Shown here: piece after piece, positions 1 through 64,000 of the stretch
How the letters are laid out: the number at the start of each line of letters is the position of its first letter
Numbering within the stretch: the first letter of the stretch is position 1
Origin: Spirochaetota bacterium
GTDB lineage: Bacteria; Spirochaetota; Spirochaetia; Treponematales; Rectinemataceae
DNA length: 64,000 nt
NCBI GenBank assembly: GCA_022711355.1
Contig: JAKLFE010000001.1
Location: forward strand, 1 to 64,000
Reading direction: 5' to 3'
Position numbers and translations under genes: made by a program
The notes under the pieces: model-generated
The model's input: the letters and a program-made list of their open reading frames with translations, nothing else
What the model was told of the DNA's origin: nothing
Databases searched by the model: none

Positions 1-511
1 TCATCCTTCCCTTGCGGCGGAGCGTCACGTGATTTGACGCGTACACGAACTGGGAGCCTTGCCCGACCAGGAGGTGGATGTTGTTGGGGAAGAACTGGGA
101 GACGCAGAAGCTCTCGAAGCCGTCGGCCGCGAGGTCCTCGTCGGGATGGCGGCTCGCGGCGAGCCGCGACTCGGCGGCTATGGCCTGGCGACTAGCCCGC
201 GAGATGCGGTTGGACACCGAGTCGCAGGACAGCCCGAGGTTGCGGCCGATGGCTCGGAGCGACTCGCAGGAAGACAGTCGTCGCGAGACATCCTGGTAGT
301 CGACGACGCGCTTGGCGTAGTAGTCGAGGCTGAAGCTCTGGACGGAGAAGGTCCTGCCGCAGGAAGTGCAGCGGAAGCGGGGCACGAGGCCGAAGGCCTT
401 GGTGGGATAGGAGCCCCAGGGGACGCAGGCCTGGTAGGGCCTGGCGGAACTTGGCAGCCGGTGCTCGCCGCAGCCTTTCCAGGGGCAGAAGGGAGGGATG
501 AAGGCGCTCAT
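1..511 (-). CDS. Transposase-like zinc-ribbon protein, 3' end cut by window edge
   Basis: An open frame runs from an ATG at 511 to the left edge without a stop (170 codons seen). It has a zinc-ribbon pattern (a Cys pair near residues 8-13, then CTSC around residues 45-48), a helix-turn-helix-like stretch around residues 70-110 (SLRAIGRNLGLSCDSVSNR), and then ADGFESF...SQFFP, which resembles the start of a DDE-type core. I associate this architecture with a family common in spirochaetes that is annotated either as IS1/IS1595-like transposase or as hypothetical. Terminal inverted repeats cannot be checked because the far end is missing. The transposase role is an inference; the reading frame itself is clear. 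Confidence 0.6.
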   Translation of the reverse strand, partial: MSAFIPPFCPWKGCGEHRLPSSARPYQACVPWGSYPTKAFGLVPRFRCTSCGRTFSVQSFSLDYYAKRVVDYQDVSRRLSSCESLRAIGRNLGLSCDSVSNRISRASRQAIAAESRLAASRHPDEDLAADGFESFCVSQFFPNNIHLLVGQGSQFVYASNHVTLRRKGRM

Positions 512-570
512 GCCCTCCCAACGCGCCTCGATTGGCTCCCTGCTTGAGGGCGCAACAGGGTTCGAGGCAG

Positions 571-1224
571 TTAATAATACTTAAAGCTCGTTCTCTGGAT
601 CGGCGAAGGGCCGAGGCGGGTGCAAGCGGCCTTGTGCTCGGCCGTGGGGTAGCCCTTGTGCTTGGCATAGCCGTAGCCGGGATAGAGCCCATCGTAGCGC
701 AGCATCTCCCGATCGCGGGAGACCTTGGCGAGGATGGAGGCGGCCATCACGGCGGGCAGGAGGGCGTCGCCCTTGATCACCGGCCAACAGGGCCTGCCCA
801 GGTCGGGGAAACGGTTGCCGTCGACGTAGACCGCAGCCGGGGCCGCGCCCAAGGAAGCCTCCAAGGCGAGGTAGGCGCGGCGCATGGCCAAGAGGCTCGC
901 GTTCAGGATATTGAGCTCGTCGATCTCCGCGGGGCTGCTAAAGGCCACGGACCAGGCCAGGGCCCGCTTCACGATGATTTCGTAGGCCTTCTCGCGCCTA
1001 GCCTCGCTCAGGGCCTTCGAGTCGGCGAGGAGCTCGAGGGGGAAATCCGCGGGGAGGAGGGCCGCGCCAGCGGCCACGGGCCCGGCGAGGGGGCCGCGCC
1101 CCGCCTCGTCGATGCCGCAGATACCCGGCCCGAGGGGAGGTCCTCCCGGGAAGTCCGCTGCGCGGAGGACGCGGGGCGCCCCGGTCGGTTCCCTCCCGGG
1201 GGTGTCGAAGAGGTCGGCCTGCAT
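571..1224 (-). CDS. rnhB: Ribonuclease HII
   Basis: This 217-residue protein removes RNA, including single misincorporated ribonucleotides, from RNA-DNA hybrids in the cytoplasm. The type-2 RNase H signature is clear: GIDEAGRGPLAGPV with D39 and E40, DSK near residue 69, VDGN near 134, and VMAASILAKVSRDR near 160-173. An N-terminal extension of about 33 residues precedes the core. The ATG at 1224 has no obvious ribosome-binding site; instead a -10-like TATCAT ends six bases upstream, so the message may be leaderless. The gene is divergent from the DapF-like gene. Identification is secure. Confidence 0.96.
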   Translation of the reverse strand: MQADLFDTPGREPTGAPRVLRAADFPGGPPLGPGICGIDEAGRGPLAGPVAAGAALLPADFPLELLADSKALSEARREKAYEIIVKRALAWSVAFSSPAEIDELNILNASLLAMRRAYLALEASLGAAPAAVYVDGNRFPDLGRPCWPVIKGDALLPAVMAASILAKVSRDREMLRYDGLYPGYGYAKHKGYPTAEHKAACTRLGPSPIQRTSFKYY

Positions 1225-1230
1225 CGTTCC

Positions 1231-1260
1231 ATGATACCCCGGCCGCAGACAGGCCGTCGA
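1231..1260 (-). promoter_or_regulatory. Putative rnhB promoter (leaderless start)
   Basis: On the minus strand the -10 hexamer TATCAT (1236-1231) lies six bases before the rnhB ATG, and a weak -35 (TCGACG, 1260-1255) lies 18 bases further upstream. Transcription would begin at or beside the start codon. This is a pattern match only. Confidence 0.35.
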
Positions 1261-1274
1261 GGGTAGGCTACACT
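1246..1274 (+). promoter_or_regulatory. Putative promoter of the DapF-like gene (leaderless start)
   Basis: CAGACA (1246-1251), a 17-base spacer and TACACT (1269-1274) precede the ATG at 1281 by six bases. No Shine-Dalgarno sequence is present, which fits a leaderless transcript. It overlaps the divergent rnhB promoter region. Confidence 0.4.
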
Positions 1275-1280
1275 CGGACC

Positions 1281-2186
1281 ATGGACCTGAGCTTCTACAA
1301 GCTGCGCGTCTGCGACGCCGACCTCATCCTCGTCGACGACCTGGGCGGGAACGGCCGCGACCGCGATTGGCCGGCCCTGGCCCGGGCCCTCCTCCATAGG
1401 CGCCGGGGCGCGGGGGCCGACCGGCTCGCCGTCCTCGCCCGGGCCGAGGGCGATACCTGGCTCCGGGTCTTCGGGGCCGCCGGGGAAGGCGGCCCCCTCG
1501 CCGACGCGGCCCTCTGCGCGGCGCGCTACCTCCTCGACTCGGGCCGCTCGGGGGCGGAACGGGTCTGCCTCCGCGCTTCGGGAGGGCTCTCCCTCGAAGT
1601 GGACGTCCTCGACTCGGCCTCCCTCGGCCTCTCCCTCGGACCGCCGCGCCGGGCGGCGGCGGGAGCTTCCGCGGACGGGACAGAGGCGAGGGATATGGAA
1701 ACGTTAGGCGAATCCGAGTCTGCGTCGGCCAGGGCCGCCTCGGCCGCCGCGCTCCGCTCCCCCGAGGAGGCGGCCGCCCTCGGGGCCCTCATCGAGTCCG
1801 GAGCGGCTCGCTACCAGGTCCTTCCCCTGCGCGTCGGCCTGCCCGGGGCGGACGGCCTGGCGGTCTTCGCCGAGGGCGCGGCATCGCCGGCGCGGGTCAG
1901 GGCCGAGGCGGGGGGAGCCGCGGCCGCGGTGGCCGTCCGGGTGGTCTCGCGGACAGAGCTCCGCGCCCAAGCCCAGCGCGGCTTCGCCCTCGACGCCGCC
2001 GCCGCCGGATCCCTCGCCCTCGCGGCCGCGGCGGCCCTCGGCCGCTCGGAGCGGGGGGCCATGGTCCGGCTCGGCAGCGGGGCCCTTTGGGTCGAATGGG
2101 GCTCGCGCGGGGCGCTCTACGCGGTCGGCCGGCCGGAGTACGTGTACCGCGGCGAGTTCCACTGGCTGGAGCCCTCGGGCGGCTAG
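1281..2186 (+). CDS. Diaminopimelate epimerase-fold protein lacking both catalytic cysteines
   Basis: This 301-residue protein aligns by eye with DapF along its length. In DapF the first catalytic Cys lies in a CGNGxRC(A)ARYL motif; here the corresponding segment reads PLADAALCAARYLL, so the catalytic position is Leu and only the second, non-catalytic Cys remains. In the C-terminal half the LACGTGA motif is replaced by ALDAAAAGSLA, so the second catalytic Cys is also gone. The N-terminal GNDF motif is degenerate (GGNGRDRD). A low-complexity linker of about 60 residues joins the halves. Epimerase activity is therefore unlikely. Treponemes with ornithine-type peptidoglycan do not need DAP epimerase, which would fit repurposing, but that is inference. 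The end overlaps the convergent GNAT gene by 4 bp. Confidence 0.65.
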   Translation: MDLSFYKLRVCDADLILVDDLGGNGRDRDWPALARALLHRRRGAGADRLAVLARAEGDTWLRVFGAAGEGGPLADAALCAARYLLDSGRSGAERVCLRASGGLSLEVDVLDSASLGLSLGPPRRAAAGASADGTEARDMETLGESESASARAASAAALRSPEEAAALGALIESGAARYQVLPLRVGLPGADGLAVFAEGAASPARVRAEAGGAAAAVAVRVVSRTELRAQAQRGFALDAAAAGSLALAAAAALGRSERGAMVRLGSGALWVEWGSRGALYAVGRPEYVYRGEFHWLEPSGG

Positions 2187-3094
2187 GCGCGGAAGTAGTC
2201 GGCCCGGTACTCCCCGATCTCCTCGAAGCCGAGGCCTCGATAGAGGCCGAGGGCGGGCGCGTTGCCCGGCTTCACGAAGAGGGAGGCCGACCTGCCCGCC
2301 CTTCCGATCTCCGCGAGGAGGGCCGCCATGAGGGCCCGGGCCGCGCCCCTCCCCCGCCGCTCGGGGAGGGTGAAGACCCCGCCGATCTGGTCGACGCGGA
2401 AGCCTCTCGCGTTGGTGGCCGCCTTGGCCAGGGGTCGGCCGGAGCTGTCCTCGGCGAGGTAGACGAGCTGGAGCTCGAGGCTCCGCGCGAGGGCGGCCCT
2501 GCAGGCCGCCGGGTTGAAATCGTGGATGGGGGTGAGGACCTCCTCGCGCTCGTAGGCTTCCTGGAGGGGGAGGAGGGCCTCGAGGTCGGCCGGCCCGGCC
2601 CGCCGGACCGAGAAGGCCGGGCCGCCCGGGTCCGAGGGAGGGCCCGAAATCGGCGCGGCCCCGGCGGAGCAGAGGGGCATGCGCGCGGCTGGCAGGCACA
2701 TGAGGATGTAGCCCACCTTCACGATGGCCGGGAGTCCGGCGAGGGCCTCGAGCCGCTCCACGTCCCTGGAGAGGCCGGTGGCCGAAGCGGCCCGCCAGAT
2801 ACGCGCCGCGTAGAGCCGCGCGAGCTCCCGGGCTAGGAGGGGGTCGGCCTCCTCCTGCTTGGGCAGGAGGGGGAAGGCCAGGCCCGATGGATGGCAGAGG
2901 AGGGCGCCGGTGATTCCGCCCCCCGGAGATCCGGCGAGCCAGACTCCGCCGCGTATGGGCGCCGGGAGTCGGAGCTCGCCCCCGCGGAGCAGACGGCCGG
3001 CGAAGCCGGCGCAGCGCTCTTCCCGAGCCGAGAGGAAGGCGGCGAGGCCGGGAAGCTCCGGGCGGGCGGCGCGGCGCCAGGCGGGGGAGCTCAC
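2183..3094 (-). CDS. GNAT-family N-acetyltransferase
   Basis: This 303-residue protein has a C-terminal GNAT domain (about residues 165-303). The acetyl-CoA loop is VFTLPERRGRGAARALM, followed by a typical beta-5/alpha-4 end (SLFVKPGNAPALGLYRGLGF) and a C-terminal EIGEYRADYF. The N-terminal half (1-150) is less conserved and may be a second, degenerate GNAT-like half. Substrate unknown. The start overlaps the stop of the upstream GH3 gene by 4 bp, so the two are probably co-transcribed. Confidence 0.8.
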   Translation of the reverse strand: MSSPAWRRAARPELPGLAAFLSAREERCAGFAGRLLRGGELRLPAPIRGGVWLAGSPGGGITGALLCHPSGLAFPLLPKQEEADPLLARELARLYAARIWRAASATGLSRDVERLEALAGLPAIVKVGYILMCLPAARMPLCSAGAAPISGPPSDPGGPAFSVRRAGPADLEALLPLQEAYEREEVLTPIHDFNPAACRAALARSLELQLVYLAEDSSGRPLAKAATNARGFRVDQIGGVFTLPERRGRGAARALMAALLAEIGRAGRSASLFVKPGNAPALGLYRGLGFEEIGEYRADYFRA

Positions 3095-4632
3095 GGCCCG
3101 AGCTTGACCGGGAGCCTTCCCTGGGCGCGCTCCTTGCCCGTAAGGACGTCGAAGGCGGCGCGGAGGGACTCGGGGGAGTAGCCGTAGACGGCCACGGCGG
3201 GCGAGGCCCAGCGCGCCTTGGCCAGGGGCGCGGGGCTCTGCACCGAGACGATGGCGACGCGGGCGCCGAGCTTTCGGGCCCGCTCGGCGAAGTCCAGGCC
3301 GGCCTGGTTCGCCACGCAGACGACGGCGGCCTCGGCGCCGGCGAGGGCCTTCTCGAAGAGCTCGAGCTCGGCGGCCTGGGCGGCCTCCTCGGGCTTGTAG
3401 GAGAACTTGAAGCGGGCCGCCCCCGGGTAGGCCGCCTCGCCCGCGGCGAGGAAATCGGCGAAGGGGCCGGCGAGGAGGAGCTTGCCCGGGGCCGCGAAGG
3501 GCAGGCCCTCGGAGCGGACGGCCGTGGCGCTGCGGTAGGCCTGCTCCTTGAAGAAGGCCGCGGCCTCGGGGTCGGGCAGCCTCCGCCCGAGGCTCGCCCG
3601 GTCGGGGAGGAGGGCCGTCTTGCCCCGGGGCTTGAGGTAGGAGAGCTTGGTCTCGAGGACGCGTTGGGCGGACTGTCGAGCCCGGGCGCGGAAGGCCGGG
3701 TCGCTCCGGTAGGCGGCGAGGAGGCGGTGCCAGGCCGGGTCCTCGAGCCCGAGCATCTTGCTCACCATGAGGATGTCGTTGCCGGCCAGGATGGCCTTGA
3801 CGCAGGCCTCGGAGAAGGGCAGGCCGTTCCCGATGGCGCCGTTCATGAACAGGTCGTCCGTCACCGCGATGCCCCGGAAGCCCAGCTCGTGGCGGAGGAG
3901 CTCGGTCATGAAGTAGGGCGAGAGGGAGGCGGGTCCCCGCTCGCCCGAGACGAGGGGGTAGCTCAGGTGGCCGCTCATCACGGCGGGCACCCCCTCGGCG
4001 GCCAGGAGGCGGAAGGGCAGGAGCTCGCGCTCGCGGAAGGTCCTCGCGTCGACGCCGATGACCGGGAGGGTCCCGTGGGAGTCGAGCTCCGTGCCCCCGT
4101 GGCCGGGGAAGTGCTTGGCCGTGGCAATGACCCCCGAGGCGGCCAGGCCCCGGGCGTAGGCCGCGCCGAGGACCGCTGCCTCCATGGGGTCGTCCGAGAA
4201 GGCCCGGGGCCCGATGATGGGGCTCGAGGGCTTCGTGGCGAGGTCCACCGTCGGCGCGAAGTTCATGTTGACGCCGAGGGCCGCGAGCTCGCGGCCGATG
4301 ATCTCGGCGGAGCGGTAGGCGTCGTAGGGCAGGCCCGAGGCGCCGATGGCCATGTTGCCCGTCGTCACCGTGGTCGCGCCCTTGACGTGGCGGATCCAGC
4401 CCCCCTCCTGGTCGGTGGCGACGAGGAGGGGGACTCCCGAGCCCGAGCGGAGGGCGGCCTGCTGGAGGGAGGCGGTGGCCGCGGCGAGGCGGTCCGTGTC
4501 GTCGGCGTTCCAGCCGAAGATCTTCACCCCGCCCAGGCCCCGTTTCTCGATCCAGGCGAAGAGCTCGGGCGGGGGCTCCTCGCCGGGATAGGCCAGCATG
4601 AGGAGCTGGCCGAGGACCTCCTCGTCCGACAT
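3091..4632 (-). CDS. Glycoside hydrolase family 3 (NagZ-like beta-N-acetylhexosaminidase)
   Basis: The product hydrolyses beta-linked N-acetylhexosamine, probably from peptidoglycan fragments. GH3 hallmarks are TDQEGGWIRH, KHFPGHGGTELDSHG (the NagZ-type KHFPGHG loop with its Asp/His pair) and the nucleophile segment AVTDDLFMNGA. The C-terminal 160 residues form an extra domain beyond minimal NagZ. The ATG at 4632 gives MSDEEVLGQL, but the frame stays open upstream and encodes a basic-plus-hydrophobic stretch typical of a signal anchor. A CTG at 4782 would give a start just before it; no in-frame ATG, GTG or TTG exists there. The real N-terminus is therefore uncertain and the protein is probably exported. 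Confidence 0.88.
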   Translation of the reverse strand: MSDEEVLGQLLMLAYPGEEPPPELFAWIEKRGLGGVKIFGWNADDTDRLAAATASLQQAALRSGSGVPLLVATDQEGGWIRHVKGATTVTTGNMAIGASGLPYDAYRSAEIIGRELAALGVNMNFAPTVDLATKPSSPIIGPRAFSDDPMEAAVLGAAYARGLAASGVIATAKHFPGHGGTELDSHGTLPVIGVDARTFRERELLPFRLLAAEGVPAVMSGHLSYPLVSGERGPASLSPYFMTELLRHELGFRGIAVTDDLFMNGAIGNGLPFSEACVKAILAGNDILMVSKMLGLEDPAWHRLLAAYRSDPAFRARARQSAQRVLETKLSYLKPRGKTALLPDRASLGRRLPDPEAAAFFKEQAYRSATAVRSEGLPFAAPGKLLLAGPFADFLAAGEAAYPGAARFKFSYKPEEAAQAAELELFEKALAGAEAAVVCVANQAGLDFAERARKLGARVAIVSVQSPAPLAKARWASPAVAVYGYSPESLRAAFDVLTGKERAQGRLPVKLGP

Positions 4633-4822
4633 CCGCGATACGAGGAGGGCGGCTTGGCCCGAGCCGGAGGGGGCCCAGAAGTCGCTGCCCGGCAGCGCGG
4701 CCCCGGCGAGGAGGAGGGAGGCGAGGAGGGCGGCACCGGCGAGGAGGCCGAGGCGGATGGCGGCTCGCCGCGAGGCGGGCAGGCGCGGCGCGGGGAAGCG
4801 CCGGCCCTCCCCGCGGGGTAGG

Positions 4823-5755
4823 TCAGACGTAGGCCTTCCCCCGGAGCTCGTCGATGTACTGGGCGGCCGAGTGGGCGGCGACGGCCCCGTCGGCGCAGGA
4901 GGTGACGAGCTGGCGGAAGGGGGTGGCGCGGAGGTCGCCGGCGGCGAAGATCCCCGGGAGGCTCGTGGCCATGCGCTCGTCGGTAAGGAGGGAGCCCGAC
5001 TCGTCCCGGGCCGCCTCGGGGACGAGGGCGGCCTGGGGTATGGAGCCGACGAAGACGAAGACGGCCTCGACGGCCTCCTCGACCCGGCCGCCCGGGCCCT
5101 CGAGGAGGACGGAGGAGACCTTCTTGTCCCCGCGGATCTCGGCGACGGTCGTGCTGAAGCGGACCTCGATGCGGGGATTGGCGAGGACCCGCTCCGCGAG
5201 GGCCTTCTGGGCCCGGAAGCGGTCCTTGCGGTGGACCATGAGTATCCGGTCGCTGAGCTTCGAGAGGAACATGGCCTCGTCGCATGCCGCGTCGCCCCCG
5301 CCGACCACGAGCATGCGCTTGCCCTTGAAGAAAGGCCCGTCGCAGGTGGCGCAGTAGGAGACGCCCTTGCCGGCGAAGGCCTCCTCGCCCGGCACCCCGA
5401 GGTGGCGATGCTTGGCGCCCGTGGCGAGGATCAGGGCGAGGGCGGAGACGGGGCCTTCGCTCGTCTCCAGCCTGAAGCGGCCGTCGGGTTCCCGGGCGAG
5501 GGAGGAGGCCGAGGCGGTCAGGAACTCGGCGCCGAAGGACTCGGCCTGCGAGCGCATGGCCTCGGCGAACACGTAGCCGCTCACCGGGCCCACGAGACCG
5601 GGGTAGTTCTCCAGGCCGTCGATGAGGAGGGCCTGGCCGCCGGGGGCCATCTCCTCGACGACGAGGGTTGAGAGGTTGGCGCGGGCCCCGTATTGAGCCG
5701 CGGAGAGCCCGGCGGCCCCTCCCCCGACGACTACGAGATCGTACTCGCTCTTCAT
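4823..5755 (-). CDS. trxB: Thioredoxin reductase
   Basis: This 310-residue NADPH:thioredoxin oxidoreductase of the low-molecular-weight type acts in the cytoplasm. Visible motifs are the FAD-binding GGGAAGLSAA near residue 11, the redox pair CATC (C135, C138), the NADPH-binding GGGDAACDEA near residue 153, and the C-terminal FAD motif GIFAAGDLR. The start at 5755 is preceded by AAGGAG seven bases upstream; longer upstream extensions lack homology. The downstream GH3 gene lies 40 bp or more away depending on its start. The gene is divergent from the TPR protein gene. Confidence 0.95.
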   Translation of the reverse strand: MKSEYDLVVVGGGAAGLSAAQYGARANLSTLVVEEMAPGGQALLIDGLENYPGLVGPVSGYVFAEAMRSQAESFGAEFLTASASSLAREPDGRFRLETSEGPVSALALILATGAKHRHLGVPGEEAFAGKGVSYCATCDGPFFKGKRMLVVGGGDAACDEAMFLSKLSDRILMVHRKDRFRAQKALAERVLANPRIEVRFSTTVAEIRGDKKVSSVLLEGPGGRVEEAVEAVFVFVGSIPQAALVPEAARDESGSLLTDERMATSLPGIFAAGDLRATPFRQLVTSCADGAVAAHSAAQYIDELRGKAYV

Positions 5756-5833
5756 GATCACTCCTTGGAAGCGCATCCTTCGCGGCTGGCCGAGTATACC
5801 CCGGCGGAAGTACATTGAAAATACGAGTTCCGC
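5756..5833. promoter_or_regulatory. Divergent intergenic region between trxB and the TPR gene
   Basis: These 78 bases must hold both promoters. On the minus strand a TATACT hexamer at about 5799-5794 sits about 40 bases ahead of the trxB start. On the plus strand AT-richer sequence with TTGAAA lies about 20 bases before the ATG at 5834. Both assignments are weak. Confidence 0.35.
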
Positions 5834-7471
5834 ATGAGAATGACAAACCCCGGCCCCGCGGCCCTCCTGACCTGCCTCCTCCTCGCCCTCCCCTCCTCCC
5901 TCTCCTCCGAGGCGGCGCTCTTCCCCGCGGCCCCGGGGCCGGGCTTCGCCGAGCTCGGCGCCCGCCTCGGCGCCGAGGCCGAGCCCCTCCCGCCCCGCAG
6001 CCTGGCCGAGGCCGCCCTCCTCGCCTCGGGGCTCGCGCCCGACCGACTGCCCTCCTACCTCGCCAGGCTCGAGGCCCTCGTCGCCGCCGCCCTGGCGAAC
6101 CCCGGGCTCGCGGCGGACGCGGCCCCGGCGGCCCGGGGCGAGGCCCTCCTCGCCTTCCTCCACGAGAGGGCCTTGCGCCGCTACGAGGCCGACGCGACGG
6201 GCCTCGACCAGCTCCTGGACTCGGGACGCTACAATTGCGTCTCCTCGGCCCTCCTCTACGCCATAGCAGGGAGGGCCGCCGGCCTCTCGGTCCTCGCCGT
6301 CCGCACCCCCGACCACGCCTTCTGCCTCCTCGAGGCCCCCGATCGGGACATCGACGTCGAGACGACCAACCGCTACGGCTTCGACCCGGGCAACAAGAAG
6401 GAGTTCAAGGACTCCTTCGGCCGCGTCACGGGCTTCGCCTACGCCCCGCCGGGGGCCTACTCGAGGCGGGAGCTCATCGGCGACCGGGTCTTCGCCGGCC
6501 TCGTCCTCTCGAACCGGGCGGCCATCCTCGAGCGCTCGGGCCGCTACCGCGAGGCCCTCCTCCTCGGCCTCGACCTCGATCTCCTGGCGCCGGGGGAGGA
6601 GTCGAGGGCCTTCCTCCTCGACCGGGTGAACAACGTCGCCGCCGAGCTCTCGCGGCGGCGCGACTACGGCTCGGCCCGCGCCTTCGTCGAGGAGGCCCGG
6701 GCCTCCCTCGGCGACTCGCCCCGCCTGGCCTCCCTAGCCCGGGACGCGGCCTACAACGAGGCCGCCGCCCTGGCCCAGGCCGGCAGCTGGGAGGCCGCCC
6801 TCGAGGCCGCGGCCGAGCTCCTCGCCTCCTACCCCGAGGCCTACGCCTCCGGCGCTCAAGGGGCAGGGCCCGCGGCCGCGCGGAGGGATCTCGGCCGCCT
6901 CGTCGAGGCCTGCGTCGGGAACCTCGCCTCGGCCCGCCTCCGCGCCGGGGATTACCCGGGGGCCCGCGCGGCCCTGGCGGCCAGGCGCGGCCTCCTGGAG
7001 TCCACGGCGGGAGCCGGGGCGGCGGCGGCGATCGAGCGACGCGTCGCCGAGGCCGAGCTGGCCGCGGCCGTGGAGGGCCTGGGCTTCGCCGAGGGCCTCG
7101 CCGCCGCCGAGGCGGCCTACGCCTCGGGCTCCGTCTCCCGCGCCAGATGGGAGGAGGCCGCGGCCTTCCTCTATGGCCGGGAAGCCAACCGCCTCGCCGC
7201 CACAGGGGAACTCCTCGGGGCGGCCTCGCTGGCCGAGGCGGGGGCCTCCCGCGTCCCCTCCTCCCGGGCCAAGCTGGCCCGCTACGCCCAGGAGCTCAGG
7301 AGGGCCTTCGCGGCGAGGGCGCACAACGAGTTCGCGGCCCTCTACAACGCGGGGAAGTACGGGGAGGCCCTGCGGGCCGTCGAGGAGGCCCTGATGCTCG
7401 CGCCGGAGGATCCCGGACTGCGCTCCGACCGCCGGGCCGCCGCCGAGGCGGCCGCTCGCGCCTCGCCCTAG
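5834..7471 (+). CDS. Secreted transglutaminase-like/TPR protein
   Basis: This 545-residue protein begins with a signal-peptide-like hydrophobic stretch (residues 8-25). Residues about 125-190 carry a transglutaminase/protease-like triad layout: C135 in RYNCVSS, H161 in TPDHAF and D174 in DIDVETTN. The rest (about 215-545) is Ala-rich helical sequence with TPR-like pairs (for example SNRAAILERSGRYREALLLG). Spirochaetes carry comparable proteins of unknown role, and the triad alone does not prove catalysis. The end overlaps the convergent sensor kinase by 4 bp. An alternative start is the ATG at 5840. Confidence 0.65.
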   Translation: MRMTNPGPAALLTCLLLALPSSLSSEAALFPAAPGPGFAELGARLGAEAEPLPPRSLAEAALLASGLAPDRLPSYLARLEALVAAALANPGLAADAAPAARGEALLAFLHERALRRYEADATGLDQLLDSGRYNCVSSALLYAIAGRAAGLSVLAVRTPDHAFCLLEAPDRDIDVETTNRYGFDPGNKKEFKDSFGRVTGFAYAPPGAYSRRELIGDRVFAGLVLSNRAAILERSGRYREALLLGLDLDLLAPGEESRAFLLDRVNNVAAELSRRRDYGSARAFVEEARASLGDSPRLASLARDAAYNEAAALAQAGSWEAALEAAAELLASYPEAYASGAQGAGPAAARRDLGRLVEACVGNLASARLRAGDYPGARAALAARRGLLESTAGAGAAAAIERRVAEAELAAAVEGLGFAEGLAAAEAAYASGSVSRARWEEAAAFLYGREANRLAATGELLGAASLAEAGASRVPSSRAKLARYAQELRRAFAARAHNEFAALYNAGKYGEALRAVEEALMLAPEDPGLRSDRRAAAEAAARASP

Positions 7472-8961
7472 CCTTCCTGGCCCTGGTCGCGGGGGAAGCG
7501 CAGCCTGACGACGGCGCCTCCTTCGGTCGAGGAGGAGACCTGGCCGTGGAGCTGGGCGGCGAGGGCGTGGACGAGCTCGGTGCCGATGCCCTTCTCGGCC
7601 GAGGCGGCCTTCGCCGCCTCGAAGCCGACGCCGTCGTCGGACACCACGAGTATCCACTCCTCGTCGCGGGGCCCCATCGATACGGTGGCCTTGCCGGTCC
7701 TGCCGTCGGGGAAGGCGTGCTTGAAGCAGTTGGAGAGCAGCTCGTTGACGATGAGGGCCACGGGTATGGCGTCGTCGAGGTCGAGGACCACCGAGTCGGC
7801 CGAGATGGACCAGCCGATGCCGCGGTAGGCGGCGTCGTAGACCCCGGCGAGGTAGTCGACGAGGCGCTCGAAGTACTTCTGCATGTCCACGCCCTCGAAG
7901 TCCGAGGAGCGGTAGAGGACCTCGTGGACCATGGCCATGGACTGGATCTGGGTCTGGCACTCGAGGAAGACCTTGCGGGCCGCGGGGTCGGCGACGGCGC
8001 TCTCCTGGAGGTTCAGGAGGCTCGACACGACCTGGAGGTTGTTCTTGACGCGGTGGTGGATCTCCTTGAGGAGGACCTCCTTCGCCGCGAGGGCCGCCTC
8101 GAGCTTCCGCTCGTGCTCCTTGCGCAGCGACACGTCGCGGATGATGCCGACCGTGCCCAGGCCCATGCCCTCGAACTCGGGGAGCTGGTAGCCGGCGGAG
8201 CTGACCTCGCCGTAGGCGTTGACCGAGCCGACTACGTAGTCGTCCGTGTCGGAGCCGCACTTGAGCCTGAGCTCGAGGTTCCTCGTCATCCGCTTGCCGG
8301 CGCGGCGCTCGTCGAAGAGCTTGGGCGCGGACTCGGGCCCGGTCGCCACGCCCGCGAGGGCGGGGAGGACCTCGAGGCGGCTCACCTTGGGGACGTCCGC
8401 GGGGTGGACGATCTCGGAGAAGTGGCGGCCGATGAGCTTGGACGGCTCGTAGCCGAAGCCCCGGATCGAGTCGTTGAGGTACATGAAGCGGCCGTCCTTG
8501 TCCAGGATGTACACCGTGTCGGGGACGGCCTGGAGGAGGTTCATGTACTGGTGCTCGGTCATCTGGAGGTGGGCGTTCTGCCGCGAGAGGCTCTCGCGGA
8601 TGTTGATGACCTTGCGCGCGAGGACGGGAAGGAGCTCGAGGTGGCGCCCTCCTGCCTCGCGCTCGATGAAGACCGAAGACTCGTCGCGGACGGTCCGCTC
8701 GATGCGCTCGGGATCGTCCGCGGGCTCGGTGACGAGGACGGCGGGCAGGGGCCAGAAGGTGAGCCAGTCGGCGAGGGCCCCGTTGTGGAAGCGGAAGTCG
8801 GTGACGATGGCGTCGGCCGCGTCGTTCGAGTAGAGGGCCTCGACCTCGGCTATGTTGACCGGGTAGTGGACGACGCACTGGTCGAGGCGGGCCGCGATGC
8901 GCGCGAAGGCTTCCCGCTCGTCGGCGTCGTCGATCGCGAAAATGAGCCGCAGGCCGCCCAT
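7468..8961 (-). CDS. PAS-containing sensor histidine kinase (HisKA_2/HWE type)
   Basis: This 497-residue soluble kinase has three parts. Residues 1-125 are receiver-like (FAIDDADER, VTDFRFHN). Residues about 138-285 are a PAS sensor (YILDKDGRFMYLNDS... IGRHFSEIVHP). The kinase core has the dimerisation/phosphoacceptor motif EIHHRVKNNLQVVSSLLNLQ (H302/H303) and an ATPase lobe with NELLSNCFKHAFP and VSDDGVGF. No membrane segment is seen, so it senses an internal signal. A good ribosome-binding site (TAGGAGG) precedes the ATG at 8961. It is divergent from the twin-receiver gene at 9168, a likely pathway partner by position only. Confidence 0.88.
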   Translation of the reverse strand: MGGLRLIFAIDDADEREAFARIAARLDQCVVHYPVNIAEVEALYSNDAADAIVTDFRFHNGALADWLTFWPLPAVLVTEPADDPERIERTVRDESSVFIEREAGGRHLELLPVLARKVINIRESLSRQNAHLQMTEHQYMNLLQAVPDTVYILDKDGRFMYLNDSIRGFGYEPSKLIGRHFSEIVHPADVPKVSRLEVLPALAGVATGPESAPKLFDERRAGKRMTRNLELRLKCGSDTDDYVVGSVNAYGEVSSAGYQLPEFEGMGLGTVGIIRDVSLRKEHERKLEAALAAKEVLLKEIHHRVKNNLQVVSSLLNLQESAVADPAARKVFLECQTQIQSMAMVHEVLYRSSDFEGVDMQKYFERLVDYLAGVYDAAYRGIGWSISADSVVLDLDDAIPVALIVNELLSNCFKHAFPDGRTGKATVSMGPRDEEWILVVSDDGVGFEAAKAASAEKGIGTELVHALAAQLHGQVSSSTEGGAVVRLRFPRDQGQEG

Positions 8962-9067
8962 CCAGCCTCCTAAGGCGCCCAGGCGGGCGCGTTTCGGCGG
9001 CCCCGAATGCGCGGGCCACGGCTCAATTCTAGTAACCGCGCCTCGCTCGCGTCAAGCTCCGCCTTCA

Positions 9068-9096
9068 TTGCGCCGCGCCGCGGCCTCGGCTATACT
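9068..9096 (+). promoter_or_regulatory. Putative promoter of the signalling operon
   Basis: TTGCGC (9068-9073), a 17-base spacer and TATACT (9091-9096) precede the twin-receiver gene, leaving a leader of about 65 bases. The -10 is one mismatch from consensus. Confidence 0.45.
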
Positions 9097-9167
9097 GGCG
9101 CGGGGGAGAGGGGGAGCGCCGGCCGCGCGCCCCCGTCCCCTGAGAACGTAAAGCAGACGAGGCGAAC

Positions 9168-10445
9168 ATGGCGCGCAAGACCGTACTCATCATCGACGAA
9201 TCCGACCTCTTCAGGGACTACCTCAAATCGCGGCTCTCCGCGAGCGGCGCCGAGGTCGAGGTGGCGATCAACGGCCTGGACGGCGTCGTCAAGATGCGCA
9301 ACAACCTGCCCGACCTCGTGATCCTGGACTACAACCTGACGCGCAAGTCCTGCAAGGAGGTGCTCGAGGAGAAGAACCGCAACCCGAACACCGCCCCCAT
9401 CCCGGTCATACTCACCGCGCAGAAGATCGACAAGAACCGGCTGCTCGAGCTGGTGCCCTACAACATCCGCAAGGTCTTCATGAAGCCGATCAAGATGGAC
9501 GGCCTGTACGCGGCCCTCTCCGAGGTCCTCGGCCTCCGCTTCGAGATCGACAGCACGCCCTGCGTCATCGAGGCCCACGTCAACGACAGCATCGTCTTCG
9601 TCGAGATAGCCATGGGCCTGAACCGCGAGAAGATCGACCTCCTGCGATTCAAGATCGCCGAGCTCCTCGAGCTCTACTCCATCACCAAGCCCCGCGTCCT
9701 GGTGATGCTCTCCGACATGGAGCTCAGCTTCGTCGACGGCCCCAACCTCGAGCTCCTCCTGTCGACCCTCCTCGAGCGCACGCGGGCCAAGGGCAAGCAC
9801 GTCAAGATCCTCACCAAGTCCGCCTTCGCCGGCGAGTTCGTCCGCGGCCGGCCCGAGTTCGCCGACGTCGAGGTCGTCTCGAACCTCCAGTACGCCATCG
9901 ACGGCCTCGTCGCCGACTTCGACCCCGAGGTCGAGATGGGCGAGAAGAAGGCCGAGCTCGTCGCCGAGCGCATCCTCGCGGCCCAGACCCACGAGGCCTC
10001 GCGCGAGTCCGTGGAGATGCGCTTCGAGTCCGAGGGCAAGAAGAAGCTCAGCGTCGAGACGATGCGCGAGGCCGGCCGCGGCCTGTCCATCGCGGTCGTC
10101 GACGACGATTTCGTGATCCAGGAGCTCGTCAAGACGACCTTCGCCGCGATAGGCGCCGCCGTAAGCCCATATCAGGACGGCAAGGAGTTCGTGGAGGCGG
10201 TGCGGGAGAAGAGCTTCGACCTCGTCTTCCTCGACATCCTGATGCCCGGCATGGGCGGCTTCGAGGTCCTCTCGCGGCTCCACGCCGAGGACATCGAGAT
10301 CCCCGTGATCGTGCTCTCGGCGGTGTCCCAGCGCGAGGCCGTCGTGCGGGCCTTCCAGGCCGGGGTCAAGAGCTACCTCATAAAGCCCCTCAAGCCGGAC
10401 CAGATCCTGCGCAAGACACTCGAGATCCTCAAGGCCAACTTCTAG
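9168..10445 (+). CDS. Twin-receiver response regulator without DNA-binding domain
   Basis: This 425-residue protein has an N-terminal receiver domain (residues 1-125, phosphoacceptor D54 in VILDYN, K near 108 in FMKPIK), a central domain (about 128-225) and a C-terminal receiver (about 300-423; acidic VVDDD, phosphoacceptor D356 in FLDILMPGMGG, K in LIKPLKP). The central part (GLNREKIDLLRFKIAELLE... PRVLVMLSD) is reminiscent of a STAS-like fold. With no output domain it probably relays phosphate or acts by protein contact. The hybrid kinase starts 12 bp downstream, so they form an operon. Confidence 0.82.
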   Translation: MARKTVLIIDESDLFRDYLKSRLSASGAEVEVAINGLDGVVKMRNNLPDLVILDYNLTRKSCKEVLEEKNRNPNTAPIPVILTAQKIDKNRLLELVPYNIRKVFMKPIKMDGLYAALSEVLGLRFEIDSTPCVIEAHVNDSIVFVEIAMGLNREKIDLLRFKIAELLELYSITKPRVLVMLSDMELSFVDGPNLELLLSTLLERTRAKGKHVKILTKSAFAGEFVRGRPEFADVEVVSNLQYAIDGLVADFDPEVEMGEKKAELVAERILAAQTHEASRESVEMRFESEGKKKLSVETMREAGRGLSIAVVDDDFVIQELVKTTFAAIGAAVSPYQDGKEFVEAVREKSFDLVFLDILMPGMGGFEVLSRLHAEDIEIPVIVLSAVSQREAVVRAFQAGVKSYLIKPLKPDQILRKTLEILKANF

Positions 10446-10457
10446 GAGGAGGGGGCC

Positions 10458-12962
10458 ATGGCAGCCGTCCATCCCGACGCGATCCGCGTGGCCGCCTTCG
10501 ACCGGGCCCCCCTGCCCGTGGTCGCCGTCGACCGCATGGGCGCCCTGGCCTCCTGGAACGCAGCCTTCGAGTCCCTCTTCCGCGCCCTCGCCGGCGTGGG
10601 GCCCGATCGCTTCACGGGCTCCTTCTTCGAGCTCCTCGCCTCCTGCGAGTTCAAGCGCATCGACTACTACGCCTCCGAGGTCCTCCTCGGGGGCTGGGAG
10701 ACCGCCTCGGCCGAGAGCCCCGTGCGGGCCGCCGACGGGACGAGGCGCTGGCTGCGCTGCGCCCTCTCCCGCCTCGAGCTGCCCCCGCCGGCCCGGCCCG
10801 GCGCAGCGGAGGGGGAGGGAGGGAAGGCCGAGCCCTTCCTCGTCTGCGCGATCGAGGACGCCACCGAGCGGGTGCTCCGCGAGTCCCGGCTCCGCGACGC
10901 GAAGGACGAGGCCGAGAAGGCGACGCAGACGAAGAGCCAGTTCCTCGCCAACATGAGCCACGAGATCCGCACGCCGATCCAGACCATCCTCGGCGTGGTC
11001 GAGCTCCTGCGAGAGACCAGGCTCGACACCGAGCAGTCCGAGTACGCCAACCAGGTCCAGTTCTCCGCCGACGTCCTCCTGGGCCTGATCAACGACATCC
11101 TCGACTTCTCCAAGATCGAGGCCGGGAAGTTCGACCTCGAAGCCGTCGACTTCGACCTGCGCTCCTGCGTGCGGCAGTCGGTCGACATGCTCGTGCTCGA
11201 CGCCCACCGCAAGGGCCTGGAGATACTCCTCGATATCGGCGAGGACCTCCCCTCCCTCGTGCGGGGCGACCCGGGGCGGCTCCGGCAGATCATCGTCAAC
11301 CTCTTCAAGAACGCGATCAAGTTCACGCGCGAGGGGGGCATCGCGATCGCCCTCCGCCGGGAGGAGTCCCCCCGGGGCCCGCGCATGCGGCTCGAGGTCG
11401 CCGACACGGGCCCCGGCGTATCCGAGGCGGTCCGCGACCGCCTCTTCACGCCCTTCTTCCAGGGCGACTTCGCCCAGGCGCGCAAGGTCGGGGGCACGGG
11501 GCTCGGGCTGGCCATCTCGCGCCACCTCGTCGAGCTCATGGGCGGGAGCATCGGCCTCCGGCCCAACGAGCCCGAGGGCTCCGTCTTCTGGTTCGAGCTC
11601 CCCCTCGCCTCGCCCGAGTACTCCGCGGCCCCCTTGCCGGCCGCCCGGCGCGACGCGGCGCCCGAGGCGCGGATCCTCGTCGTCGACGACCACGCCCTCG
11701 CGCGGGACTTCGCCGCGCGCGTCGCCTCCAAGGCCGGCTACCGCGTCTCCCAGGCGGCCTCGGGCGAGGAGGCCCTGGCGAGCCTCAGGGAGGCCGCGGC
11801 CGCCGGCGAGGCCTTCTCCGCCTGCCTCGTCGACCAGAACATGCCGCGCATGGACGGCTGGCGCCTCGCGAGCGAGATCACCGGCGACACGGCCATCAAT
11901 TCGGCCCGCCTCCTGCTCATGGCCCCCGTCGGCACGATCGGGGCCGAGGCCAAGATGAAGCTCCTGCGCTGGTTCGACGGCTACATCGTCAAGCCGGTGA
12001 AGCCCGCGGAGCTCCTCGACGCCCTCGCCAAGGCCCTCTCCTCCGAGGTCGACCTCGAGGGCGCCGAGGAGGCCGGGGAGCCCGAGGCCGGGGAGGAGGC
12101 CGAGCCGAGCTTCCCCGGGGAGGTCCTCATAGCCGAGGACCACGAGGTCAACCGCGAGCTCTTCACCCTCCTCCTGGCCAAGCTCGGCTGCCGCGTCACC
12201 GCGGCCAGGGACGGGCACGAGGCCGCGGAGATCGCCTGCAGCCGGCCCTTCGACCTCATCCTCATGGACATCTTCATGCCGCGGATGAACGGCTACGAGG
12301 CCACCCGGGCGATCCGCGAGAAGGGCTTCGGCGGCCCCATCATCGCGGTGACCGCGAGCGCCTTGAAGGGCGAGCGCGACAAGTGCCTCGAGGCCGGCAT
12401 GGACGATATCCTCGTCAAGCCCTTCAAGAAGCGCGACCTAGCCGAGCTCCTCGCGACCTGGATGCCCAAGCCCGGCGCGGGGACAGCCGGCGCGGATAGC
12501 GCCAGGGCGGGCGCCTGCGGCGATCCCGGCGGCGGCGCGCCGGCCTTCCCCGCGGCCCCGGCGCCGCCGGATGGGCCCGGAGGGCCGGCCGGGCCGCGGA
12601 AGCCCGACCCCGCGATATTCGACTGGGAAGGGGTCCTCGACACCTTCCTCGGCCAGGCCGAGACCGTCTCCGGCCTCCTGGGGCGCTTCTCGGCCAAGGC
12701 CCGCGGCCAGGTCGAGGAGCTGGCCGAGGCCCTCGCCGCGGGGGACTTCCCGCGCTTCCGCGAGACGGCCCACTCGATGAAGGGGGCTGCCTGGAACCTG
12801 AGCGCCCGGCGCCTGGGCGACGCAGCCCTGGCCGCCGAGCGGGCCGGCTCCGCGGCCGACGCCGAGGCGGCCAAGGCCGCCCTGCCCCTGGTCCGCGCGG
12901 CCTTCGCCGAATTCGCCGAGGCGGCCGCGCCCTACTGCCCCGGGGGCCCCGGCCCGCGATAG
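10458..12962 (+). CDS. Hybrid sensor histidine kinase with two receivers and HPt
   Basis: This 834-residue multistep phosphorelay protein has a PAS-like N-terminal domain (1-135), then HisKA with H168 in FLANMSHEIRTP, and HATPase_c with NLFKNAIKFT, DTGPGV and GGTGLGLAIS. Two receivers follow (D459 in CLVDQNMPRMDG and D604 in LILMDIFMPRMNG). A Pro/Ala/Gly-rich linker (about 680-715) leads to an HPt domain with H772 in TAHSMKGAAWN. No transmembrane helix is visible. AGGAGG nine bases upstream supports the ATG. The complete relay plus the adjoining twin-receiver protein suggests a local signalling module. Confidence 0.92.
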   Translation: MAAVHPDAIRVAAFDRAPLPVVAVDRMGALASWNAAFESLFRALAGVGPDRFTGSFFELLASCEFKRIDYYASEVLLGGWETASAESPVRAADGTRRWLRCALSRLELPPPARPGAAEGEGGKAEPFLVCAIEDATERVLRESRLRDAKDEAEKATQTKSQFLANMSHEIRTPIQTILGVVELLRETRLDTEQSEYANQVQFSADVLLGLINDILDFSKIEAGKFDLEAVDFDLRSCVRQSVDMLVLDAHRKGLEILLDIGEDLPSLVRGDPGRLRQIIVNLFKNAIKFTREGGIAIALRREESPRGPRMRLEVADTGPGVSEAVRDRLFTPFFQGDFAQARKVGGTGLGLAISRHLVELMGGSIGLRPNEPEGSVFWFELPLASPEYSAAPLPAARRDAAPEARILVVDDHALARDFAARVASKAGYRVSQAASGEEALASLREAAAAGEAFSACLVDQNMPRMDGWRLASEITGDTAINSARLLLMAPVGTIGAEAKMKLLRWFDGYIVKPVKPAELLDALAKALSSEVDLEGAEEAGEPEAGEEAEPSFPGEVLIAEDHEVNRELFTLLLAKLGCRVTAARDGHEAAEIACSRPFDLILMDIFMPRMNGYEATRAIREKGFGGPIIAVTASALKGERDKCLEAGMDDILVKPFKKRDLAELLATWMPKPGAGTAGADSARAGACGDPGGGAPAFPAAPAPPDGPGGPAGPRKPDPAIFDWEGVLDTFLGQAETVSGLLGRFSAKARGQVEELAEALAAGDFPRFRETAHSMKGAAWNLSARRLGDAALAAERAGSAADAEAAKAALPLVRAAFAEFAEAAAPYCPGGPGPR

Positions 12963-12989
12963 ACAGCCCCCGCGCGCGGGCGCTAGTAT
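12960..12989 (+). promoter_or_regulatory. Putative promoter of the PHP gene (leaderless start)
   Basis: TAGACA (12960-12965, overlapping the stop codon of the hybrid kinase), an 18-base spacer and TAGTAT (12984-12989) end six bases before the GTG at 12996. No Shine-Dalgarno sequence is present. Confidence 0.45.
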
Positions 12990-12995
12990 CGGCCC

Positions 12996-13856
12996 GTGCG
13001 CGCCAACTACCACAGCCACTGCGACTACTGCGACGGCTCCTCGAGCGCCCGCGCCATGGCCGAGGCGGCCTGCGCCGCCGGCTTCGGCGTCCTGGGCATC
13101 TCCTCCCACGCCCCCCTGGGCCGGGGCCTCTACGAGGGCAACATGAAGCTCCCGCGCCTCGGAGGCTACCTGGCCGAGATCCGCTCCCTCGCCCGGGAGT
13201 GGGAGGGCCGGGGCCTCGAGATACTCCTCGGCCTCGAGATCGATTGGCTCCGGGAGGCCCAGTCTCCCCGCGACGCGCTCTTCGCCGGCCTGGGCCTGGA
13301 CTACTCGATCGGCTCGGTCCACCTCGTCGACCTCGGCTCGGGACCCTTCGCGGTGGACGAGTCGGCCGAGTCCTTCCGCGCGCGGGTCGAGGCGGACGCG
13401 GGGGGCGACGCGCGGCGGGTATGGAAGGCGTATTACGAGGAGCTCTGCGCCCTCATCGAGGCCGGGGGCTTCGACATCCTGGGCCACCTCGACCTGGTGA
13501 CCAAGTACAACCGCGGCGGGGAGCTCTTCGACGAGTCGGACCCCGCCTACCGGGAGGCGGCCCTCGGGGCCGCGGCCCTCCTCGGGGGCGCGGATATCGT
13601 GATCGAGATCAACTACGGAGCCATGCTCCGCAGCGGGGCCGCGGCGCCCTACCCCGCTCCCTTCATCCTGCGCGCGTTGCGCGAACGAGGAGTTCGCGTC
13701 GTCCTCTCGGCCGACGCCCACGCGCCCGAGCAGCTCGGCCCGGCGGGCTCGGGCGCCCGGGAGGCGGCCCGCGAGGCGGCGAGGGCGGCTGGCTACCGCT
13801 CCGTGGCCCTCCTGTCGAAGGGGAGCTGGACCGAGGTGGGGATCGACGAGGCCTAG
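12996..13856 (+). CDS. PHP-domain phosphatase, histidinol-phosphatase (HisK/HisJ) family
   Basis: This 286-residue metal-dependent phosphoesterase has the first PHP motif NYHSHCDYCDG at residues 3-13, then ISSHAPL, LGLEIDW, IGSVHLVD, LGHLDLVTKY and the last metal ligands SADAHAPEQLG. This spacing matches HisK-type histidinol-phosphate phosphatases. No other his genes are nearby, so the in vivo substrate is not established. The GTG start has no ribosome-binding site and follows a -10 hexamer by six bases. Confidence 0.85.
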   Translation: MRANYHSHCDYCDGSSSARAMAEAACAAGFGVLGISSHAPLGRGLYEGNMKLPRLGGYLAEIRSLAREWEGRGLEILLGLEIDWLREAQSPRDALFAGLGLDYSIGSVHLVDLGSGPFAVDESAESFRARVEADAGGDARRVWKAYYEELCALIEAGGFDILGHLDLVTKYNRGGELFDESDPAYREAALGAAALLGGADIVIEINYGAMLRSGAAAPYPAPFILRALRERGVRVVLSADAHAPEQLGPAGSGAREAAREAARAAGYRSVALLSKGSWTEVGIDEA

Positions 13857-13914
13857 GCGGCCCGCCGCGCGCGCGTTAGCCGATATCGTGTCGGCGGGCG
13901 GGCGCCGCGCGACC

Positions 13915-15183
13915 CTAGGCCCCGGCGGCCCCGTCGAGCCAGGCCACGGCGGCGGGGAGCTCGGGGAAGAGCCCCTCGAGGGCCTTCTTGAGGAGGGATC
14001 CCGCCGCGCCGGGCACGGCCTCCTCGACGAGGCGGTAGTAGTACAAGGGGCAGTCCTCGAAGCGCCGGGCCGCGACCGCCTCGCGGATGGGGGCGGCGAG
14101 CTGCATGAGCCTGCCCCCCGCTCGGGCGGCCGCCACCTTGGCGTCCACGGCCGCCGCGCGCTCGCGGATCGCCGCCTCGAGGCCGGCGTAGGAATAGGCG
14201 CGGATCCGCTCCACCTCGAGGGCCGAGGCGGCGCACTCCAGGCGCTTGAGCAGGCCCCGCCGGTCGTGGCGCATGCGCTCCGGCCAGGGGATCCCTGGCG
14301 CGTCACGCGCCTCGGCGCCTCGCGCCCCGGCGTCCCGCGCCCCGGCGCCCTCGCGGGCGAAGGCGGCCTCGGCCTCGGGGTCGGGCTCGAGGAAATAGGA
14401 GTAGCCCTCCAGGCGGCCGAAGGCGCGCAACGCGTCGAGGTAGCCGAGCTCCATGAAGGAGTCGAGGAAGGCCCGGTTGAAGTCGAGCACGCCCCCGAAG
14501 TCGATGGAGTTCTTGATGTAGACGGTGAGGCCGCCCTCGATCTGGGGCCGCCTGTTCAATCCGGCCCCGGAGAGGTCCGATACGATGACGCGCCGGTAGC
14601 CCCGCCGCCGGGCCATGGCGTAGGGGACGTTGTCGTACAGGCCCCCGTCGATGTACTTCTGGCCGCCGATCCGCGGCTGCTCGAAGCCGGGGAAGGCCGC
14701 GCTCGCGAGGAGGTACTCGACCAGGGAGCCGGGCTCCATGTCCTCGATGAAGACCTCGCGGGGCTCGAGGGCGCTGACGTTGACGGTGACGATGCCGAGG
14801 TCCTTGCCCCCCGCGCGGATGGAAGCCTCGTCGAGGCTCTCGACCAGGAGGCGCTTGAGGGGGCCCGTGTCCAGGCCCTTGCGGTTCATGGCCTTGTGGA
14901 AGAGCTCGCGGATCCCCGTGAGGGACTCGAGGTCGAGCTTGACCTCGCCGCCCTGGGTGAGCTCGGGCGGGAGGGCGAGGATGTCGTCCACGGTGATGCT
15001 CCGGCCGAGCTCCTCGAGCTTGTCGTCGGCCCCCTGGGCGAGGAATCCCGCGATGATGGCCCCGATGGAGGTGCCGATGAAGGCGTTCACCTCGATGCCC
15101 AGCTCGCGCAGGGCGCGCCAGACCCCGATGTGGTAGACGCCCTTGGCCCCGCCCCCGCCGAGGACGAGGCAGTAGCTATCGAT
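13915..15183 (-). CDS. Patatin-like phospholipase; start codon non-canonical or lost
   Basis: This lipid acyl hydrolase has a Ser-Asp dyad: the oxyanion loop GGGGAKGVYHIG, the nucleophile motif GTSIGA and DGG in YIDGGLYDN. The C-terminal half (about 215-420) is less conserved. The first ordinary start (GTG, 15090) lies inside the conserved core and would remove the oxyanion loop, so it cannot be right. The in-frame sequence upstream is open through the end of the DksA-like gene, and the natural N-terminus would be at ATC 15183, seven bases after GAGGAG. Either an ATC start, translational coupling to the overlapping upstream gene, or a sequence error explains this. About 422 residues. Confidence 0.82.
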   Translation of the reverse strand: MDSYCLVLGGGGAKGVYHIGVWRALRELGIEVNAFIGTSIGAIIAGFLAQGADDKLEELGRSITVDDILALPPELTQGGEVKLDLESLTGIRELFHKAMNRKGLDTGPLKRLLVESLDEASIRAGGKDLGIVTVNVSALEPREVFIEDMEPGSLVEYLLASAAFPGFEQPRIGGQKYIDGGLYDNVPYAMARRRGYRRVIVSDLSGAGLNRRPQIEGGLTVYIKNSIDFGGVLDFNRAFLDSFMELGYLDALRAFGRLEGYSYFLEPDPEAEAAFAREGAGARDAGARGAEARDAPGIPWPERMRHDRRGLLKRLECAASALEVERIRAYSYAGLEAAIRERAAAVDAKVAAARAGGRLMQLAAPIREAVAARRFEDCPLYYYRLVEEAVPGAAGSLLKKALEGLFPELPAAVAWLDGAAGA

Positions 15184-15532
15184 TGCGGCGCTCCTCGCCC
15201 TTCTGGCAGTCGACGCAGAGTACGGCGTAGGGCAGGGCCAGGAGGCGCTCCTGGGGGATCTTCTTGTTGCACTTGACGCAGATCCCGTACTTGCCGAGGT
15301 TGATGCGGCCGAGGGCGGCGTCGATGGCCCGGAGGCGCTTGATGTCCTGGGAGCCGAGGGCCTCGATCATCTTGCGGTCGATGTCGTCGGAAGCCACGTC
15401 GGCGAAGTCCTTGGGATCCATCTCCTCGACGATGGCGCGGAAGTCGGCGTTGGTGGACACGAGGGTCTCGAGTATCTCCCGTTTCTGGGCGAGAAGGAGC
15501 TCTTTCATCTTCTCGATCGAGTCTTTGTCCAT
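15176..15532 (-). CDS. DksA/TraR-family zinc-finger protein
   Basis: This 118-residue protein has a coiled-coil-like N-terminus ([19 protein letters not shown]) and a C-terminal zinc finger ([15 protein letters not shown]... CVDCQKGEE, four Cys). DksA proteins bind the RNA polymerase secondary channel and modulate transcription with ppGpp. Acidic residues at the coiled-coil tip ([15 protein letters not shown]) fit that role. It lacks an obvious DxxDxA tip, so regulatory strength is uncertain. AAGGAGG precedes the ATG. Its stop overlaps the presumed N-terminus of the patatin gene by 8 bp. Confidence 0.85.
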
Positions 15533-15664
15533 GCGCCACCTCCTTGGCTCGCCATCGTTTCGGCGGGTCCGGCACGATGCTCCATACGGGCGAAAAAGTC
15601 AAGCCGGCGAAAATCGCTGAAAAGGAGGCGCTTCGATGCCCCCGGCCGCATTCTGTCGCCATGA

Positions 15665-15693
15665 TTGACATTCGGCCCGATAGTACATACTAT
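15665..15693 (+). promoter_or_regulatory. Strong promoter upstream of infA
   Basis: A perfect -35 TTGACA (15665-15670), a 17-base spacer and TACTAT (15688-15693) give a near-consensus sigma-70 promoter with a leader of about 120 bases before infA. The 15533-15822 gap contains no convincing gene besides this signal. Confidence 0.6.
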
Positions 15694-15822
15694 TTTATGC
15701 GCTCCGAAGCGGAAAGCAAATTCCGCCCGAGCTCAGGCGATCGCCATAGCAAAGGCCGAAGGGGCCGCCGGGTTACGGCGCCTGCCCGAAGCCGATCGCC
15801 GCAGATCTTCCGAGGAGGAACC

Positions 15823-16041
15823 GTGGCTAAAGAAGAAGCCATCGAAGTCGAGGGCATCGTCAGGGAATCGCTCCCGAACACCATGTTCAGGGTCGAGATA
15901 CCGAGCGGCCACGTCATCCTCGCCCATCTGTCCGGCAAGATGCGCAAGCACTATATCCGCATCGTTCCCGGCGACAAAGTGAAGGTAGCGCTCTCCCCCT
16001 ACGATCTCAACCGCGGGCGCATCATCTACCGCGAAAAATAA
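15823..16041 (+). CDS. infA: Translation initiation factor IF-1
   Basis: The product is a 72-residue OB-fold protein that binds the ribosomal A site during initiation. The sequence is canonical: [21 protein letters not shown] at the start, [13 protein letters not shown] in the middle and [13 protein letters not shown]... IIYR at the end. A GTG start with GAGGAGG seven bases upstream is chosen because it reproduces the usual length; longer upstream readings lack homology. It is transcribed alone and faces the Smr gene convergently. Confidence 0.96.
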
Positions 16042-16048
16042 GAGCTTC

Positions 16049-16543
16049 CTAGCCTTTCTTCCGCAGCAGGACCCAGAGGGCGCCCGAGCCGCCCTCGGCG
16101 CGTCCCGCCACGCCCGAGCGCCCAGCCCAGGGGCTCATCTCGATGGCCCGGCGGGCGACCCGCCCGAGGACGGGCCCCTCCTTCGAGTGGTTCCCCTTCC
16201 CGTGCACGACGATCACCTTCTCGAGGCCCCGCCGCCCCGAGTCCTCGAGGAAGGCCAGGAGGGCGGCCTCGGCCTCCTGGGCCCCCATGCCGTGGAGGTC
16301 GAGGGTGGCTTGGGGATCCAAGGCGGCGAGACGCCGGTCCCGAGCCTCGCGCTCGGCCTGGGCCGAGGCCCCGGGGCGCTCGGCGTCCTTGTCCTCCACC
16401 CCATGCTCGTCCAGCCAGGCCTCGAAGGGGCTCAAGCGGGCGGTCTCGGGCACGGGATCGGCCGGCCCGGCCTTGGGATGGGCGGCCCGAGAGCGCTCGC
16501 GCTTCATCCGCTCCCACTCATCCAGCACTTCTCCGAAATCCAT
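16049..16543 (-). CDS. Smr-domain protein
   Basis: This 164-residue protein has an Smr domain in the C-terminal half: the LDLHGM motif near residue 88 and VIVVHGKGNHS near 118, with the Gly-rich end GSGALWVLLRK. Smr domains are nucleic-acid nicking or RNA-binding domains linked to MutS2 or to ribosome rescue. The N-terminal 80 residues are charged and linker-like. An ATG at 16543 with GGTCAGG just upstream is preferred over longer in-frame starts that extend into batD. The downstream neighbour infA is convergent. Confidence 0.85.
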   Translation of the reverse strand: MDFGEVLDEWERMKRERSRAAHPKAGPADPVPETARLSPFEAWLDEHGVEDKDAERPGASAQAEREARDRRLAALDPQATLDLHGMGAQEAEAALLAFLEDSGRRGLEKVIVVHGKGNHSKEGPVLGRVARRAIEMSPWAGRSGVAGRAEGGSGALWVLLRKKG

Positions 16544-16551
16544 ACCTGACC

Positions 16552-18375
16552 CTAATAATAATATACGTCGGCTTCGCGGACCCAGCCGGAGAGGCCCTGG
16601 GCTAGCGTGACGCCGACGTAGCCCGAGCTCCGGCCCCGGAGCTCGGCGGTCGAGCCCTTTGCCAGGGGGAGGGCCCCCTCGGCCAGGGGCGAGGGCACGG
16701 GGAGGAGGCTGTCGCTCCACAGGAGGACGAAGCTCCGTCGCCGCTGGCCGGCCGCGGCGAGGGACAGTCCCGCGGCGGCGAGGGACAGTCCCAGGAGACA
16801 GGCCGCGGCGGCGGCTCGGAGGGGGCGGCGGGACCTCCTCGAGGAGAGGAAGAGGGCGAAGGCCCCAAGGAGGGCGACCGCCCCGACTGCCTCGAAGCTT
16901 GTTGGCGAAGGGAGGCTGTCGAGGAGGGGCGGGCCGGAGCCGAGCTCGCCCGAGCAGGCGGCGGCAAGCTCCTTGAGAGCGGTCGAGCCCGGCTTGCGGC
17001 GGAGTAGGCCGTAGAGGAGGGACAGTCCCCGCCCGCGCTCGCCGAGCTCCCAGCGCAGGCCGGCCTCGAGGAGGAGGAGCCGAGGATCCCGCCGCAGCTT
17101 GGGAGGCTGTCCCTCGAGGAGGCCGAGGAGGGCCTCGAGCCCGGCCCTCCTAGCCGCAGGACTTTGCCCGCGGAGCGCCGCGGCCAGGAGGGCGGGGAGG
17201 CCGGGAAGCTCGGCGGCGAGGAAGGCGGCCGAGCTTTCCATGGCCGCGTCGAAGCGGCCGGGCTGTCCCGCCTCGGCTTGCCCGGGGAAGGGGGCGGTGG
17301 CCGGATCCAGCTCGGCGATGAAGGTCGGCACCCGAAGGCTCGAAAAGGCCCCGCCCGGCTCGAGGACCGGGAGGGGCTCGAAGGAGAGCTCGAAGCAACC
17401 CTCCCGAGGCGGGGTCACGAGGAGTTCGAGGAGGAGCTGTCCCTCGAAGGCCCCGCCCCGCGGCCGGGAATGGTCGATCCTCCGGAGGGCGATGGCCGCG
17501 GGCTGGAGGCGCTCGCCCCCGAGGCTGGCCTGCGGGGCAGGAAGTTCGAGGAGGGGCTGGTTGCCCCGGCCCTCGAGGATGAGGGCGAAACGGCTCGTCC
17601 GGCCCGCGCCCAGGGAAGCGGGCGAGGGGGCCTCGAGCCTGAGCTCGAAACGGCCGATCGCCTTCGAGGCGGCAAGGGGCTCCGGGAGGGGCCGTACTCT
17701 GAGGAAATCGGCTGCCGCGCGGCCGAGCTCCTTCGAGCCGGAGAGGACGAAGGCGGGGGGCAGCTCGAGCTCTCCGGGCTCCAGGGCCAGGGCTGTCCAG
17801 GAGAGGGGGCCCGAGGCCTCGAGGCTGAGGCCGGGCGGCGGTGCGAAGGAGGCCGTGGCCTCGGCGGGGACGGTCCCCCCTCCCCTCGGTTCTAGCCTGA
17901 GCTCGAAGGCCTCGTAGCGCAGGACGATGGCCGGGGCCGACCAGCGCCATGCGGAAGCGGGCTCGACGGCGGAGCCGGGGGCCCGGGTCGAGAAGGAGAT
18001 GGCGGCGACGCGGAGACGACCCTCCTTGCCCTTGATCAAGATCTCCCCGATCCGGTGCCGGCCGGGGCTGAGGACGCGAAGGTCGAGGAGAAGCTCGCTC
18101 GAGCGCTCGCCGGGAACCGCTCCGGATCCGGCCGAGACCCGGGGCCTGAGGGACCAGGACTCGAGGGCCAGGCCCTCGTCGAGCTCCGGTTCCACGAGCT
18201 CGAGCCCGGCCGGGGACAGTCCCGAGACGAGGAGGACCAGGCGGGCGGTCTCCCCGACCGCGGCTCCCTCGGGAAGGCGCTCGACCCGGTAGCTCGGGCT
18301 CTCGGCCCAGGAGGGACCGGCCGCGAGGAGGAGGGCGAGGCCGGCGAGGCGGAGCCGCCGCATGAGCCGCCTCAA
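16552..18375 (-). CDS. batD: BatD-like protein (aerotolerance operon)
   Basis: This 607-residue exported protein has a signal peptide (residues 8-24, LAGLALLLAAGPSWA), a large beta-rich region resembling BatD (first about 380 residues), an alpha-rich region, two hydrophobic segments near 500-545 and a C-terminal SH3-like tail (GSTAELRGRSSGYVGVTLAQ, GWVREADVYY). BatD partners the VWA proteins BatA/BatB in spirochaetes and Bacteroidetes; a role in envelope stress is proposed but not settled. Within it a 21-bp unit is tandemly duplicated (about 16752-16793, GLSLAAAGLSLAAAG) and four copies of GGGACAGTCCC occur. Its start overlaps the batC stop by 4 bp. Confidence 0.78.
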   Translation of the reverse strand: MRRLMRRLRLAGLALLLAAGPSWAESPSYRVERLPEGAAVGETARLVLLVSGLSPAGLELVEPELDEGLALESWSLRPRVSAGSGAVPGERSSELLLDLRVLSPGRHRIGEILIKGKEGRLRVAAISFSTRAPGSAVEPASAWRWSAPAIVLRYEAFELRLEPRGGGTVPAEATASFAPPPGLSLEASGPLSWTALALEPGELELPPAFVLSGSKELGRAAADFLRVRPLPEPLAASKAIGRFELRLEAPSPASLGAGRTSRFALILEGRGNQPLLELPAPQASLGGERLQPAAIALRRIDHSRPRGGAFEGQLLLELLVTPPREGCFELSFEPLPVLEPGGAFSSLRVPTFIAELDPATAPFPGQAEAGQPGRFDAAMESSAAFLAAELPGLPALLAAALRGQSPAARRAGLEALLGLLEGQPPKLRRDPRLLLLEAGLRWELGERGRGLSLLYGLLRRKPGSTALKELAAACSGELGSGPPLLDSLPSPTSFEAVGAVALLGAFALFLSSRRSRRPLRAAAAACLLGLSLAAAGLSLAAAGQRRRSFVLLWSDSLLPVPSPLAEGALPLAKGSTAELRGRSSGYVGVTLAQGLSGWVREADVYYY

Positions 18376-19022
18376 TAGTCGCCCCTGAGCTCGGCCGGGG
18401 CCTTGGCGGCGCCGGGGCGCCAGCGCCCCGTCTCGAGGCGGCGGAGGAGGCTGAGCTCCTCCTCGGCCGTTCCGCCCTCGCTGCGCTGGGAAGGCGAGAT
18501 GGAGGCCGGCGGGACGAGGCTGCGCTTCTTCCAGGCCTTCCAGGCCAGCTCGAGGTTGCGCCGCGCCGCCGGGGCCAGGTCAGGATCGAAGGAGCGCGGC
18601 TCGGCGAGGTAGAGGCGAAGGGCTTCCTTGAAGGCTCCCCAGGACTCCTCGTAGCGGCCCCGCTCGTAGAGGGCTACTCCCTCGTTGTAGTGGGCATCGG
18701 CCCGCAGGGGGGCCGAGCCGGAGCGCCGCGCGCGCTCGTACAGGGGGGCGGCGGCCTTGTACTCGCCGAGCCGGGCGTAGACATTGCCCAGGTCGTAGTC
18801 GACCGTCGGGCCGAAGGACTCCTCGCGGACGCTCAGGTACTCCGCGGCCGCGTCCTGGAAGCGGCCCCGGGCGTGGAGGCGGTTGCCCGAGGCGATCGCG
18901 GCGAAGTCGGAGAATCGGGAGCAGGAGCCGAGGAGGGAGCAAAGGGCGAGGGCGAGCGGCGCGGGGCGGAGCCGGCCTGGCCGGCCGCTCCTGCCGGGCC
19001 GGGGCTGGCGGAGGAGGCTCAC
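18372..19022 (-). CDS. batC: BatC-like TPR lipoprotein
   Basis: This 216-residue protein has a lipobox-like LLGSC near residues 30-34 and then at least three TPR units (GRFQDAAAEYLSVRE, YDLGNVYARLGEYKAAAPLYERA, HYNEGVALYERGRYEESWGAFKEAL). In Bat clusters a TPR protein of this type sits between the VWA protein and BatD and is thought to scaffold the complex in the periplasm. It overlaps both neighbours by 4 bp, so translation is coupled. Confidence 0.78.
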   Translation of the reverse strand: MSLLRQPRPGRSGRPGRLRPAPLALALCSLLGSCSRFSDFAAIASGNRLHARGRFQDAAAEYLSVREESFGPTVDYDLGNVYARLGEYKAAAPLYERARRSGSAPLRADAHYNEGVALYERGRYEESWGAFKEALRLYLAEPRSFDPDLAPAARRNLELAWKAWKKRSLVPPASISPSQRSEGGTAEEELSLLRRLETGRWRPGAAKAPAELRGDY

Positions 19023-20023
19023 GGCCTGCCTCCCCGGGCGAGGAGGGCCTCGGCGAGGATGGCCAGGGCGAGGAAGGCCAGGGCGAGGAAGGCGAAGAGG
19101 CCGCTCCGATCCTGGACCTCGTACTCGAGGCGCATCCCTCCCCTTCCCGCTTCAGAGATCTCCGCGGCGAGGGCGGCCGGGGTCCCGGGATCGGAGCCGT
19201 CAAGGTAGCGGCCCCCGGCCTCGGCCGCGACGGACTTCAGGAAGGCCGCGTCGAGGGCGCTCCGGGCGGGGAGGCCCTTCTCGTCCAGGGCCGGCCCCTC
19301 GGCTCCGGGCACGGGCTTGGGCTCGCTCCCGCCGAAGCCCAGGGCTATGAAGCGCGCCTTGGCCAGCCTGGCTTTTGCCGCCTCGGCCCGGGCCGAGCCC
19401 GAGAGCTCGCCGCCGTCGCTCAGCACGATGAGGAGGCGGCCCGCCCCGCTCGAGGAGGAGAAGGAGCCGAGGCCGGCGGCTATCCCGCGGCCGAGGTCGG
19501 TGCCCGCGGCCGTCAGGGTATCGGGGTTGGCGTAGTCGAGGCCGAGCTCGAGGGCCTCGAGGTCCTCGGTCATGGGGACGAGGAGTACGGCCTCGCCCTT
19601 GGCGGCGACCAGGGAGAAGGCGTTGAGCCCTTCCCGCCCCGAAGCCGAGGCGGCGGAGCGGAGGAGGGAGCGGAGGAGGCCCTTCGCCGCCTCGAGACGG
19701 GTCGGCGCGCCGTCCTCGACCTCCATGCTCCTCGAGACGTCGAGCACGAAGGCCAGCTCGAAGCCGGAGCGCTCCTGGGCGCTCCCCCTCCTGCCCCAGG
19801 AGGGGCCGGCGAGGGCTAGGCTCGCCGAAGCCAGGAAGAGGACGAAGGCGAGGGAGGAGTAGAAGGCCGCGGCCGCGCTTCGGGCGAGCACCCGGGTTCC
19901 CTGCCGCGGCCCGGCCAGGCTGAGCAGGGAGGGGAAGCGGCCTCGGCCCCGCCTCGCGAGGGCGAGGAGCTCGGGCAGGGCGAGGAGGGCGAGCCAGAGG
20001 AGCTCGGGCCGGGCGAGGCTCAC
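19019..20023 (-). CDS. batB: BatB-like von Willebrand factor A protein
   Basis: This 334-residue membrane protein has N-terminal hydrophobic segments (residues 8-20 and about 55-75), a VWA domain with MIDAS motif VLDVSRSM and downstream SDGGE, and a C-terminal transmembrane helix (FAFLALAFLALAILAEALLA). The VWA domain probably faces the periplasm and binds a partner through a divalent metal. It overlaps batA and batC by 4 bp. Assigned BatB rather than BatA by order (MoxR, DUF58, BatA, BatB, BatC, BatD). Confidence 0.82.
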   Translation of the reverse strand: MSLARPELLWLALLALPELLALARRGRGRFPSLLSLAGPRQGTRVLARSAAAAFYSSLAFVLFLASASLALAGPSWGRRGSAQERSGFELAFVLDVSRSMEVEDGAPTRLEAAKGLLRSLLRSAASASGREGLNAFSLVAAKGEAVLLVPMTEDLEALELGLDYANPDTLTAAGTDLGRGIAAGLGSFSSSSGAGRLLIVLSDGGELSGSARAEAAKARLAKARFIALGFGGSEPKPVPGAEGPALDEKGLPARSALDAAFLKSVAAEAGGRYLDGSDPGTPAALAAEISEAGRGGMRLEYEVQDRSGLFAFLALAFLALAILAEALLARGGRP

Positions 20024-21033
20024 CGCCGGCCTCCTTCGCGGGGTGAGGTAGGTCCCGCGAGGACCAGGCCCAGGAGCCTGCCCAGGAGCGCGGCGGCCAG
20101 GGCAAGGGCGAGGAAGGGCCGGGCGAGGGGCTCCTCCGAGGTCTGGCTCCTCGTCCTAGCCAGGGAGGCGCTCCGCTCGGAGAGCGAGGCGAAGGCGGCC
20201 GCGAGGGCGGCCCGGTTCTCGGCGGCGTAGTAGCTGCCCCCGCCCCTCCGCGCGAGCTCCTCGAGCCCGGCCGCGTCGAAGTCGGAGCGGTAGAAGCCCG
20301 AGCGCTTCTGGCCGGTCCTGGGATCGACGTAGGAGACCGGCGCCTCGCCCGGGCTGCCGACGCCGATGACGGAGAGGACGATGCCGAAGCGGGCGGCCGC
20401 GAGGGCCGCCGTGCCGGGGTCGATGGCCCCCGCGTTGTTCTCGCCGTCGGTGAGGAGGACGATGTGCTTCTCGGGGGCGCCCGAGCGGGCGGTGTGGGCC
20501 ACCGCCGTGGCCAGCCCGGCGCCGATGGCCGTGCCCTCCCCGTAGATCCCCGGGACGAGTCCGGCCATCCGCTCGGAGAAGGCGAGGTAATCCAGGGTCG
20601 GAGGGCAGACGAGGGCGGCCTCGCCCCCGAAGGCGACGAGGCCGACCGTCTCGTTGCGCCGGCTCGCGAGGAAGTCGCCGATGATGGACTCGGCCGCCTC
20701 GAGGCGGCTCGGGGCGATGTCCGAGGCCGCCATGCTCGGCGAGACGTCGAGGACGAAGACGACCTCGTTGCCGCGGCTCAGGTACAGGACTCGGCGGCTG
20801 ACGAGGGCGGGCCCCGCCGCGGCGAGCGCGCAGGCAGCGAAGCCCGCGGCGAGGCAGGCCGCTCGGAGGAGGCGCAGGAGCGTCCAGCCGAGGGGCGGCC
20901 GCGGTGCCTCGGGATCGCGGGGCAGGGAGAAGGGGAAGGCCAGGCCCCGGGCGAAGGGGAGGCGCCGCGCTAGGGCGAAAGCGGGGATCAGGAGGACGAG
21001 GAGAAGGGCCCAGGGCCGCTCAAAGGCGAGCAT
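20020..21033 (-). CDS. batA: BatA-like von Willebrand factor A protein
   Basis: This 337-residue protein has N-terminal hydrophobic helices (5-20 and about 55-75), a VWA domain with an intact MIDAS (FVLDVSPSM, a Thr in EGTAIGAGL, LLTDGENNAG) and a C-terminal helix (ALALAAALLGRLLGLVLA). It belongs to the MoxR-linked VWA family. The start overlaps the end of the upstream DUF4381-like gene by 14 bp, so the pair is translationally coupled. Confidence 0.84.
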   Translation of the reverse strand: MLAFERPWALLLVLLIPAFALARRLPFARGLAFPFSLPRDPEAPRPPLGWTLLRLLRAACLAAGFAACALAAAGPALVSRRVLYLSRGNEVVFVLDVSPSMAASDIAPSRLEAAESIIGDFLASRRNETVGLVAFGGEAALVCPPTLDYLAFSERMAGLVPGIYGEGTAIGAGLATAVAHTARSGAPEKHIVLLTDGENNAGAIDPGTAALAAARFGIVLSVIGVGSPGEAPVSYVDPRTGQKRSGFYRSDFDAAGLEELARRGGGSYYAAENRAALAAAFASLSERSASLARTRSQTSEEPLARPFLALALAAALLGRLLGLVLAGPTSPREGGRR

Positions 21034-21898
21034 CGAGGGCCTCCTCGGCCGCCTGGGCCAGCTCTCGCGCGCGGCGGACCGAGGCCGCCATCGCCTCCGG
21101 CCGCGGGCGGAGCCCGGCGTAGCGGGCGAGCTCGGCCTCCCCGAAGACGCCCGCCGCCGACTCGCGCAGGCCCGGGGCGGGGAAGGCCGAGCTCGGGAGG
21201 GCGGCGAGCTCGCGGGCGGTCAGGGCCGGGGCCCGCTCGTCCACCCGCTCCCCGAGATAGAGCCTGAGGGCCCGGGAGAGGGCCGCGTAGAAGGCAGGGG
21301 GTTCCGAGGAGGCCGCCCCCTCCTCGAGGAAGTCCAGGCTCTTGGAAAGCCGCCTGAAGGCGAGGCCGGAGCGCCAGCGGGCGGCGAGGGCGCGGCCCGC
21401 GGGGACGAGATAGGCGATCGAGAAAACAGATGCGAGGACGAGGAGGAGGGCCGCCCCCGCGATCCCGTAGAGGTAGAGGCCCGAGCCCGGCGGCTCACGC
21501 TGCGGCCGGGGCGGGGAGAGCTCGCGGTCCTCGGCCCCGAGGCGGGAGCGGGTCGCGTAGGGGATGGCCGGCAGGGCGAGGCCGCGGAGGGTCATGGCTG
21601 GGATCCGTCCGGGGCCGGGCGACCAGGGGACGAAGAGGATCGAAAGCTCCCAGCCCCGGGATCCCTTGGCGAGGCTCGCCTCGAGGAGCTCGGGATCCTC
21701 GGAGGCAGGCAGGCCCTGTCCCGGCGCGAGGCTGAAGCCCGAGGCCGCCTCGATGCCGGGCAGGAGGAGGGTGGCGCGGACCGCCTCCCCGGGGCCGAAG
21801 AGCTTGGGGAGGAACTCGGGCTTGGGCGGCTCGGCCCCGAGCCGGGCGGAGGCGGCGAGGCCGAGGACGAGGAGGGCCAGGAAGGGGGCGGCCCTCAT
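21020..21898 (-). CDS. DUF4381-like membrane protein of the Bat cluster
   Basis: This 292-residue protein has a signal peptide (AAPFLALLVLGLAASARLGA), an extracytoplasmic beta-rich region (25-145), a transmembrane helix (about 149-172, GIAGAALLLVLASVFSIAYLV) and a cytoplasmic helical tail with LSRALRLYLGERV and LTARELAAL. Position between DUF58 and BatA matches the small membrane proteins in other MoxR clusters. I recognise the tail pattern as DUF4381-like, but the N-terminal part is not diagnostic. It overlaps both neighbours. Confidence 0.6.
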   Translation of the reverse strand: MRAAPFLALLVLGLAASARLGAEPPKPEFLPKLFGPGEAVRATLLLPGIEAASGFSLAPGQGLPASEDPELLEASLAKGSRGWELSILFVPWSPGPGRIPAMTLRGLALPAIPYATRSRLGAEDRELSPPRPQREPPGSGLYLYGIAGAALLLVLASVFSIAYLVPAGRALAARWRSGLAFRRLSKSLDFLEEGAASSEPPAFYAALSRALRLYLGERVDERAPALTARELAALPSSAFPAPGLRESAAGVFGEAELARYAGLRPRPEAMAASVRRARELAQAAEEALDARL

Positions 21899-22830
21899 CC
21901 CCGCCTCCTCCGCTCGAAGAAGTCCAGGAGGAGGCGGGCGGGATCCTCCTCCGTGCCGATCTCGAGGACCGGCACCCGCTGCGCGAGGCAGGCCGCGAGG
22001 CAGCGCTCGCGCTCGGCCTCGCCTCGCGCCCTCCAGCGGGCGCGGTAGCCGGGGCTCGCCAGGGGCAGCCAGGCGCGCTCACCGGTCTCGGGATCGCTCG
22101 CCTCGAAGGCTCCGCTCCGGGGCAGCTCGAGATCGAGCCGGTCGGTCAGCCTGAGGGCCACGAGGTCGTGGCGGCGGGCCAGCTCCCCGAGGGGCCGCTC
22201 CCAGCCCTCTGCGCGGAAGTCGCTGAGCACGAGGACGAGGCTCCGCCGCTTGAGGATGCGCCGCGCGGCGCGGAGGGCGCCGCCGAGCTCGCTCGGGCCC
22301 CGGGGGCCGGGGCCGGGGAGGCCGCCGGGGCGGCCCCGCCTCCCGGGTCGGCCGCCAGCCTCCCGCGGGGCCGAGGCCGCGGCCGCGGCCTCGGCTACCG
22401 CGAGGGCGTGGGCCTTGCCCCGCCGGGGAGGGAGCTTGCCGAGGACGGCCTCGGCGAAGACCAGGCAGCCCACGGCGAGGCCCCGGAACTGGGCGGCGTA
22501 GGCGACGAGGGAGGAGCAGAGGACGGCCATGTCGAGCTTGGACAGCTCGCCCGAGCCCGCCAGCATCGAGGGCGAGACGTCGATGAGGAGGAAGAGCGTC
22601 ATGGAGCGGTCCTCGCGGAAGGTGCGGACGAAGGGCCTGCCCAGGCGGACCGTGGCGCGGAAGTCGATGAGGCGGGCGTCGTCGTCGGGGCAGTAGTCCC
22701 GCAGCGAGTCGAACTCGATGCCGCGGCCGCGGAAGACCGAGCGGAAATCGCCGCGCGAGAAGGCGCGGGCGAGGGCGGGCGACGCGAAGAGGAGGCGCCT
22801 GACCCGGTCGTGGAGCCGGTCCCGATCCAC
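21895..22830 (-). CDS. DUF58 protein of the MoxR/Bat cluster
   Basis: This 311-residue protein has the DUF58 signature: GRGIEFDSLRDYCPDDDARLIDFRATVRLGRPFVRTFREDR (residues about 35-75), followed by a VWA-like half with MIDAS LIDVSPSM and VLSDF. DUF58 proteins nearly always follow a MoxR ATPase and are thought to present clients to it. A Gly/Pro/Arg-rich insertion (about 160-180) interrupts the VWA half. It lies 4 bp downstream of the moxR stop and overlaps the next gene by 4 bp. Confidence 0.88.
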   Translation of the reverse strand: MDRDRLHDRVRRLLFASPALARAFSRGDFRSVFRGRGIEFDSLRDYCPDDDARLIDFRATVRLGRPFVRTFREDRSMTLFLLIDVSPSMLAGSGELSKLDMAVLCSSLVAYAAQFRGLAVGCLVFAEAVLGKLPPRRGKAHALAVAEAAAAASAPREAGGRPGRRGRPGGLPGPGPRGPSELGGALRAARRILKRRSLVLVLSDFRAEGWERPLGELARRHDLVALRLTDRLDLELPRSGAFEASDPETGERAWLPLASPGYRARWRARGEAERERCLAACLAQRVPVLEIGTEEDPARLLLDFFERRRRG

Positions 22831-22834
22831 GGCC

Positions 22835-23938
22835 TTAGGGAAGGCTCGTCGCCGCGAGGACCCGGGCGACGACCTCGTCGGCGCAGATCCCCTCGGCCTC
22901 GGCCTCGTAGGAGAGGACGAGGCGGTGGCGGAGCACGTCGGGGGCCATGGACTTGATGTCGTCGGGCAGGACGTAGGCCCTTCCGTCGAGGAAGGCCGAT
23001 ATGCGGGCGCAGCGGTAGAGGTGGATCGAGGCCCGGGGCGAGGCCCCGTACTCGACCCAGCGGCCGACGTCCCGGGCGAGCTGGGCCTGGGGCCCCGCGG
23101 GGGCCCCGGCGCCCGCCGCGGCGCGATCCTCGGCCCGGCCTCCCTCCCCGGCCCGGGCGGCGGGCCGGGTCGCGCGGACCAGGCGGACGATGTAGCCGGC
23201 GAGGGACTCGTCCACGGCCACGGACTCGGCCGCCGCGCGCATGAGGGCGATCTCCCGGGCCCCGAGCACGCGCTCGACCGCGGCGGGCGGCGAGGCGGCG
23301 ACGCGATGCACGATCTGGGACTCCTCGGCCTCGGTCGGGTACTGGGAGACCACCTTGAGGAGGAAGCGGTCGAGCTGGGCCTCGGGCAGGGGATAGGTGC
23401 CCTCGTGCTCGATGGGATTCTGGGTGGCGAGGACGAAGAAGGGCTTGGGGAGCTCGAGGCTCTCCTCCCCGATTGTCACCTGCCCCTCCTCCATGGCCTC
23501 GAGGAGGGCGGACTGGACCTTGGCGGGGGCCCGGTTCACCTCGTCGGCCAGGACGAGGTTGGCGAAGATCGGGCCGCGCCGCGGCGAGAAGCGCCCGGTG
23601 GCCTGCTCGTAGACCAGGGAGCCGGTGATATCCGAGGGCAGGAGGTCGGGCGTGAACTGGACGCGGCGGAACTCGAGGCCGGCTATCTCGGCGAGGGTCT
23701 TGACCGCGACCGTCTTGGCCAGGCCCGGCACTCCCTCGAGGAGGACGTGGCCGCCGGCCACGACCCCCGTTAGGATGCCCCTGAGCACCGCGTCCTTGCC
23801 GACGATGCGCTTGCCCATCTCCGCTCGGGCCCGGGCCGCGAGGGCCTGGGCCTCGCGGACGAGAGACGGCTCGGCTGCTCGCTCCACTGCGTTCCCCCCC
23901 GCCGGGCCCGCCGCGCGCGGCTCCCGGTCGAAGCCCAT
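22835..23938 (-). CDS. MoxR-family AAA+ ATPase
   Basis: This 367-residue chaperone-like ATPase acts with the DUF58 and VWA proteins. Walker A is GVPGLAKT, Walker B is LVLADEVNRA, sensor I is LATQNPIEHEGTYPLPEAQLDRF, and the C-terminal lid contains GASPRASIHLYRCAR. A Gly/Ala-rich insertion of about 30 residues lies near 290. The ATG at 23938 lies inside a likely -10 element (TAGTAT), so GTG at 23887 (VERAAEPS...), preceded by a G-rich stretch, may be the real start; both keep the full ATPase. First gene of the Bat operon. Confidence 0.92.
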   Translation of the reverse strand: MGFDREPRAAGPAGGNAVERAAEPSLVREAQALAARARAEMGKRIVGKDAVLRGILTGVVAGGHVLLEGVPGLAKTVAVKTLAEIAGLEFRRVQFTPDLLPSDITGSLVYEQATGRFSPRRGPIFANLVLADEVNRAPAKVQSALLEAMEEGQVTIGEESLELPKPFFVLATQNPIEHEGTYPLPEAQLDRFLLKVVSQYPTEAEESQIVHRVAASPPAAVERVLGAREIALMRAAAESVAVDESLAGYIVRLVRATRPAARAGEGGRAEDRAAAGAGAPAGPQAQLARDVGRWVEYGASPRASIHLYRCARISAFLDGRAYVLPDDIKSMAPDVLRHRLVLSYEAEAEGICADEVVARVLAATSLP

Positions 23939-23965
23939 ACTAGCCGGACGGCCGGGCCGCGGCAA
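23937..23965 (-). promoter_or_regulatory. Putative promoter of the MoxR/Bat operon
   Basis: On the minus strand TTGCCG (23965-23960), a 17-base spacer and TAGTAT (23942-23937) form a fair sigma-70 promoter. If used, transcription starts downstream of the ATG at 23938, favouring the GTG at 23887. Confidence 0.4.
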
Positions 23966-24067
23966 GGCCGGCCCCGCGCCGCGATCCCTTTCCGATGCCC
24001 TTTCGCGGTTGCCCCGGCGCGGATTATCCGTTAGGCTGGGCGAGGGGTAGCGAGGGAGGCCCCGATC

Positions 24068-25300
24068 ATGCCCGCGAAGAAGCGCTTCATCCCCCGAAAC
24101 TACCGCTGGTTCAACAAGCTCCTGCGCTGGAGCTACGTGATCTGGCTCCGCGCCTTCTACCGCATCGAGGTCGTCGGACGGGAGATCGCGAAGGGCATGA
24201 AGCCTCCCTTCGTGGTCGTGGCCAACCACGTCAGCATCCTCGACCCCTTCATGCTGGGCGGCCACCTTACCGAGCCCGTGTACTGGATCACGAGCGACGG
24301 CAACATGCGCACCCGGCTCATGAAGGCCCTCCTCCGCCTCGTGGGCTCCATCCCCAAGTCCAAGGTGATCCCCGACATCGAGACCATCGGCTGGACCGTC
24401 GACGTGATCCGCAAGCGCGGCGGCGTGGTCGGCATCTTCGCCGAGGGCCAGGCGACCTGGGACGGGACCACCCTCCCCCTCATCCCCTCGACGGCCAAGC
24501 TCCTGAAGCTCCTCAAGGTCCCCGTCCTCGGGGCGGTCATCAAGGGCGGCTACCTCTCCCTCCCGCGCTGGACCTGGGCGCGGCGCCGGGGGAAGGTCGA
24601 GATCGAGTGGAAGCGCCTCTTCGAGCCCGGAGAACTCAAGGCCCTCGGCGCCGACCAGATACTCGAGCGGCTCGAGGCGGGCCTGGCCCACGACGAGGCC
24701 GAATGGGAGGCGGGCGAGAAGGCGCGCTTCAGCTCCCTGCGCCGGGCCGAGCACCTCGAGCTCGCCCTCTACCGCTGCCCCTCCTGCGAGGCGATCGGCT
24801 CGATGCGCAGCCATCGGCACCGCTTCTACTGCCTCTCCTGCGGCATGGCCCTCGTCCTCGACTCGAGGGGGCGCCTCAAGGGCGCGCGGCGCGGCCAAGC
24901 CCCCTACGAGGCGATCAAGGACTGGAACCGCTGGCAGGAGGCCTCGATGCGCGGCTTCGCGGCCGACGCCGCGCGGGACCGGCCGGGCCGCCCCCTCTTC
25001 TCCGACGCCGGGGCCCTCCTCCTCCGGGGCTACCGCCTCAATCCCCTGCGCAAGCTCCGCACGGGCACCCTCATCCTCTTCCCCGACCGGCTCGAGCTCG
25101 CGACTATCCTCGGAGAGCGCCTAACCTTCCCCCTCGATCAGGTCGAGGGCATCAACGTGCTCAAGCGGGCGCTACTGGAGTTCTACGTCGGCCGCGAGCT
25201 CTACCAGGTGCGCTTCCCCTTCCGCCACATCTCGGCCCGCAAGTGGATGGACGCGGTCGTCGCGCTGCAGGCCCTCCGGCCGGGAGAGGCCCGTCCTTGA
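24068..25300 (+). CDS. PlsC-like 1-acyl-glycerol-3-phosphate acyltransferase with C-terminal zinc ribbon
   Basis: This 410-residue protein has an acyltransferase domain: catalytic motif NHVSILDP (H54, D59), FAEGQATWDGTTLP in the position of the substrate-binding EG motif, and PVLGAVIKGG as the last conserved block. PlsC enzymes acylate lysophosphatidate at the membrane. Residues about 236-262 hold CPSC...CLSC, a zinc ribbon, followed by a C-terminal domain of about 130 residues (RTGTLILFPDRLELATI). I know this extension from spirochaete homologues; its function is unknown. GAGGGAGG precedes the ATG. Confidence 0.82.
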   Translation: MPAKKRFIPRNYRWFNKLLRWSYVIWLRAFYRIEVVGREIAKGMKPPFVVVANHVSILDPFMLGGHLTEPVYWITSDGNMRTRLMKALLRLVGSIPKSKVIPDIETIGWTVDVIRKRGGVVGIFAEGQATWDGTTLPLIPSTAKLLKLLKVPVLGAVIKGGYLSLPRWTWARRRGKVEIEWKRLFEPGELKALGADQILERLEAGLAHDEAEWEAGEKARFSSLRRAEHLELALYRCPSCEAIGSMRSHRHRFYCLSCGMALVLDSRGRLKGARRGQAPYEAIKDWNRWQEASMRGFAADAARDRPGRPLFSDAGALLLRGYRLNPLRKLRTGTLILFPDRLELATILGERLTFPLDQVEGINVLKRALLEFYVGRELYQVRFPFRHISARKWMDAVVALQALRPGEARP

Positions 25301-25325
25301 CCCCGCCGCCGCCCGGGTCTAGGAT
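25297..25325 (+). promoter_or_regulatory. Putative promoter of the small gene at 25346
   Basis: TTGACC (25297-25302, overlapping the plsC stop codon), a 17-base spacer and TAGGAT (25320-25325). Transcription would begin at about 25332, close to the alternative GTG start at 25331. Confidence 0.45.
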
Positions 25326-25345
25326 CGGGCGTGGAGAGAGATGCC

Positions 25346-25558
25346 ATGGACGCGCTCAGGATCATCGCGAGGGTTGAGGGCGAAACGCTCGAGATCACGG
25401 GACTGGGGCGATTCGAGGGCAGGAAGGTGGAGCTCATCGTCCTGCCCCTCGACGAGGAGGGCGCCGGGGAGCCCGGCCCGGCCCGGGCGAAACGCGCCCC
25501 GCTCGGGCGGGCGGCCCGCGGGGGGCGCGGCGGCTTCCCGGAATACGGCGAGCGCTAA
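25346..25558 (+). CDS. Small hypothetical protein
   Basis: This 70-residue protein (75 if the GTG at 25331 is used) has an N-terminal beta-strand pattern (MDALRIIARVEGETLEITGL, then GRKVELIVLPLDEE) and a basic Gly/Arg-rich tail. The N-terminal half resembles the swapped-hairpin region of small antitoxin-like proteins, but no toxin gene is adjacent, so I leave it unassigned. It has its own plausible promoter and GGAGAG upstream of the ATG. GC content matches the host. Confidence 0.55.
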   Translation: MDALRIIARVEGETLEITGLGRFEGRKVELIVLPLDEEGAGEPGPARAKRAPLGRAARGGRGGFPEYGER

Positions 25559-25601
25559 GGCGCGGCGGGGAGCCGCAGCGGCGGCCCGAGCCGAGCGGCC
25601 G

Positions 25602-25915
25602 CTACTGCTCGTCCATCGAGACATTGCAGTGGCCCCTCCAGGGCGGATCGATCTCGAGGATCATGTCGGAGCTCGTGAGGGGCTTCGTGAACTTGTAGGC
25701 CTTCCCCGTCTCCTTGCAGCCGAAGCTGAGGGTGGTCCCCCGGCCTCCGCGCCGATCTTGAAGTCCGCGCCGGTAGCTTTCCCGGAATCGTAGACGAGCT
25801 CGCCCGAGGGCGACGTGATGACGATGCTCCCCGTATCGAAGACCCAAACCGCGTTATGGTTCGCGTCGAGCCAGCTTCCGAGGGGGAAGCTGCCGAGCTC
25901 GATGCCTTCGGCCGC
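25602..25915 (-). pseudogene. Frameshifted, 5'-truncated gene remnant
   Basis: Two adjoining frames together read as one domain: GSWLDANHNAVWVFDTGSIV followed by TSPSGELVYDSGKATGADFKIG in one frame, then TTLSFGCKETGKAYKFTKPL and SSDMILEIDPPW in another, ending at 25602. The join falls at a run of five G (plus-strand C, 25737-25741), so one base was gained or lost, or this is a homopolymer error. No start codon exists before the conserved part, and the HAD gene stop lies right upstream, so the 5' end is missing too. Function unknown; a similar domain occurs in spirochaete proteins as far as I recall. Confidence 0.5.
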
Positions 25916-25917
25916 GG

Positions 25918-26556
25918 CTAGGCCGAGGAGGCGAGGATGCCGGGGAGCTCGGCCAGGCTCCTGATCCGCGGCAGGGCCGAATCGGCGTGCCGGTCGAGCT
26001 CGTCGACGAGGATACCGAGGCCTCCCACCGCGACGAAGCCCTCGACGTAGCGCGGCAAGTCGTCGACGAAGGCCGCCTCCTCGGGCCGGACCCCGCAGGC
26101 TTCGCAGACGCGTCGGTAGGACTCGGCCCGGGGCTTGCCGCGCAGGCCGCAGAAGCGGATGTCGTAGATCGCCTCGAAGCGGTCGGCGACGCCGAGCTTG
26201 GCCAGGACCCGCTCGGCGTGCTCCCGGGGAGAGTTGGTGAAGACCGACTTGGGATAGGGCAGGGAGTCGAGAAGGCTCCCGAGGGCCGGGTCCGCTTCGA
26301 TGCAGTACTCCTCGCCCTCGGGGTGGACGGCGGCGAAGTAGGCCTCGGGATCGCGGAAGCCCCGCTCGCCCATGAGCCATTCGAGGGTCGTGCCGTAATC
26401 CGCGGAGCGGTTCTTCCGGAGCTCCATGGCCTCGCGCAGGCTCGTGCCGAGCCAGGAGGCCGCGTACTCCCCCATCCGCAGCAGGATATCGTCCTCCATG
26501 CGCGTCGAGGCGGGGTAGAGGGTGTTGTCCAGGTCGAAGAGGAGGTAGCGGAGCAT
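25918..26556 (-). CDS. HAD-superfamily hydrolase, pyrimidine 5'-nucleotidase type
   Basis: This 212-residue phosphatase has HAD motif I FDLDNTLYP (nucleophile Asp), motif II FTNSPREHAERVL, motif III Lys in GLRGKPRAESYRRV and motif IV FVDDLPRYVEG. The FDLDNTLYP form with a small helical cap is typical of the SDT1/phosphoglycolate-phosphatase-like pyrimidine nucleotidase group. The ATG at 26556 follows a TATCAC hexamer by six bases and lacks a ribosome-binding site, so it may be leaderless. The longer upstream reading is a shadow. Confidence 0.85.
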   Translation of the reverse strand: MLRYLLFDLDNTLYPASTRMEDDILLRMGEYAASWLGTSLREAMELRKNRSADYGTTLEWLMGERGFRDPEAYFAAVHPEGEEYCIEADPALGSLLDSLPYPKSVFTNSPREHAERVLAKLGVADRFEAIYDIRFCGLRGKPRAESYRRVCEACGVRPEEAAFVDDLPRYVEGFVAVGGLGILVDELDRHADSALPRIRSLAELPGILASSA

Positions 26557-26664
26557 GGCCAGGTGATAGCACGGAGCGAGGCTTCGCCACAAGCCGCGGG
26601 CCGCGGCCCGGGAGCTCGCCTCCGCGCCGCTTCGGCAGTATCTTTGCGATCGGAGGGAAGGACC

Positions 26665-27465
26665 ATGATCCCCATCGGAGACGACAACAGCTGCCGCCGA
26701 GGCGCGGCCTGGCTCACCTGGCTCCTCATCGCCGCCAACGTCCTCGTCTTCGTCTTCGTCCAGGGCTTCGGCGCGGACGAGGCGATCCTGTCTGGCTACG
26801 GCGCGGTGCCTGCCGAGCTGCTCTCGGGCCGGGACATCGCTACGGGGGCCAGGCGCCTCGTCGAGCCCTGGTCGGGCCGCGCGGTCCGCCTGCCCGGCCT
26901 CGCGCCGACTCCCATACCGGTCCTCCTCACCCTCCTCACCTCCCTGTTCCTCCACGGGGGATTGGGGCACCTCGCGGGCAACATGCTCTTCCTGGGCGTC
27001 TTCGGCGACAACGTCGAGTGCCGCGTCGGCCGGGCCCGCTACCTCGCCCTCTATCTCGCCTCGGGAGTCATCGGGACCCTCGCCCACGTTGGGGCGAGCG
27101 CCCTCAGCGGCGAGGGGCTCTACACGCCGATGGTCGGCGCCTCAGGGGCCATCTCGGGCATCCTGGGCGCCTACCTGGCGCTCTTCCCGGGCAACCGGGT
27201 GCGGGTCCTCGTCTTCGGCTTCATCCCGACCCTCCTCTCGGCCTGGTTCGTCATCGGGCTCTGGTTCCTCATGCAGATCTCCGGCGGCCTCTCCGGCTGG
27301 AGCTCGGGCGGCGTTGCCTACCTCGCCCACATAGGGGGCTTCCTCGGCGGCTGGCTCTGGTCGCGCGGCTACCGCCGCCGGGAGGCTCTGCGCCTCGCCC
27401 GGGAGCGGGAGGAACGGCTGCGCTCCGGGCTCGGGGGCGGCCTGCGCTGGTGGATCGTCGAGTAG
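26665..27465 (+). CDS. Rhomboid-family intramembrane serine protease
   Basis: This 266-residue polytopic protein cleaves transmembrane substrates. Catalytic residues are Ser160 in GASGAISG and His222 in YLAHIGGF, with the HxxxN motif HLAGN (N106) completing the oxyanion site. Six hydrophobic segments can be traced (about 15-33, 84-100, 101-116, 126-146, 156-174, 185-205/218-235). A long L1 loop (35-83) precedes the core. The ATG at 26665 has GGAGGGA upstream; longer upstream frames are shadows of the HAD gene. Substrate unknown. Confidence 0.92.
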   Translation: MIPIGDDNSCRRGAAWLTWLLIAANVLVFVFVQGFGADEAILSGYGAVPAELLSGRDIATGARRLVEPWSGRAVRLPGLAPTPIPVLLTLLTSLFLHGGLGHLAGNMLFLGVFGDNVECRVGRARYLALYLASGVIGTLAHVGASALSGEGLYTPMVGASGAISGILGAYLALFPGNRVRVLVFGFIPTLLSAWFVIGLWFLMQISGGLSGWSSGGVAYLAHIGGFLGGWLWSRGYRRREALRLAREREERLRSGLGGGLRWWIVE

Positions 27466-27511
27466 GGGGCCTTCCATCTGCGCCAACAGGCTTCGAGGCA
27501 CTGGCTACAGC

Positions 27512-27540
27512 TTGACAGTCGCGCAGGGCGGGCCGGATAC
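27512..27540 (+). promoter_or_regulatory. Putative recO promoter
   Basis: A perfect TTGACA (27512-27517), a 17-base spacer and GGATAC (27535-27540) end seven bases before the GTG at 27548, which implies a leaderless transcript. Confidence 0.45.
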
Positions 27541-27547
27541 TCCTCGG

Positions 27548-28372
27548 GTGCCGAGCCGCAACCTAGTCTACGAGGCCCTGGTCCTCCGCTCGAGGGAGAG
27601 CCCCGGCGGGGACCGAATCCTGACCCTCATGACCGCGGAGGCCGGCCTCGTGGACGCCTTCGTCTTCGGCGGCCCCAAGTCCAAGCTCCGCTCCCTCGCC
27701 TCCCCCTACGCCGCCGGCCGAGCCTTCGTCTACCTCGATCCGGTCAAGGATTTCCGCAAGCTCGCCGACTTCGAGGTGCGCGAGCACTTCCCCGGCCTCC
27801 GCGAGGACCTGGGCAAGCTCTGGGCCGCCGGCCTCCTCGCCGAGCTCCTCATGAAGACCTCGGGCGGAGGCGGGGACTTCCCCCTCGTCCTCGAGCTCGC
27901 CCTCGGCTGCCTCGGCTGCATGGACCGCGCCGAGGTGGCCGATTACGCCATACTCCTCTTCCTCTGGCGCTACGTCGCCCTCATCGGCCTCGGGCCCGAT
28001 CCCGGCTCCTGCGCCCGCTGCGGGTCCGGCCTCCCCGCCGGCGCCTCGTATTCAGCCAAGGCCGAGGGCTTCCTCTGTCCGGCCTGCGCCCGGAGGGCAG
28101 CCGAGGCTGCCGCAGCCCAGGCCTACGGGGGCGGCCCCCTCCTTCCCGAGGCCGGGGAGGGTCCCGAGCCGCTCGGCGGCAGGCTCATAGCCTTGAGCGC
28201 CGGGGCCCTCCGCTGGCTCGAGCGGAGCGAGGGCCTGGGCTTCGCCGAGGCCCTGCGGGCCGGCGTAGATCCGGCCTCCCTCTCGGCCCTCAAGGCCCTG
28301 GCCTTCGCCCTGGCGCGGCGGGCGGCCGAGGCCCCCCTCGCCTCCTTCAGCCTCGGGGCCGGCCTCTCGTGA
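27548..28372 (+). CDS. recO: DNA repair protein RecO
   Basis: This 274-residue protein mediates loading of RecA with RecF/RecR. It has the N-terminal OB fold (YEALVLRSRESPGGDRILTLMTAEAGLVDAFVFGG), the helical centre, and a four-Cys zinc finger (CARCGS... CPACARR, about 165-190). The GTG at 27548 aligns the OB fold with other RecO proteins; the TTG at 27512 is part of the -35 element. The stop overlaps the GTG of thpR (GTGA), so these form an operon. Confidence 0.88.
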   Translation: MPSRNLVYEALVLRSRESPGGDRILTLMTAEAGLVDAFVFGGPKSKLRSLASPYAAGRAFVYLDPVKDFRKLADFEVREHFPGLREDLGKLWAAGLLAELLMKTSGGGGDFPLVLELALGCLGCMDRAEVADYAILLFLWRYVALIGLGPDPGSCARCGSGLPAGASYSAKAEGFLCPACARRAAEAAAAQAYGGGPLLPEAGEGPEPLGGRLIALSAGALRWLERSEGLGFAEALRAGVDPASLSALKALAFALARRAAEAPLASFSLGAGLS

Positions 28373-28947
28373 GGTGCTTCATAGCCCTCCCCCTCCCCTC
28401 CGAAGCCCGCGAGGCCCTGGCGAGGGCCCTCGAGCCCCTCCGAGCCCGTTGGCCGCGCCTCCGCTGGACCGCGCCCGAGGGCTACCACCTCACCCTGGCC
28501 TTCTTAGGCGAGATCGAGGGACAGTCCCTCGAACGCGCCCGAGCCGCCGTCCAGGGGTTCCCAGCCCTGCCCGGCTTCGCCTTTTCCTTCGGCCGCCTTT
28601 CCTACCTCCCTCCCCGGCGCTCGCCTCGGGTCCTCGTGGCCGAGCTCGCCGAGGTCCCGGCCGGCTCGTCGGCCTCGCTCAATAGGCTGGTCGCGGAGGC
28701 CCTTGGATCCGGGACGAGCCGCCCGGGAGGGCCGGGCCCGATCGGGGACTGTCCCCCGGCCAGGCCCTTCCGCCCCCACCTGACCCTCGCCCGCCTCGGG
28801 CAGGGCTCCCCGGCCCCGGACCTGGCCTCCCTCGCGGACCTCCTCCCCGCGGGGGAGTGGACGATCGGCCGCTGCGCGCTGTATAAGTCCGATCTCCGCC
28901 CCGGCGGGGCGGTGTATACTGAACTCGTCGGAGCCCCCCTCCTTTGA
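28369..28947 (+). CDS. thpR: RNA 2',3'-cyclic phosphodiesterase
   Basis: This 192-residue 2H phosphoesterase (LigT/ThpR family) opens 2',3'-cyclic phosphates on RNA. Two HxTx motifs are present: HLTL in GYHLTLAFLGE (about residue 44) and HLTL in FRPHLTLARLG (about 137). The N-terminus MRCFIALPLP is typical. Two copies of the GGGACWGTCCC palindrome sit inside the gene (28518 and 28745), the second in a loop between the H motifs that seems longer than usual. Confidence 0.9.
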   Translation: MRCFIALPLPSEAREALARALEPLRARWPRLRWTAPEGYHLTLAFLGEIEGQSLERARAAVQGFPALPGFAFSFGRLSYLPPRRSPRVLVAELAEVPAGSSASLNRLVAEALGSGTSRPGGPGPIGDCPPARPFRPHLTLARLGQGSPAPDLASLADLLPAGEWTIGRCALYKSDLRPGGAVYTELVGAPLL

Positions 28948-29014
28948 AGGCGGGGCGAGGGGCCTCAAGCGCCGCCGCCGCCCGCGCGCGTGAACGCTGC
29001 GGAAAGGAAATGCC

Positions 29015-30325
29015 ATGCGAGCCGTCGATGTCATACTGAAAAAGCGTTCGGGGCAGGAGCTCGGCCGCGAGGAGCTGGCCTTCCTCGTCTCGGGCTATGT
29101 TTCAGGGGAGCTGCCGGAGTACCAAGTCTCGGCCTGGCTCATGGCGGTCTGCTTCCGGGGCATGACGGCCCGGGAGACGGCCGACCTCACCGAGCTCATG
29201 CTCCGATCCGGAGACGTGATGAACCTGGCCGGCATCGCGGGGCCCTTCGTCGACAAGCATTCGACCGGGGGCGTCGGGGACAAGGTCTCCCTCGTCCTCG
29301 CCCCCATGGTCGCCGCCTGCGGGTTGCGGGTGCCCATGATGTCGGGCCGGGCCCTCGGCCATACCGGCGGCACCCTCGACAAGCTCGAGTCCATACCCGG
29401 CTACCGCACGGACCTCGACGAGGCGGCCTTCCGCGCCGGCCTCGAGGCCGAGGGCTTCGCCATGACGGGCCAGACCGCGCGGATCGTGCCCGCCGACAAG
29501 AAGCTCTACGCCCTCCGCGACGTCACCGGCACCGTCGAGTCCGTGCCCCTCATCACCGCCTCGATCCTCTCGAAAAAGGTGGCCGAGGGGGCCGAGGCCC
29601 TCGTCTTCGACGTGAAGTGCGGCCCCGGCGCCTTCATGAAGACCAGGGAGGAGGCCCGGGCCCTCGCCGACAGCCTCGTGCGCACGGGCAAGGCCATGGG
29701 CAAGCGCATCGTGGGCGTCATCACCGACATGACCGAGCCCCTCGGCCTGAAGTCCGGCAACTTCCTCGAGGTCGAGGAGTCCCTCGACTGCCTCGAGGGC
29801 CGGGGCCCCGCCGACCTCATGGAGCTCACGTACCGCCTCGGCGCCTGGATGCTCGTGGCCGGGGGCGTGGCCGAGGGCGTGGCCGAGGGCGAGGCGGCCT
29901 GCCGCGCCGCCATCGGGTCGGGCGCCGCTCTGAGGCTTTTCATGGCCAACGTCCGCCGCCAGGGCGGGGACGCCGAGAAGATGCTGAAGCTGCGCGGGAG
30001 CTACCGCTCCAAGCACTCCTTCGAGCTCCGCGCCTCCCGCGCGGGCTGGCTGGCCGGCATCGAGGCCTACAAGATCGGCGTCGCGGGGGTCTACCTCGGC
30101 GTGGGCCGCGACAAGACCACCGACCCCGTCTACCCCGACGTGGGCTTCGTCTTCGACAAGAAGGTCGGGGATCCCGTCGCCGCGGGCGAGCGGATCTGCG
30201 CCGTCTACGGCAAGGACGGCCCGAGCCTCGCGGCCGCCCGCCCCCTCGTCGAGGCGAGCCTCTCCTACGCCGACTCGCGGCCCGAGCGGCGGCCCATCGT
30301 CCTCGAGGAGATCAGCGCCCTATGA
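29015..30325 (+). CDS. Pyrimidine-nucleoside (thymidine) phosphorylase
   Basis: This 436-residue enzyme converts pyrimidine nucleosides plus phosphate to base and (deoxy)ribose-1-phosphate. Family signature: MSGRALGHTGGTLDKLES (about 108-125), phosphate-binding KHSTGGVGDK (about 80-90), DVKCGPGAFMK and ITDMTEPLG. The glycosyltransferase N-terminal helical domain and the C-terminal PYNP domain are both complete. It could be DeoA or Pdp, and the substrate range is not resolvable by eye. AAAGGAAA lies upstream of the ATG. The stop overlaps the recJ ATG (ATGA). Confidence 0.92.
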   Translation: MRAVDVILKKRSGQELGREELAFLVSGYVSGELPEYQVSAWLMAVCFRGMTARETADLTELMLRSGDVMNLAGIAGPFVDKHSTGGVGDKVSLVLAPMVAACGLRVPMMSGRALGHTGGTLDKLESIPGYRTDLDEAAFRAGLEAEGFAMTGQTARIVPADKKLYALRDVTGTVESVPLITASILSKKVAEGAEALVFDVKCGPGAFMKTREEARALADSLVRTGKAMGKRIVGVITDMTEPLGLKSGNFLEVEESLDCLEGRGPADLMELTYRLGAWMLVAGGVAEGVAEGEAACRAAIGSGAALRLFMANVRRQGGDAEKMLKLRGSYRSKHSFELRASRAGWLAGIEAYKIGVAGVYLGVGRDKTTDPVYPDVGFVFDKKVGDPVAAGERICAVYGKDGPSLAAARPLVEASLSYADSRPERRPIVLEEISAL

Positions 30326-32463
30326 GATGGAACAAGCCCGAGGTCAGGGCCCAGGAGGTGCGGGAGCTGGCCTCCCGCTACGGCCTGGACAACCTGACCG
30401 CCTCGATCTTCGCCCGGCGCGGGCTCTCGGAGCCCGAGGCAATCCTCTACTACCTCGAGGACGACCCCCGCTACCTCCGCAACCCCTTCCTCTTCGAGCA
30501 GATGGAGGACGCGGTCGACCGCATCCTCCTCGCGTCGGACGAGGGCGAGAAGATCCTCGTCTTCGGCGACCGCGACGCCGACGGGGTCACGAGCACCGTC
30601 CTCGCCGTCCGGGCCCTCCGCGAGCTCGGGTGCGAGGTCTCCTGGCGGGTGCCGAAGGCCGACGAGCCCTACGGCCTGTCCCTGGCCGCGGTCGAGGAAT
30701 TCGCCGCCTCGGGCGGCAGCCTTATCGTCACGGTCGACTGCGGCATCTCGAACCACGCCGAGGTGCTCAGGGCCGCCGAGCTCGGCGTCGACGTCATCGT
30801 CACCGACCACCACCGCCTCCAGTCCGGCGAGCCGCCCGAGGCCCTGGCCCTCATAAACCCCAAGCTCCCTGGCTCGGGCTACCCCTTCCGCGACCTCGCC
30901 GGCTGCGGGGTGGCCTACAAGCTCGCCTCGGCCCTCAAGCTCGCCCGCACCGGCATCTACAAGCAGCAGGTGGCTCTCCTCAACGTCAGGCCGGCGAACG
31001 ACTCCTTCATCGTGGAGGCGGTGCGCCTGTCCAACCTCGTCGAGACCGGCCGCATCCGCGAGACCATCGTCCCCGGCATGGTCGACCTCGAGCGGACCCG
31101 GCTCGTGCCCTTCCTCCAGGGCCGGCAGATCTTCGTCTGGGACGGCGAGCTCCAGAAGCGCCTCCTCGAAAAAGCCCTCGGCCGCGGCGCCGAGGTCCTC
31201 TTCTACGACCTCGCGCCCGAGGCCGGCGCCTTCATCCCCTCGGCCAAGGGACAGAGCCTCGTCCGCCTCAAGGAGCTCTCCCGCATCGGCCGCTACAAGG
31301 CCGAGCCCCTCGAGGAGATCGACGTCCTCGAGAACCTCTTCATCTCCTTCGCCCTCAAGAAGGCCGACTGGTTCGGCGAGGACGACCTCGAGGCCCTCCA
31401 GCTCGTCGCCCTCGGCACCATCGCCGACATCATGCCCCTGCGGGACGAGAACCGGATCCTGGTCCGCCGCGGCGTGGCCTCGATCAACCGCCGGCCCCGC
31501 CCCGGCGTCTCGGAGCTCCTCGTCGCCCTCGGCCTCATCGGCAAGAAGCTCGGCGCCGTGGATCTGGCCTGGCAGGTCACCCCGGCGATCAACGCCGCCG
31601 GCCGCATGGGAGAGCCCGGCGCGGCGGTATCCCTCCTCCTCTCGGAGGAGGGCCCCGAGCGCGAGGCCCTCGCGGCCAAGGTCGTCGCCATGAACCAGGA
31701 CCGCCGGCGCCTCGGCGGGGAGGCCTGGGACCTCGTCTATCCCCTCGCCATGAAGTCCCTCGAGGCCCACGGCGACAAGCTGGCCCTGGTCGGCCGGGAG
31801 GAGGTCCACCGGGGCATCACCGGCCTCATCGCCTCCCGCCTCACCGGGACCCTCAAGGTCCCCGCCATCGTCGCCGCCTTCCAGGGCAACGGCACCGTGG
31901 TCGGCTCGATCCGCTCGGCCCGGGGCTTCGCCCTCTCCTCATTCCTCGAGGCCTGCACCGACCTCTTCATCGACTACGGCGGCCACGACGCCGCCGCGGG
32001 CTTCTCCCTCAAAGCCGCCGACTGGCCCGAGTTCGAGGCCCGCGCCGCCGCCTACGTCCAGGCCGTCGAGCTCTGCGACGAGGAGGAGAGCATCGCCGTG
32101 GACGCCGAGCTCCCCCACGAGTACGTCAAGCCCGAGCTCGCGGCCCTGGCGGAGCGCTTCGAGCCCTACGGCGAGGCGAACGCCCCCCTGGTCTTCCTGG
32201 CCCGGGACGTGGCCATCGCCGAGGCCCAGATCGTCGGCAAGAAGGAAGCGAACCACCTGAAGCTCACCCTCGACTTCGGCGCCTACAAGTGGCCCGCCCT
32301 CCTCTGGGACGGGGCACAGCGCCTGGGGCGTGACTTCGACTTCAAGGACGGGAAGGGCGACCGCATCGACCTCGTCTTCAAAGTGACGATGAACCGCTGG
32401 AACGGGATGGAGCAGCCCCAGCTCGAGGTCTTCGACGCGCGGAGGGCGGGAACGGAGGGCTAG
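30322..32463 (+). CDS. recJ: Single-stranded-DNA exonuclease RecJ
   Basis: This 713-residue 5'-3' exonuclease has DHH motifs FGDRDADGVTS (D83, D85, D87), TVDCGISN (D139) and TDHHR (D162, H163, H164), then INPKLPGS, LGTIADIMPL, NAAGRMGEP and a DHHA1 end with GSIRSARGFALS and YGGHDAAAGFS. The C-terminal OB part (PYGEANAPLVF) is present. About 140 residues are inserted between the first DHH block and LGTIADIMPL (about 215-365), explaining the length over the usual 560-600. Coupled to the phosphorylase gene by a 4-bp overlap. Confidence 0.93.
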   Translation: MRWNKPEVRAQEVRELASRYGLDNLTASIFARRGLSEPEAILYYLEDDPRYLRNPFLFEQMEDAVDRILLASDEGEKILVFGDRDADGVTSTVLAVRALRELGCEVSWRVPKADEPYGLSLAAVEEFAASGGSLIVTVDCGISNHAEVLRAAELGVDVIVTDHHRLQSGEPPEALALINPKLPGSGYPFRDLAGCGVAYKLASALKLARTGIYKQQVALLNVRPANDSFIVEAVRLSNLVETGRIRETIVPGMVDLERTRLVPFLQGRQIFVWDGELQKRLLEKALGRGAEVLFYDLAPEAGAFIPSAKGQSLVRLKELSRIGRYKAEPLEEIDVLENLFISFALKKADWFGEDDLEALQLVALGTIADIMPLRDENRILVRRGVASINRRPRPGVSELLVALGLIGKKLGAVDLAWQVTPAINAAGRMGEPGAAVSLLLSEEGPEREALAAKVVAMNQDRRRLGGEAWDLVYPLAMKSLEAHGDKLALVGREEVHRGITGLIASRLTGTLKVPAIVAAFQGNGTVVGSIRSARGFALSSFLEACTDLFIDYGGHDAAAGFSLKAADWPEFEARAAAYVQAVELCDEEESIAVDAELPHEYVKPELAALAERFEPYGEANAPLVFLARDVAIAEAQIVGKKEANHLKLTLDFGAYKWPALLWDGAQRLGRDFDFKDGKGDRIDLVFKVTMNRWNGMEQPQLEVFDARRAGTEG

Positions 32464-32556
32464 GGCCCGCGGCGGCGTTGACCCGAGGCCCACGGGGCTT
32501 TAGGATTCCAGGGAAGCGGCGGCGGGCCGCCCGAACGGCAGCAGGAGCGTAGCGGT

Positions 32557-33024
32557 ATGAATATCAAGCAGATCAGCGTCGCCCTCGAGAATACCTCCGG
32601 CAAGCTCTACGAGCTGACCCAGGTCTTGAGCGGTGTCGACGTGGACATCCGGAGCATCTGGGTGACCGAGGAGAGCGAGTACAGCGTCGTCCACCTCATC
32701 GTCGACAAGCCCGACCTCGCCTTCGCGACCATACGCGACAAGGGCTACCTGGCCAAGACCGTCGACGTCTTCGCCCTCAAGGCCGATGACAAGCCGGGCG
32801 GACTAATGCGGGTCCTCGAGCGGCTGAAGGCCATTAACCTCAATATCGAGTACGTCTACGGCTTCGGGGAGAAGACCGAGAACAAGGCCGTCTTCATCTT
32901 CCGGATCACCGATACCGAGCGGGCCATCAAGGCGCTGCAGGACGGCCTGCTGGACTACGTCTCCAAGGACCGGGTCGAGGGCCGCGACACCAGCTCCCCC
33001 TGGGAGTTCGTCGAGAGCCTCTGA
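32557..33024 (+). CDS. Tandem ACT-domain protein
   Basis: This 155-residue protein has two ACT domains in tandem (about 1-70 and 71-140). The first reads QISVALENTSGKLYELTQVL, the second FALKADDKPGGLMRVLERLK with NIEYVYGF. Stand-alone ACT pairs bind amino acids and regulate metabolism; the ligand is unknown. AGGAG upstream of the ATG. It is followed by tRNA genes with their own promoter. Confidence 0.85.
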   Translation: MNIKQISVALENTSGKLYELTQVLSGVDVDIRSIWVTEESEYSVVHLIVDKPDLAFATIRDKGYLAKTVDVFALKADDKPGGLMRVLERLKAINLNIEYVYGFGEKTENKAVFIFRITDTERAIKALQDGLLDYVSKDRVEGRDTSSPWEFVESL

Positions 33025-33069
33025 GCGGCCGAGGGGCGGCAGGAGGTCCGGCACGGAAGGTCCGCCCTC

Positions 33070-33099
33070 TTGACGAAGAGCGCATCGCCGCGGTAGTTT
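33070..33099 (+). promoter_or_regulatory. Putative tRNA-Gln/tRNA-Glu promoter
   Basis: TTGACG (33070-33075), an 18-base spacer and TAGTTT (33094-33099) lie 21 bases ahead of the mature 5' end of tRNA-Gln. Confidence 0.5.
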
Positions 33100-33120
33100 A
33101 CGCCTACGGTAGCTGTACGC

Positions 33121-33191
33121 TCCCCGGTTGTGTAATGGTAGCACGACAGACTCTGGATCTGTTTGTGGGGGTTCGAATCCTCCCTGGGGAA
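33121..33191 (+). tRNA. tRNA-Gln (CTG)
   Basis: A complete cloverleaf is visible. The 7-bp acceptor TCCCCGG/CTGGGGA has one G-T pair. The anticodon stem is ACAGA/TCTGT with loop CTCTGGA, placing anticodon CTG at 33153-33155. The T arm is GGGGG/CCTCC with loop TTCGAAT. The 3' CCA is not encoded. It reads CAG codons. Confidence 0.93.
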
Positions 33192-33270
33192 AAACCGGCG
33201 CCCGCGGGCCGGATAGGGATGGGAAGCAGATCGTAGACGGTCGCAGGATCCGCGCGAGCGGAGCCAGCGC

Positions 33271-33309
33271 CGTGAAGGAAATGATCTCGAAGAGATCCCT
33301 TCCTTCACG
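33271..33309 (+). promoter_or_regulatory. Long hairpin between the two tRNA genes
   Basis: CGTGAAGGAA (33271-33280) pairs with TTCCTTCACG (33300-33309). Inside it, GATCTC pairs with GAGATC around a GAA loop, with a 2x2 mismatch between the stems. It ends exactly one base before tRNA-Glu and has no T tract, so a processing signal is more likely than a terminator. Confidence 0.6.
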
Positions 33310-33382
33310 CGGCCCCTTCGTCTATCGGTTAGGACAAAAGATTCTCAATCTTTAAAGAGGAGTTCGACTCTCCTAGGGGCTA
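33310..33382 (+). tRNA. tRNA-Glu (CTC); probable prophage attachment site
   Basis: Cloverleaf: acceptor GGCCCCT/AGGGGCT with a terminal G-T pair, anticodon stem AAAGA/TCTTT with loop TTCTCAA (anticodon CTC at 33343-33345), and a T arm with TTCGACT. No CCA is encoded. The phage integrase begins 95 bases downstream, the usual layout for integration into a tRNA 3' end, so the core attachment sequence probably lies within the 3' half of this gene. The other attachment copy is outside the window. Confidence 0.92.
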
Positions 33383-33420
33383 AAAAGCACGACGTAATTC
33401 CTTATTACGCCGTGCTTTTT
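33382..33420 (+). terminator. Rho-independent terminator after tRNA-Glu
   Basis: AAAAAGCACGACGTAAT pairs with ATTACGCCGTGCTTTTT around a short TCCTT loop, with one mismatch (A/C), followed by CTTTTT. The A-rich left and T-rich right arms make it potentially bidirectional. It could be host or phage derived, since the junction falls here. Confidence 0.8.
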
Positions 33421-33476
33421 CTTTTTACTCCGCAAAACACTTCTCGGAATACCGCCTCGGGGTTACAATTCAGCCC

Positions 33477-34685
33477 ATGGGCAGGCCCCGAAAAGAAATC
33501 AAGTACAAACTCGACCAGGCCTCCGGGCGCTACATGGTGAGTTTCGCGGAGAGCCCAGAGACCTTCCATATGACCCCCGAGACGGATCTCGAGAAGGCTC
33601 TCGCGTGGGGCCGCCGGAACAAAAACCGGATCCTCGCGGCCCCCGAGAAGCCCCTCCTCTTCAAGGACCTGGCGCCCGGCTTCTTCGATGAGGACGGCGC
33701 GTGGTATCAGGATCGCGTGAAGAAAGGTCAGCCCATGACCGCGGCCTCGCTCGGGATCCGGCAGAGTCATATCGTCAACTACATCGTCCCGCTCTTCGGC
33801 GATTACGACATCCGCGAGATCCTCGGCGCCGATATCGATCGCATCATCCTCGACGCGGAGCGCTTCACGGCCCGCGAAGGCGCGACGACTGCCGCGGCAA
33901 AGAAGCCGCTCGCACGCGGAACCAGGTCGAAGCTCCTCTACTCCCTGAAGCTCATGTACGATCGCTGGATCTATCTCGGCCTCGTGAAGCATAACCCGAC
34001 GGCTATCATCCAGAAGTATTCCAAGGATCCGGAACGGCCGCGCTCCGCCCTCCCCGAGGAGGCCCTCGATCGGCTCTTCCCGGCAACCCATGGCGAGCTC
34101 GTCCAGGTTTGGGGATCCTCCATGTGGGCATCTTTGATGCTTGTGCTCTGGGACACTGGCAACCGACCGGGAGAAGTGCGGGCCCCGCTCTGGGGCGAGT
34201 ACTACCCAGAAGAGCGATACCTCCCCGTCCGCAAGGCCATCGAAGGCGGCACGAAGGACAAGAAAAAAGGAACCAAGGGCGGGACGATCAAGCCGTCGTA
34301 TCTCTCAGAACGGACGGCTCAGGAGCTCGCAATCTGGCGAGCCGAGAGCCGATTCCACCAGGATACGGACTATATCTTCACCGTGACGGGGAAAGCCCCC
34401 GTCACGGATGCCGCGATCGGAGATGCATTCGCTCGCGCTTTAGCTCGCCTCAGGTATGACTCGAATGGATGGACTCCGTACTATTTAAGACATACATTCG
34501 TCACCTATGCACTACGATCGCTTGACGATCTTGAGGTACAAATGCTAACTGGGCACACAAACCTGGCGACCAACAAGCTGTACCGCCATCCTACTGACGA
34601 AATTATGCTTGAACGCACGAAGCATCTTCGAAACAAACTCGATCAAAGAAGAACTAGCACTTCAAAAAAAAGAGATGCGAGATAG
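33477..34685 (+). CDS. int: Phage tyrosine integrase
   Basis: This 402-residue site-specific recombinase has an N-terminal arm-binding/AP2-like region (1-60), a SAM-like core-binding domain (about 70-180) and a catalytic domain with R230 (DTGNRPGEV), R338 (YYLRHTF, where the usual first His of HxxR is Tyr), H360 (LTGHTN) and nucleophile Y369 (NKLYRHP). It drives integration and excision, presumably at the adjacent tRNA-Glu. Codon use shifts to AT-rich in the last 200 bases. It marks the left end of the prophage. Confidence 0.95.
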   Translation: MGRPRKEIKYKLDQASGRYMVSFAESPETFHMTPETDLEKALAWGRRNKNRILAAPEKPLLFKDLAPGFFDEDGAWYQDRVKKGQPMTAASLGIRQSHIVNYIVPLFGDYDIREILGADIDRIILDAERFTAREGATTAAAKKPLARGTRSKLLYSLKLMYDRWIYLGLVKHNPTAIIQKYSKDPERPRSALPEEALDRLFPATHGELVQVWGSSMWASLMLVLWDTGNRPGEVRAPLWGEYYPEERYLPVRKAIEGGTKDKKKGTKGGTIKPSYLSERTAQELAIWRAESRFHQDTDYIFTVTGKAPVTDAAIGDAFARALARLRYDSNGWTPYYLRHTFVTYALRSLDDLEVQMLTGHTNLATNKLYRHPTDEIMLERTKHLRNKLDQRRTSTSKKRDAR

Positions 34686-34729
34686 CCAGAGCTGTGGTAT
34701 AACGCCAATATGATGCCGAGAATAGCAGA

Positions 34730-35317
34730 ATGAACCCCACGAGGGATATTGATATACGAAGCGCCCTCTACGCCACGGAGCTTCGTCAGTATTCTGAAGA
34801 TAATGAATCGCGCGTGCTAGATGAGTTTGGAATTGAGAATGGTCGAGTGCGCATCGATGTTGCGGTAGTCAACGGTGTTTTCCATGGATTTGAGATAAAA
34901 AGCGATGCTGATACTCTCCTCCGCCTGCCAAATCAGGCGAGGGTGTACGGACTGGTTTTTGATTATCTCTGGATTGCCTGTGGTGAAAAGCATCTACGGG
35001 AGGTAATTGCCAGTGTCCCCACTTATTGGGGCATTCTAGTTGCATTGAGAAACAGGGACAGTGGCTATGTTGAAATACAAAAACATCGCGCAGCAGAACT
35101 AAATATGCATTCTTCGCCTGAATCGATAGCAAGACTTTTATGGAGAGCTGAAGCCCTTGAGTTGCTAATGCTCTTCAAGGAAGACCGTGGACTCCATGGG
35201 AAACCACGGTCATTCCTTTGTAAGCGCCTAGCGCAAGCAATTGGGAAAGATGAATTATCCCAACACGTGCGCAGCATTATCAAGAAGCGTGGAAACTGGC
35301 GAGTTGATCAACCATAA
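34730..35317 (+). CDS. sce7726-family protein with PD-(D/E)XK nuclease-like motif
   Basis: This 195-residue protein resembles the sce7726 family, which is often found beside sce7725/beta-family genes. Residues 39-58 show a restriction-nuclease-type core: RIDVAVV with D43, then FEIKSD with E55 and K57 (D-x11-ExK), followed by a helix LLRLPNQARVYGLVFDYLWI. That motif is seen directly; nuclease activity is inference. The gene is much AT-richer than its surroundings and sits right behind the integrase, a usual site for accessory cargo. It converges with the beta-family gene, the coding ends overlapping by 38 bp. A TATAAC hexamer lies about 30 bases upstream. Confidence 0.7.
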   Translation: MNPTRDIDIRSALYATELRQYSEDNESRVLDEFGIENGRVRIDVAVVNGVFHGFEIKSDADTLLRLPNQARVYGLVFDYLWIACGEKHLREVIASVPTYWGILVALRNRDSGYVEIQKHRAAELNMHSSPESIARLLWRAEALELLMLFKEDRGLHGKPRSFLCKRLAQAIGKDELSQHVRSIIKKRGNWRVDQP

Positions 35318-36356
35318 AAGTAATATGATGAGATGCCCCAACATATCGCCAAACTGATGGATTGCCAGTTCTACCTCCCTTGCTACACTGATCTATGAAT
35401 TTATCACCGGCACTATAATCAGGCCCAAGATATTGAGGTTTACCAGTCAGCTGATATGCAAGCTCATTATATTGATCAAATCCACTAAGCTTCAACGAAT
35501 GACCTTTGAGAATCATCCATTCATTTTCAACCGTATAGCGTATATTTGCAGATGCTGACATTTTCCTCGGATCAAAACCTTCAGTTAAAAATGGATGATT
35601 GACTCCGTAGTCTCCGAATGTAGGTATTCGGTTCAAAAACTTACCTTTATCTATACTCTCTTTATATAGCTTCCACTCTAGTCTGGGAAGAAAGGAAATC
35701 CCTGCAGGAATATCTCCGAGGCTTTGCGGAAAGCTCGATCCGACGATTGTATACGTTTGCCAAGAATCAATATTAGAAATCACAGTAGGCAACATACCTA
35801 CAACCATTTCTTGGATATTGAACAGTGATTCTTCGATAGATTCGAGATCAATGATAAGATGACATTCGCTCGGCCTGAGTCCGCACTCGTCTAGAATTGA
35901 AGCTATTCGTAGACCAGGAGAAGGTGCGAGCTGCCTGCCCTCGATTCGTATGCCCAATGTTCGTTTTGCCTTCGCGATCCTTATCGCCTCCGAGGTGTAC
36001 GATACTGCGCGATCAATACTAACTATGGGAATTGCATTGACGTTATATTCCGAAAACTCAGAATAAAGAACTTCAACTGGATGACTACCATTTGAGGTGC
36101 TCTCGAAATCTTCAATTAGCCAGGGATCCAGGAAAAAAGGCTTATCACGAAGACACTCGCTTAAGTAATCAGGTATGGGGCGAAGATAATCATCAATGCT
36201 CTTTGTATTCTCTCCAGTATCAGGATCAGCCGGTATAGCATCTAGTTCGATTAACGGAGTGATCCGACTCAACACTTTTTCAGGAAGTTCCTGCAGCGCG
36301 TTCCTCTCACCCTGCTTGAACTTTAGCACTGGGACGAAATGCTTTTCGTCGAACAT
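35280..36356 (-). CDS. Beta family protein (sce7725-like)
   Basis: This 358-residue protein begins YVPVLK-like (KHFVPVLKFKQGERNAL) and continues with ITPLIEL, features of the T4 beta-protein/sce7725 family. Conserved-looking blocks include IPIVSIDRAV, GIRIEGRQL, LIIDLESI, WQTYTIVGSSFP and WRYVGASHH near the C-terminus. No catalytic motif is evident. The family recurs beside sce7726 genes in variable genomic regions; a defence or toxin-antitoxin-like role has been suspected but I know of no settled function. It is strongly AT-rich compared with the phage core. It faces and overlaps the sce7726-like gene. Confidence 0.68.
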   Translation of the reverse strand: MFDEKHFVPVLKFKQGERNALQELPEKVLSRITPLIELDAIPADPDTGENTKSIDDYLRPIPDYLSECLRDKPFFLDPWLIEDFESTSNGSHPVEVLYSEFSEYNVNAIPIVSIDRAVSYTSEAIRIAKAKRTLGIRIEGRQLAPSPGLRIASILDECGLRPSECHLIIDLESIEESLFNIQEMVVGMLPTVISNIDSWQTYTIVGSSFPQSLGDIPAGISFLPRLEWKLYKESIDKGKFLNRIPTFGDYGVNHPFLTEGFDPRKMSASANIRYTVENEWMILKGHSLKLSGFDQYNELAYQLTGKPQYLGPDYSAGDKFIDQCSKGGRTGNPSVWRYVGASHHITFMVDQLASFHAS

Positions 36357-36403
36357 GTTGCCTCCTATTAAAAAATAAAAGCTACAACATTTAAATAAAT
36401 CCC

Positions 36404-36640
36404 TTACAACCTTGGCGGCTTACACACCTTGCACGGCGTATACCCTTGCTCGATTGCGTCGGCCAGGCTGATGGCGATCTTCGACTTGTAGAGGAATCGG
36501 CAATCCTCGGTGTGGTAGGCGTATCCCGTGTTGGTGATATAGACCGTCGTGGATCCGTCGGCTTCGACAAGTTGCGCGCACGAGCTGGAAATGAGGAAGA
36601 GCAGCAGGAAGGCAGCTACTGCGGAAGCTCTCCACCGCAT
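36404..36640 (-). CDS. Small lipoprotein with His/Cys metal-site-like motif
   Basis: This 78-residue protein has a signal peptide with lipobox-like ISSSC (Cys21), followed by VYITNTGYAYHTEDCRFL and YTPCKVCKPP. The H...C...CxxC pattern resembles the small Ada-like metal-binding domain in many secreted proteins. The ATG at 36640 is chosen because AAGGAG lies six bases upstream; the longer reading to 36682 overlaps another small gene. Likely a lysogenic-conversion protein of unknown role. Confidence 0.65.
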   Translation of the reverse strand: MRWRASAVAAFLLLFLISSSCAQLVEADGSTTVYITNTGYAYHTEDCRFLYKSKIAISLADAIEQGYTPCKVCKPPRL

Positions 36641-36771
36641 CGATTTCTCCTTCGGAGAATCATCGATTTCACGCGAGCCCATTCACCTGAGCGGCGGAAC
36701 TCCTTCTCGGACTGCCCGGAATGAATGAGCTCGGCCGCGCGAGCGTTCTTGAGGACCTGGCGACGGTTCAT
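36616..36771 (-). CDS. Very small hypothetical protein
   Basis: A 51-codon frame (MNRRQVLKNARAAELIHSGQ then EKEFRRSGEWARVKSMILRR) precedes and overlaps the lipoprotein start by 25 bases, which would couple their translation. The protein is basic and helical. A weak GAGG lies upstream of the ATG. It has no recognised family. Confidence 0.45.
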   Translation of the reverse strand: MNRRQVLKNARAAELIHSGQSEKEFRRSGEWARVKSMILRRRNRCGGELPQ

Positions 36772-36782
36772 GTATTCCTCGG

Positions 36783-37517
36783 CTAGAATTGCTTGCGTTC
36801 ATATTCGATGACAATCTCGCCAACGTGTGGATTGGTACATGTCACCTTATAATACTTGCTTTTTCGCGCCTTAGAAAACACAAGCCCAAAATACTCTTCA
36901 TTGGGGTTTAGATCCTCACTATAGAACAGAAAGCGCTCTAGTGCTTTTAGCCATTGTTCATTGTCTTGTTCATATGAGGCCATCAACTCAGCATTTTTCT
37001 GAGCTGCAATCTGTGCGGCAGCGGGATCATAGTACGTTGTGCGACTGGTATACGTCCCTGAGTAACTCCCGTAACTCGTTTGGCCTTGGAAGCTCCCTGT
37101 TTCATTTTCATATCCAGTGCCGGCCGCGAGTCCATCCGCGGCTGCGCCTAACGCCAGAGCAACAGCTCCGATTACGTAAGCAGTTTTTTCCTTTTTGTAA
37201 TAGCTCTTCGAATCATAGACATCCACTGGCGTCCAGTTAATTCTATCAGAGCTAGTAAAAACCTTAAAATCTTTGTCTTCGATATGAATGGACTGAGAAG
37301 AGAGGTTTTTAAGCGACACCCTTAACATTAGGTCTGATTCTCGATACTCGGGATCGATGATCATTACGACTGCATCATTGCTATATACAGGTATGCTCCT
37401 ACCGCGCTCAGATTCGATTCGAGTATTATCATTCTGGAACGGTACTATTTGATAGGTTGCGCATGAAACTCCAAGTAGGCACGAAAAAACAAGCAAGGCT
37501 AATGGCGTCTTTTTCAT
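36783..37517 (-). CDS. Predicted lipoprotein, prophage cargo
   Basis: This 244-residue protein has a clear lipoprotein signal (MKKTPLALLVFSCLLGVSC, Cys20 in LLGVSC). The following domain is beta-rich (IDPEYRESDLMLRVSLKNLS, NWTPVDVYDS). A short hydrophobic Ala/Gly stretch (about 113-130, YVIGAVALALGAAADGLAAG) and a Tyr/Ser/Thr-rich segment come before a helical C-terminal part. AT-rich, unlike the phage core. Probably made from the lysogen and displayed in the envelope; function unknown. Confidence 0.7.
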   Translation of the reverse strand: MKKTPLALLVFSCLLGVSCATYQIVPFQNDNTRIESERGRSIPVYSNDAVVMIIDPEYRESDLMLRVSLKNLSSQSIHIEDKDFKVFTSSDRINWTPVDVYDSKSYYKKEKTAYVIGAVALALGAAADGLAAGTGYENETGSFQGQTSYGSYSGTYTSRTTYYDPAAAQIAAQKNAELMASYEQDNEQWLKALERFLFYSEDLNPNEEYFGLVFSKARKSKYYKVTCTNPHVGEIVIEYERKQF

Positions 37518-37536
37518 TGCAGTCTCCCCTATCCAT

Positions 37537-37578
37537 CAGGAAGTAAGACTTTCCTGAAATCGTATCCCCCTGCTATAC
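37537..37578. promoter_or_regulatory. Divergent control region with inverted repeat
   Basis: TCAGGAA and TTCCTGA form an inverted repeat between the divergent lipoprotein and HTH genes. A TATACT hexamer (37573-37578) faces rightward toward the HTH gene with a poor -35 (TTCCTG). It may be an operator or a bidirectional signal. Confidence 0.35.
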
Positions 37579-37651
37579 TCATCTCGGCCAGTTGCAACCG
37601 GCATGTACGGCGACGTGCGGAAGAGTTGCTCCTCGAGGAGGAGCATCCCCT

Positions 37652-37837
37652 TTGCCACAGCCCGACGATCTCCGGGAACTCATGGCCCGTCACAAGCTGA
37701 CTTCCAATGATATTGCCGCTATCGCGGGTGTCAACCCCGCAAACGCCCGGCGCTGGATCCGCGACAAGGGCCCGGGGTTCAAACCATGTCCCATAGAAAC
37801 ATGGGAAGCGATACGCAAGGCGGTTGGTGAACTGTAA
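37652..37837 (+). CDS. Small helix-turn-helix protein
   Basis: This 61-residue protein has an HTH: LRELMARHKLTSNDIAAIAG followed by VNPANARRWI, with DKGPGFKP and IETWEAIRKAVGEL at the end. This resembles Cro-type or transcriptional helper HTHs in phages. The TTG at 37652 is preferred since GAGGAGGAG lies eight bases upstream; the in-frame extension upstream to 37592 looks non-coding. It may regulate the lysogenic cargo genes. Confidence 0.6.
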   Translation: MPQPDDLRELMARHKLTSNDIAAIAGVNPANARRWIRDKGPGFKPCPIETWEAIRKAVGEL

Positions 37838-37873
37838 GCGGCTCATCGTGGGGGAGAGCCCGCGGGAGCCGAG

Positions 37874-38050
37874 GTGGACATCAACGAGCTACGGCAGATC
37901 GTCGCCGATCTTGCTGCCGCGGCCGCGAAACGGGCCCAGGACGCGCGCGACGATGGGCGGCTTACTGAGGCGGTCCTCGACGACCGCGAGGCCCTCGCCT
38001 ACCTGGTGGTGATTGCTTTGATCGACCACCAAGGAGGGCCCGCTCTGTGA
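37874..38050 (+). CDS. Very small hypothetical protein
   Basis: A 58-codon frame from GTG (MDINELRQIVADLAAAAAKR then AYLVVIALIDHQGG near the end) follows the HTH gene by 36 bases with GGGAG upstream. It overlaps the minus-strand frame 37962-38219, so at most one of the overlapping parts may be genuine. No recognised family. Confidence 0.4.
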   Translation: MDINELRQIVADLAAAAAKRAQDARDDGRLTEAVLDDREALAYLVVIALIDHQGGPAL

Positions 38051-38219
38051 TGGTCAGGCCGAGCTCGCGGAGATAGTCCCGATTCCCGAGCCGCTCCATG
38101 CGGTCCGCGACTTCCTTGGTCTGGATGGGGCACTCGAACCAGATCGCGAACGGGCCCTCCCGCCAGAGTTCCTTCAGTTCCGACCGCTTCTTGAACTCGA
38201 GCGGCGCCCTATTTTGCAT
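37962..38219 (-). CDS. Small hypothetical phage protein
   Basis: This 85-residue frame starts in an AT-rich promoter-like stretch (ATATATATACATG). The first 60 residues (MQNRAPLEFKKRSELKELWR, AIWFECPIQTKEVADRMERL) look protein-like, while the last 20 are Gly/Pro/Arg-rich and antisense to the 58-codon gene on the other strand. It lies just downstream of the repressor on the same strand and could be co-expressed with it. Confidence 0.4.
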   Translation of the reverse strand: MQNRAPLEFKKRSELKELWREGPFAIWFECPIQTKEVADRMERLGNRDYLRELGLTITERALLGGRSKQSPPGRRGPRGRRGPPQ

Positions 38220-38255
38220 GTATATATATCGGTGTATATGTTACAGAAATTAAGC

Positions 38256-38672
38256 CTATCCGATCTCTCGCTTATTCAGGTCGTCCGACGAGGGGAAGAT
38301 CCCGGCTCCTCGCTCAGCCGCCACGAGGTCCTCTTCGGATGGATCCGCGTAGTGGTAAGGCGCGCTTTTCGCCCGATGCTGTACAGCTGAAGCATGGGCA
38401 AGCAGGGCGACTGGCGTGAACTCTTCTGGAGACAGCAAACGACAATCGGAAAGAAACTCAGGCGGGAGATCAGACACATCTTGCCCTGTAACGAGGTACT
38501 CGACAGTAGAACCGAGAATCCGAGCAATTTTAACCATCACATCAGCAGCCGGATAGGTTTTTCGCTTCCGCCAAGTAGTCAAAGAGTTTGGTGCAACGCC
38601 TACTTCACCTAATAAGCGCTTTCGCTCGATTTTAGAGTCGACCTCTTTCTCGAGTCTCTCCCAAAAATCCAT
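38256..38672 (-). CDS. CI-like phage repressor (XRE-type HTH)
   Basis: This 138-residue protein has an N-terminal helix-turn-helix: RLLGEVGVAPNSLTTWRKRK, then PAADVMVKIARILGSTVEYL, typical of XRE/CI repressors and of the Bordetella-phage type that binds at the lysis-lysogeny switch. The C-terminal half is variable, with no LexA-type Ser-Lys protease motif, so induction would not be by self-cleavage. It is transcribed away from the early operon, with the shared operator region in between. Confidence 0.75.
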   Translation of the reverse strand: MDFWERLEKEVDSKIERKRLLGEVGVAPNSLTTWRKRKTYPAADVMVKIARILGSTVEYLVTGQDVSDLPPEFLSDCRLLSPEEFTPVALLAHASAVQHRAKSAPYHYADPSEEDLVAAERGAGIFPSSDDLNKREIG

Positions 38673-38718
38673 ATGCTAATTATCGTGCATTTTCGATAGC
38701 AAGTGTGAAAAAATGCTA

Positions 38719-38771
38719 TTGACAATTTCGCATTTGCTATTTATATTGACCCTGAGATTAGCAAATGCGAA
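38719..38771 (+). promoter_or_regulatory. Early (lytic) promoter with perfect inverted-repeat operator
   Basis: A consensus promoter is visible: TTGACA (38719-38724), 17-base spacer, TATATT (38742-38747). A 13-bp motif TTCGCATTTGCTA (38727-38739) lies in the spacer, and its exact reverse complement TAGCAAATGCGAA (38759-38771) lies just past the transcription start. Further TAGCAA/ATGCTA half-sites occur at 38692-38720. This is the expected layout for repression by the divergent CI-like protein. Confidence 0.75.
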
Positions 38772-38782
38772 TGGAGGAAGCA

Positions 38783-39523
38783 ATGCACGAGAGGCGCGAG
38801 CGTTGGATTCCCACGGGCTACGAGAAGATTCACGAGGACGAGAACTGCGTCGTGTACGCGAGCTTCGCCAATCGGTGGCCGACTGCTATCGGCTACCACG
38901 GCCGGGCCTTCAACCGCGACTTCTACAACACGTTCGAGAACCGAGAAGAGCTAGAACGGAAGGTCGCCGAGTACGTCGAGGGCTGGAAGCGCCGGGCGGC
39001 CTACAAGGCCGAGCAGCGGGCGAAGCCGCGGATCCTCTCCGGCCACGCGGCCGCGGCCGCGGCGATCCGCGCCGAGCTCAAAAACACCTTCCCCGGGACC
39101 TCGTTCCGCGTTCGGTCCTCGTGCTTCGCCGGCGGGGACGACGTGGTCGTCTCCTGGACCGACGGGCCCCTCGCGTTCCCGGTCGAGAAGATCCTCGATA
39201 AGTACCAGTACGGCCACTTCGATGGGATGATCGACCTCTACGAGGACTCCAACGTCCGCAAGGACATTCCCCAGGTCAAGTACGTGAATACCAACCGGGA
39301 GCTGAGCATGGCGCGGGCGGTCGAGCTCGCGACGGAGTACGAGGCTCGCAAGGGCTGGAAGATCGTCATCACGGACAAGGGTGACTTCTGGACGGCCGAG
39401 TGGGCCACGAACGAAGCCATAGAACGCCACAACCACCACTCCCCTCGCGGCGAGCTTCTCTATTTCGAACTCGAAGAGGACATGGCCAAGGAGACCGTCG
39501 CCTCCGATCGCCTCGTGTCGTGA
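38783..39523 (+). CDS. LPD29-domain early phage protein
   Basis: This 246-residue protein has a central region (about 85-150) with GHAAAAAAIRAELKNTFPG, SFRVRSSCFAGGDDVVVSW and YQYGHFDGMIDLYEDS, matching the LPD29 pattern of large polyvalent protein-associated domains often found in phage and plasmid early genes. Molecular function unknown. The ATG at 38783 is chosen for GGAGG five bases upstream; the ATG at 38765 lies inside the operator. First gene of the early operon. Confidence 0.65.
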   Translation: MHERRERWIPTGYEKIHEDENCVVYASFANRWPTAIGYHGRAFNRDFYNTFENREELERKVAEYVEGWKRRAAYKAEQRAKPRILSGHAAAAAAIRAELKNTFPGTSFRVRSSCFAGGDDVVVSWTDGPLAFPVEKILDKYQYGHFDGMIDLYEDSNVRKDIPQVKYVNTNRELSMARAVELATEYEARKGWKIVITDKGDFWTAEWATNEAIERHNHHSPRGELLYFELEEDMAKETVASDRLVS

Positions 39524-39638
39524 ACCTCCCCGGGCCGGCACACGGCGGCCGGCCCGGAGTCCCGCACGGGGCCGCCTCCGCGCGGCGCGGGACGGGGCCG
39601 GCCAAGGCCGGCGCGAAGAGCCCCAGGAAGGAAGCCTG

Positions 39639-39896
39639 ATGCAGAGCCTGCCGATTGACCAAATCGAGTTTCTCGTCGAGCGGGTAGTCCACCAAGTCTC
39701 GTTCTACTACGGCGGCGGACAGGACGGCGGGGACTGGCATGGGGATATCCGGGCTGTGCTGCATTATCACCTGACCGGCCAGGACGAGCCGACCTGGCAT
39801 CGCGAGATCTACGGGGATCTCGGGCCGTTGATCAAGCAGCTCACCGACCCCGCCTCGGTAGATCCCGAGGCGCTAACACTGGAGAGCATACCGTGA
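39639..39896 (+). CDS. Hypothetical phage protein
   Basis: An 85-residue acidic protein (LPIDQIEFLVERVVHQVSFY, then GDWHGDIRAVLHYHLTGQDE) with no recognised family. AGGAAG precedes the ATG. The stop overlaps the next GTG (GTGA). Part of the overlapping early gene train. Confidence 0.6.
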   Translation: MQSLPIDQIEFLVERVVHQVSFYYGGGQDGGDWHGDIRAVLHYHLTGQDEPTWHREIYGDLGPLIKQLTDPASVDPEALTLESIP

Positions 39897-40207
39897 GCAC
39901 AACAGAGACAACCGAGCGCCATCAGCGGCGCTTGGGCTACGAGCGGAAGCGGCTCGAGGACTACCTCCCGCCGCTTCGGGTCCTCATCGAGAAGCAGTAC
40001 GGCCCTTCCTTCGAGCGCGTGCTCGCGCGCCGCGGCGCCACGAAGGGCGGCTATCCCGCCGCCCTCCTCGTCAAGGCCTTGGCCATCGAGGATCTCGGAG
40101 GCGATGCGGTAGCGGTCCTCGAGCGAGCCGCCCGGGAGCTCGCCGCGATCCAGCAAGGATCGATGCAGGCGGATCCGGCCTTCTTCAACTCCGGGGGCGG
40201 ACGATGA
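39893..40207 (+). CDS. Hypothetical phage protein
   Basis: A 104-residue helical protein (RRLGYERKRLEDYLPPLRVL, ALLVKALAIEDLGGDAVAVL). No family recognised. The GTG start overlaps the previous stop by 4 bp and its own stop overlaps the next ATG, indicating coupled translation. Confidence 0.6.
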   Translation: MSTTETTERHQRRLGYERKRLEDYLPPLRVLIEKQYGPSFERVLARRGATKGGYPAALLVKALAIEDLGGDAVAVLERAARELAAIQQGSMQADPAFFNSGGGR

Positions 40208-40554
40208 GCGATATCGTCATGCCTCCCCGGCCGGAGCCGGAGAACATCGTCCAGTCCATGAACTACCTCATGGATGGCCTCGATGAGCTGCGGAGCATCG
40301 TCGGCGAGCTTCGACGCGTCCAGGGCGAGGAGCTCTTGTTCGCGACCGAGGCGATGCAGGAGCTCGGATACCAGAAGAAGTACGCCCACGGCAAGCCCTG
40401 GCGCTACCCGAACTATCTTTCCGACCGGCCCCACACGCTCGCGGCCTGGCGAGCGTGGTTCAAGAAGCCCGAAGCCGAGCGGCGCGCCGGATGGGACGCA
40501 CTCTCGCCGGCCGCGCGGCGAAAGCTGCTCGGGATGGAGGCGCGGAATGAATAG
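40204..40554 (+). CDS. Hypothetical phage protein
   Basis: A 116-residue protein with an N-terminal coiled-coil-like segment (ENIVQSMNYLMDGLDELRSI) and a C-terminal Trp/Arg-rich part (PHTLAAWRAWFKKPEAERRA). No family recognised. It overlaps both neighbours by a few bases. Confidence 0.6.
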   Translation: MSDIVMPPRPEPENIVQSMNYLMDGLDELRSIVGELRRVQGEELLFATEAMQELGYQKKYAHGKPWRYPNYLSDRPHTLAAWRAWFKKPEAERRAGWDALSPAARRKLLGMEARNE

Positions 40555-40795
40555 CCTTCGCCCCCGCTCCTCGGCCCCCTATCTCTACTACGAATCATTC
40601 ACCATGACTCGCCGCCATCCACGCCGCGGGCAGTTCGCGACCTATGGCGTAATCCGCTGTCCCTATTGCGCGGAGGACACTCGCGTCGAGTGGTCAACGC
40701 TGAAGAGCTCGGGCGCGCGTTGCCCGGGCTGCGGGGCTCGCCACACCTTCTATGGCTTCAGCGAGCGGGATATCGCCGAGGAGCGGGTATCGTGA
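40547..40795 (+). CDS. Zinc-ribbon phage protein
   Basis: An 82-residue protein whose second half has a zinc ribbon: CPYC, 18 residues, CPGC. The N-terminus is basic and may be shorter if the internal ATG (MTRRHPRRG) is used. The start overlaps the preceding stop by 8 bp. Likely binds nucleic acid or a partner protein. Confidence 0.6.
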   Translation: MNSLRPRSSAPYLYYESFTMTRRHPRRGQFATYGVIRCPYCAEDTRVEWSTLKSSGARCPGCGARHTFYGFSERDIAEERVS

Positions 40796-40908
40796 GCGAC
40801 CTCGGAGCCTGCCTCCTGGTGGGCCTCCTGGCCATCCTGGCATGGGAGTTCCTCCGGGCCGTGGCGCGGCGGCTTCGGCGGGTCATCGGGTATCGGGGGC
40901 GCCGATGA
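40792..40908 (+). CDS. Tiny membrane protein
   Basis: A 38-codon frame with one transmembrane helix (CLLVGLLAILAWEFLRAVA) and a highly basic tail (RRLRRVIGYRGRR). It overlaps both neighbours (GTGA at the start, ATGA at the end), which is good evidence that it is translated. Function unknown. Confidence 0.55.
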   Translation: MSDLGACLLVGLLAILAWEFLRAVARRLRRVIGYRGRR

Positions 40909-41132
40909 GCCCGTCCCAGATCCGCGCCGAGGCGGAACTCGCCCTCTTCTACTACCGAAGCGCGCAGGGCCGGAGGTCCTACGCGAGGGCCCGGGACCGC
41001 GGCGTCCCGCGGCAGGCCCGCCTCGCGTTCATCGTCATGCGGGCGACGGGGATCGCTAGGGGTGAGGATCTCGAGCCCGTCGTCGAGGAACTCGATCGGC
41101 TCATCATGGCCGTTCCTGCGGAGGTCGCGTGA
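40905..41132 (+). CDS. Hypothetical phage protein
   Basis: A 75-residue basic helical protein (PSQIRAEAELALFYYRSAQG). It starts within the previous gene's last codons (ATGA) and ends overlapping the next GTG. No family recognised. Confidence 0.55.
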   Translation: MSPSQIRAEAELALFYYRSAQGRRSYARARDRGVPRQARLAFIVMRATGIARGEDLEPVVEELDRLIMAVPAEVA

Positions 41133-41476
41133 TGCTCAGCTCCCGAGCAATCGAAGAACAGCGCGACATCCTCGCGTCCAAGGCGAAGCTCGTCCGACTC
41201 CTGGAGTCGGTCGGCTGCACCGTCAGGTTCGCTCTGGAGGACGGGCGGCGCGACGAGCGCCGGCGCTTCCTCGTCGAGGTCCTCGCTCCGCTCGATACCG
41301 CCGAGCTCGACCTCGAGGCGGGGATGCGCGATCGGATCCTCCTCTCGTCGCTCGTCGAGTACGCCCTCGAGAACGGCCTCGGCGAGCTCGGCGAGATCTA
41401 CGCCCAAGCCGAGACCAGGGCCGCCGAAGAGATCCGTCAGCGGGACGAAGCCGCCGCAGAGGGCGGGAGACAGTAA
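41129..41476 (+). CDS. Hypothetical phage protein
   Basis: A 115-residue acidic helical protein (EEQRDILASKAKLVRLLESV, ENGLGELGEIYAQAETRAAE). The start may be GTG 41129 or ATG 41132. It ends with TAATG shared with the next gene. No family recognised. Confidence 0.55.
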   Translation: MMLSSRAIEEQRDILASKAKLVRLLESVGCTVRFALEDGRRDERRRFLVEVLAPLDTAELDLEAGMRDRILLSSLVEYALENGLGELGEIYAQAETRAAEEIRQRDEAAAEGGRQ

Positions 41477-41763
41477 TGCCGCGCTTCGAAGTCTCGATCG
41501 TCGTCTCTCTGCTCGTCGAGGCGGTCAATGAGTATGACGCTCGACACGTCGCCGTCGATTGTTGGGCCATTCGTCGAGCGGGGGGATTCTCGCAGGTAGG
41601 GCCGTGGAGTATCGAGCCCGGGGCCGCCAACGTCTCTTCGATTGCCGAGGGGCCGCTCCCTCCTCCGAAGAGGCCCACCGAAACCGCAGTACTTCCGAAG
41701 CCTCCGCCGGCGCGTATGCACTCGCGGCCGCAGGCGCGGGACCTCGAACTGGGGATCTTTTGA
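41476..41763 (+). CDS. Hypothetical phage protein
   Basis: A 95-residue protein with a beta-strand start (PRFEVSIVVSLLVEAVNEYD) and a Pro-rich tail. Its ATG overlaps the previous stop by one base; its stop overlaps the next TTG. No family recognised. Confidence 0.55.
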   Translation: MPRFEVSIVVSLLVEAVNEYDARHVAVDCWAIRRAGGFSQVGPWSIEPGAANVSSIAEGPLPPPKRPTETAVLPKPPPARMHSRPQARDLELGIF

Positions 41764-41972
41764 AGATATCGCCGTATCGGACCTGTGAATACTGCAGCCA
41801 TTTCCGGCGGCGGTTGACCTCGTGGGATTACTGCGAGAAGCAGGGCAAGCGCGCAAGGACCTGGGCCGGGAACGGATGCCGGCAGTTCGACGCGGCGGAT
41901 GCGGCTACGGAAGAGCGGATACGCGAGCTCGAGATACTCGAGGCTCGCCGCATGGTAGCAGCCCGGGCCTAG
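41760..41972 (+). CDS. Small Cys-rich phage protein
   Basis: A 70-residue protein with CEYCSHF...YCEKQ...GCRQF, a pattern typical of small phage zinc-binding proteins. It uses a TTG start overlapping the preceding TGA. Its TAG stop lies in the loop of a perfect hairpin that is also the left copy of an 18-bp direct repeat. Confidence 0.6.
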   Translation: MKISPYRTCEYCSHFRRRLTSWDYCEKQGKRARTWAGNGCRQFDAADAATEERIRELEILEARRMVAARA

Positions 41973-41980
41973 CCCGGGAA
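41963..41980 (+). repeat. 18-bp direct repeat, left copy (hairpin)
   Basis: CCGGGCCTAGCCCGGGAA, containing the perfect hairpin CCGGGC-CTA-GCCCGG. An identical copy lies at 42407-42424, so the pair brackets the lipoprotein gene. Confidence 0.9.
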
Positions 41981-42000
41981 GCCAGGGACAGGAGGGAGAC

Positions 42001-42387
42001 ATGAAGAAGCTCTTAGTTGTAGTCTTGGTGGTTTTTGCGCTGGCGCTCATGTTCGCCGGGTGCTCGGACGACGCGGTCGTAGCGCGGCACAATCTCGAAC
42101 GCTCGGAGCAGAACTTCGAGCTATATCGCCGCGTGGTTTTCTACAACGGCATCAACGGCGAATACATTCTGACCATCGAGGGCCGCCTTGCGATCATCGT
42201 GGACAGCGATGGCGATCTTGTCGTCACCGTAAAGACCGACTCAGGCGAGTACCTCAAGCACTACCTCGGCCTCTCAGATAACGTAACTTATTTCTCGGAA
42301 CAGCTCGAAGCGAGCGACGCCTCGGCGTCGCGGTATCGCGTCATTTTCAAGCCGTCAGTCATCATCCCGAACGTCAATCTCAAGTAA
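42001..42387 (+). CDS. Beta-sandwich lipoprotein
   Basis: This 128-residue protein has a lipoprotein signal (KKLLVVVLVVFALALMFAGC, Cys21) and then ARHNLERSEQNFELYRRVVF and GEYILTIEGRLAI, the hallmark of the beta-sandwich lipoprotein family found in many siphophages and prophages. Such phage lipoproteins are often suspected of superinfection exclusion, unproven here. AGGAGGG precedes the ATG. It is flanked by identical 18-bp repeats, as if inserted as a cassette. Confidence 0.72.
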   Translation: MKKLLVVVLVVFALALMFAGCSDDAVVARHNLERSEQNFELYRRVVFYNGINGEYILTIEGRLAIIVDSDGDLVVTVKTDSGEYLKHYLGLSDNVTYFSEQLEASDASASRYRVIFKPSVIIPNVNLK

Positions 42388-42406
42388 CCACACAACGAGA
42401 TTCTCA

Positions 42407-42424
42407 CCGGGCCTAGCCCGGGAA
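42407..42424 (+). repeat. 18-bp direct repeat, right copy (hairpin)
   Basis: Identical to 41963-41980. It lies between the lipoprotein stop (42387) and the strong ribosome-binding site of the Tad2-like gene. Confidence 0.9.
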
Positions 42425-42445
42425 TCGAATGAGAGGAGGACGGAT

Positions 42446-42739
42446 ATGGAAATGGGAAATGGATGCGTATCGCAGCCGGACGGCATCGTTCGATTCGGCT
42501 TCAGCGAAGCCCTGTGCAGAATCAAGCAGGGGGAGCACGTACGGCGCGCCGGCTGGAATGGTCGGAACATGTACGTAGCTCTTCAGTCCCCCGACGAGGG
42601 TAGCAAAAATACGCTGCCCTATCTCTATCTCGTGTACGAGCAGGACCCCATGCGCGTCTCGTTCCCCCAGGGCGCGCGAGTACCGTGGCTCGCCAGCCAG
42701 ACGGATCTCCTGGCCGAGGACTGGGAGCTCGCGGAGTAG
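42446..42739 (+). CDS. Tad2-like (DUF2829) anti-Thoeris protein
   Basis: This 97-residue protein matches the DUF2829/Tad2 pattern: FGFSEALCRIKQGEHVRRAG, WNGRNMYVALQSP, LPYLYLVY, then VPWLASQTDLLAEDWEL. Proteins of this family bind the cyclic-ADP-ribose-type signal made by Thoeris TIR proteins and so block that defence. Length and all conserved blocks agree. AGAGGAGG lies upstream. The function here is by family; specificity for a particular signal is not predictable by eye. Directly followed by the phage Dam gene. Confidence 0.8.
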   Translation: MEMGNGCVSQPDGIVRFGFSEALCRIKQGEHVRRAGWNGRNMYVALQSPDEGSKNTLPYLYLVYEQDPMRVSFPQGARVPWLASQTDLLAEDWELAE

Positions 42740-42791
42740 CCGCAAGGCGTGGCCAGCATGGACACCAATCGCCGTTGAAGCGAGGAGCATC

Positions 42792-43616
42792 GTGACAGCA
42801 TCCCCGGCTCGCCCCATCGTCCGCTACCACGGGGGCAAGTGGCGCCTCGCGCCCTGGATAATCAGCTTCTTCCCGGGCCACCGGACCTATGTTGAGCCCT
42901 ACGGGGGGGGGGCGAGCGTGCTATTGCGTAAGGACCGGAGCTACTGCGAGGTCTACAACGACCTCTCGAGCGAGATGGTCAATCTCTTCCGGATGGCGCG
43001 CGACCGCGGGCCGGAGCTCCGGCGCCTCGTCGAGTTGACTCCCTTCGCCCGCGAGGAGTTCGAGCTCTCTTACGAGGAGACCGACGATGCTCTCGAACAA
43101 GCCCGGCGGACGATGGTCCGCTGCGGCATGGGCGTCGGTTCGACCGCGACGAGCGCTCGCCACCGAACCGGCTTCCGAGGTTTGGCCACCCGTCGAGGGA
43201 CGCATCCCGGGACCGACTGGGCCGGCCTCGGAGCCAACCTCGAGGCAGTCATTGAGCGCCTTCAGGGCGTTGTCATCGAGCATCGTCCCGCACTCGACGT
43301 GATCCGCTACTACGACAGCCCCAGAACGCTCCACTACATCGACCCGCCCTACCTCGCCGAAACGCGGACCTGGCAATCCGGCAAGGGCCACTACGAGTAC
43401 GAGATGAGCGATCAGGACCACGAGGAACTCGCCGCGGCCCTTTGCGGCCTCGAGGGCGCCGTCATCGTTTCGGGGTACCCGAGCGCCCTCTATGAAGAAC
43501 TGTACCGCGGATGGGATCGCGCCGAGCGGGAAGCTCTCACCGACGGTTCAGCGCATAGGACAGAGGTCCTCTGGATGCGAGGACTCGACTTCGGCTTGTT
43601 TGCAGAGGAGGTGTAA
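42792..43616 (+). CDS. Phage Dam-family DNA adenine methylase
   Basis: This 274-residue N6-adenine methyltransferase has motif I VRYHGGKWRLAPWI with FVEPYGGG-type binding (TYVEPYGGGASVLL) and catalytic motif IV DPPY (IDPPYLAE), in the order expected for Dam/M.MboI-type enzymes. No restriction partner is adjacent, so it is likely a solitary methylase that masks phage DNA. GTG start after GCGAGGAG. The last residues lie 3 bp before the next gene. Confidence 0.9.
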   Translation: MTASPARPIVRYHGGKWRLAPWIISFFPGHRTYVEPYGGGASVLLRKDRSYCEVYNDLSSEMVNLFRMARDRGPELRRLVELTPFAREEFELSYEETDDALEQARRTMVRCGMGVGSTATSARHRTGFRGLATRRGTHPGTDWAGLGANLEAVIERLQGVVIEHRPALDVIRYYDSPRTLHYIDPPYLAETRTWQSGKGHYEYEMSDQDHEELAAALCGLEGAVIVSGYPSALYEELYRGWDRAEREALTDGSAHRTEVLWMRGLDFGLFAEEV

Positions 43617-43618
43617 GG

Positions 43619-43879
43619 ATGAAATACCGCGAATTGAAGGAACAGCTCTCCGCGCTCACTGAAGAGCAGCTTGAGCAGGAAGCCCGAACGGCCGGAGAAC
43701 TCAAGACCGAGAAGATCGAGAGCGTCTGGGTCCTCGAGGAGGATTATATCGATCCCTTCGGCGAGGGGGCCGAGCCGGTTTCCCACTTCGAACCCGACGA
43801 CGACTTCACCGCCGACGACATCGCAACCACGCCCCGTGCGGCGAGCAAAGGCGACGTCTTCCTTTCGCTCGAGGAATAA
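43619..43879 (+). CDS. Acidic hypothetical phage protein
   Basis: An 86-residue very acidic protein (KYRELKEQLSALTEEQLEQE... FEPDDDFTADDIATTP). AGGAGG lies upstream. It follows the methylase by 2 bp and abuts the next ATG. Similar small acidic proteins are frequent in phage early regions; function unknown. Confidence 0.6.
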   Translation: MKYRELKEQLSALTEEQLEQEARTAGELKTEKIESVWVLEEDYIDPFGEGAEPVSHFEPDDDFTADDIATTPRAASKGDVFLSLEE

Positions 43880-44176
43880 ATGAAACTCATGCTCCTGAAT
43901 CTCGCCAACTACAAGACTTCCCCTGCCCCCTGCTGCTTCGAGGAATGGAACTCTACGGCGAAGGCAATACGTCCCTGCGGGGCTCCGTCCGTCGTCAAGG
44001 CAGGCAATCGCAACCTCTGCGCCGAGCATGCGGTCTTCGCCGCGGCACGGGGGGGGGATCGGGAGCTCTTCATCGAAGGGAATCCCGATCGCAATGGAAA
44101 GCCGACCTTCCGCCAAGTCTCTCTCAAGCCGTTTCTCGATGCTCTACGGGCTAAAAATGCGTCCGCGCCGCTTTAG
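43880..44176 (+). CDS. Hypothetical phage protein
   Basis: A 98-residue protein with scattered Cys and His (CCFEEW, RPCGAPSV, NLCAEHAVF), possibly a metal-binding fold. It starts directly after the previous stop. The TAG stop lies in a CGCG-type hairpin like those near the 18-bp repeats. Confidence 0.55.
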   Translation: MKLMLLNLANYKTSPAPCCFEEWNSTAKAIRPCGAPSVVKAGNRNLCAEHAVFAAARGGDRELFIEGNPDRNGKPTFRQVSLKPFLDALRAKNASAPL

Positions 44177-44195
44177 CGCGGGAAAGGAGTTCCAC

Positions 44196-44579
44196 ATGAG
44201 GAAGATCGTCACGCTCCTCATGGCCATGACGCTGGCGGTGTGCTTCGCCCTGCCGGCGATCGCCAGCCCGCCCAGAGGGGAGCCCCCGCTCGAGGCCGTC
44301 CCCTCGAGCGGGGCCTCGAGCTACCCCCTCCCCGTCCTCGGCTTCGAGAAGGGCGCGATCGTCGGGATCGCCGCTCCGCCCGGCCGTACGATGAGCGTAC
44401 TCTTCGCGGAGCCCGTCATCGCCTACCTCGTCTACGCGGCCCTGGTCTTCACCGTCTACATGCTGGCCGGCCTCATGCGTCGCGGCACGTCCGCCAGGTA
44501 CCGCCTGAGGCCCACCTGCACCTACGACCCGCGGAGCCGGATGCACGCGCTCGCGCGGGACCAGACCGCCGGCGGCTGA
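44196..44579 (+). CDS. Small exported/membrane phage protein
   Basis: This 127-residue protein has a signal peptide (MRKIVTLLMAMTLAVCFALP) and a second hydrophobic helix (about 75-98, EPVIAYLVYAALVFTVYMLA), then a basic cytoplasmic tail. AAAGGAG precedes the ATG. Topology suggests a small membrane protein; the role is unknown. Confidence 0.6.
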   Translation: MRKIVTLLMAMTLAVCFALPAIASPPRGEPPLEAVPSSGASSYPLPVLGFEKGAIVGIAAPPGRTMSVLFAEPVIAYLVYAALVFTVYMLAGLMRRGTSARYRLRPTCTYDPRSRMHALARDQTAGG

Positions 44580-44590
44580 AGGCGAATGAT

Positions 44591-44757
44591 CCACACCCGG
44601 CGCGTCGGATGGGCCGACGGCCAGCCGGGGGCGCGGCGTGGCTGATAGCCATTGCGCCGCGCCGTTCATCGACAGAACGGCCGATGTGATCGGCCAGGGC
44701 TTCGAGCCCATACAGGGGCGGCCGGTACCAAGGCCCTCGTACCGCCACCGGCCGCCC
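44591..44757 (+). ncRNA. Cluster of perfect hairpins, possible structured RNA
   Basis: No gene fits in this gap. Instead several clean stems follow each other: CCAC/GTGG and CCCGG/CCGGG enclosing CGTCGG-atggg-CCGACG (44591-44641); GGCCGAT-gtg-ATCGGCC (44679-44695); GGGCT-tcg-AGCCC (44697-44709); and GGGCGGCCGGT (44716-44726) pairing with ACCGGCCGCCC (44747-44757). The tRNA-like element follows directly. High GC makes some stems likely by chance, but seven- and eleven-base perfect arms in series are notable. No known RNA family recognised. Confidence 0.45.
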
Positions 44758-44764
44758 GCTCTTC

Positions 44765-44853
44765 GTCCGCGTCGTTCAAGGCTGGAGGACGCCGATGTTG
44801 CATGGCGGTAGGGACCGCTCATCGGTATGCGGGGTCGACGCCCGTCGCGGACT
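44765..44853 (+). tRNA. Class-II tRNA-like element, anticodon position TGC
   Basis: A 7-bp perfect acceptor stem GTCCGCG/CGCGGAC encloses a D arm (GTTC/GGAC with GG in the loop), an anticodon arm (CCGAT/GGCGG, one mismatch and one G-T pair, loop GTTGCAT), a long variable arm (ACCG-CTCAT-CGGT) and a T arm (GCGGG/CCCGT, loop GTCGACG). Length, 89 nt, suits a class-II tRNA. TGC at 44799-44801 would read GCA (Ala), odd for a class-II body. G54 and the imperfect anticodon stem suggest a degenerate or specialised tRNA-like RNA. No CCA encoded. Confidence 0.5.
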
Positions 44854-44868
44854 AGCAGGGAGGGGATC

Positions 44869-45231
44869 ATGGACAACAACGCACAGGTAATCGAAACCAC
44901 AGAGGCCAGGCCCAGAACCGACCACTATCCGGCTGCGCTGGAGAAGATACTCACGGTCCTGGACTCGGGGGATCCGTGGGACGTGGCCGCCGCGATAACT
45001 GTACGGACCACGTACAACGAGGAGCGCCGGCTGCGGATGCGCTTCGAGCGCGGCGCCAACCAGCTCCAAGAAACGCTCGAGCGGATCCGCGAAGCGTTGC
45101 TCCCGGCGGTCGTCGAGCGGATCCTCGACAAGCTCGGAAGCGGCTCTATGGAGATCCCCCCTTCTGGGAGCGAGGACCGGAAGCGGCTCGTCGCGAGCCT
45201 GGTCGATACCCTCATCGGCTCGTTCAGGTGA
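44869..45231 (+). CDS. Hypothetical phage protein
   Basis: A 120-residue helical protein (DHYPAALEKILTVLDSGDPW, RGANQLQETLERIREALLPA). The ATG at 44869 has GGGAGGGG upstream. The frame-compatible extension to 44827 overlaps the tRNA-like element and is rejected. No family recognised. Confidence 0.6.
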   Translation: MDNNAQVIETTEARPRTDHYPAALEKILTVLDSGDPWDVAAAITVRTTYNEERRLRMRFERGANQLQETLERIREALLPAVVERILDKLGSGSMEIPPSGSEDRKRLVASLVDTLIGSFR

Positions 45232-45235
45232 GCGT

Positions 45236-45472
45236 ATGGCATCGAAGACGATCGAATTCTCCCTAATCCCTCGAATGCGCGCCGAGGCGGACATGTACGC
45301 CGAGGTCAAAGGGCATCGGAACGCCTCTGCGCTCGCCCTCTTCGCCCTCGTCCAGCACATGCAGCGATATGCCCTCAGCGAGGCCCAACGAGCCCGGTAC
45401 ATAGCCGACCACCCCGAAGCCGCCGCGCTCCTCAGGGCGGTACCGCCTGACGCCAATGGGGGCACATCATGA
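45236..45472 (+). CDS. Small hypothetical phage protein
   Basis: A 78-residue protein (KTIEFSLIPRMRAEADMYAE then NASALALFALVQHMQRYALS) with a ribbon-helix-helix-like start but no firm family. It ends overlapping the next ATG by 4 bp. Confidence 0.55.
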   Translation: MASKTIEFSLIPRMRAEADMYAEVKGHRNASALALFALVQHMQRYALSEAQRARYIADHPEAAALLRAVPPDANGGTS

Positions 45473-46035
45473 AGCCAGAAGAGAAGAACGCCATCCGGGA
45501 AGCCTTGGAGCTCGGGCGGGAATATGCCTCCAAGGCACTCTCCGACCACGATGCCGCGTACAAGCGACACCCGGCTACGGAGGCCGAACGGCAGGATATC
45601 GTCGAGGACATCGCACAGATCGATGCCGCCCTCGCCTCCACGCCAGAAACCAGGGCGCTGCAGGGGGCCGCCCAGGGGCTCCTCACCCTCATGGACGAGG
45701 TCCCGATCGACCCGAGCCTCGGCGACGAGACGGATCGTGTATTCTCGCGTGCCGAGTTCGCAGAACTTCGCGCCGCTCTCTGCCCCCGGCTTCCTTGCGG
45801 CCTAGGCCTGGGCGATTGCAGCGCCTCGATTCCCTCGGCCTGCGATGGCTGCGGAAACAATCCAGAGGTAGGGAAAGAACCGACTATTCCCATTCCCGAG
45901 CCCGAGGCGAAACCTGAGCCTGATAAGTGGGATCTCATCGCGCGAGAGATCTACGACATGGTGTGCCACGGACCAGGCGCCGAGCCCGCATACCTCGCCG
46001 AGGTTCTGCGCCGAGAGCTCGGGAAGGACTGCTAG
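45469..46035 (+). CDS. Hypothetical phage protein
   Basis: A 188-residue protein with a helical N-terminal half (KNAIREALELGREYASKALS) and a Cys-containing middle (LCPRLPCGLGLGDC, SACDGCG), a Pro/Glu linker and a short helical end. No family recognised. It abuts the next gene. Confidence 0.6.
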   Translation: MKPEEKNAIREALELGREYASKALSDHDAAYKRHPATEAERQDIVEDIAQIDAALASTPETRALQGAAQGLLTLMDEVPIDPSLGDETDRVFSRAEFAELRAALCPRLPCGLGLGDCSASIPSACDGCGNNPEVGKEPTIPIPEPEAKPEPDKWDLIAREIYDMVCHGPGAEPAYLAEVLRRELGKDC

Positions 46036-46467
46036 ATGAAAAGCCTGACGATTTACATAGCTAGTAGCTGGAAGAACCAGCACGCCGTGGAGCTCCTGAC
46101 CGACCGCCTCGAGGCCCTCGGCCACGTTGTGAAGTCGTTCGTCCGCGAATCTACGGACCTCGAGGGGATCGCCAATGCCGGCGGCCTCGATGCCTGGATC
46201 AACTCCAAGGACGGAAGGCAGAAATTCTATTTCGACACCGACGGCGCGACCGAGTCCGACCTCGTCGTCTACATCGGCCCGAGCGGGACCGACGCCTGGG
46301 CAGAGGTCGGCGCAGCCTGGGCCTCGGGCGTCGAAGTCCTCGGCCTCTGGGCCAAGGGCGAGGGCGCGGGCCTTATGCGGCGCATGGTGACCGAGTGGTT
46401 TGGGAACTACCGCGACCTCCTCGCGGCCATCGGAGAGCGGGCCGAGACAAACGCGAAGGATCGTTAA
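46036..46467 (+). CDS. Nucleoside 2-deoxyribosyltransferase-fold protein
   Basis: This 143-residue protein has the flavodoxin-like pattern of the nucleoside deoxyribosyltransferase/TIR-related superfamily: IYIASSWKN at the start, ESDLVVYIGPSGTDAWAEVG with a candidate catalytic E90, and a C-terminal helix. Enzymes of this fold cleave or exchange N-glycosidic bonds of nucleosides or NAD-type molecules. A role in nucleotide salvage or in countering NAD/cADPR-based defence is possible, but only the fold pattern is visible. Its stop overlaps the ATG of the replication gene. Confidence 0.6.
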   Translation: MKSLTIYIASSWKNQHAVELLTDRLEALGHVVKSFVRESTDLEGIANAGGLDAWINSKDGRQKFYFDTDGATESDLVVYIGPSGTDAWAEVGAAWASGVEVLGLWAKGEGAGLMRRMVTEWFGNYRDLLAAIGERAETNAKDR

Positions 46468-47396
46468 TGGAAGCGCTATCATTTTTCACACTCCAGGCAG
46501 ACGACTGGAACCAACCAGAAGCGGTCGCTCTCAGGCTGCGCTACAAGGCCGAAGGCTGGGCCATGCAGGGCCGTTACTGGGCCCTCTGTGGCATCGTGGC
46601 GCGCGCCGGCGGGAGCCTGGATCTCGGCGAGGACTACGTTCGCGCATACACGATGCGAGCCCTCGAGCTAGAGGAGGAGCCGTTCAAGGACCTCCTTTCG
46701 AAGCTGGAGGCGGTTCGGCTCATCGTCATTACGGGCCAGGTCGTCTCCGTACCCTCGGTCGACGAGGACCGGGATCGAATGCACACGGCCTCGACGAGGG
46801 GGAAGAAGGCTGCCGCTTCGAGGTGGAAGGCAGGCTCTTCTCCCCCTAGCAAGCGTCCCAGCCAGGAGGATCCGCCTCGGCAAGCCGAAGCCCCTCCCCC
46901 ACCGCCGCCCGCGGATCCGGACCCTCCCAATCCCTCGGAAGTCAAGGAAGAACAGCCGGAACTCATCCTCGAGACGCCCCAGGATCTCCCGGCGGCCGCT
47001 CCGATGCATGTGCAATGCACGAGCAATGCACATGCATTGCACATGCATATGCATCCGCAATGCACACGCATTCCGGATGCAATGCGAAGGAAGGAAGGAA
47101 GGAAGGAGAAGACAGAGAGAGCTCTACAAGCTCTCTCTGTCTTCTCCTCAGGAAGGAATCAAGAGGCGCGGTCCGCCGCGCTTGTGGATAACTCGGCGCT
47201 TCCCGGGAAGCGAAGCCCTCCAAGACCAAGAAGCGGTGAAGTGGAGGAGGATTCCTGGCTCGAGCTCGCCCACCTCTGGGGGCCGCTCTTCGAATGGGCA
47301 GCCCGGGAGGCTCGAGGCCTCCAGGCAAATCCCGTGCTGTACCTGAGGACGGAAAGACGAGCCGAAGCGTACGGAATCGCCGCCGCCGGGGCCTAG
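46467..47396 (+). CDS. Phage replication protein (Lin1244/Lin1753-like N-terminus)
   Basis: This 309-residue protein has an N-terminal domain (about 1-100, SFFTLQADDWNQPEAVALRL, AMQGRYWALCGIVARAGGSL) matching the DnaD-related Lin1244/Lin1753 domain of phage replication initiators. Residues 110-180 are Pro/Glu-rich linker. Residues about 180-230 (MHVQCTSNAHALHMHMHPQC then basic KEGRKEKTER) are low-complexity because they are encoded by an iteron cluster and a long inverted repeat. The C-terminal 70 residues are helical. As in lambda gene O, the origin appears to lie inside the initiator gene. Start overlaps the preceding stop (TAATG). Confidence 0.65.
   Translation: MEALSFFTLQADDWNQPEAVALRLRYKAEGWAMQGRYWALCGIVARAGGSLDLGEDYVRAYTMRALELEEEPFKDLLSKLEAVRLIVITGQVVSVPSVDEDRDRMHTASTRGKKAAASRWKAGSSPPSKRPSQEDPPRQAEAPPPPPPADPDPPNPSEVKEEQPELILETPQDLPAAAPMHVQCTSNAHALHMHMHPQCTRIPDAMRRKEGRKEKTERALQALSVFSSGRNQEARSAALVDNSALPGKRSPPRPRSGEVEEDSWLELAHLWGPLFEWAAREARGLQANPVLYLRTERRAEAYGIAAAGA
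47003..47148 (+). other. Candidate phage replication origin: iterons plus 20-bp perfect inverted repeat
   Basis: GCAATGCA occurs at 47012, 47023 and 47057, inverted as TGCATTGC at 47033 and as near-copy GCAATGCG at 47079, interspersed with ATGCAT/TGCACA variants. A run of GAAG/GGAA repeats (47087-47107) follows. Then AGGAGAAGACAGAGAGAGCT (47104-47123) and its exact reverse complement (47129-47148) are separated by CTACA. Related TGCATGAACGATGCA and GGCATTGCACG motifs recur downstream at about 47430-47490. Iterons plus a strand-asymmetric purine tract inside a replication gene is the classic layout of lambdoid origins. Confidence 0.6.
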
Positions 47397-47470
47397 CTGA
47401 ACGGAAAGCGCGGATAACGGGTAAATACCGTGCATGAACGATGCACGGAACGAGGGAGCTGTAGCGGAAT

Positions 47471-48040
47471 ATGGGCAGGCATTGCACGATATGCGAATCG
47501 ACACAACGGCCAGCAATCGAAGCCGCAATACTCGAGCATAAGCGGACGCGCGATATCTGCGAGGCCTTCGGCGTGACTCGCCGACAGATCCAAGGCCACC
47601 AGGCGCACATGGCCGCGGAGGCGAGCACCGCCGTGAGCCTCGCGCAGCAGGGCAAGCTCGACCTTGAGCCGAACATGTCGGATGAGAAAAAAAGGCGCCT
47701 TGGTACGTTCATATCCGCCTATGACGAGCTCCTCGATCTGCGCAAGAAGGCCCGGCATATCTACAGAACAGCATCCGGGAAAAGCGCGGACGCGAACAAG
47801 CTCGGGGCGATACGCGAGCTCTCGAACATCATGGAAACCATGGTAAAACTGCAGCTCGTGCAGCTCCGCGTGGAGGACGAAAGCAAGAAATCCGCGGTCC
47901 CGGAGGGATACATATCCGTCCTCGCGGTAAAGACCATGCTCATGCGGATCATTAAAAACTGTCCTGAATCGAAGCCCTTCATCGTCGGCGAGCTCGCGGA
48001 GCTCTCCGATACCGTGACGACCGGCGGATCCCAGGGGTAA
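47471..48040 (+). CDS. Probable terminase small subunit/DNA-binding protein
   Basis: This 189-residue protein has an N-terminal Cys/His cluster (GRHCTICEST) and a helix-turn-helix (AAILEHKRTRDICEAFGVTR then RQIQGHQAHM), followed by a long helical body (FISAYDELLDLRKKARHIYR). Its place two genes before the terminase ATPase and the HTH suggest the small subunit that recognises packaging sites; this is inference. It begins in sequence carrying further TGCA-type repeats. Confidence 0.5.
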   Translation: MGRHCTICESTQRPAIEAAILEHKRTRDICEAFGVTRRQIQGHQAHMAAEASTAVSLAQQGKLDLEPNMSDEKKRRLGTFISAYDELLDLRKKARHIYRTASGKSADANKLGAIRELSNIMETMVKLQLVQLRVEDESKKSAVPEGYISVLAVKTMLMRIIKNCPESKPFIVGELAELSDTVTTGGSQG

Positions 48041-48043
48041 GCA

Positions 48044-48340
48044 ATGCACGGACGACTAGGACGACATCCCGTCGACGTATGGGTGAACGGGAAGCACATC
48101 GAGGGCCTCCTGGCGCTCTACAAGCACGTGAAGGCACGCAGCACGAAGAGCAAGCGCGAGGTCCGGCGAGCTCTCGACAACGGCGAGACCTACTACAACC
48201 AGGCTACCGGTAAATCGTACAACCTTTCGAGGACGCCTCCGGCGAAGAAAGCACCGAGAAAATCCCCTCAGGTTGTCAATAGCAAAAATGCCACTTTATT
48301 AGCACGGTGCATCACGCATCGATTGGGGACCTACGCTTAG
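48044..48340 (+). CDS. Hypothetical phage protein
   Basis: A 98-residue basic protein (HPVDVWVNGKHIEGLLALYK, ARSTKSKREVRRALDNGETY). The stretch at 48270-48300 is AT-rich and carries TAGCAAAAATGC, resembling the repressor half-site. No family recognised. It lies between the putative small subunit and the terminase genes. Confidence 0.5.
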   Translation: MHGRLGRHPVDVWVNGKHIEGLLALYKHVKARSTKSKREVRRALDNGETYYNQATGKSYNLSRTPPAKKAPRKSPQVVNSKNATLLARCITHRLGTYA

Positions 48341-48379
48341 GGCTAGATACAATTCAAGTTCGGGTGTATAGGGGGAAGT

Positions 48380-48619
48380 ATGGCGACGAAGACCTACGAC
48401 ACGGCTCCCGAGGCCGCTCGGGCTTCGCAGTATCAAAAGGCGATCTCGAACCCGCGCAAGCTGCAGACGCCACGCGGGCAGTATCAGGTGGTTATCGTGT
48501 ACGAGCGCGGGAGCTATCGCTACGTGTACCAGGGTGCGCTCGCCCACACGTTGCCCGATACGCTCGCTCGCCCGAGCTCGAGCGATATCGATTCTGAACG
48601 CCGCTGGAGGCCTTGGTGA
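48380..48619 (+). CDS. Hypothetical phage protein
   Basis: A 79-residue protein (KTYDTAPEAARASQYQKAIS, QYQVVIVYERGSYRYVYQGA). A weak GGGGGAAG lies upstream. The TGA stop overlaps the GTG of the terminase ATPase gene. No family recognised. Confidence 0.5.
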   Translation: MATKTYDTAPEAARASQYQKAISNPRKLQTPRGQYQVVIVYERGSYRYVYQGALAHTLPDTLARPSSSDIDSERRWRPW

Positions 48620-49527
48620 GCATGTGCGCCACGGTTGACGATCTCCGCTACACGTTATCCCCTCGGCAGTGGGTGGAGCACGTAGAGCGGCGATCGCTCT
48701 TCCCGTGGCAGGCCGCGGTCCTCGACGACCCGAGCCCCTTCATCGTAATCGACGGGGCTCGCCAGGGCGGCAAGTCTACCGTCGTCGTGAAGCCCGCGGC
48801 CCACAGCGCGAAGTACTACCCCGGATCCCTGACCGTCATCGCGGCGGCTACCGAGTCCCAGGCCATCGAGGACATGATGAAGCTCAAGGTCTTCATGGGC
48901 TTCGATCCGGAGTATCCGGAGATCATTCGGTCCTCGGATTCGCTCATCCTCCTGTCCAATGATTCCCGTATAATCGTGGTCGCCGCTACCGAGAAGAGCG
49001 CTCGCGGATTCTCCCAGTACGACCAGGGCCCGCGGCTCATCATCATCGACGAGGCCTCCCGCATCGAGGAGATCGTCTACACCTCGGCAGTCCTCCCCAT
49101 GCTCACCGACAATCCCGAGGCGACCCTCTACGTCATCTCCACGCCGCACGGGCGCAAGGGCTTCTTCTTCGACTCCATGCAGGATCCGAGCGCCTCGCGG
49201 TATCACATCCGCGCGCCCTGGGACGTGCTCGACCTCGAGCAGCAGCTCGTTCCCGCCGAGCCCGAGGAGGCCTTCGCGGCGAAGTGCGCTGCGAAGGGCA
49301 TCCACGGCTACTACTCGCCGCGTCATCGGCGCCTCGAGGAGCAGCTTCGCATGCTCCGCCGGCAGGGCCCGCTCATGTACCGCCAGGAGAACCTCGGCGA
49401 GTTCGTGGAGCCGCTCGATCAGGTCTTCGCCTACGACGAGATAGCGAAGATGCTCAGCCACAGCGACGTGGCTCCGCTCAACCTCGCGGCGATCCCCGTC
49501 GCCGAGACGGCCGCGATGGAGTTCTAG
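48616..49527 (+). CDS. Terminase large subunit, ATPase part
   Basis: A 304-residue protein with the packaging ATPase: Walker A DGARQGGKST (K53), Walker B RLIIIDEASR and coupling motif YVISTPHGRKG, then the end of the ATPase region and linker (PLDQVFAYDEIAK). The nuclease domain is absent: a TAG at 49525 ends the frame, and the nuclease gene starts with the next codon in the same frame. GTG 48616 overlaps the previous stop; ATG 48622 is an alternative. It powers DNA translocation into the prohead. Confidence 0.88.
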   Translation: MSMCATVDDLRYTLSPRQWVEHVERRSLFPWQAAVLDDPSPFIVIDGARQGGKSTVVVKPAAHSAKYYPGSLTVIAAATESQAIEDMMKLKVFMGFDPEYPEIIRSSDSLILLSNDSRIIVVAATEKSARGFSQYDQGPRLIIIDEASRIEEIVYTSAVLPMLTDNPEATLYVISTPHGRKGFFFDSMQDPSASRYHIRAPWDVLDLEQQLVPAEPEEAFAAKCAAKGIHGYYSPRHRRLEEQLRMLRRQGPLMYRQENLGEFVEPLDQVFAYDEIAKMLSHSDVAPLNLAAIPVAETAAMEF

Positions 49528-50259
49528 ATGAACGAATACCTGGTAACCGCCGACATCGGGAAGCGCTACGACCCCTTCGTGCTCTTCGTGCACCGGAAGA
49601 CTTCTAAGATCGTTCCCGGATCGACGGCCCTCCGTACGCCCGACCGCGTCGTCCGGTACCTCGACCTCGTGCACATCGAGAAATTCCTCGGCATCACGTA
49701 CCCGCAGATGGGAGATCTCGTCGCGACGTGGATGGGACACAACCAGATCGTCAACAATGCGGATCTCGTATACGACGGGACCGGCGTGGGCGAGGCCTTC
49801 GGCGACATCTTGCACGAGCGGAGCATCGCCGGAATCCCCATTATCGTCGGCGGCGGCGAGCAAGTCCGCGAGGTCTATACGGACTTTGGGTCCGTTTTCT
49901 CTGGGCAGAATGGACGCCTCGGATCGGCGCAGATTCTCAAAGAGGTCCATGTCCCGAAGGCGGATCTCGTCGCGGCTGGCCAGCTCATAGCCCAGCAGGG
50001 GCGGTATCGCCTCGCATCCGGGCTTCAGTGGGCCGACGATTTTCAGGCTCAGCTCAGCAATTTCAAAGGCATCAAAAAGGACGGCGCTCGCATAAAAAGC
50101 GCAGAGGCGGAGCTCGAGAAGGTTCACGACGACTTCGTATCGTGCTACCTCCTCGCGTGCTGGTTCTTCCTCCGTGAGGGCGAGGTAGCGGCTCCGGACA
50201 GCGTGCTCCCCGCGACGCTCCGAACAGCGGGCGCCTGGGATCCCTACTCGTACATGTAG
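49528..50259 (+). CDS. Terminase large subunit, nuclease part
   Basis: A 243-residue protein starting MNEYLVTADIGKRYDPFVLF. D9 in ADIG is the first acidic residue of the RNase H-like terminase nuclease; later acidic blocks include LVYDGTGVGEAF and EKVHDDFVSCYLLA. The ATG follows the TAG of the ATPase gene with no gap and in the same frame, and GGAG lies seven bases upstream, so re-initiation is plausible. Together the two genes equal one normal large subunit of about 548 residues. Confidence 0.82.
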   Translation: MNEYLVTADIGKRYDPFVLFVHRKTSKIVPGSTALRTPDRVVRYLDLVHIEKFLGITYPQMGDLVATWMGHNQIVNNADLVYDGTGVGEAFGDILHERSIAGIPIIVGGGEQVREVYTDFGSVFSGQNGRLGSAQILKEVHVPKADLVAAGQLIAQQGRYRLASGLQWADDFQAQLSNFKGIKKDGARIKSAEAELEKVHDDFVSCYLLACWFFLREGEVAAPDSVLPATLRTAGAWDPYSYM

Positions 50260-50272
50260 GCAGGAGAGGTCA

Positions 50273-51994
50273 ATGGACAAGGAACAGAACACCGCCGCGC
50301 CGAGGATCTCGACCGAATCGCTCAAGCAGCTATACCAGATCCGCGAAAGCTGGAAGAAGGCGCGGAAGCGCTTCGATTCGAAGTGGGCTGACATCGCCTC
50401 GAAGGTCAATCCCGACATGGCCGACTGGACGAGCGACCTCCCTCCGTCCCGAACCAGCCGCGAGCCGTCGCCGAACCGTCTCGTCTACGACAACACTGCC
50501 CAGAAGGCCTCGAACCTCTTCGCCGACGGCCTGCAGGCCTACAGCTTCGGGCAGGGCCAGGACTGGCTCCGCCTGGTATCAGAGGATCCAGACGACGAGA
50601 AGGACAAGGCGGCCACCGAGTGGCTGCAGAATGCTTCGCTCCGCGTTTCCCGGGGACTGTCGCGTTCAAACTTCTACGACGAGGCACGGCCATTCCTGAA
50701 AAGCGGAGCTGATTTCGCGACGGCAATTCAGTTCCGCGACCACGACGTCAAGCGTGGAATCGCCGTATACAAGACACTGCACCTTAAGCGCTGTTTAATC
50801 GGAGAGAATCAGTATGGAGAGAATGATTCATTAATCCGTGATTTCTGGCTCGAGCCCTGGCAGGCCGCGGCCAAGTTCGGCGCGAAGCGTTTACCCACCA
50901 CGATTGCCGACGCCTACCGGAATAATCTCAATCGCTCGTTCAAGTTCACCCAACTTGTTTTTCCGCTTGATAAATTCAACCTCGATATCGAGCCCCGAGG
51001 TGTCGCACAGGGAAAGGCGTACTACTCGCTCTATGTAGCCGACGTGGATCGGTTCGAGGCGATTGAGGATGGCGGCTACGAGGATCGCGCGTTCTACACG
51101 TGGCGTTGGGGGCGGTGCCTCGATGGCGACGTCTGGGGTGTCGATTCCCCGGGCATGGTGGAGCTCTCGACCATCAAACAGCTCAACGCGGAGCGCGCCG
51201 ACTTCTCGCGAGGCTCGCAGCTCGGCTTCCGGCCGCCGATCAAGGCCACGGAAAGCATGCGCGAGCAGGGCGTACACCTCGAGCCAAACTACAACCACTA
51301 CATGCGGCCGGGGATGGACTTCGCCGTAGTCCCGGTCATGGGCCCCTTCGAACCCATCGCCCAGGACATGCTGATGCTCAAGAAGTCGATCAACGAATCA
51401 TACTACGTTGATTTCTTCCTGATGCTGTCCCAGAACCTCGAGCGCTTCAAGACGGCGACCGAGGTCGCGGGCCTGCAGGGCGAACAGAGCGCGATGATCG
51501 CCGCCATGTCCGGGCGCCTGCACTTCGAGTACCTCGAGCGCGTGGCGGAGGATTCCTTCGCCCTCGAGCTCGCCTATGGACGGCTTCCGCCTATACCCGC
51601 GAGCCTTAAGGGTAAGAAGATCCGCGTGGACCTAATCTCGCCACTCTCGCAGATGCAGAAGCGGTATCTCCTCCTCAGCGAGACGGACGCCTTCGTCGGG
51701 CGGATCCTCCAGATAGCACAGATAACCCAGGACCAGACGAAGCTCGATCGCGTCGACTTCGACGCGTACATCGGCGTCACGGCCGAGGCCTACAACGTCG
51801 ATCGCCGAATCGTCCGGGATCTCGTCGAGGTACAGCGGATGAAACTCGCCCGGGCCAAGGCCCAGGCCGACAGCGCCGCGCAGCAGCAGGCGCTCGAGGC
51901 CGCCAAGGCCCAGGCGACCGTCTACGCGGCGAGCTCGAAGGCCCCCGAGGCCGGCAGCCCGGCCGCGACGCTCATGCGAGGGCCCCAGGGATGA
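50273..51994 (+). CDS. Portal (head-tail connector) protein, podovirus type
   Basis: A 573-residue portal of the T7/BPP-1 connector family. Visible: a helical start (LYQIRESWKKARKRFDSKWA), the central core with VDSPGMVELSTIKQLNAERA, LEPNYNHYMRPGMDFA, the block LERFKTATEVAGLQGEQSAM typical of this family (ATEV followed by helix), and a long helical C-terminal tail rich in Ala/Gln. It forms the dodecameric channel through which DNA enters and leaves. GGAGAGG precedes the ATG. Confidence 0.88.
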   Translation: MDKEQNTAAPRISTESLKQLYQIRESWKKARKRFDSKWADIASKVNPDMADWTSDLPPSRTSREPSPNRLVYDNTAQKASNLFADGLQAYSFGQGQDWLRLVSEDPDDEKDKAATEWLQNASLRVSRGLSRSNFYDEARPFLKSGADFATAIQFRDHDVKRGIAVYKTLHLKRCLIGENQYGENDSLIRDFWLEPWQAAAKFGAKRLPTTIADAYRNNLNRSFKFTQLVFPLDKFNLDIEPRGVAQGKAYYSLYVADVDRFEAIEDGGYEDRAFYTWRWGRCLDGDVWGVDSPGMVELSTIKQLNAERADFSRGSQLGFRPPIKATESMREQGVHLEPNYNHYMRPGMDFAVVPVMGPFEPIAQDMLMLKKSINESYYVDFFLMLSQNLERFKTATEVAGLQGEQSAMIAAMSGRLHFEYLERVAEDSFALELAYGRLPPIPASLKGKKIRVDLISPLSQMQKRYLLLSETDAFVGRILQIAQITQDQTKLDRVDFDAYIGVTAEAYNVDRRIVRDLVEVQRMKLARAKAQADSAAQQQALEAAKAQATVYAASSKAPEAGSPAATLMRGPQG

Positions 51995-52287
51995 GCGACT
52001 CCGTCGAGATCGACCAGGTCCTCGCTCGGCGAGCCCTCTTCCGGCGGCTCCTCGACACGCCGGACGGCCACGTATTCCTCGCCCTCCTTCGGAACGAGTG
52101 CGGCGTGGAATCGATGAATCCGGCGACGATCAAGCCCGAGCTCGTGGCCTTGTGCAACTGGATCCACATCGAGGCGGGCATCTACCATCCGCTCAACATG
52201 GTACAGGTCGCCGCGGCGCTTCTTCGCGTCGCTGACGACGAGGATCTCTACGCGAAGAAGAAGGCCCAAGGGGCCGAGGAGGACTGA
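51991..52287 (+). CDS. Bbp19-like phage protein
   Basis: A 98-residue protein (ALFRRLLDTPDGHVFLALLR then IHIEAGIYHPLNMVQVAAAL) that matches the small gene found between portal and scaffold genes in BPP-1-like phages (Bbp19 type). Function unknown, probably in morphogenesis. It overlaps the portal stop by 4 bp and the scaffold ATG by 1 bp. Confidence 0.65.
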   Translation: MSDSVEIDQVLARRALFRRLLDTPDGHVFLALLRNECGVESMNPATIKPELVALCNWIHIEAGIYHPLNMVQVAAALLRVADDEDLYAKKKAQGAEED

Positions 52288-53201
52288 TGATCGTTCGACG
52301 ATTCTTCTACGGCGCCGAAGACGGCGCCGGCGGAGGGGCTGGAGGGGCTGGGGCTGCGGGAGAAGCCGGAGCGGCCGCGGGGGCCGCCGGGGCCGGGGGC
52401 GCAGCGCCGGCAGCCGGAGCCGCCGCAGGAGGCGAGGGCGCGGCTGCCGGAGGCGGATCGAAGCTCCCCAAGTTCGCCGACCAGCTGCCGCCCGAGTTCA
52501 AAGCCCAGCACGCGAAGGACCTCGAGTCCTACGCCGACAAGAAGCTGGGAGACGTGCTCGGCGAGTACTTCACGCTCAAGGCCAAGATGGGCAGGGCCCT
52601 CCTCTTCCCCGATCCCAAGACCTCGACGGCCGAGGAGATCGCCGACTTCAAGGCCAAGATGGGCCTGCCCGAGAACGCCGAGGCCTACGAGTACAAGCTC
52701 GAGGCGTTCAAGGACATGCCGGGCCTCGAGGAGTTCGTGAAACAGCACCGCGCCCATGCCTACGCGAGCGGCATGAACAAGGCCCAGGCTCAGCGGGACC
52801 TGGAGTTCATGCTCGGCTTCGCGAAGGCGGCGCAGGATCATTCCGCGGCGGAGCAGGCCGACGCCAAGGCGCACTTCGACGAGCACCTCGTGAAGGCCCT
52901 AGATCCCGACGGCAAGCGCCCGGCGGACCAGGTCACGACCGAAGCCGCGGCGATCAAGAACAGGATGATCCTGTTCTTCACGAAGAGCCTCGGCAACGCC
53001 GAGCTGGCCAAGGACGCCGCCGCGCGGGGGATCCTCCACGATCCAACCTGGGCTCGGGCCTTTGCCACAGTCCAGGCCCGCCTCGAGGACGCGCCGTTCC
53101 ACGACGGGAAGCCCGCGGGCGGCGGAGGCGAGAAGCCCAAGCGCGGCACCCAGGGGAGCTATTCTCCCGAATTCGAAGCCGCCTACGGCGGAAAGGAGTA
53201 G
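52287..53201 (+). CDS. Probable capsid scaffolding protein
   Basis: A 304-residue protein with a long Gly/Ala-rich N-terminal region (10-60), a charged helical middle (DQLPPEFKAQHAKDLESYAD, GDVLGEYFTLKAKMGRALLF) and a Lys/Gly-rich tail. Position between portal and capsid genes, and low-complexity helical make-up, are typical of scaffolds. No enzymatic motif. Confidence 0.65.
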   Translation: MIVRRFFYGAEDGAGGGAGGAGAAGEAGAAAGAAGAGGAAPAAGAAAGGEGAAAGGGSKLPKFADQLPPEFKAQHAKDLESYADKKLGDVLGEYFTLKAKMGRALLFPDPKTSTAEEIADFKAKMGLPENAEAYEYKLEAFKDMPGLEEFVKQHRAHAYASGMNKAQAQRDLEFMLGFAKAAQDHSAAEQADAKAHFDEHLVKALDPDGKRPADQVTTEAAAIKNRMILFFTKSLGNAELAKDAAARGILHDPTWARAFATVQARLEDAPFHDGKPAGGGGEKPKRGTQGSYSPEFEAAYGGKE

Positions 53202-53204
53202 ATC

Positions 53205-53396
53205 GTGGCGCAGAACGAAGCAGGAGCCTCCAGCGATCCGATGCTCGAGTCCATCCTCGCGGGGATCCCCGCGGCCGAGGGCTCCTCGGAAGCCGGCGGC
53301 GGATCCGCAGCCGGCGCAGCGGGAGCGGCGGGAGAGAAGAAGTCCGCATACGGGTACAGCGACGAGTTCCAGAAGACCTTCGGAAAAAAAAGGTAG
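53205..53396 (+). CDS. Small head-region protein
   Basis: A 63-residue Gly/Ala-rich protein from a GTG start (MAQNEAGASSDPMLESILAG). Its end (YGYSDEFQKTFGKKR) echoes the end of the scaffold gene (YSPEFEAAYGGKE), suggesting a duplicated tail motif. Possibly an auxiliary scaffold or a short tail for proteolysis; function unknown. Confidence 0.5.
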   Translation: MAQNEAGASSDPMLESILAGIPAAEGSSEAGGGSAAGAAGAAGEKKSAYGYSDEFQKTFGKKR

Positions 53397-53443
53397 ATTT
53401 TTCTATTTAAAGTTCTGGGGGTGGGTGTATACCATCCCTGTGA

Positions 53444-53515
53444 AGCAGGGTAGAGCAGCGGGAGCTCGCCGGGTTCATTACCCGGAGGCCGCGGGTTCGA
53501 CCCCCGCCCCTGCTA
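53444..53515 (+). tRNA. Phage tRNA-Met (CAT) with initiator-like features
   Basis: Perfect cloverleaf: acceptor AGCAGGG/CCCTGCT, D stem GAGC/GCTC, anticodon stem CCGGG/CCCGG with loop TTCATTA (CAT at 53476-53478), T stem GCGGG/CCCGC with TTCGACC. Two initiator hallmarks are present: the A11-U24 pair and three consecutive G-C pairs (29-31/39-41). Two features are unusual: a paired A1-U72 end, where bacterial initiators are unpaired, and U37 beside the anticodon. No CCA is encoded. It lies between two head genes. Confidence 0.92.
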
Positions 53516-53519
53516 GTTT

Positions 53520-53742
53520 CCGATCCGTGTTACGGATCCAGCGGTAGCTGGACGAGCACGCCGATAATGGCCCGGGATCCAGGTCGGTCGCCTATCGCGA
53601 GACGGGCGGCCGATGAAGCTAACCGGAGAAAGTAAGGTCGCGCCGAAGTATGCCTGAAATGGACCCGGACCAGCGGTTCCCTAACCGGTAGGGATGAAGG
53701 GACCGAGACTAACGGGGGACAGGAAGGCGCCTTACTTCACCA
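53520..53742 (+). ncRNA. Structured leader RNA ahead of the capsid gene
   Basis: This gene-free stretch has many paired segments: GATCCG-tgtta-CGGATC (53522-53538); CCAGC-ggta-GCTGG (53538-53551); TCGGTCGCC (53584-53592) with GGCGGCCGA (53605-53613); AAGTAAG..GCGCC (53630-53644) with GGCGC-CTTACTT (53726-53737); CCCTA-accgg-TAGGG (53679-53693); and an alternative GGTTCCCT/AGGGACC pairing that excludes it. The long-range 12-bp stem encloses about 80 bases. I recognise no known ribozyme or riboswitch family. It may control capsid expression or act as a phage ncRNA. Confidence 0.5.
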
Positions 53743-53778
53743 GATAGCCGCACATCACGACTCAACTCGAGGTGTGCT

Positions 53779-54750
53779 ATGGCCGTACTCTCGCAAAACG
53801 CCAAGCTGACCATCATCGAGGCCATCAAGGCCCAGGGCTACGACGACTTCGCCGCCGTGGTCGGCGATCTCGCGCAGCTCCAGGATTTCCTGGACGAGGC
53901 CGTGTGGCTCCCCACCACGCACGGCTCCTTCAACAAGGCCTTCCAGGCCAAGTCGCTCGGCAAGGGCGGCTTCTCCAAGGCCAACTCGGCCGTCCCCGTC
54001 ATCGCGTCCTCGGGAGATGACGTCGTCGAGCCCGTGAAGCTATACGAGGGCGACTCTGTCATCGACGAGCGCGTCCTCAAGGGCACGATCGACCCCTACA
54101 AGGTCCGCGACTCCCAGGACGCGATGAACCTGGAAGGCTGCACCCAGGACTGGCTCTACAATCTCATCACCGCCTCGGGCGGCCCCGACGGCTTCAAGGG
54201 CTTCATGGCCCGCCGGCCGGCCCTCGACAAGAAGACCTGCTTCGGCTTCGGCGGCACGGCCTCCGGGTCCCTCTCCTCGGGGTACATGATCGAGTTCGGG
54301 CCCTCGGGCTTCTACCTCGGCTACAACCCCGTCGAGGGCGTCGTCCCCGGCTTCTCCAACGAGGACCGCGGCCGCCACAGCGTCCCCGCGCCCGACGGCA
54401 ACGGGAACATGTGGGCCTGGATCCGCCACTACGAGATCTGGGGCGCCCTCATCGAGCGCAACAAGCGGGCCCTCATCCGCCTGGCCAACATCAACCCCGC
54501 CGGCGGCACGGGCGACTTCTCCTCCGCGCCCTTCCTCGCGGCCAAGCGCTGGCAGCCCTCCGGCGGTCGCCGCTCGGTAGCCTTCTTCTCCCGCAACGTG
54601 GCGGCCCGCATCGACGAGTTCTGCTACTCGAAGAGCAACGCCGCGTATGGGCTCCGCGACATCCAGGGCTACGGCCCTGTGTCCATGGTCGGCGGCGTCC
54701 CCATCCGCGTCATCGACGCCATCCCCGAGACCGAGACCACGGTCAGCTGA
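53779..54750 (+). CDS. Major capsid protein (Bbp17-like)
   Basis: A 323-residue HK97-fold-type capsid protein of the BPP-1 group. Typical features are an N-terminal helix (LTIIEAIKAQGYDDFAAVVG), a Gly-rich middle (CFGFGGTASGSLSSGYMIEF) and a C-terminal beta-rich part ending in GYGPVSMVGGVPIRVIDAI, as in other major capsid proteins. GAGGTG precedes the ATG at the end of the structured leader. Highest expected expression in the late operon. Confidence 0.82.
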   Translation: MAVLSQNAKLTIIEAIKAQGYDDFAAVVGDLAQLQDFLDEAVWLPTTHGSFNKAFQAKSLGKGGFSKANSAVPVIASSGDDVVEPVKLYEGDSVIDERVLKGTIDPYKVRDSQDAMNLEGCTQDWLYNLITASGGPDGFKGFMARRPALDKKTCFGFGGTASGSLSSGYMIEFGPSGFYLGYNPVEGVVPGFSNEDRGRHSVPAPDGNGNMWAWIRHYEIWGALIERNKRALIRLANINPAGGTGDFSSAPFLAAKRWQPSGGRRSVAFFSRNVAARIDEFCYSKSNAAYGLRDIQGYGPVSMVGGVPIRVIDAIPETETTVS

Positions 54751-54801
54751 TTCCTCAGGCCCGGCCGCATGGCCGGGCCATCCTCGTACCAGGAGACTGC
54801 G

Positions 54802-55215
54802 ATGCGCGATTTCTACAATAACCCCGCGAATCTCTCTCTCGCCACGAAGGACACGGACGTCTCCTCCGCCGACTCCATGGACTTCGGGGCGATCCCCTCG
54901 GGGAGCCGCTTCTCCCAGCACCAGACGGGCTTCTCGGATCCCGAGGCCGTCATGTGCTTCCAGCTGACCGCCGACTGCGCCAGCGGGGACGACTTCATCC
55001 CCTACATCGAGGAGTCCGCCGACGGGTCCTCGTGGGTGAAGTGCATCACCGGCAAGCAGGTCGGCGCGCCGGCCTCGGCGGGCAAGGTCTACCCCCTGCC
55101 CCTGCCGAAGAACCACGCGCGCTACCTCCGCCCCGGCGCGACGCCCAAGAGCACCGGCACCTTCGCGGCCAGGACCCTCCAGGCCTGGATCGGCCACGGG
55201 GAGCAGGTCCTCTGA
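54802..55215 (+). CDS. Bbp16-like capsid cement protein
   Basis: A 137-residue beta-rich protein (RDFYNNPANLSLATKDTDVS, SADSMDFGAIPSGSRFSQHQ, ARTLQAWIGHGEQVL). Size, beta content and place right after the capsid gene match the Bbp16 cement family that decorates and stabilises the shell. AGGAG lies seven bases upstream. Confidence 0.7.
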   Translation: MRDFYNNPANLSLATKDTDVSSADSMDFGAIPSGSRFSQHQTGFSDPEAVMCFQLTADCASGDDFIPYIEESADGSSWVKCITGKQVGAPASAGKVYPLPLPKNHARYLRPGATPKSTGTFAARTLQAWIGHGEQVL

Positions 55216-55267
55216 ACCAGCCCGGCGCCTCGGGGAGCCCCGAGGCGCCACCCACAAGGAGATCGGC

Positions 55268-55627
55268 ATGAAGTACGAATGCCAGGCACGGATCCCGCCC
55301 GACGCCACGGGCCGTTCCTACACCGAGGGCGAGATCTACGATCTCGATGAGGCGGAGATCGCCAAGCTCACCAAGTGCGGCCACATGGGCGCGAAGTACG
55401 GCGACCAGGTGGTCGAGCCCCACTTCGTGGCCCTGCCCATCCCGCCCGCGGCGGCTGCGGAGGATCCGAAGGGCCAGGCCAGCCTCTTCGACGACGGCTA
55501 CGAGCAGCTCACCAAGGAGCAGCTCATCACCGTGGCCGGCGAGCTCGGCATCGCGGTCGAGACGAAGGACTCGAGGGAGAAGATCCTCGAGGTCATGCGG
55601 GCCGCGAAGACGGCCAAGAAGGCATAA
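55268..55627 (+). CDS. Hypothetical head protein with SAP-like tail
   Basis: A 119-residue protein. The N-terminal half has beta strands (KYECQARIPPDATGRSYTEG, EIYDLDEAEIAKL). The C-terminal half (LTKEQLITVAGELGIAVETK then SREKILEVMRA) resembles a SAP/LEM-type helix-extended-loop-helix used for DNA or protein contacts. AAGGAG upstream. Probably a minor head protein. Confidence 0.55.
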   Translation: MKYECQARIPPDATGRSYTEGEIYDLDEAEIAKLTKCGHMGAKYGDQVVEPHFVALPIPPAAAAEDPKGQASLFDDGYEQLTKEQLITVAGELGIAVETKDSREKILEVMRAAKTAKKA

Positions 55628-55630
55628 GCT

Positions 55631-56203
55631 ATGGCCGGCAGCATCGACTACGGAACCTCCTGGGTAGCGCTCTGCAACCGCGCGCTCGCGCGGCTCGGGA
55701 AGGATCGCATCAGCTCGCTCTCCTCTGGCGACGAGACGGTCAATCTCTGCAATGTGTTTCTCGGCGAGGCCATCGAGACAGTGCTGTCGGCCTACAGCTG
55801 GAACGCGGCCAAGGCCCGCGTGCAGCTCGCCATGCTGGCCACGGATCCAGCCTACGGCTACAGCAACGCATTCGCTTTACCCTCGGACATGGTCAACATC
55901 GCCTCCGTCGATGCCGGCGGGGCGGACTACCGTCACGAGGGATCGAGCATCCTGACCGACGCCGCGGAGGTGTGGATTACCTACATCGCTCGGCCGACCG
56001 ACCCGAAAGCCCTGCCCGCGTACCTCAAGCGCGCAATCAGCGCCGAGCTCGCTTATTTGCTCTCGACTCCCATCGCCACCTCGGAAACCCTCGCGGCCCG
56101 GATCAAAGCCGAGGCGCAGGCCGCGCTCGAAGAGGCGATCGCCGCCGACGCCAGACGTTCTCCGCCCCAGGCCGCCGAGCCCTTCTACACCGAGGCCCGC
56201 TGA
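55631..56203 (+). CDS. Tail tubular protein A/gp11-like adaptor
   Basis: A 190-residue helical protein (SWVALCNRALARLGKDRISS, LGEAIETVLSAYSWNAAKAR, FALPSDMVNIASVD, AYLKRAISAELAYLLSTPIA) matching the adaptor that sits between portal and nozzle in podoviruses. Its stop overlaps the ATG of the next gene (TGATG). Confidence 0.75.
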   Translation: MAGSIDYGTSWVALCNRALARLGKDRISSLSSGDETVNLCNVFLGEAIETVLSAYSWNAAKARVQLAMLATDPAYGYSNAFALPSDMVNIASVDAGGADYRHEGSSILTDAAEVWITYIARPTDPKALPAYLKRAISAELAYLLSTPIATSETLAARIKAEAQAALEEAIAADARRSPPQAAEPFYTEAR

Positions 56204-57933
56204 TGGCGTTCATCACGCTCATGCAGAACAACTTCACCTCGGGCGAGATCTCGCCGCGCCTCGAGGGGCGGCCGGATATCCCTCGCTACCAGACCGGTCT
56301 CAGGCGGGCGCTCAACGTGATTCCCCTTCGACAGGGGCCTTTCACGAAGCGCCCCGGGACCATCTTCAGTTCCCGAACCAAGGGCGATCAGACTGCCCGG
56401 CTCATCGCGTTCGAGGCCTCCGATGGTACGCCCTACCTCTTCGAGTTCACTCCGCTAGCCCTCCGCATCTACACCGCTGCAGGCGTTCAGTACGGATCCG
56501 ACCTGACGACTCCCTACGCGGCCGCGGATCTCGCCGGGCTCAAGTGGGCCGTCAACAAAGGCTCCATGTGGATCGCTCATCCATCCTATGCAGTCCGCAA
56601 GGTGACGTTCTCGGCCGGATCCTTCTCGATCTCGACGCCGACCTTCACCGGGGATCGGACCTTCTCGGCCTCCGGCGAGTACCCCCGCGGTATTTGCTTC
56701 CACCAGGGCCGGCTCGTCCTCATGGGCTGCGATAACCGCCCGGATGAGATATGCCTATCCCGTCCGCCCGACGCCTCGACGGGAGCCGATCGCTACACCG
56801 ACTTCGACCTCGACACAAACAACGACGGGACGATCGTCGCTTCCGACGCGATCATCCTCCAGAAGTCCGACCAGGGGCCCGTGGCCCTCCGATGGGGCGT
56901 GTCGCACCTTCGCATGGTCCTGGCCTCGAGCCGCCTCGTGGCTATGGACAACGGTGAGCTCGCGACGCCGAGCGGCTTCGACTACCAGACCTGTCTCCGC
57001 GGCCATCCGCTCGACATCCAGGGCGAGCTCGCCGAGCAATTCGTCCTGTACCTCGGCGCGGGCCCGTCGCTGCATGCGCTCTACTTCTCCTCCGACGATG
57101 GCGGGTACCTCAATGTGGAAGTCACCAAGGACGCGGACCACATCCTCCAGCCAAGCGTCGTCGGCCTCGCGGTCATGTCGGCGCCGGCTCCCATCGCGTG
57201 GGTCGTTCGCTCCGATGGCCTGGTCGCCTCAGTGTCGATCGACGGGACGGCCGGGATCATGGCCCCGGCGCTCCAGGACCTTTCCGGCATCGTCGAGTCG
57301 GCGGCGGCCATCCCCGGCGACCGCAGCGACACCCTCTGGCTCTGCATCAACCGCGACGGCAAGCATTGCCTCGAGTCGTTGACCATCCCCCATCCCTACG
57401 CCCTCGAGCTCGAGGACGAGCATTACGTCGACTCGGGGATAGTCTACAGCGGATCCGCGACCACGACGATCTCGGGGCTCGGCCACCTCGAGGGCAAGAC
57501 CGTCTCTATCCTGGCCGACGGCAAGATCCAGGCTCCGAAGACGGTCGCGAGCGGATCCATAACCCTCGACAAGGCGGCCTCGAAGGTGCATGTCGGCCTA
57601 CCCATCCACTCCGAGGCCGAGACACTCCGCGCAGAGGTCCCCGCGAACGGGACGAGCCAGGGCAAGAAACGCCGAATCGATGAGGTGACGCTTCGCCTAT
57701 TCAGGTCCTTAGGCGGATCCGTCGCGGTCTCGGGGAAGGCCTCGACGCCGCTCCTGTACCTTACCGCGGGCGAGTATATCTACGGATCCGCTTTGGATCC
57801 GTTCACCGGCGATAAGAAAAAATCAATAAACGGCGGTCTCGACGCGGATACAACCCTAGTGATTTCCCACGACGAGCCCTGCCCGTTCACGGTCCTCGCG
57901 ATCATCTACAAGGTCGCGCTTCTGGAGGCCTGA
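56203..57933 (+). CDS. Tail nozzle/tubular protein B-like
   Basis: A 576-residue beta-rich protein. The start MAFITLMQNNFTSGEISPRL followed by GRPDIPRYQTGLRRALNVIP and RPGTIF is characteristic of the podovirus nozzle/stabilisation protein family. The body contains beta-propeller-like repeats (PRGICFHQGRLVLMGCDNRP, SLHALYFSSDDGGYLNVEV). It forms the tail tube below the adaptor. The following gene starts one base after the stop. Confidence 0.78.
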   Translation: MAFITLMQNNFTSGEISPRLEGRPDIPRYQTGLRRALNVIPLRQGPFTKRPGTIFSSRTKGDQTARLIAFEASDGTPYLFEFTPLALRIYTAAGVQYGSDLTTPYAAADLAGLKWAVNKGSMWIAHPSYAVRKVTFSAGSFSISTPTFTGDRTFSASGEYPRGICFHQGRLVLMGCDNRPDEICLSRPPDASTGADRYTDFDLDTNNDGTIVASDAIILQKSDQGPVALRWGVSHLRMVLASSRLVAMDNGELATPSGFDYQTCLRGHPLDIQGELAEQFVLYLGAGPSLHALYFSSDDGGYLNVEVTKDADHILQPSVVGLAVMSAPAPIAWVVRSDGLVASVSIDGTAGIMAPALQDLSGIVESAAAIPGDRSDTLWLCINRDGKHCLESLTIPHPYALELEDEHYVDSGIVYSGSATTTISGLGHLEGKTVSILADGKIQAPKTVASGSITLDKAASKVHVGLPIHSEAETLRAEVPANGTSQGKKRRIDEVTLRLFRSLGGSVAVSGKASTPLLYLTAGEYIYGSALDPFTGDKKKSINGGLDADTTLVISHDEPCPFTVLAIIYKVALLEA

Positions 57934-57934
57934 A

Positions 57935-58501
57935 ATGATAGGTACTGTACTAGGGATCGGAGCGGCAATCTTAGGCGGCCTCAACACCATGGTTGGGTAC
58001 AAGAACCAAAAAGAGCAAGAAAAAATGTCCCTGGAAAGCGCGGCTGAGGAGACCGGGCTGAAGCTCGAGGAAGCGAAGTCGAACATAGCCATATACGAGG
58101 CCTTCCTCCAGAACTTCGCCAACACCGAGAGGACCCAGAAGGATAACTTCGAGAGCAAGGCCAAGGCGGACTACTCAGCCCTCGTCGAGAACATGGGCCT
58201 GGCCGACGTGGCCGCGGCGGCTTCGGGGAGGTCTGGATCATCGGTGCAGGCTATCGGCAACCAGGCGCGCGAGAAGGTCGCCGAGTACGCCGGCGCCGAC
58301 TTATCCCTCGGCGGAAAGGACGGCGGGCTCTACGAGCTGAACAAGACCGAGCTCGAGAACGACCTCGCCTCGCAGCGGACCCAGGCCGAGGGCCAGCTCG
58401 ACGTACTAAAGCGGAGCGTGCCGGTCCTCGAGAAGACCATGAAGCAATACCAGAAGGCCGCGAAGAAGGCCGACAACTGGTTCTCCAGCATCTTCTCGTA
58501 A
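57935..58501 (+). CDS. Internal virion (ejection) protein, small
   Basis: A 188-residue protein with an N-terminal hydrophobic segment (IGTVLGIGAAILGGLNTMVG) followed by a long coiled-coil-like helix (EEAKSNIAIYEAFLQNFANT, then Ser/Gly bend GRSGSSVQAIGNQAREKV). This layout matches T7 gp14-like internal proteins that insert into the outer membrane during DNA ejection. Confidence 0.62.
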   Translation: MIGTVLGIGAAILGGLNTMVGYKNQKEQEKMSLESAAEETGLKLEEAKSNIAIYEAFLQNFANTERTQKDNFESKAKADYSALVENMGLADVAAAASGRSGSSVQAIGNQAREKVAEYAGADLSLGGKDGGLYELNKTELENDLASQRTQAEGQLDVLKRSVPVLEKTMKQYQKAAKKADNWFSSIFS

Positions 58502-58511
58502 GGAGCGCGCG

Positions 58512-60641
58512 ATGTCTGTACGGCTTGTCGACTATTCGTTCCTCCATGAGGCCATGCACGCGAGCGGCCAGGCTGACCGCGCCCTCGAGGCCCAGAAGGA
58601 CTCGGCCGAGGCCCTGGGCTTGGGCCTCGCGCAGAGTGTAATTTCCGTTTCTCAGGGAGTCATGGACCTCATCGAGGAATCCAAGCTGTCCCAGGCTAAG
58701 CTGGAAGCGATAGACGAAAGCGAAAAGTCAAAGGATGAGGCCCGGAAGGATCTCGACCAGGGCAAAGTAAAACAGATTGAGGAAGAGGCCCCTCAGGCGG
58801 AGCGAATCGGGAACGACCCCGAGGCGAAAGAAACCAGCGGAAAAAAGCTGGCAGTCCCGCTCTTTGAAGTGAGCGATGAACGGCAAAAAGCCTGGGACGA
58901 AGAAGCCGAACAGATCAAGAAGAAATACAAGCTCTTTCCGAAAGTCCGAGACTTCGCCCTCGGGGAACTGTCCAGGCGGAAGGATCTCTATAAGTCCTAC
59001 GTCATCGACACCGTCCGGGAACGAGAATCCGCTGCGCTCCAAGAAAAAAACAATCTTCTCCTGTCCAAAGCAATCGACGGAGACGTCCAAACCGGTGACT
59101 TCTCGCTGGCCAATGTCACGGCCGCGCTCGATGGATTCAACCTCCTTCCCCAGCAGCGCGAGCTCGCCCTGACGAGAGCAGGCAACGCGGTGAAGGCCGG
59201 AATCTGGACCCGCCAGGTGCAGGAGGCGGCAAAAAACGGGGGCCTGGCCGGCGCTCAGGAGACGATAAGCGCCCTTCCGGTGAACGAAGAACAGCGGAAG
59301 TATTTCTCAGAGGCCGCCACAGCAGCCGTGAAAGCTTCTCTTGCGACCGCTTACGAGACGGGAGACCAGGACTACTCGAAGGCGGAGGAGTCCGCCCAGC
59401 AGAAAGGCACGCCGTTCCTGCCGGACGTATTCATCAAGCAGGAGCTCGCGAAATACCCAGAATGGATGCGGGAAGATCTCGACAAACAATTAAGGATCCG
59501 TCAGGCGCAGCAAAACCTAGAAAAAGGACTTACACAGTATAACCAAGATCGCGATCATCCAAACCTAAGCTACTTACAAAAACAATATGATGGTGTCCAA
59601 GCCTCAACAGCCTACGATGGGGACGAAGCTACTCGAAGTACCATCTTGGGACTATACGAGCGGGATATCAGTCAACTCAAGGCGAGTCTGACTGGCAAGA
59701 ATAAAGAAGCCAACGACAGGGCATGCTCGACCATTGAAACAGCAATCGCCCTATTCGAACAGGGTAAGACGCCTATAAGCGGCTTTAATATCCTGGAGAT
59801 GATCCAGAATAGTCTGAACCAGTCTGATGGAATCTCCGCTGAGCAGGCAAAAGACTACCGTAGACGAGTAATAGAACATAAGTTCCCTGCGGCAAAAGCT
59901 TTCTTCGATAGCATGCACGATAGCGCCATGTCGGTGCTTGGTTTTGGCAAGCAAAAGGATGACGCGCTCTCCACAAACGACCGTACTCGAGTCCTTGCTT
60001 TCGAGTCAACGCTATCCGCGAAACTCTCTGCCGAACTCATGAAAGAAGGCGGCGATGTCACCCCGCAACGCATCAGGGAAATATTCGACAATGCGAAGTT
60101 GGCTGCAAATACCAAGGACTTGGAACAGCTAACAGTACCTTTCCACCTATTCAAATCAAAAGGAGTAGAAGAAGCTGAGTATTACACCCAATTCCAGCGC
60201 TTTCTCGATTCCCCCGCAGGTAAAGATGTCGTTTTCTGGGACGTCCAAGGGAACCCATTATACCTTGTCAAGGAACCAGAAATATTCAAGCAACGAGTCG
60301 AATCCAATGCTCAGTACCAAGTACAGCTATTAAATCAGCGCGGTATCGAAGTATTGTCATCCACCCTTGAACCGGAAGGGCTACACGATATCGCAGGCTC
60401 GAAAATCCACAAGGGCAAGGACGGCAAGGAATACCGCTTCTTCGTCGAAGGGAACCGCTTGGTTCCATACTCGCGAGGTTCCGCTAAGGACAACTGGGCA
60501 CGGATCCCCGATCCGCCGAAGCCCACCCCTAGCCCGAGCCCTCGGCCGGCATCGGCTCCTGTCTCCTCAAGAGACAAAGGGAAGCTCGATGATGAGGCCC
60601 AGAGAAAGCCCAAAGACAGAATGGCCGGGAGCGCGAAATGA
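58512..60641 (+). CDS. Internal virion (ejection) protein, middle
   Basis: A 709-residue, mostly helical, charged protein (EEAEQIKKKYKLFPKVRDFA, LALTRAGNAVKAGIW). Size and place between the gp14-like gene and the giant last gene match the middle ejection protein (T7 gp15-like). Codon use turns visibly AT-rich for about 59500-60480, then returns, suggesting a mosaic insert. The end is Pro/Ser-rich (PKPTPSPSPRPASAPVSSRD). Its stop overlaps the next ATG (ATGA). Confidence 0.6.
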   Translation: MSVRLVDYSFLHEAMHASGQADRALEAQKDSAEALGLGLAQSVISVSQGVMDLIEESKLSQAKLEAIDESEKSKDEARKDLDQGKVKQIEEEAPQAERIGNDPEAKETSGKKLAVPLFEVSDERQKAWDEEAEQIKKKYKLFPKVRDFALGELSRRKDLYKSYVIDTVRERESAALQEKNNLLLSKAIDGDVQTGDFSLANVTAALDGFNLLPQQRELALTRAGNAVKAGIWTRQVQEAAKNGGLAGAQETISALPVNEEQRKYFSEAATAAVKASLATAYETGDQDYSKAEESAQQKGTPFLPDVFIKQELAKYPEWMREDLDKQLRIRQAQQNLEKGLTQYNQDRDHPNLSYLQKQYDGVQASTAYDGDEATRSTILGLYERDISQLKASLTGKNKEANDRACSTIETAIALFEQGKTPISGFNILEMIQNSLNQSDGISAEQAKDYRRRVIEHKFPAAKAFFDSMHDSAMSVLGFGKQKDDALSTNDRTRVLAFESTLSAKLSAELMKEGGDVTPQRIREIFDNAKLAANTKDLEQLTVPFHLFKSKGVEEAEYYTQFQRFLDSPAGKDVVFWDVQGNPLYLVKEPEIFKQRVESNAQYQVQLLNQRGIEVLSSTLEPEGLHDIAGSKIHKGKDGKEYRFFVEGNRLVPYSRGSAKDNWARIPDPPKPTPSPSPRPASAPVSSRDKGKLDDEAQRKPKDRMAGSAK

Positions 60642-63600
60642 GCGACTTTGAGCTCTACAACGCGAATCCTTTCTCCGGAGGCCTCGAGGCCGCCAAGGCC
60701 GAGCTCGCTGCGCGCCAACCAGCGCCGACAGCGCCCGCGATAGGGGCTTCTCCCGTTCGTTCACCAGTTAATTATGTTCAAGAGGCGGTCAAGGCAGCCC
60801 GAAGCCCGGCAGTTCCAGGTCCGGGATATACAGACTACACTCTTGAGGCTACTCGGGCCGCTGAGGATTACAATAAACAACGTGCCGAGGACATCGACCT
60901 TTTCGGTGTGTATAGCGACACCGAATATGCTCTAGCGCGCCAACGCATGCTGGAGTCCGTCGAAGAAGGTGCAGATCCGCTCGGTGAGTACTACCGCACC
61001 GCCGCGGGCCTCGAAATGTCCCGAGCCTTCGGCCGATCCTTCGACGACATCATGGACAACTTCGATGTCAACGTCCGCGCTTGGACGGGGCGCGACTTCT
61101 CCCCGACCCTGTCAGGAGCCCGGGCGATCGCCGATTCTTTCCACATCGGGACCTTGCAGATGCAGCAGGCCCGCCTCGCGCGCGACTGGATGAAGGGCGG
61201 AGGGACTGATACCGCCCTCGAGCAGCAGCTCGACGAGATCCAGGGGCAAATGGACAAGCTCGTCGACAACACTCCCCGGCCCTGGTACGTGTCCGCGCTC
61301 AAGTTCGGCGCCATGTCCGCGCCGTTCACGGCGGAGGTCGCCGGCGCCGGCTTGGCGGCCGGCGCCGCGGGCGCGGGCCTCGCCATCGTCGGGGCAGGAG
61401 CGGCCGGCCTCACAATCGGATCCGGCGGGGCCCTCGGCATCGGAGCCGCCGCCGCTACCGTGGGCATGTACCAAGCCGCCGGAGCTGCAATCGGCGGCTT
61501 CTCCGAGTCTATGCGCCTTACAGAGGGGCTCGAGTACTACCGGATGCGCAAGCGCGGAGTCCGCGACGACATCGCAGGGCCTCTCGCTTCAGTATCCGGA
61601 GGCGTTCAGAGCCTCCTCGAGGTAGGGCTCGGCTCCGTCCCCGGAGCCCTGACCAAGCTCGGGGGAGTCAAGGTCGATACGCTCGCCGGGGGCATCGTGA
61701 AGCGGCTCGCCGTGTCGGGAAAGTGGGGGGCCCTCGCGAAGAGCTTCGCGTCGTATGCCGGCGAGATCGGAGAAGAGGGCCTCGAGGAGGGCGCCCAGCA
61801 GATTGTCAGCTCGATCGCCGATGCTACGGCCGCAGAGCTGCAGGGGCAGGGCGTCGAGCGCTCGACGGCCGAGGAAGTAGCCCGCGAGGTTTGGGAATCC
61901 GTCAAGGGCGGAGCCCTCGGAGCCGTGGCCCTTGGTGTCCCCGGTTTCGCCGCGGATCTCCGCGGCAACCTCCGCGACGCGGGGGCCCTCCGCAGCCTGG
62001 CCAGGTCCACCGACGAGGAGGCGTTCCTCGCGAAAGCGAAGGACTCCCCGATGCTCGAAGGCCTCGACGAGGCCAAGCGCGCCGAGGTCCTGAAAGCCAT
62101 CTACCAGATGCAGCGCTCCGCCTCCGCCGAGGGGACCGCTCCGCGGCCGGCCGCTGAGGAGTCGGGTCCGGTCAAGATGGCCCAGGGGCCGTACACGCCC
62201 GGCCAGGAATACCGGGACGCATCCGGCCGACTCTACGCGGAGATCTCGACGAAGGCCGAGCGCGAGGATGAGTCCGGAGCGACCGTCGTCGAGGCGCGCC
62301 TGAAGGTCGGGGATCCCGAGAACAAACAGACCTACGTCTACGTCGACCATAGCCTGGTCACCTCCGCCGACGGCGGGGAGAAGCTCATCGTCGATCGGAT
62401 CGACTACAACCGGCCCGCGGAGGAAGTCGCCGAGCCCGGGGCCGCAGTTGGCCAGGGCGCCGCCCAGGAGACCGGCGCGGCCGAGACCGACGTCGATATC
62501 CCGGCCAGCCTGAAAGGGCTTGTCAAGGAAGCATTCAACGAGCTGGCGTCTCGCTACCCTGGCGTGGAGATCGAATGGAACACCGCGACGCCGATGGAGG
62601 AGGCGATCAAGGCCGAGCTCGAGGCCGACAGCCCGACCGGGGGGCTCCAGTGGTTCTTCCCTGATCGGCCCGCGGGCGAGCAGCTCTCCCGCCAGGAGCT
62701 CCGTAGGCAAGTCCTCCAGGCATTCCAGAACGACCGGAACATCAAGGACGAGGTCGACGGGATCCTCGCCCTTGCGGATCGAATGGCCGAGAAGAAGGGC
62801 GTCACGACCGACGCCATGCTCGCCGCGGCCTTCGAAGGCCAGGCTATTTCCCGGACCGGGACCACGTCCCTCAACAAGGCCGGGACGGCCGACGCGGGCG
62901 TATCCTTCCGCGATAACTCCGGCCGAGAGGTCCGGCCGCTCGAGCTCTCCCGAGCGGATCTCGGCCGGATCCGAGCCGTCGTCAAGCTCGGCAAGACCGC
63001 CGACTTCGCGGCGTTCTCCCATGAGTTCTTCCACGCCGTAGAGCGTCTATGGTTCGACGAGGGCGAGGTAGCGGCCTTCGAGAGGGCCCTCGGGAAGCAG
63101 CGCCAGGCATGGCAGACCGAGGACCTCGAGTACCTTGCCGACCAGTGGGAGCACTACCTCGAGACGGGGGCGGCCCCAGACGAAGGCCTTCGCGGCGCCT
63201 TCGAGAAGCTCGCCGGGGCCCTCCGGCGATTCGTCCAAGAGTTCCTCGGCCTCGAGAAACGGTATGGGGATCGCTATGCCCTCTCCCCTGAGCTCAAGGC
63301 CGCGTATGACAACCTCCTAGCCAAGCCAGAAAGCGGCCTGGCCAAGGCCGAGGGGGCCTCCTCTGAAAACCGGACGGAGGCGCACAAGGAAGGCCAGGGT
63401 GAGGCGCAGGAGGCCCAGGGCGGGGAAAGTCACCAGGGAGACCAGGCGGAAGCCGTGGCGGTACAGCCTGAGCCTTCACGGGACGCCGCAACCGAGGCGG
63501 CGCTCGAGTTGTTCCATACTCCTGAGGTCGCCGAGCCCAATCCTCACTTCGAGGAGGACTTCGCCAAGGTCGAATTCATTGAGCTGGAAATCACCCCGGA

Positions 63601-64000
63601 TCTCGAGCACCTGACCCGGCCTGAACTACGGGACGTAGCAAAGCAGGAGTATGAGCGACAACGAGCCGCTCCGGTTGAGGTTCCCGGGCTTGGTCCCGTA
63701 CGCTTCTCGAGCGGCGGCAAGGGCAAGACGTTTTCCAACTCGGCGGATCCGGTCAAACTGTTCGCGCTCCTCAAGATCAAGGAGCTTCTGGAACAGTCGG
63801 CGAGCCTGGGAACCAAGCCTTCGATAGTCCCGGACGAAGAACGGAATGTAAAAAAATATCACTACCGAGCGAGCAAGTTCCGCCTAGCCGGGCAGGAGTA
63901 TGTAATTGGAACGACGATCAAGGAGCAAACGGACGGGACGTTCCATTACAATTCAACGCCCTTTAATATGGAATCGCCCGAAAGCCGGGCCGAACCAACT
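60638..64000 (+). CDS. Giant polyvalent ejection protein with HExxH and LPD3-like domains, 3' end missing
   Basis: The frame is open from ATG 60638 to the right edge (1121 codons). The N-terminal part is helical. Residues about 232-288 are a Gly/Ala-rich hydrophobic region (AGLAAGAAGAGLAIVGAGAA) likely to cross membranes. Around 795-799 lies HEFFH within AAFSHEFFHAVERLW, a zincin metallopeptidase signature. Residues about 1017-1105 (GPVRFSSGGKGKTFSNSADP... YHYRASKFRLAGQEYVIGTT) match LPD3, a domain related to barnase/EndoU-type nucleases. This domain mix is typical of large polyvalent proteins injected with phage DNA to act in the host cell. Activities are inferred from motifs. Confidence 0.75.
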   Translation, partial: MSDFELYNANPFSGGLEAAKAELAARQPAPTAPAIGASPVRSPVNYVQEAVKAARSPAVPGPGYTDYTLEATRAAEDYNKQRAEDIDLFGVYSDTEYALARQRMLESVEEGADPLGEYYRTAAGLEMSRAFGRSFDDIMDNFDVNVRAWTGRDFSPTLSGARAIADSFHIGTLQMQQARLARDWMKGGGTDTALEQQLDEIQGQMDKLVDNTPRPWYVSALKFGAMSAPFTAEVAGAGLAAGAAGAGLAIVGAGAAGLTIGSGGALGIGAAAATVGMYQAAGAAIGGFSESMRLTEGLEYYRMRKRGVRDDIAGPLASVSGGVQSLLEVGLGSVPGALTKLGGVKVDTLAGGIVKRLAVSGKWGALAKSFASYAGEIGEEGLEEGAQQIVSSIADATAAELQGQGVERSTAEEVAREVWESVKGGALGAVALGVPGFAADLRGNLRDAGALRSLARSTDEEAFLAKAKDSPMLEGLDEAKRAEVLKAIYQMQRSASAEGTAPRPAAEESGPVKMAQGPYTPGQEYRDASGRLYAEISTKAEREDESGATVVEARLKVGDPENKQTYVYVDHSLVTSADGGEKLIVDRIDYNRPAEEVAEPGAAVGQGAAQETGAAETDVDIPASLKGLVKEAFNELASRYPGVEIEWNTATPMEEAIKAELEADSPTGGLQWFFPDRPAGEQLSRQELRRQVLQAFQNDRNIKDEVDGILALADRMAEKKGVTTDAMLAAAFEGQAISRTGTTSLNKAGTADAGVSFRDNSGREVRPLELSRADLGRIRAVVKLGKTADFAAFSHEFFHAVERLWFDEGEVAAFERALGKQRQAWQTEDLEYLADQWEHYLETGAAPDEGLRGAFEKLAGALRRFVQEFLGLEKRYGDRYALSPELKAAYDNLLAKPESGLAKAEGASSENRTEAHKEGQGEAQEAQGGESHQGDQAEAVAVQPEPSRDAATEAALELFHTPEVAEPNPHFEEDFAKVEFIELEITPDLEHLTRPELRDVAKQEYERQRAAPVEVPGLGPVRFSSGGKGKTFSNSADPVKLFALLKIKELLEQSASLGTKPSIVPDEERNVKKYHYRASKFRLAGQEYVIGTTIKEQTDGTFHYNSTPFNMESPESRAEPT

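Follow-up and report, generated by a model that had tools for sequence, protein, structure and literature searches.

A convergent Cll/beta gene pair with overlapping tails carried by a spirochaetal prophage, and its relation to gop-beta-cII and PD-lambda-2

Described systems and the prophage locus

The Beta family and the sce7726 (Cll/cII) family both belong to anti-phage systems of proven activity, gop-beta-cII and PD-lambda-2 (PMC9122126, PMC9519451). In E. coli the gop-beta-cII cassette confers protection from both lambda and P1; gop becomes toxic once beta is missing, the beta product counteracting the Gop toxin (PMC9122126). In the genome of Enterobacteria phage P4 (NC_001609), int and cII lie on one strand and beta and gop on the other, and the cII product is annotated as an sce7726-family protein. 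PD-lambda-2 comprises a HigB-like gene, an XRE-peptidase gene and then a beta homologue, three genes with no cII, and it defended with A, B and C alone; the beta homologue, PD-lambda-2C, described as related to a P4 antitoxin, is required for defense against lambda-vir, not for toxin neutralization (PMC9519451). The sce7725 family, too, has been reported alongside sce7726, in regions that are mobile or variable (PMC12457778, PMC9394441).

The window, the whole 64-kb stretch of DNA analyzed here, contains one such gene pair next to a tRNA gene. An earlier sequence-only reading of this DNA knew of no settled mechanism for the pair and missed both tested systems. The relevant features are as follows.

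33311..33382, + strand: tRNA-Glu (CTC), integration site (ARAGORN, Rfam)
33362..33383, no strand: attL core GTTCGACTCTCCTAGGGGCTAA, 22-bp repeat of the tRNA-Glu 3′ end
33477..34685, + strand: tyrosine integrase (PF00589, 1.7e-10; phrog_1, 6.4e-34)
34730..35317, + strand: Cll, sce7726-family protein, predicted PD-(D/E)XK (MmcB-like) nuclease, 195 aa
35280..35317, no strand: antisense overlap of the Cll and beta reading frames, 38 bp
35280..36356, − strand: Beta-family protein (P4 beta/PD-lambda-2C family), predicted to be TIM-barrel-like, 358 aa
Contig position 73339-73360, beyond the 64-kb window: attR, partner copy of GTTCGACTCTCCTAGGGGCTAA

The Cll/beta pair is cargo of a tailed prophage integrated at tRNA-Glu, since genes for terminase, connector, and major head and tail proteins lie between attL and attR. 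The element measures about 40.0 kb between the two copies of the 22-bp tRNA-Glu repeat; the repeat has no second copy within the 64-kb window because attR lies beyond the window end, where it was found farther along the contig. The prophage setting thus agrees with the sequence-only reading, as do three further points of the layout that it had described: the pair stands directly behind the integrase, with 44 bp between the integrase end (34685) and the Cll start; the two genes meet tail to tail, the convergent frames sharing 35280-35317; and the pair is richer in AT than the phage core. Its G+C content is 0.44-0.46, against 0.58-0.69 for most of the core and 0.65-0.78 for the left-hand host DNA, and the AT-rich stretch starts already within the 3′ part of the integrase gene. 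A gene 47 bp upstream of beta (36404-36682, − strand) encodes a small protein that looks secreted and has an Ada-like C-x-x-C tail; this gene is probably one of the phage core and not a member of the Cll/beta module. Farther along, a phage DNA methyltransferase is encoded at 42792-43616 on the + strand (phrog_56, 4e-61).

Both proteins were assigned to families by profile comparison. The first is sce7726-like, as had been proposed, matching NF033832 (sce7726_fam) with 160.7 bits against a cut-off of 70 and the PADLOC model 'cll' at 1e-22. The second had been called 'beta/sce7725-like', and only half of that label survives: residues 8-349 of 358 match PF14350 (Beta_protein) with 216.6 bits (gathering cut-off 27), whereas the NCBIfam scan returned no family at E <= 1. 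A match to NF033831, the model of sce7725, the other known sce7726 neighbor, is therefore lacking, and the sce7725 assignment was ruled out. Genome searches with NF033831 gave no hit in any genome and hence carry no information on how sce7725 is distributed. The best PADLOC model for this protein is PD-Lambda-2_C (7e-52); the P4-type 'beta' model scores much worse (2.5e-9).

Compared with P4, the window has the same convergent arrangement of cII/sce7726 and beta behind an integrase (int-cII, then beta on the opposite strand). It differs in four respects: P4 carries gop upstream of beta and the window has none; the P4 genes are separated by 27 bp and do not overlap; P4 cII is 264 aa long with a longer C-terminus; and the two beta proteins are only distantly related. 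The convergent beta and cII that define gop-beta-cII are thus present and the adjoining gop is absent. The C-type protein of PD-lambda-2 is present, as its nearest PADLOC model indicates, but the HigB-like and XRE-peptidase genes that precede it in that system are missing. A phmmer search of the window detected no gop homologue, and the two ORFs upstream of beta (36407-36682 and 36786-37517) match no PADLOC family, which excluded gop and HigB/XRE-peptidase genes as companions of this beta. The window locus is therefore a stand-alone beta/Cll pair.

Similar stand-alone, convergent and overlapping pairs occur in the Rac-SA53 prophage (KU052037) and in the Gordonia and Mycolicibacterium phages Powerball, DumpsterDude and Mycofy1. 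These are different phages with different neighboring genes, and their proteins are 37-43% (Cll) and about 23-29% (beta) identical to those of the window.

Predicted structures of the two proteins

The sequence-only reading had placed a PD-(D/E)XK core at D43, E55 and K57 of Cll. These three residues are invariant in all 113 dereplicated relatives, and E32, D61, R65, L66, Q69 and R187 are likewise invariant in the 113 sequences; R41 is listed together with E32, D61, R65 and Q69 beside the triad. The structure model of Cll (pLDDT 95.3, pTM 0.90) runs alpha-beta-beta-beta-alpha-beta, with helices in 6-23, strands 28-35, 40-47 and 51-57, helix 66-74 and strand 79-85, so that D43 lies in strand 2 and E55 and K57 in strand 3. 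This order of elements, with the three residues so placed, is the classical PD-(D/E)XK core. The nuclease-fold topology is accordingly present in the model.

Foldseek comparison of the Cll model with BFVD returned MmcB-like DNA repair proteins at about 1e-6 with probability 1.00, while comparison with the PDB listed RecE, Hjc, XPF and Cap4, none below E 0.001. The Pfam MmcB model (PF06319) does not match Cll; in an hhalign alignment of the two the motif falls on the same residues, with weak statistics (P = 0.034). Cll and the MmcB-like proteins share the R-x-D ... E-x-K spacing and a conserved glutamate in the first strand, but Cll has an additional helical C-terminal part and a beta partner. 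Because the invariant residues, the model topology and the MmcB-like structural neighbors agree, the assignment of Cll as a predicted PD-(D/E)XK nuclease of MmcB-like type is supported, and Cll may cut nucleic acid.

The Beta model (pLDDT 94.7, pTM 0.93) has TIM barrels as its structural neighbors, the best being a designed protein (3.5e-5, probability 1.00). Overall TM-scores are low, and we use the safe wording 'TIM-barrel-like' for the predicted fold. In the model the conserved residues D77, R137, D170, R225 and D249 are placed at the ends of strands or close to them, which suggests a pocket, and Beta could act as a regulator or sensor.

Association, orientation and register of the pair

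Association between the two families was surveyed in several genome sets. Among 296 genomes of the window's phylum, sce7726 scored above cut-off in three and Beta was found in the same three, adjacent and convergent (Fisher p 2e-7 for co-occurrence). A second sample, 297 genomes from the order to which a Methylobacterium belongs, had Beta in 12, sce7726 above cut-off in 8 and both in 7 (Fisher p 2e-10), and all seven shared genomes have the pair adjacent and convergent; Beta lacks Cll in 5 of its 12 genomes there, and sce7726 lacks Beta in one. The association is hence strong, not absolute. Loci with both genes from IMG/VR and phages (89/89, a few entries being the same place twice) and from GTDB (74/74) are all convergent, these two sets having been gathered via Cll and so giving no rate of Beta alone. 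No tandem or divergent pair occurs among the more than 150 loci. For register analysis, 157 distinct entries with usable pairs yielded 113 pairs after dereplication. That the families are associated, which the sequence-only reading had stated for its sce7725/sce7726 pair, and that they keep one orientation are thus strongly positive results for Beta and Cll. Integrase-Cll adjacency does not generalize in this way: only the window and P4 (66-bp gap) have an integrase immediately before Cll among the 113 pairs, so adjacency was dropped as a general rule, and in these two it may be either coincidence or a common cargo slot.

Cll was also found without beta in several loci (L137, L159, L164, L150, G525, L008 and L010), and Cll is therefore not lethal by itself in those hosts. 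This observation bears on the idea that the pair is a two-gene toxin-antitoxin system, with Cll as toxin and beta as its direct antitoxin, serving mainly to maintain the prophage. A nuclease-like protein with a partner, compactly encoded on mobile elements and nearly always found together, would fit such a system, but the solitary Cll genes do not, nor does the convergent order. Being convergent, the two genes do not share an operon, an unusual layout for a toxin-antitoxin pair. In the known systems, moreover, the toxin is a separate gene, and that gene is absent from the window. We consider this explanation unlikely.

Some Beta genes without Cll (L225, L228 and L229, about 5-7 kb) follow a membrane-protein-like gene and a gene of about 180-200 aa, perhaps another Beta-containing toxin module. 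On a plasmid of Leptospira noguchii (L231, 2929-3741) an sce7726 gene and a short hypothetical gene converge and overlap, the latter being perhaps what is left of a beta gene.

The overlap in the window follows a precise register. The codon of Cll Trp190 starts at 35297, and the first base of the beta His344 codon lies exactly 30 bp on. The same spacing between the first bases of the Trp and His codons recurs in 92 of the 113 dereplicated pairs, so that the conserved tails of both proteins are encoded by the same DNA, Cll W-R opposite beta Q-L-[AS]-[STN]. The 30-bp register, measured also in Rac-SA53, Powerball and Mycofy1, spans at least 15 phyla, including Acidobacteriota, Actinomycetota, Bacillota, Bacteroidota, Chloroflexota, Elusimicrobiota, Gemmatimonadota, Myxococcota, Nitrospirota, Omnitrophota, Planctomycetota, Pseudomonadota, Thermodesulfobacteriota and several candidate phyla, and the beta proteins of these pairs share only about 20-34% identity with that of the window. 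With this register in 92 of 113 pairs and the Fisher p values of 2e-7 and 2e-10, the arrangement is far beyond chance.

Codon usage within the overlap points the same way. At the wobble position of the overlapped Arg codon, 90 of the 92 pairs have A; as a control, the wobble position of the codon for the invariant Arg187, located four codons farther upstream, is nearly random; the corresponding information is 1.85 bits inside the overlap versus 0.16 at Arg187, where the frames constrain each other less. This contrast supports a two-frame constraint. On a Cll tree calculated with the overlapping columns left out, register states change 8 times, compared with 20.5 in shuffles. A 35-bp register forms one clade with named members in Pseudomonadota; its loci (L035, L039, L115, L122, L131, L153 and L167) have moved from 30 to 35 bp and thereby into another phase, and both proteins are kept. 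The phase of the overlap in the window (1:1, 2:3, 3:2) is the commonest convergent phase, found in 49% of overlaps longer than 4 bp (PMC2174442), and the phase alone is therefore unremarkable; it is the identical register that is remarkable. Its retention across phyla is unusual, since a survey of long prokaryotic overlaps saw the genuine convergent ones conserved, for the most part, just among very close species (PMC2478687). We know of no earlier report of a frozen-register overlap of this kind, our literature search being incomplete.

Pairs that have lost the overlap are still convergent and retain both tails, so each tail is under its own constraint. With the same DNA coding for both conserved tails, Cll and beta are physically locked together. 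The sequence-only reading had supposed antisense RNA over both 3′ ends, and the overlap might itself regulate, antisense pairing or colliding transcription coupling both mRNAs. That every pair is convergent, even where the overlap has been lost, would be in keeping with this. Against it, no terminator, regulatory RNA or RNA family was found in the Cll/beta junction, and both tails are conserved independently in the pairs without overlap, so that coding constraint explains the lock; we regard a regulatory overlap as very unlikely.

Toxin neighbors and proposed function

Clustering of the genes around the 113 pairs gave one widely recurrent neighbor set, PD-lambda-2 A/B. An XRE-peptidase gene lies directly upstream of beta in 28 of the 113 loci, preceded by a HigB-like gene in 22 of these 28, and in one such locus PADLOC recognized PD-Lambda-2_A (1.7e-36), PD-Lambda-2_B (1.8e-140) and PD-Lambda-2_C, with cll (6e-29) opposite. 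All 28 PD-lambda-2-type loci with Cll are in the 30-bp register. These operons with a convergent Cll overlapping beta include L103, L104, L107, L108, L111 and L112 and 22 more. The annotation of a Sinorhizobium plasmid agrees with this layout of PD-lambda-2 and Cll, and five HigB/XRE-peptidase pairs on other plasmids that have no annotated beta have no annotated sce7726 either. Only P4 and Pasteurella phage Pmp11 had gop-type genes, that of Pmp11 being called by position and a predicted membrane segment, not by a PADLOC match, and Cll and beta do not overlap in either phage. In 25 of the 113 pairs, as in Rac-SA53, the 200 bp upstream of beta contain no ORF on the same strand, and clustering of flanking genes across the 113 pairs yielded no third conserved partner of stand-alone pairs. 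New here are the universal convergence in more than 150 loci, the fixed 30-bp register, and Cll as an extra convergent gene in 28 PD-lambda-2 operons.

These neighborhoods also bear on whether the pair is repair or recombination cargo, Cll being an MmcB-like repair nuclease for the phage and beta an accessory enzyme. The annotation of the nearest structural neighbors as MmcB-like DNA repair proteins speaks for such a role, but the pair adjoins defense toxins in P4, Pmp11 and the 28 PD-lambda-2 loci, and phage protection is documented for systems with beta or cII (PMC9519451, PMC9122126); on balance it is highly improbable.

The reading that we prefer is a prophage-borne defense module of the gop-beta-cII/PD-lambda-2 kind. 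Cll, as a PD-(D/E)XK nuclease of MmcB-like type, would be its likely effector, and Beta, TIM-barrel-like with a putative conserved pocket, would restrain the effector and/or sense infection, a role proposed because its relatives counteract Gop in P4 and are needed for defense in PD-lambda-2. Infection by a competing phage would release Cll or direct it to cut DNA; the cutting would kill either phage or cell and so let the host population of the prophage survive. The two genes would stay together because one piece of DNA encodes the conserved C-terminal tails of both, one on each strand, and elsewhere exchangeable toxin genes, gop or HigB with the XRE-peptidase, may have joined the core upstream of beta. 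From its relatives and its cargo position we infer that the bare pair may defend. The lack of a PDB match below E 0.001 for Cll, the weak MmcB profile alignment (P = 0.034) and the non-operonic gene order weigh against a defense core. So does the fact that Beta does not always need Cll, given that PD-lambda-2 A, B and C suffice (PMC9519451) and that beta occurs without Cll in five of the 12 Beta-carrying genomes of the Methylobacterium order. We judge this reading, taken as a whole with a stand-alone module, Cll as effector and Beta as check or sensor, to have about even chances. The suggestion in the sequence-only reading of a defense or toxin-antitoxin unit was broadly right and is partly supported.

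Beta, with Cll, might instead be an orphan antitoxin that neutralizes Gop- or HigB-like toxins of other elements, a counter-defense by which the prophage would resist exclusion. The relation of PD-lambda-2C to the P4 antitoxin (PMC9519451) and the lack of any toxin gene in the window and many relatives are compatible with that role. It would leave the strictly conserved nuclease site of Cll unexplained, however, and the PD-lambda-2 beta homologue is needed for defense, not against the toxin (PMC9519451), so that we think an orphan antitoxin improbable. Returning to the defense module, a bolder version, which we think somewhat doubtful, is that the two proteins form an autonomous core that predates the spread of the known systems and whose genes are welded in one register, the toxins being exchangeable add-ons and Cll an overlooked fourth component of many PD-lambda-2 systems.

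What was unexpected is the frozen antisense overlap and a core common to two separately described systems. Because gop-beta-cII and PD-lambda-2 share one beta/Cll core in many genomes, software that insists on gop, or looks no further than A-B-C of PD-lambda-2, misses the stand-alone pairs and the predicted nuclease gene on the opposite strand. The fixed-register convergent overlap is a rare antisense coding overlap retained across phyla; with it, no clean deletion or relocation of one gene is expected to leave the other unaltered, a practical concern in knockout design.

A Rac-SA53-type beta/Cll pair, matching across 80% or more of the query, is present in 93 of 5426 complete E. coli genomes. 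In DumpsterDude (MT024859) the Cll gene at 28669-29226 is unannotated, a different small opposite-strand gene being called there, and in Mycofy1 (PQ356897) the Cll gene at 26029-26586 is absent from the deposited annotation.
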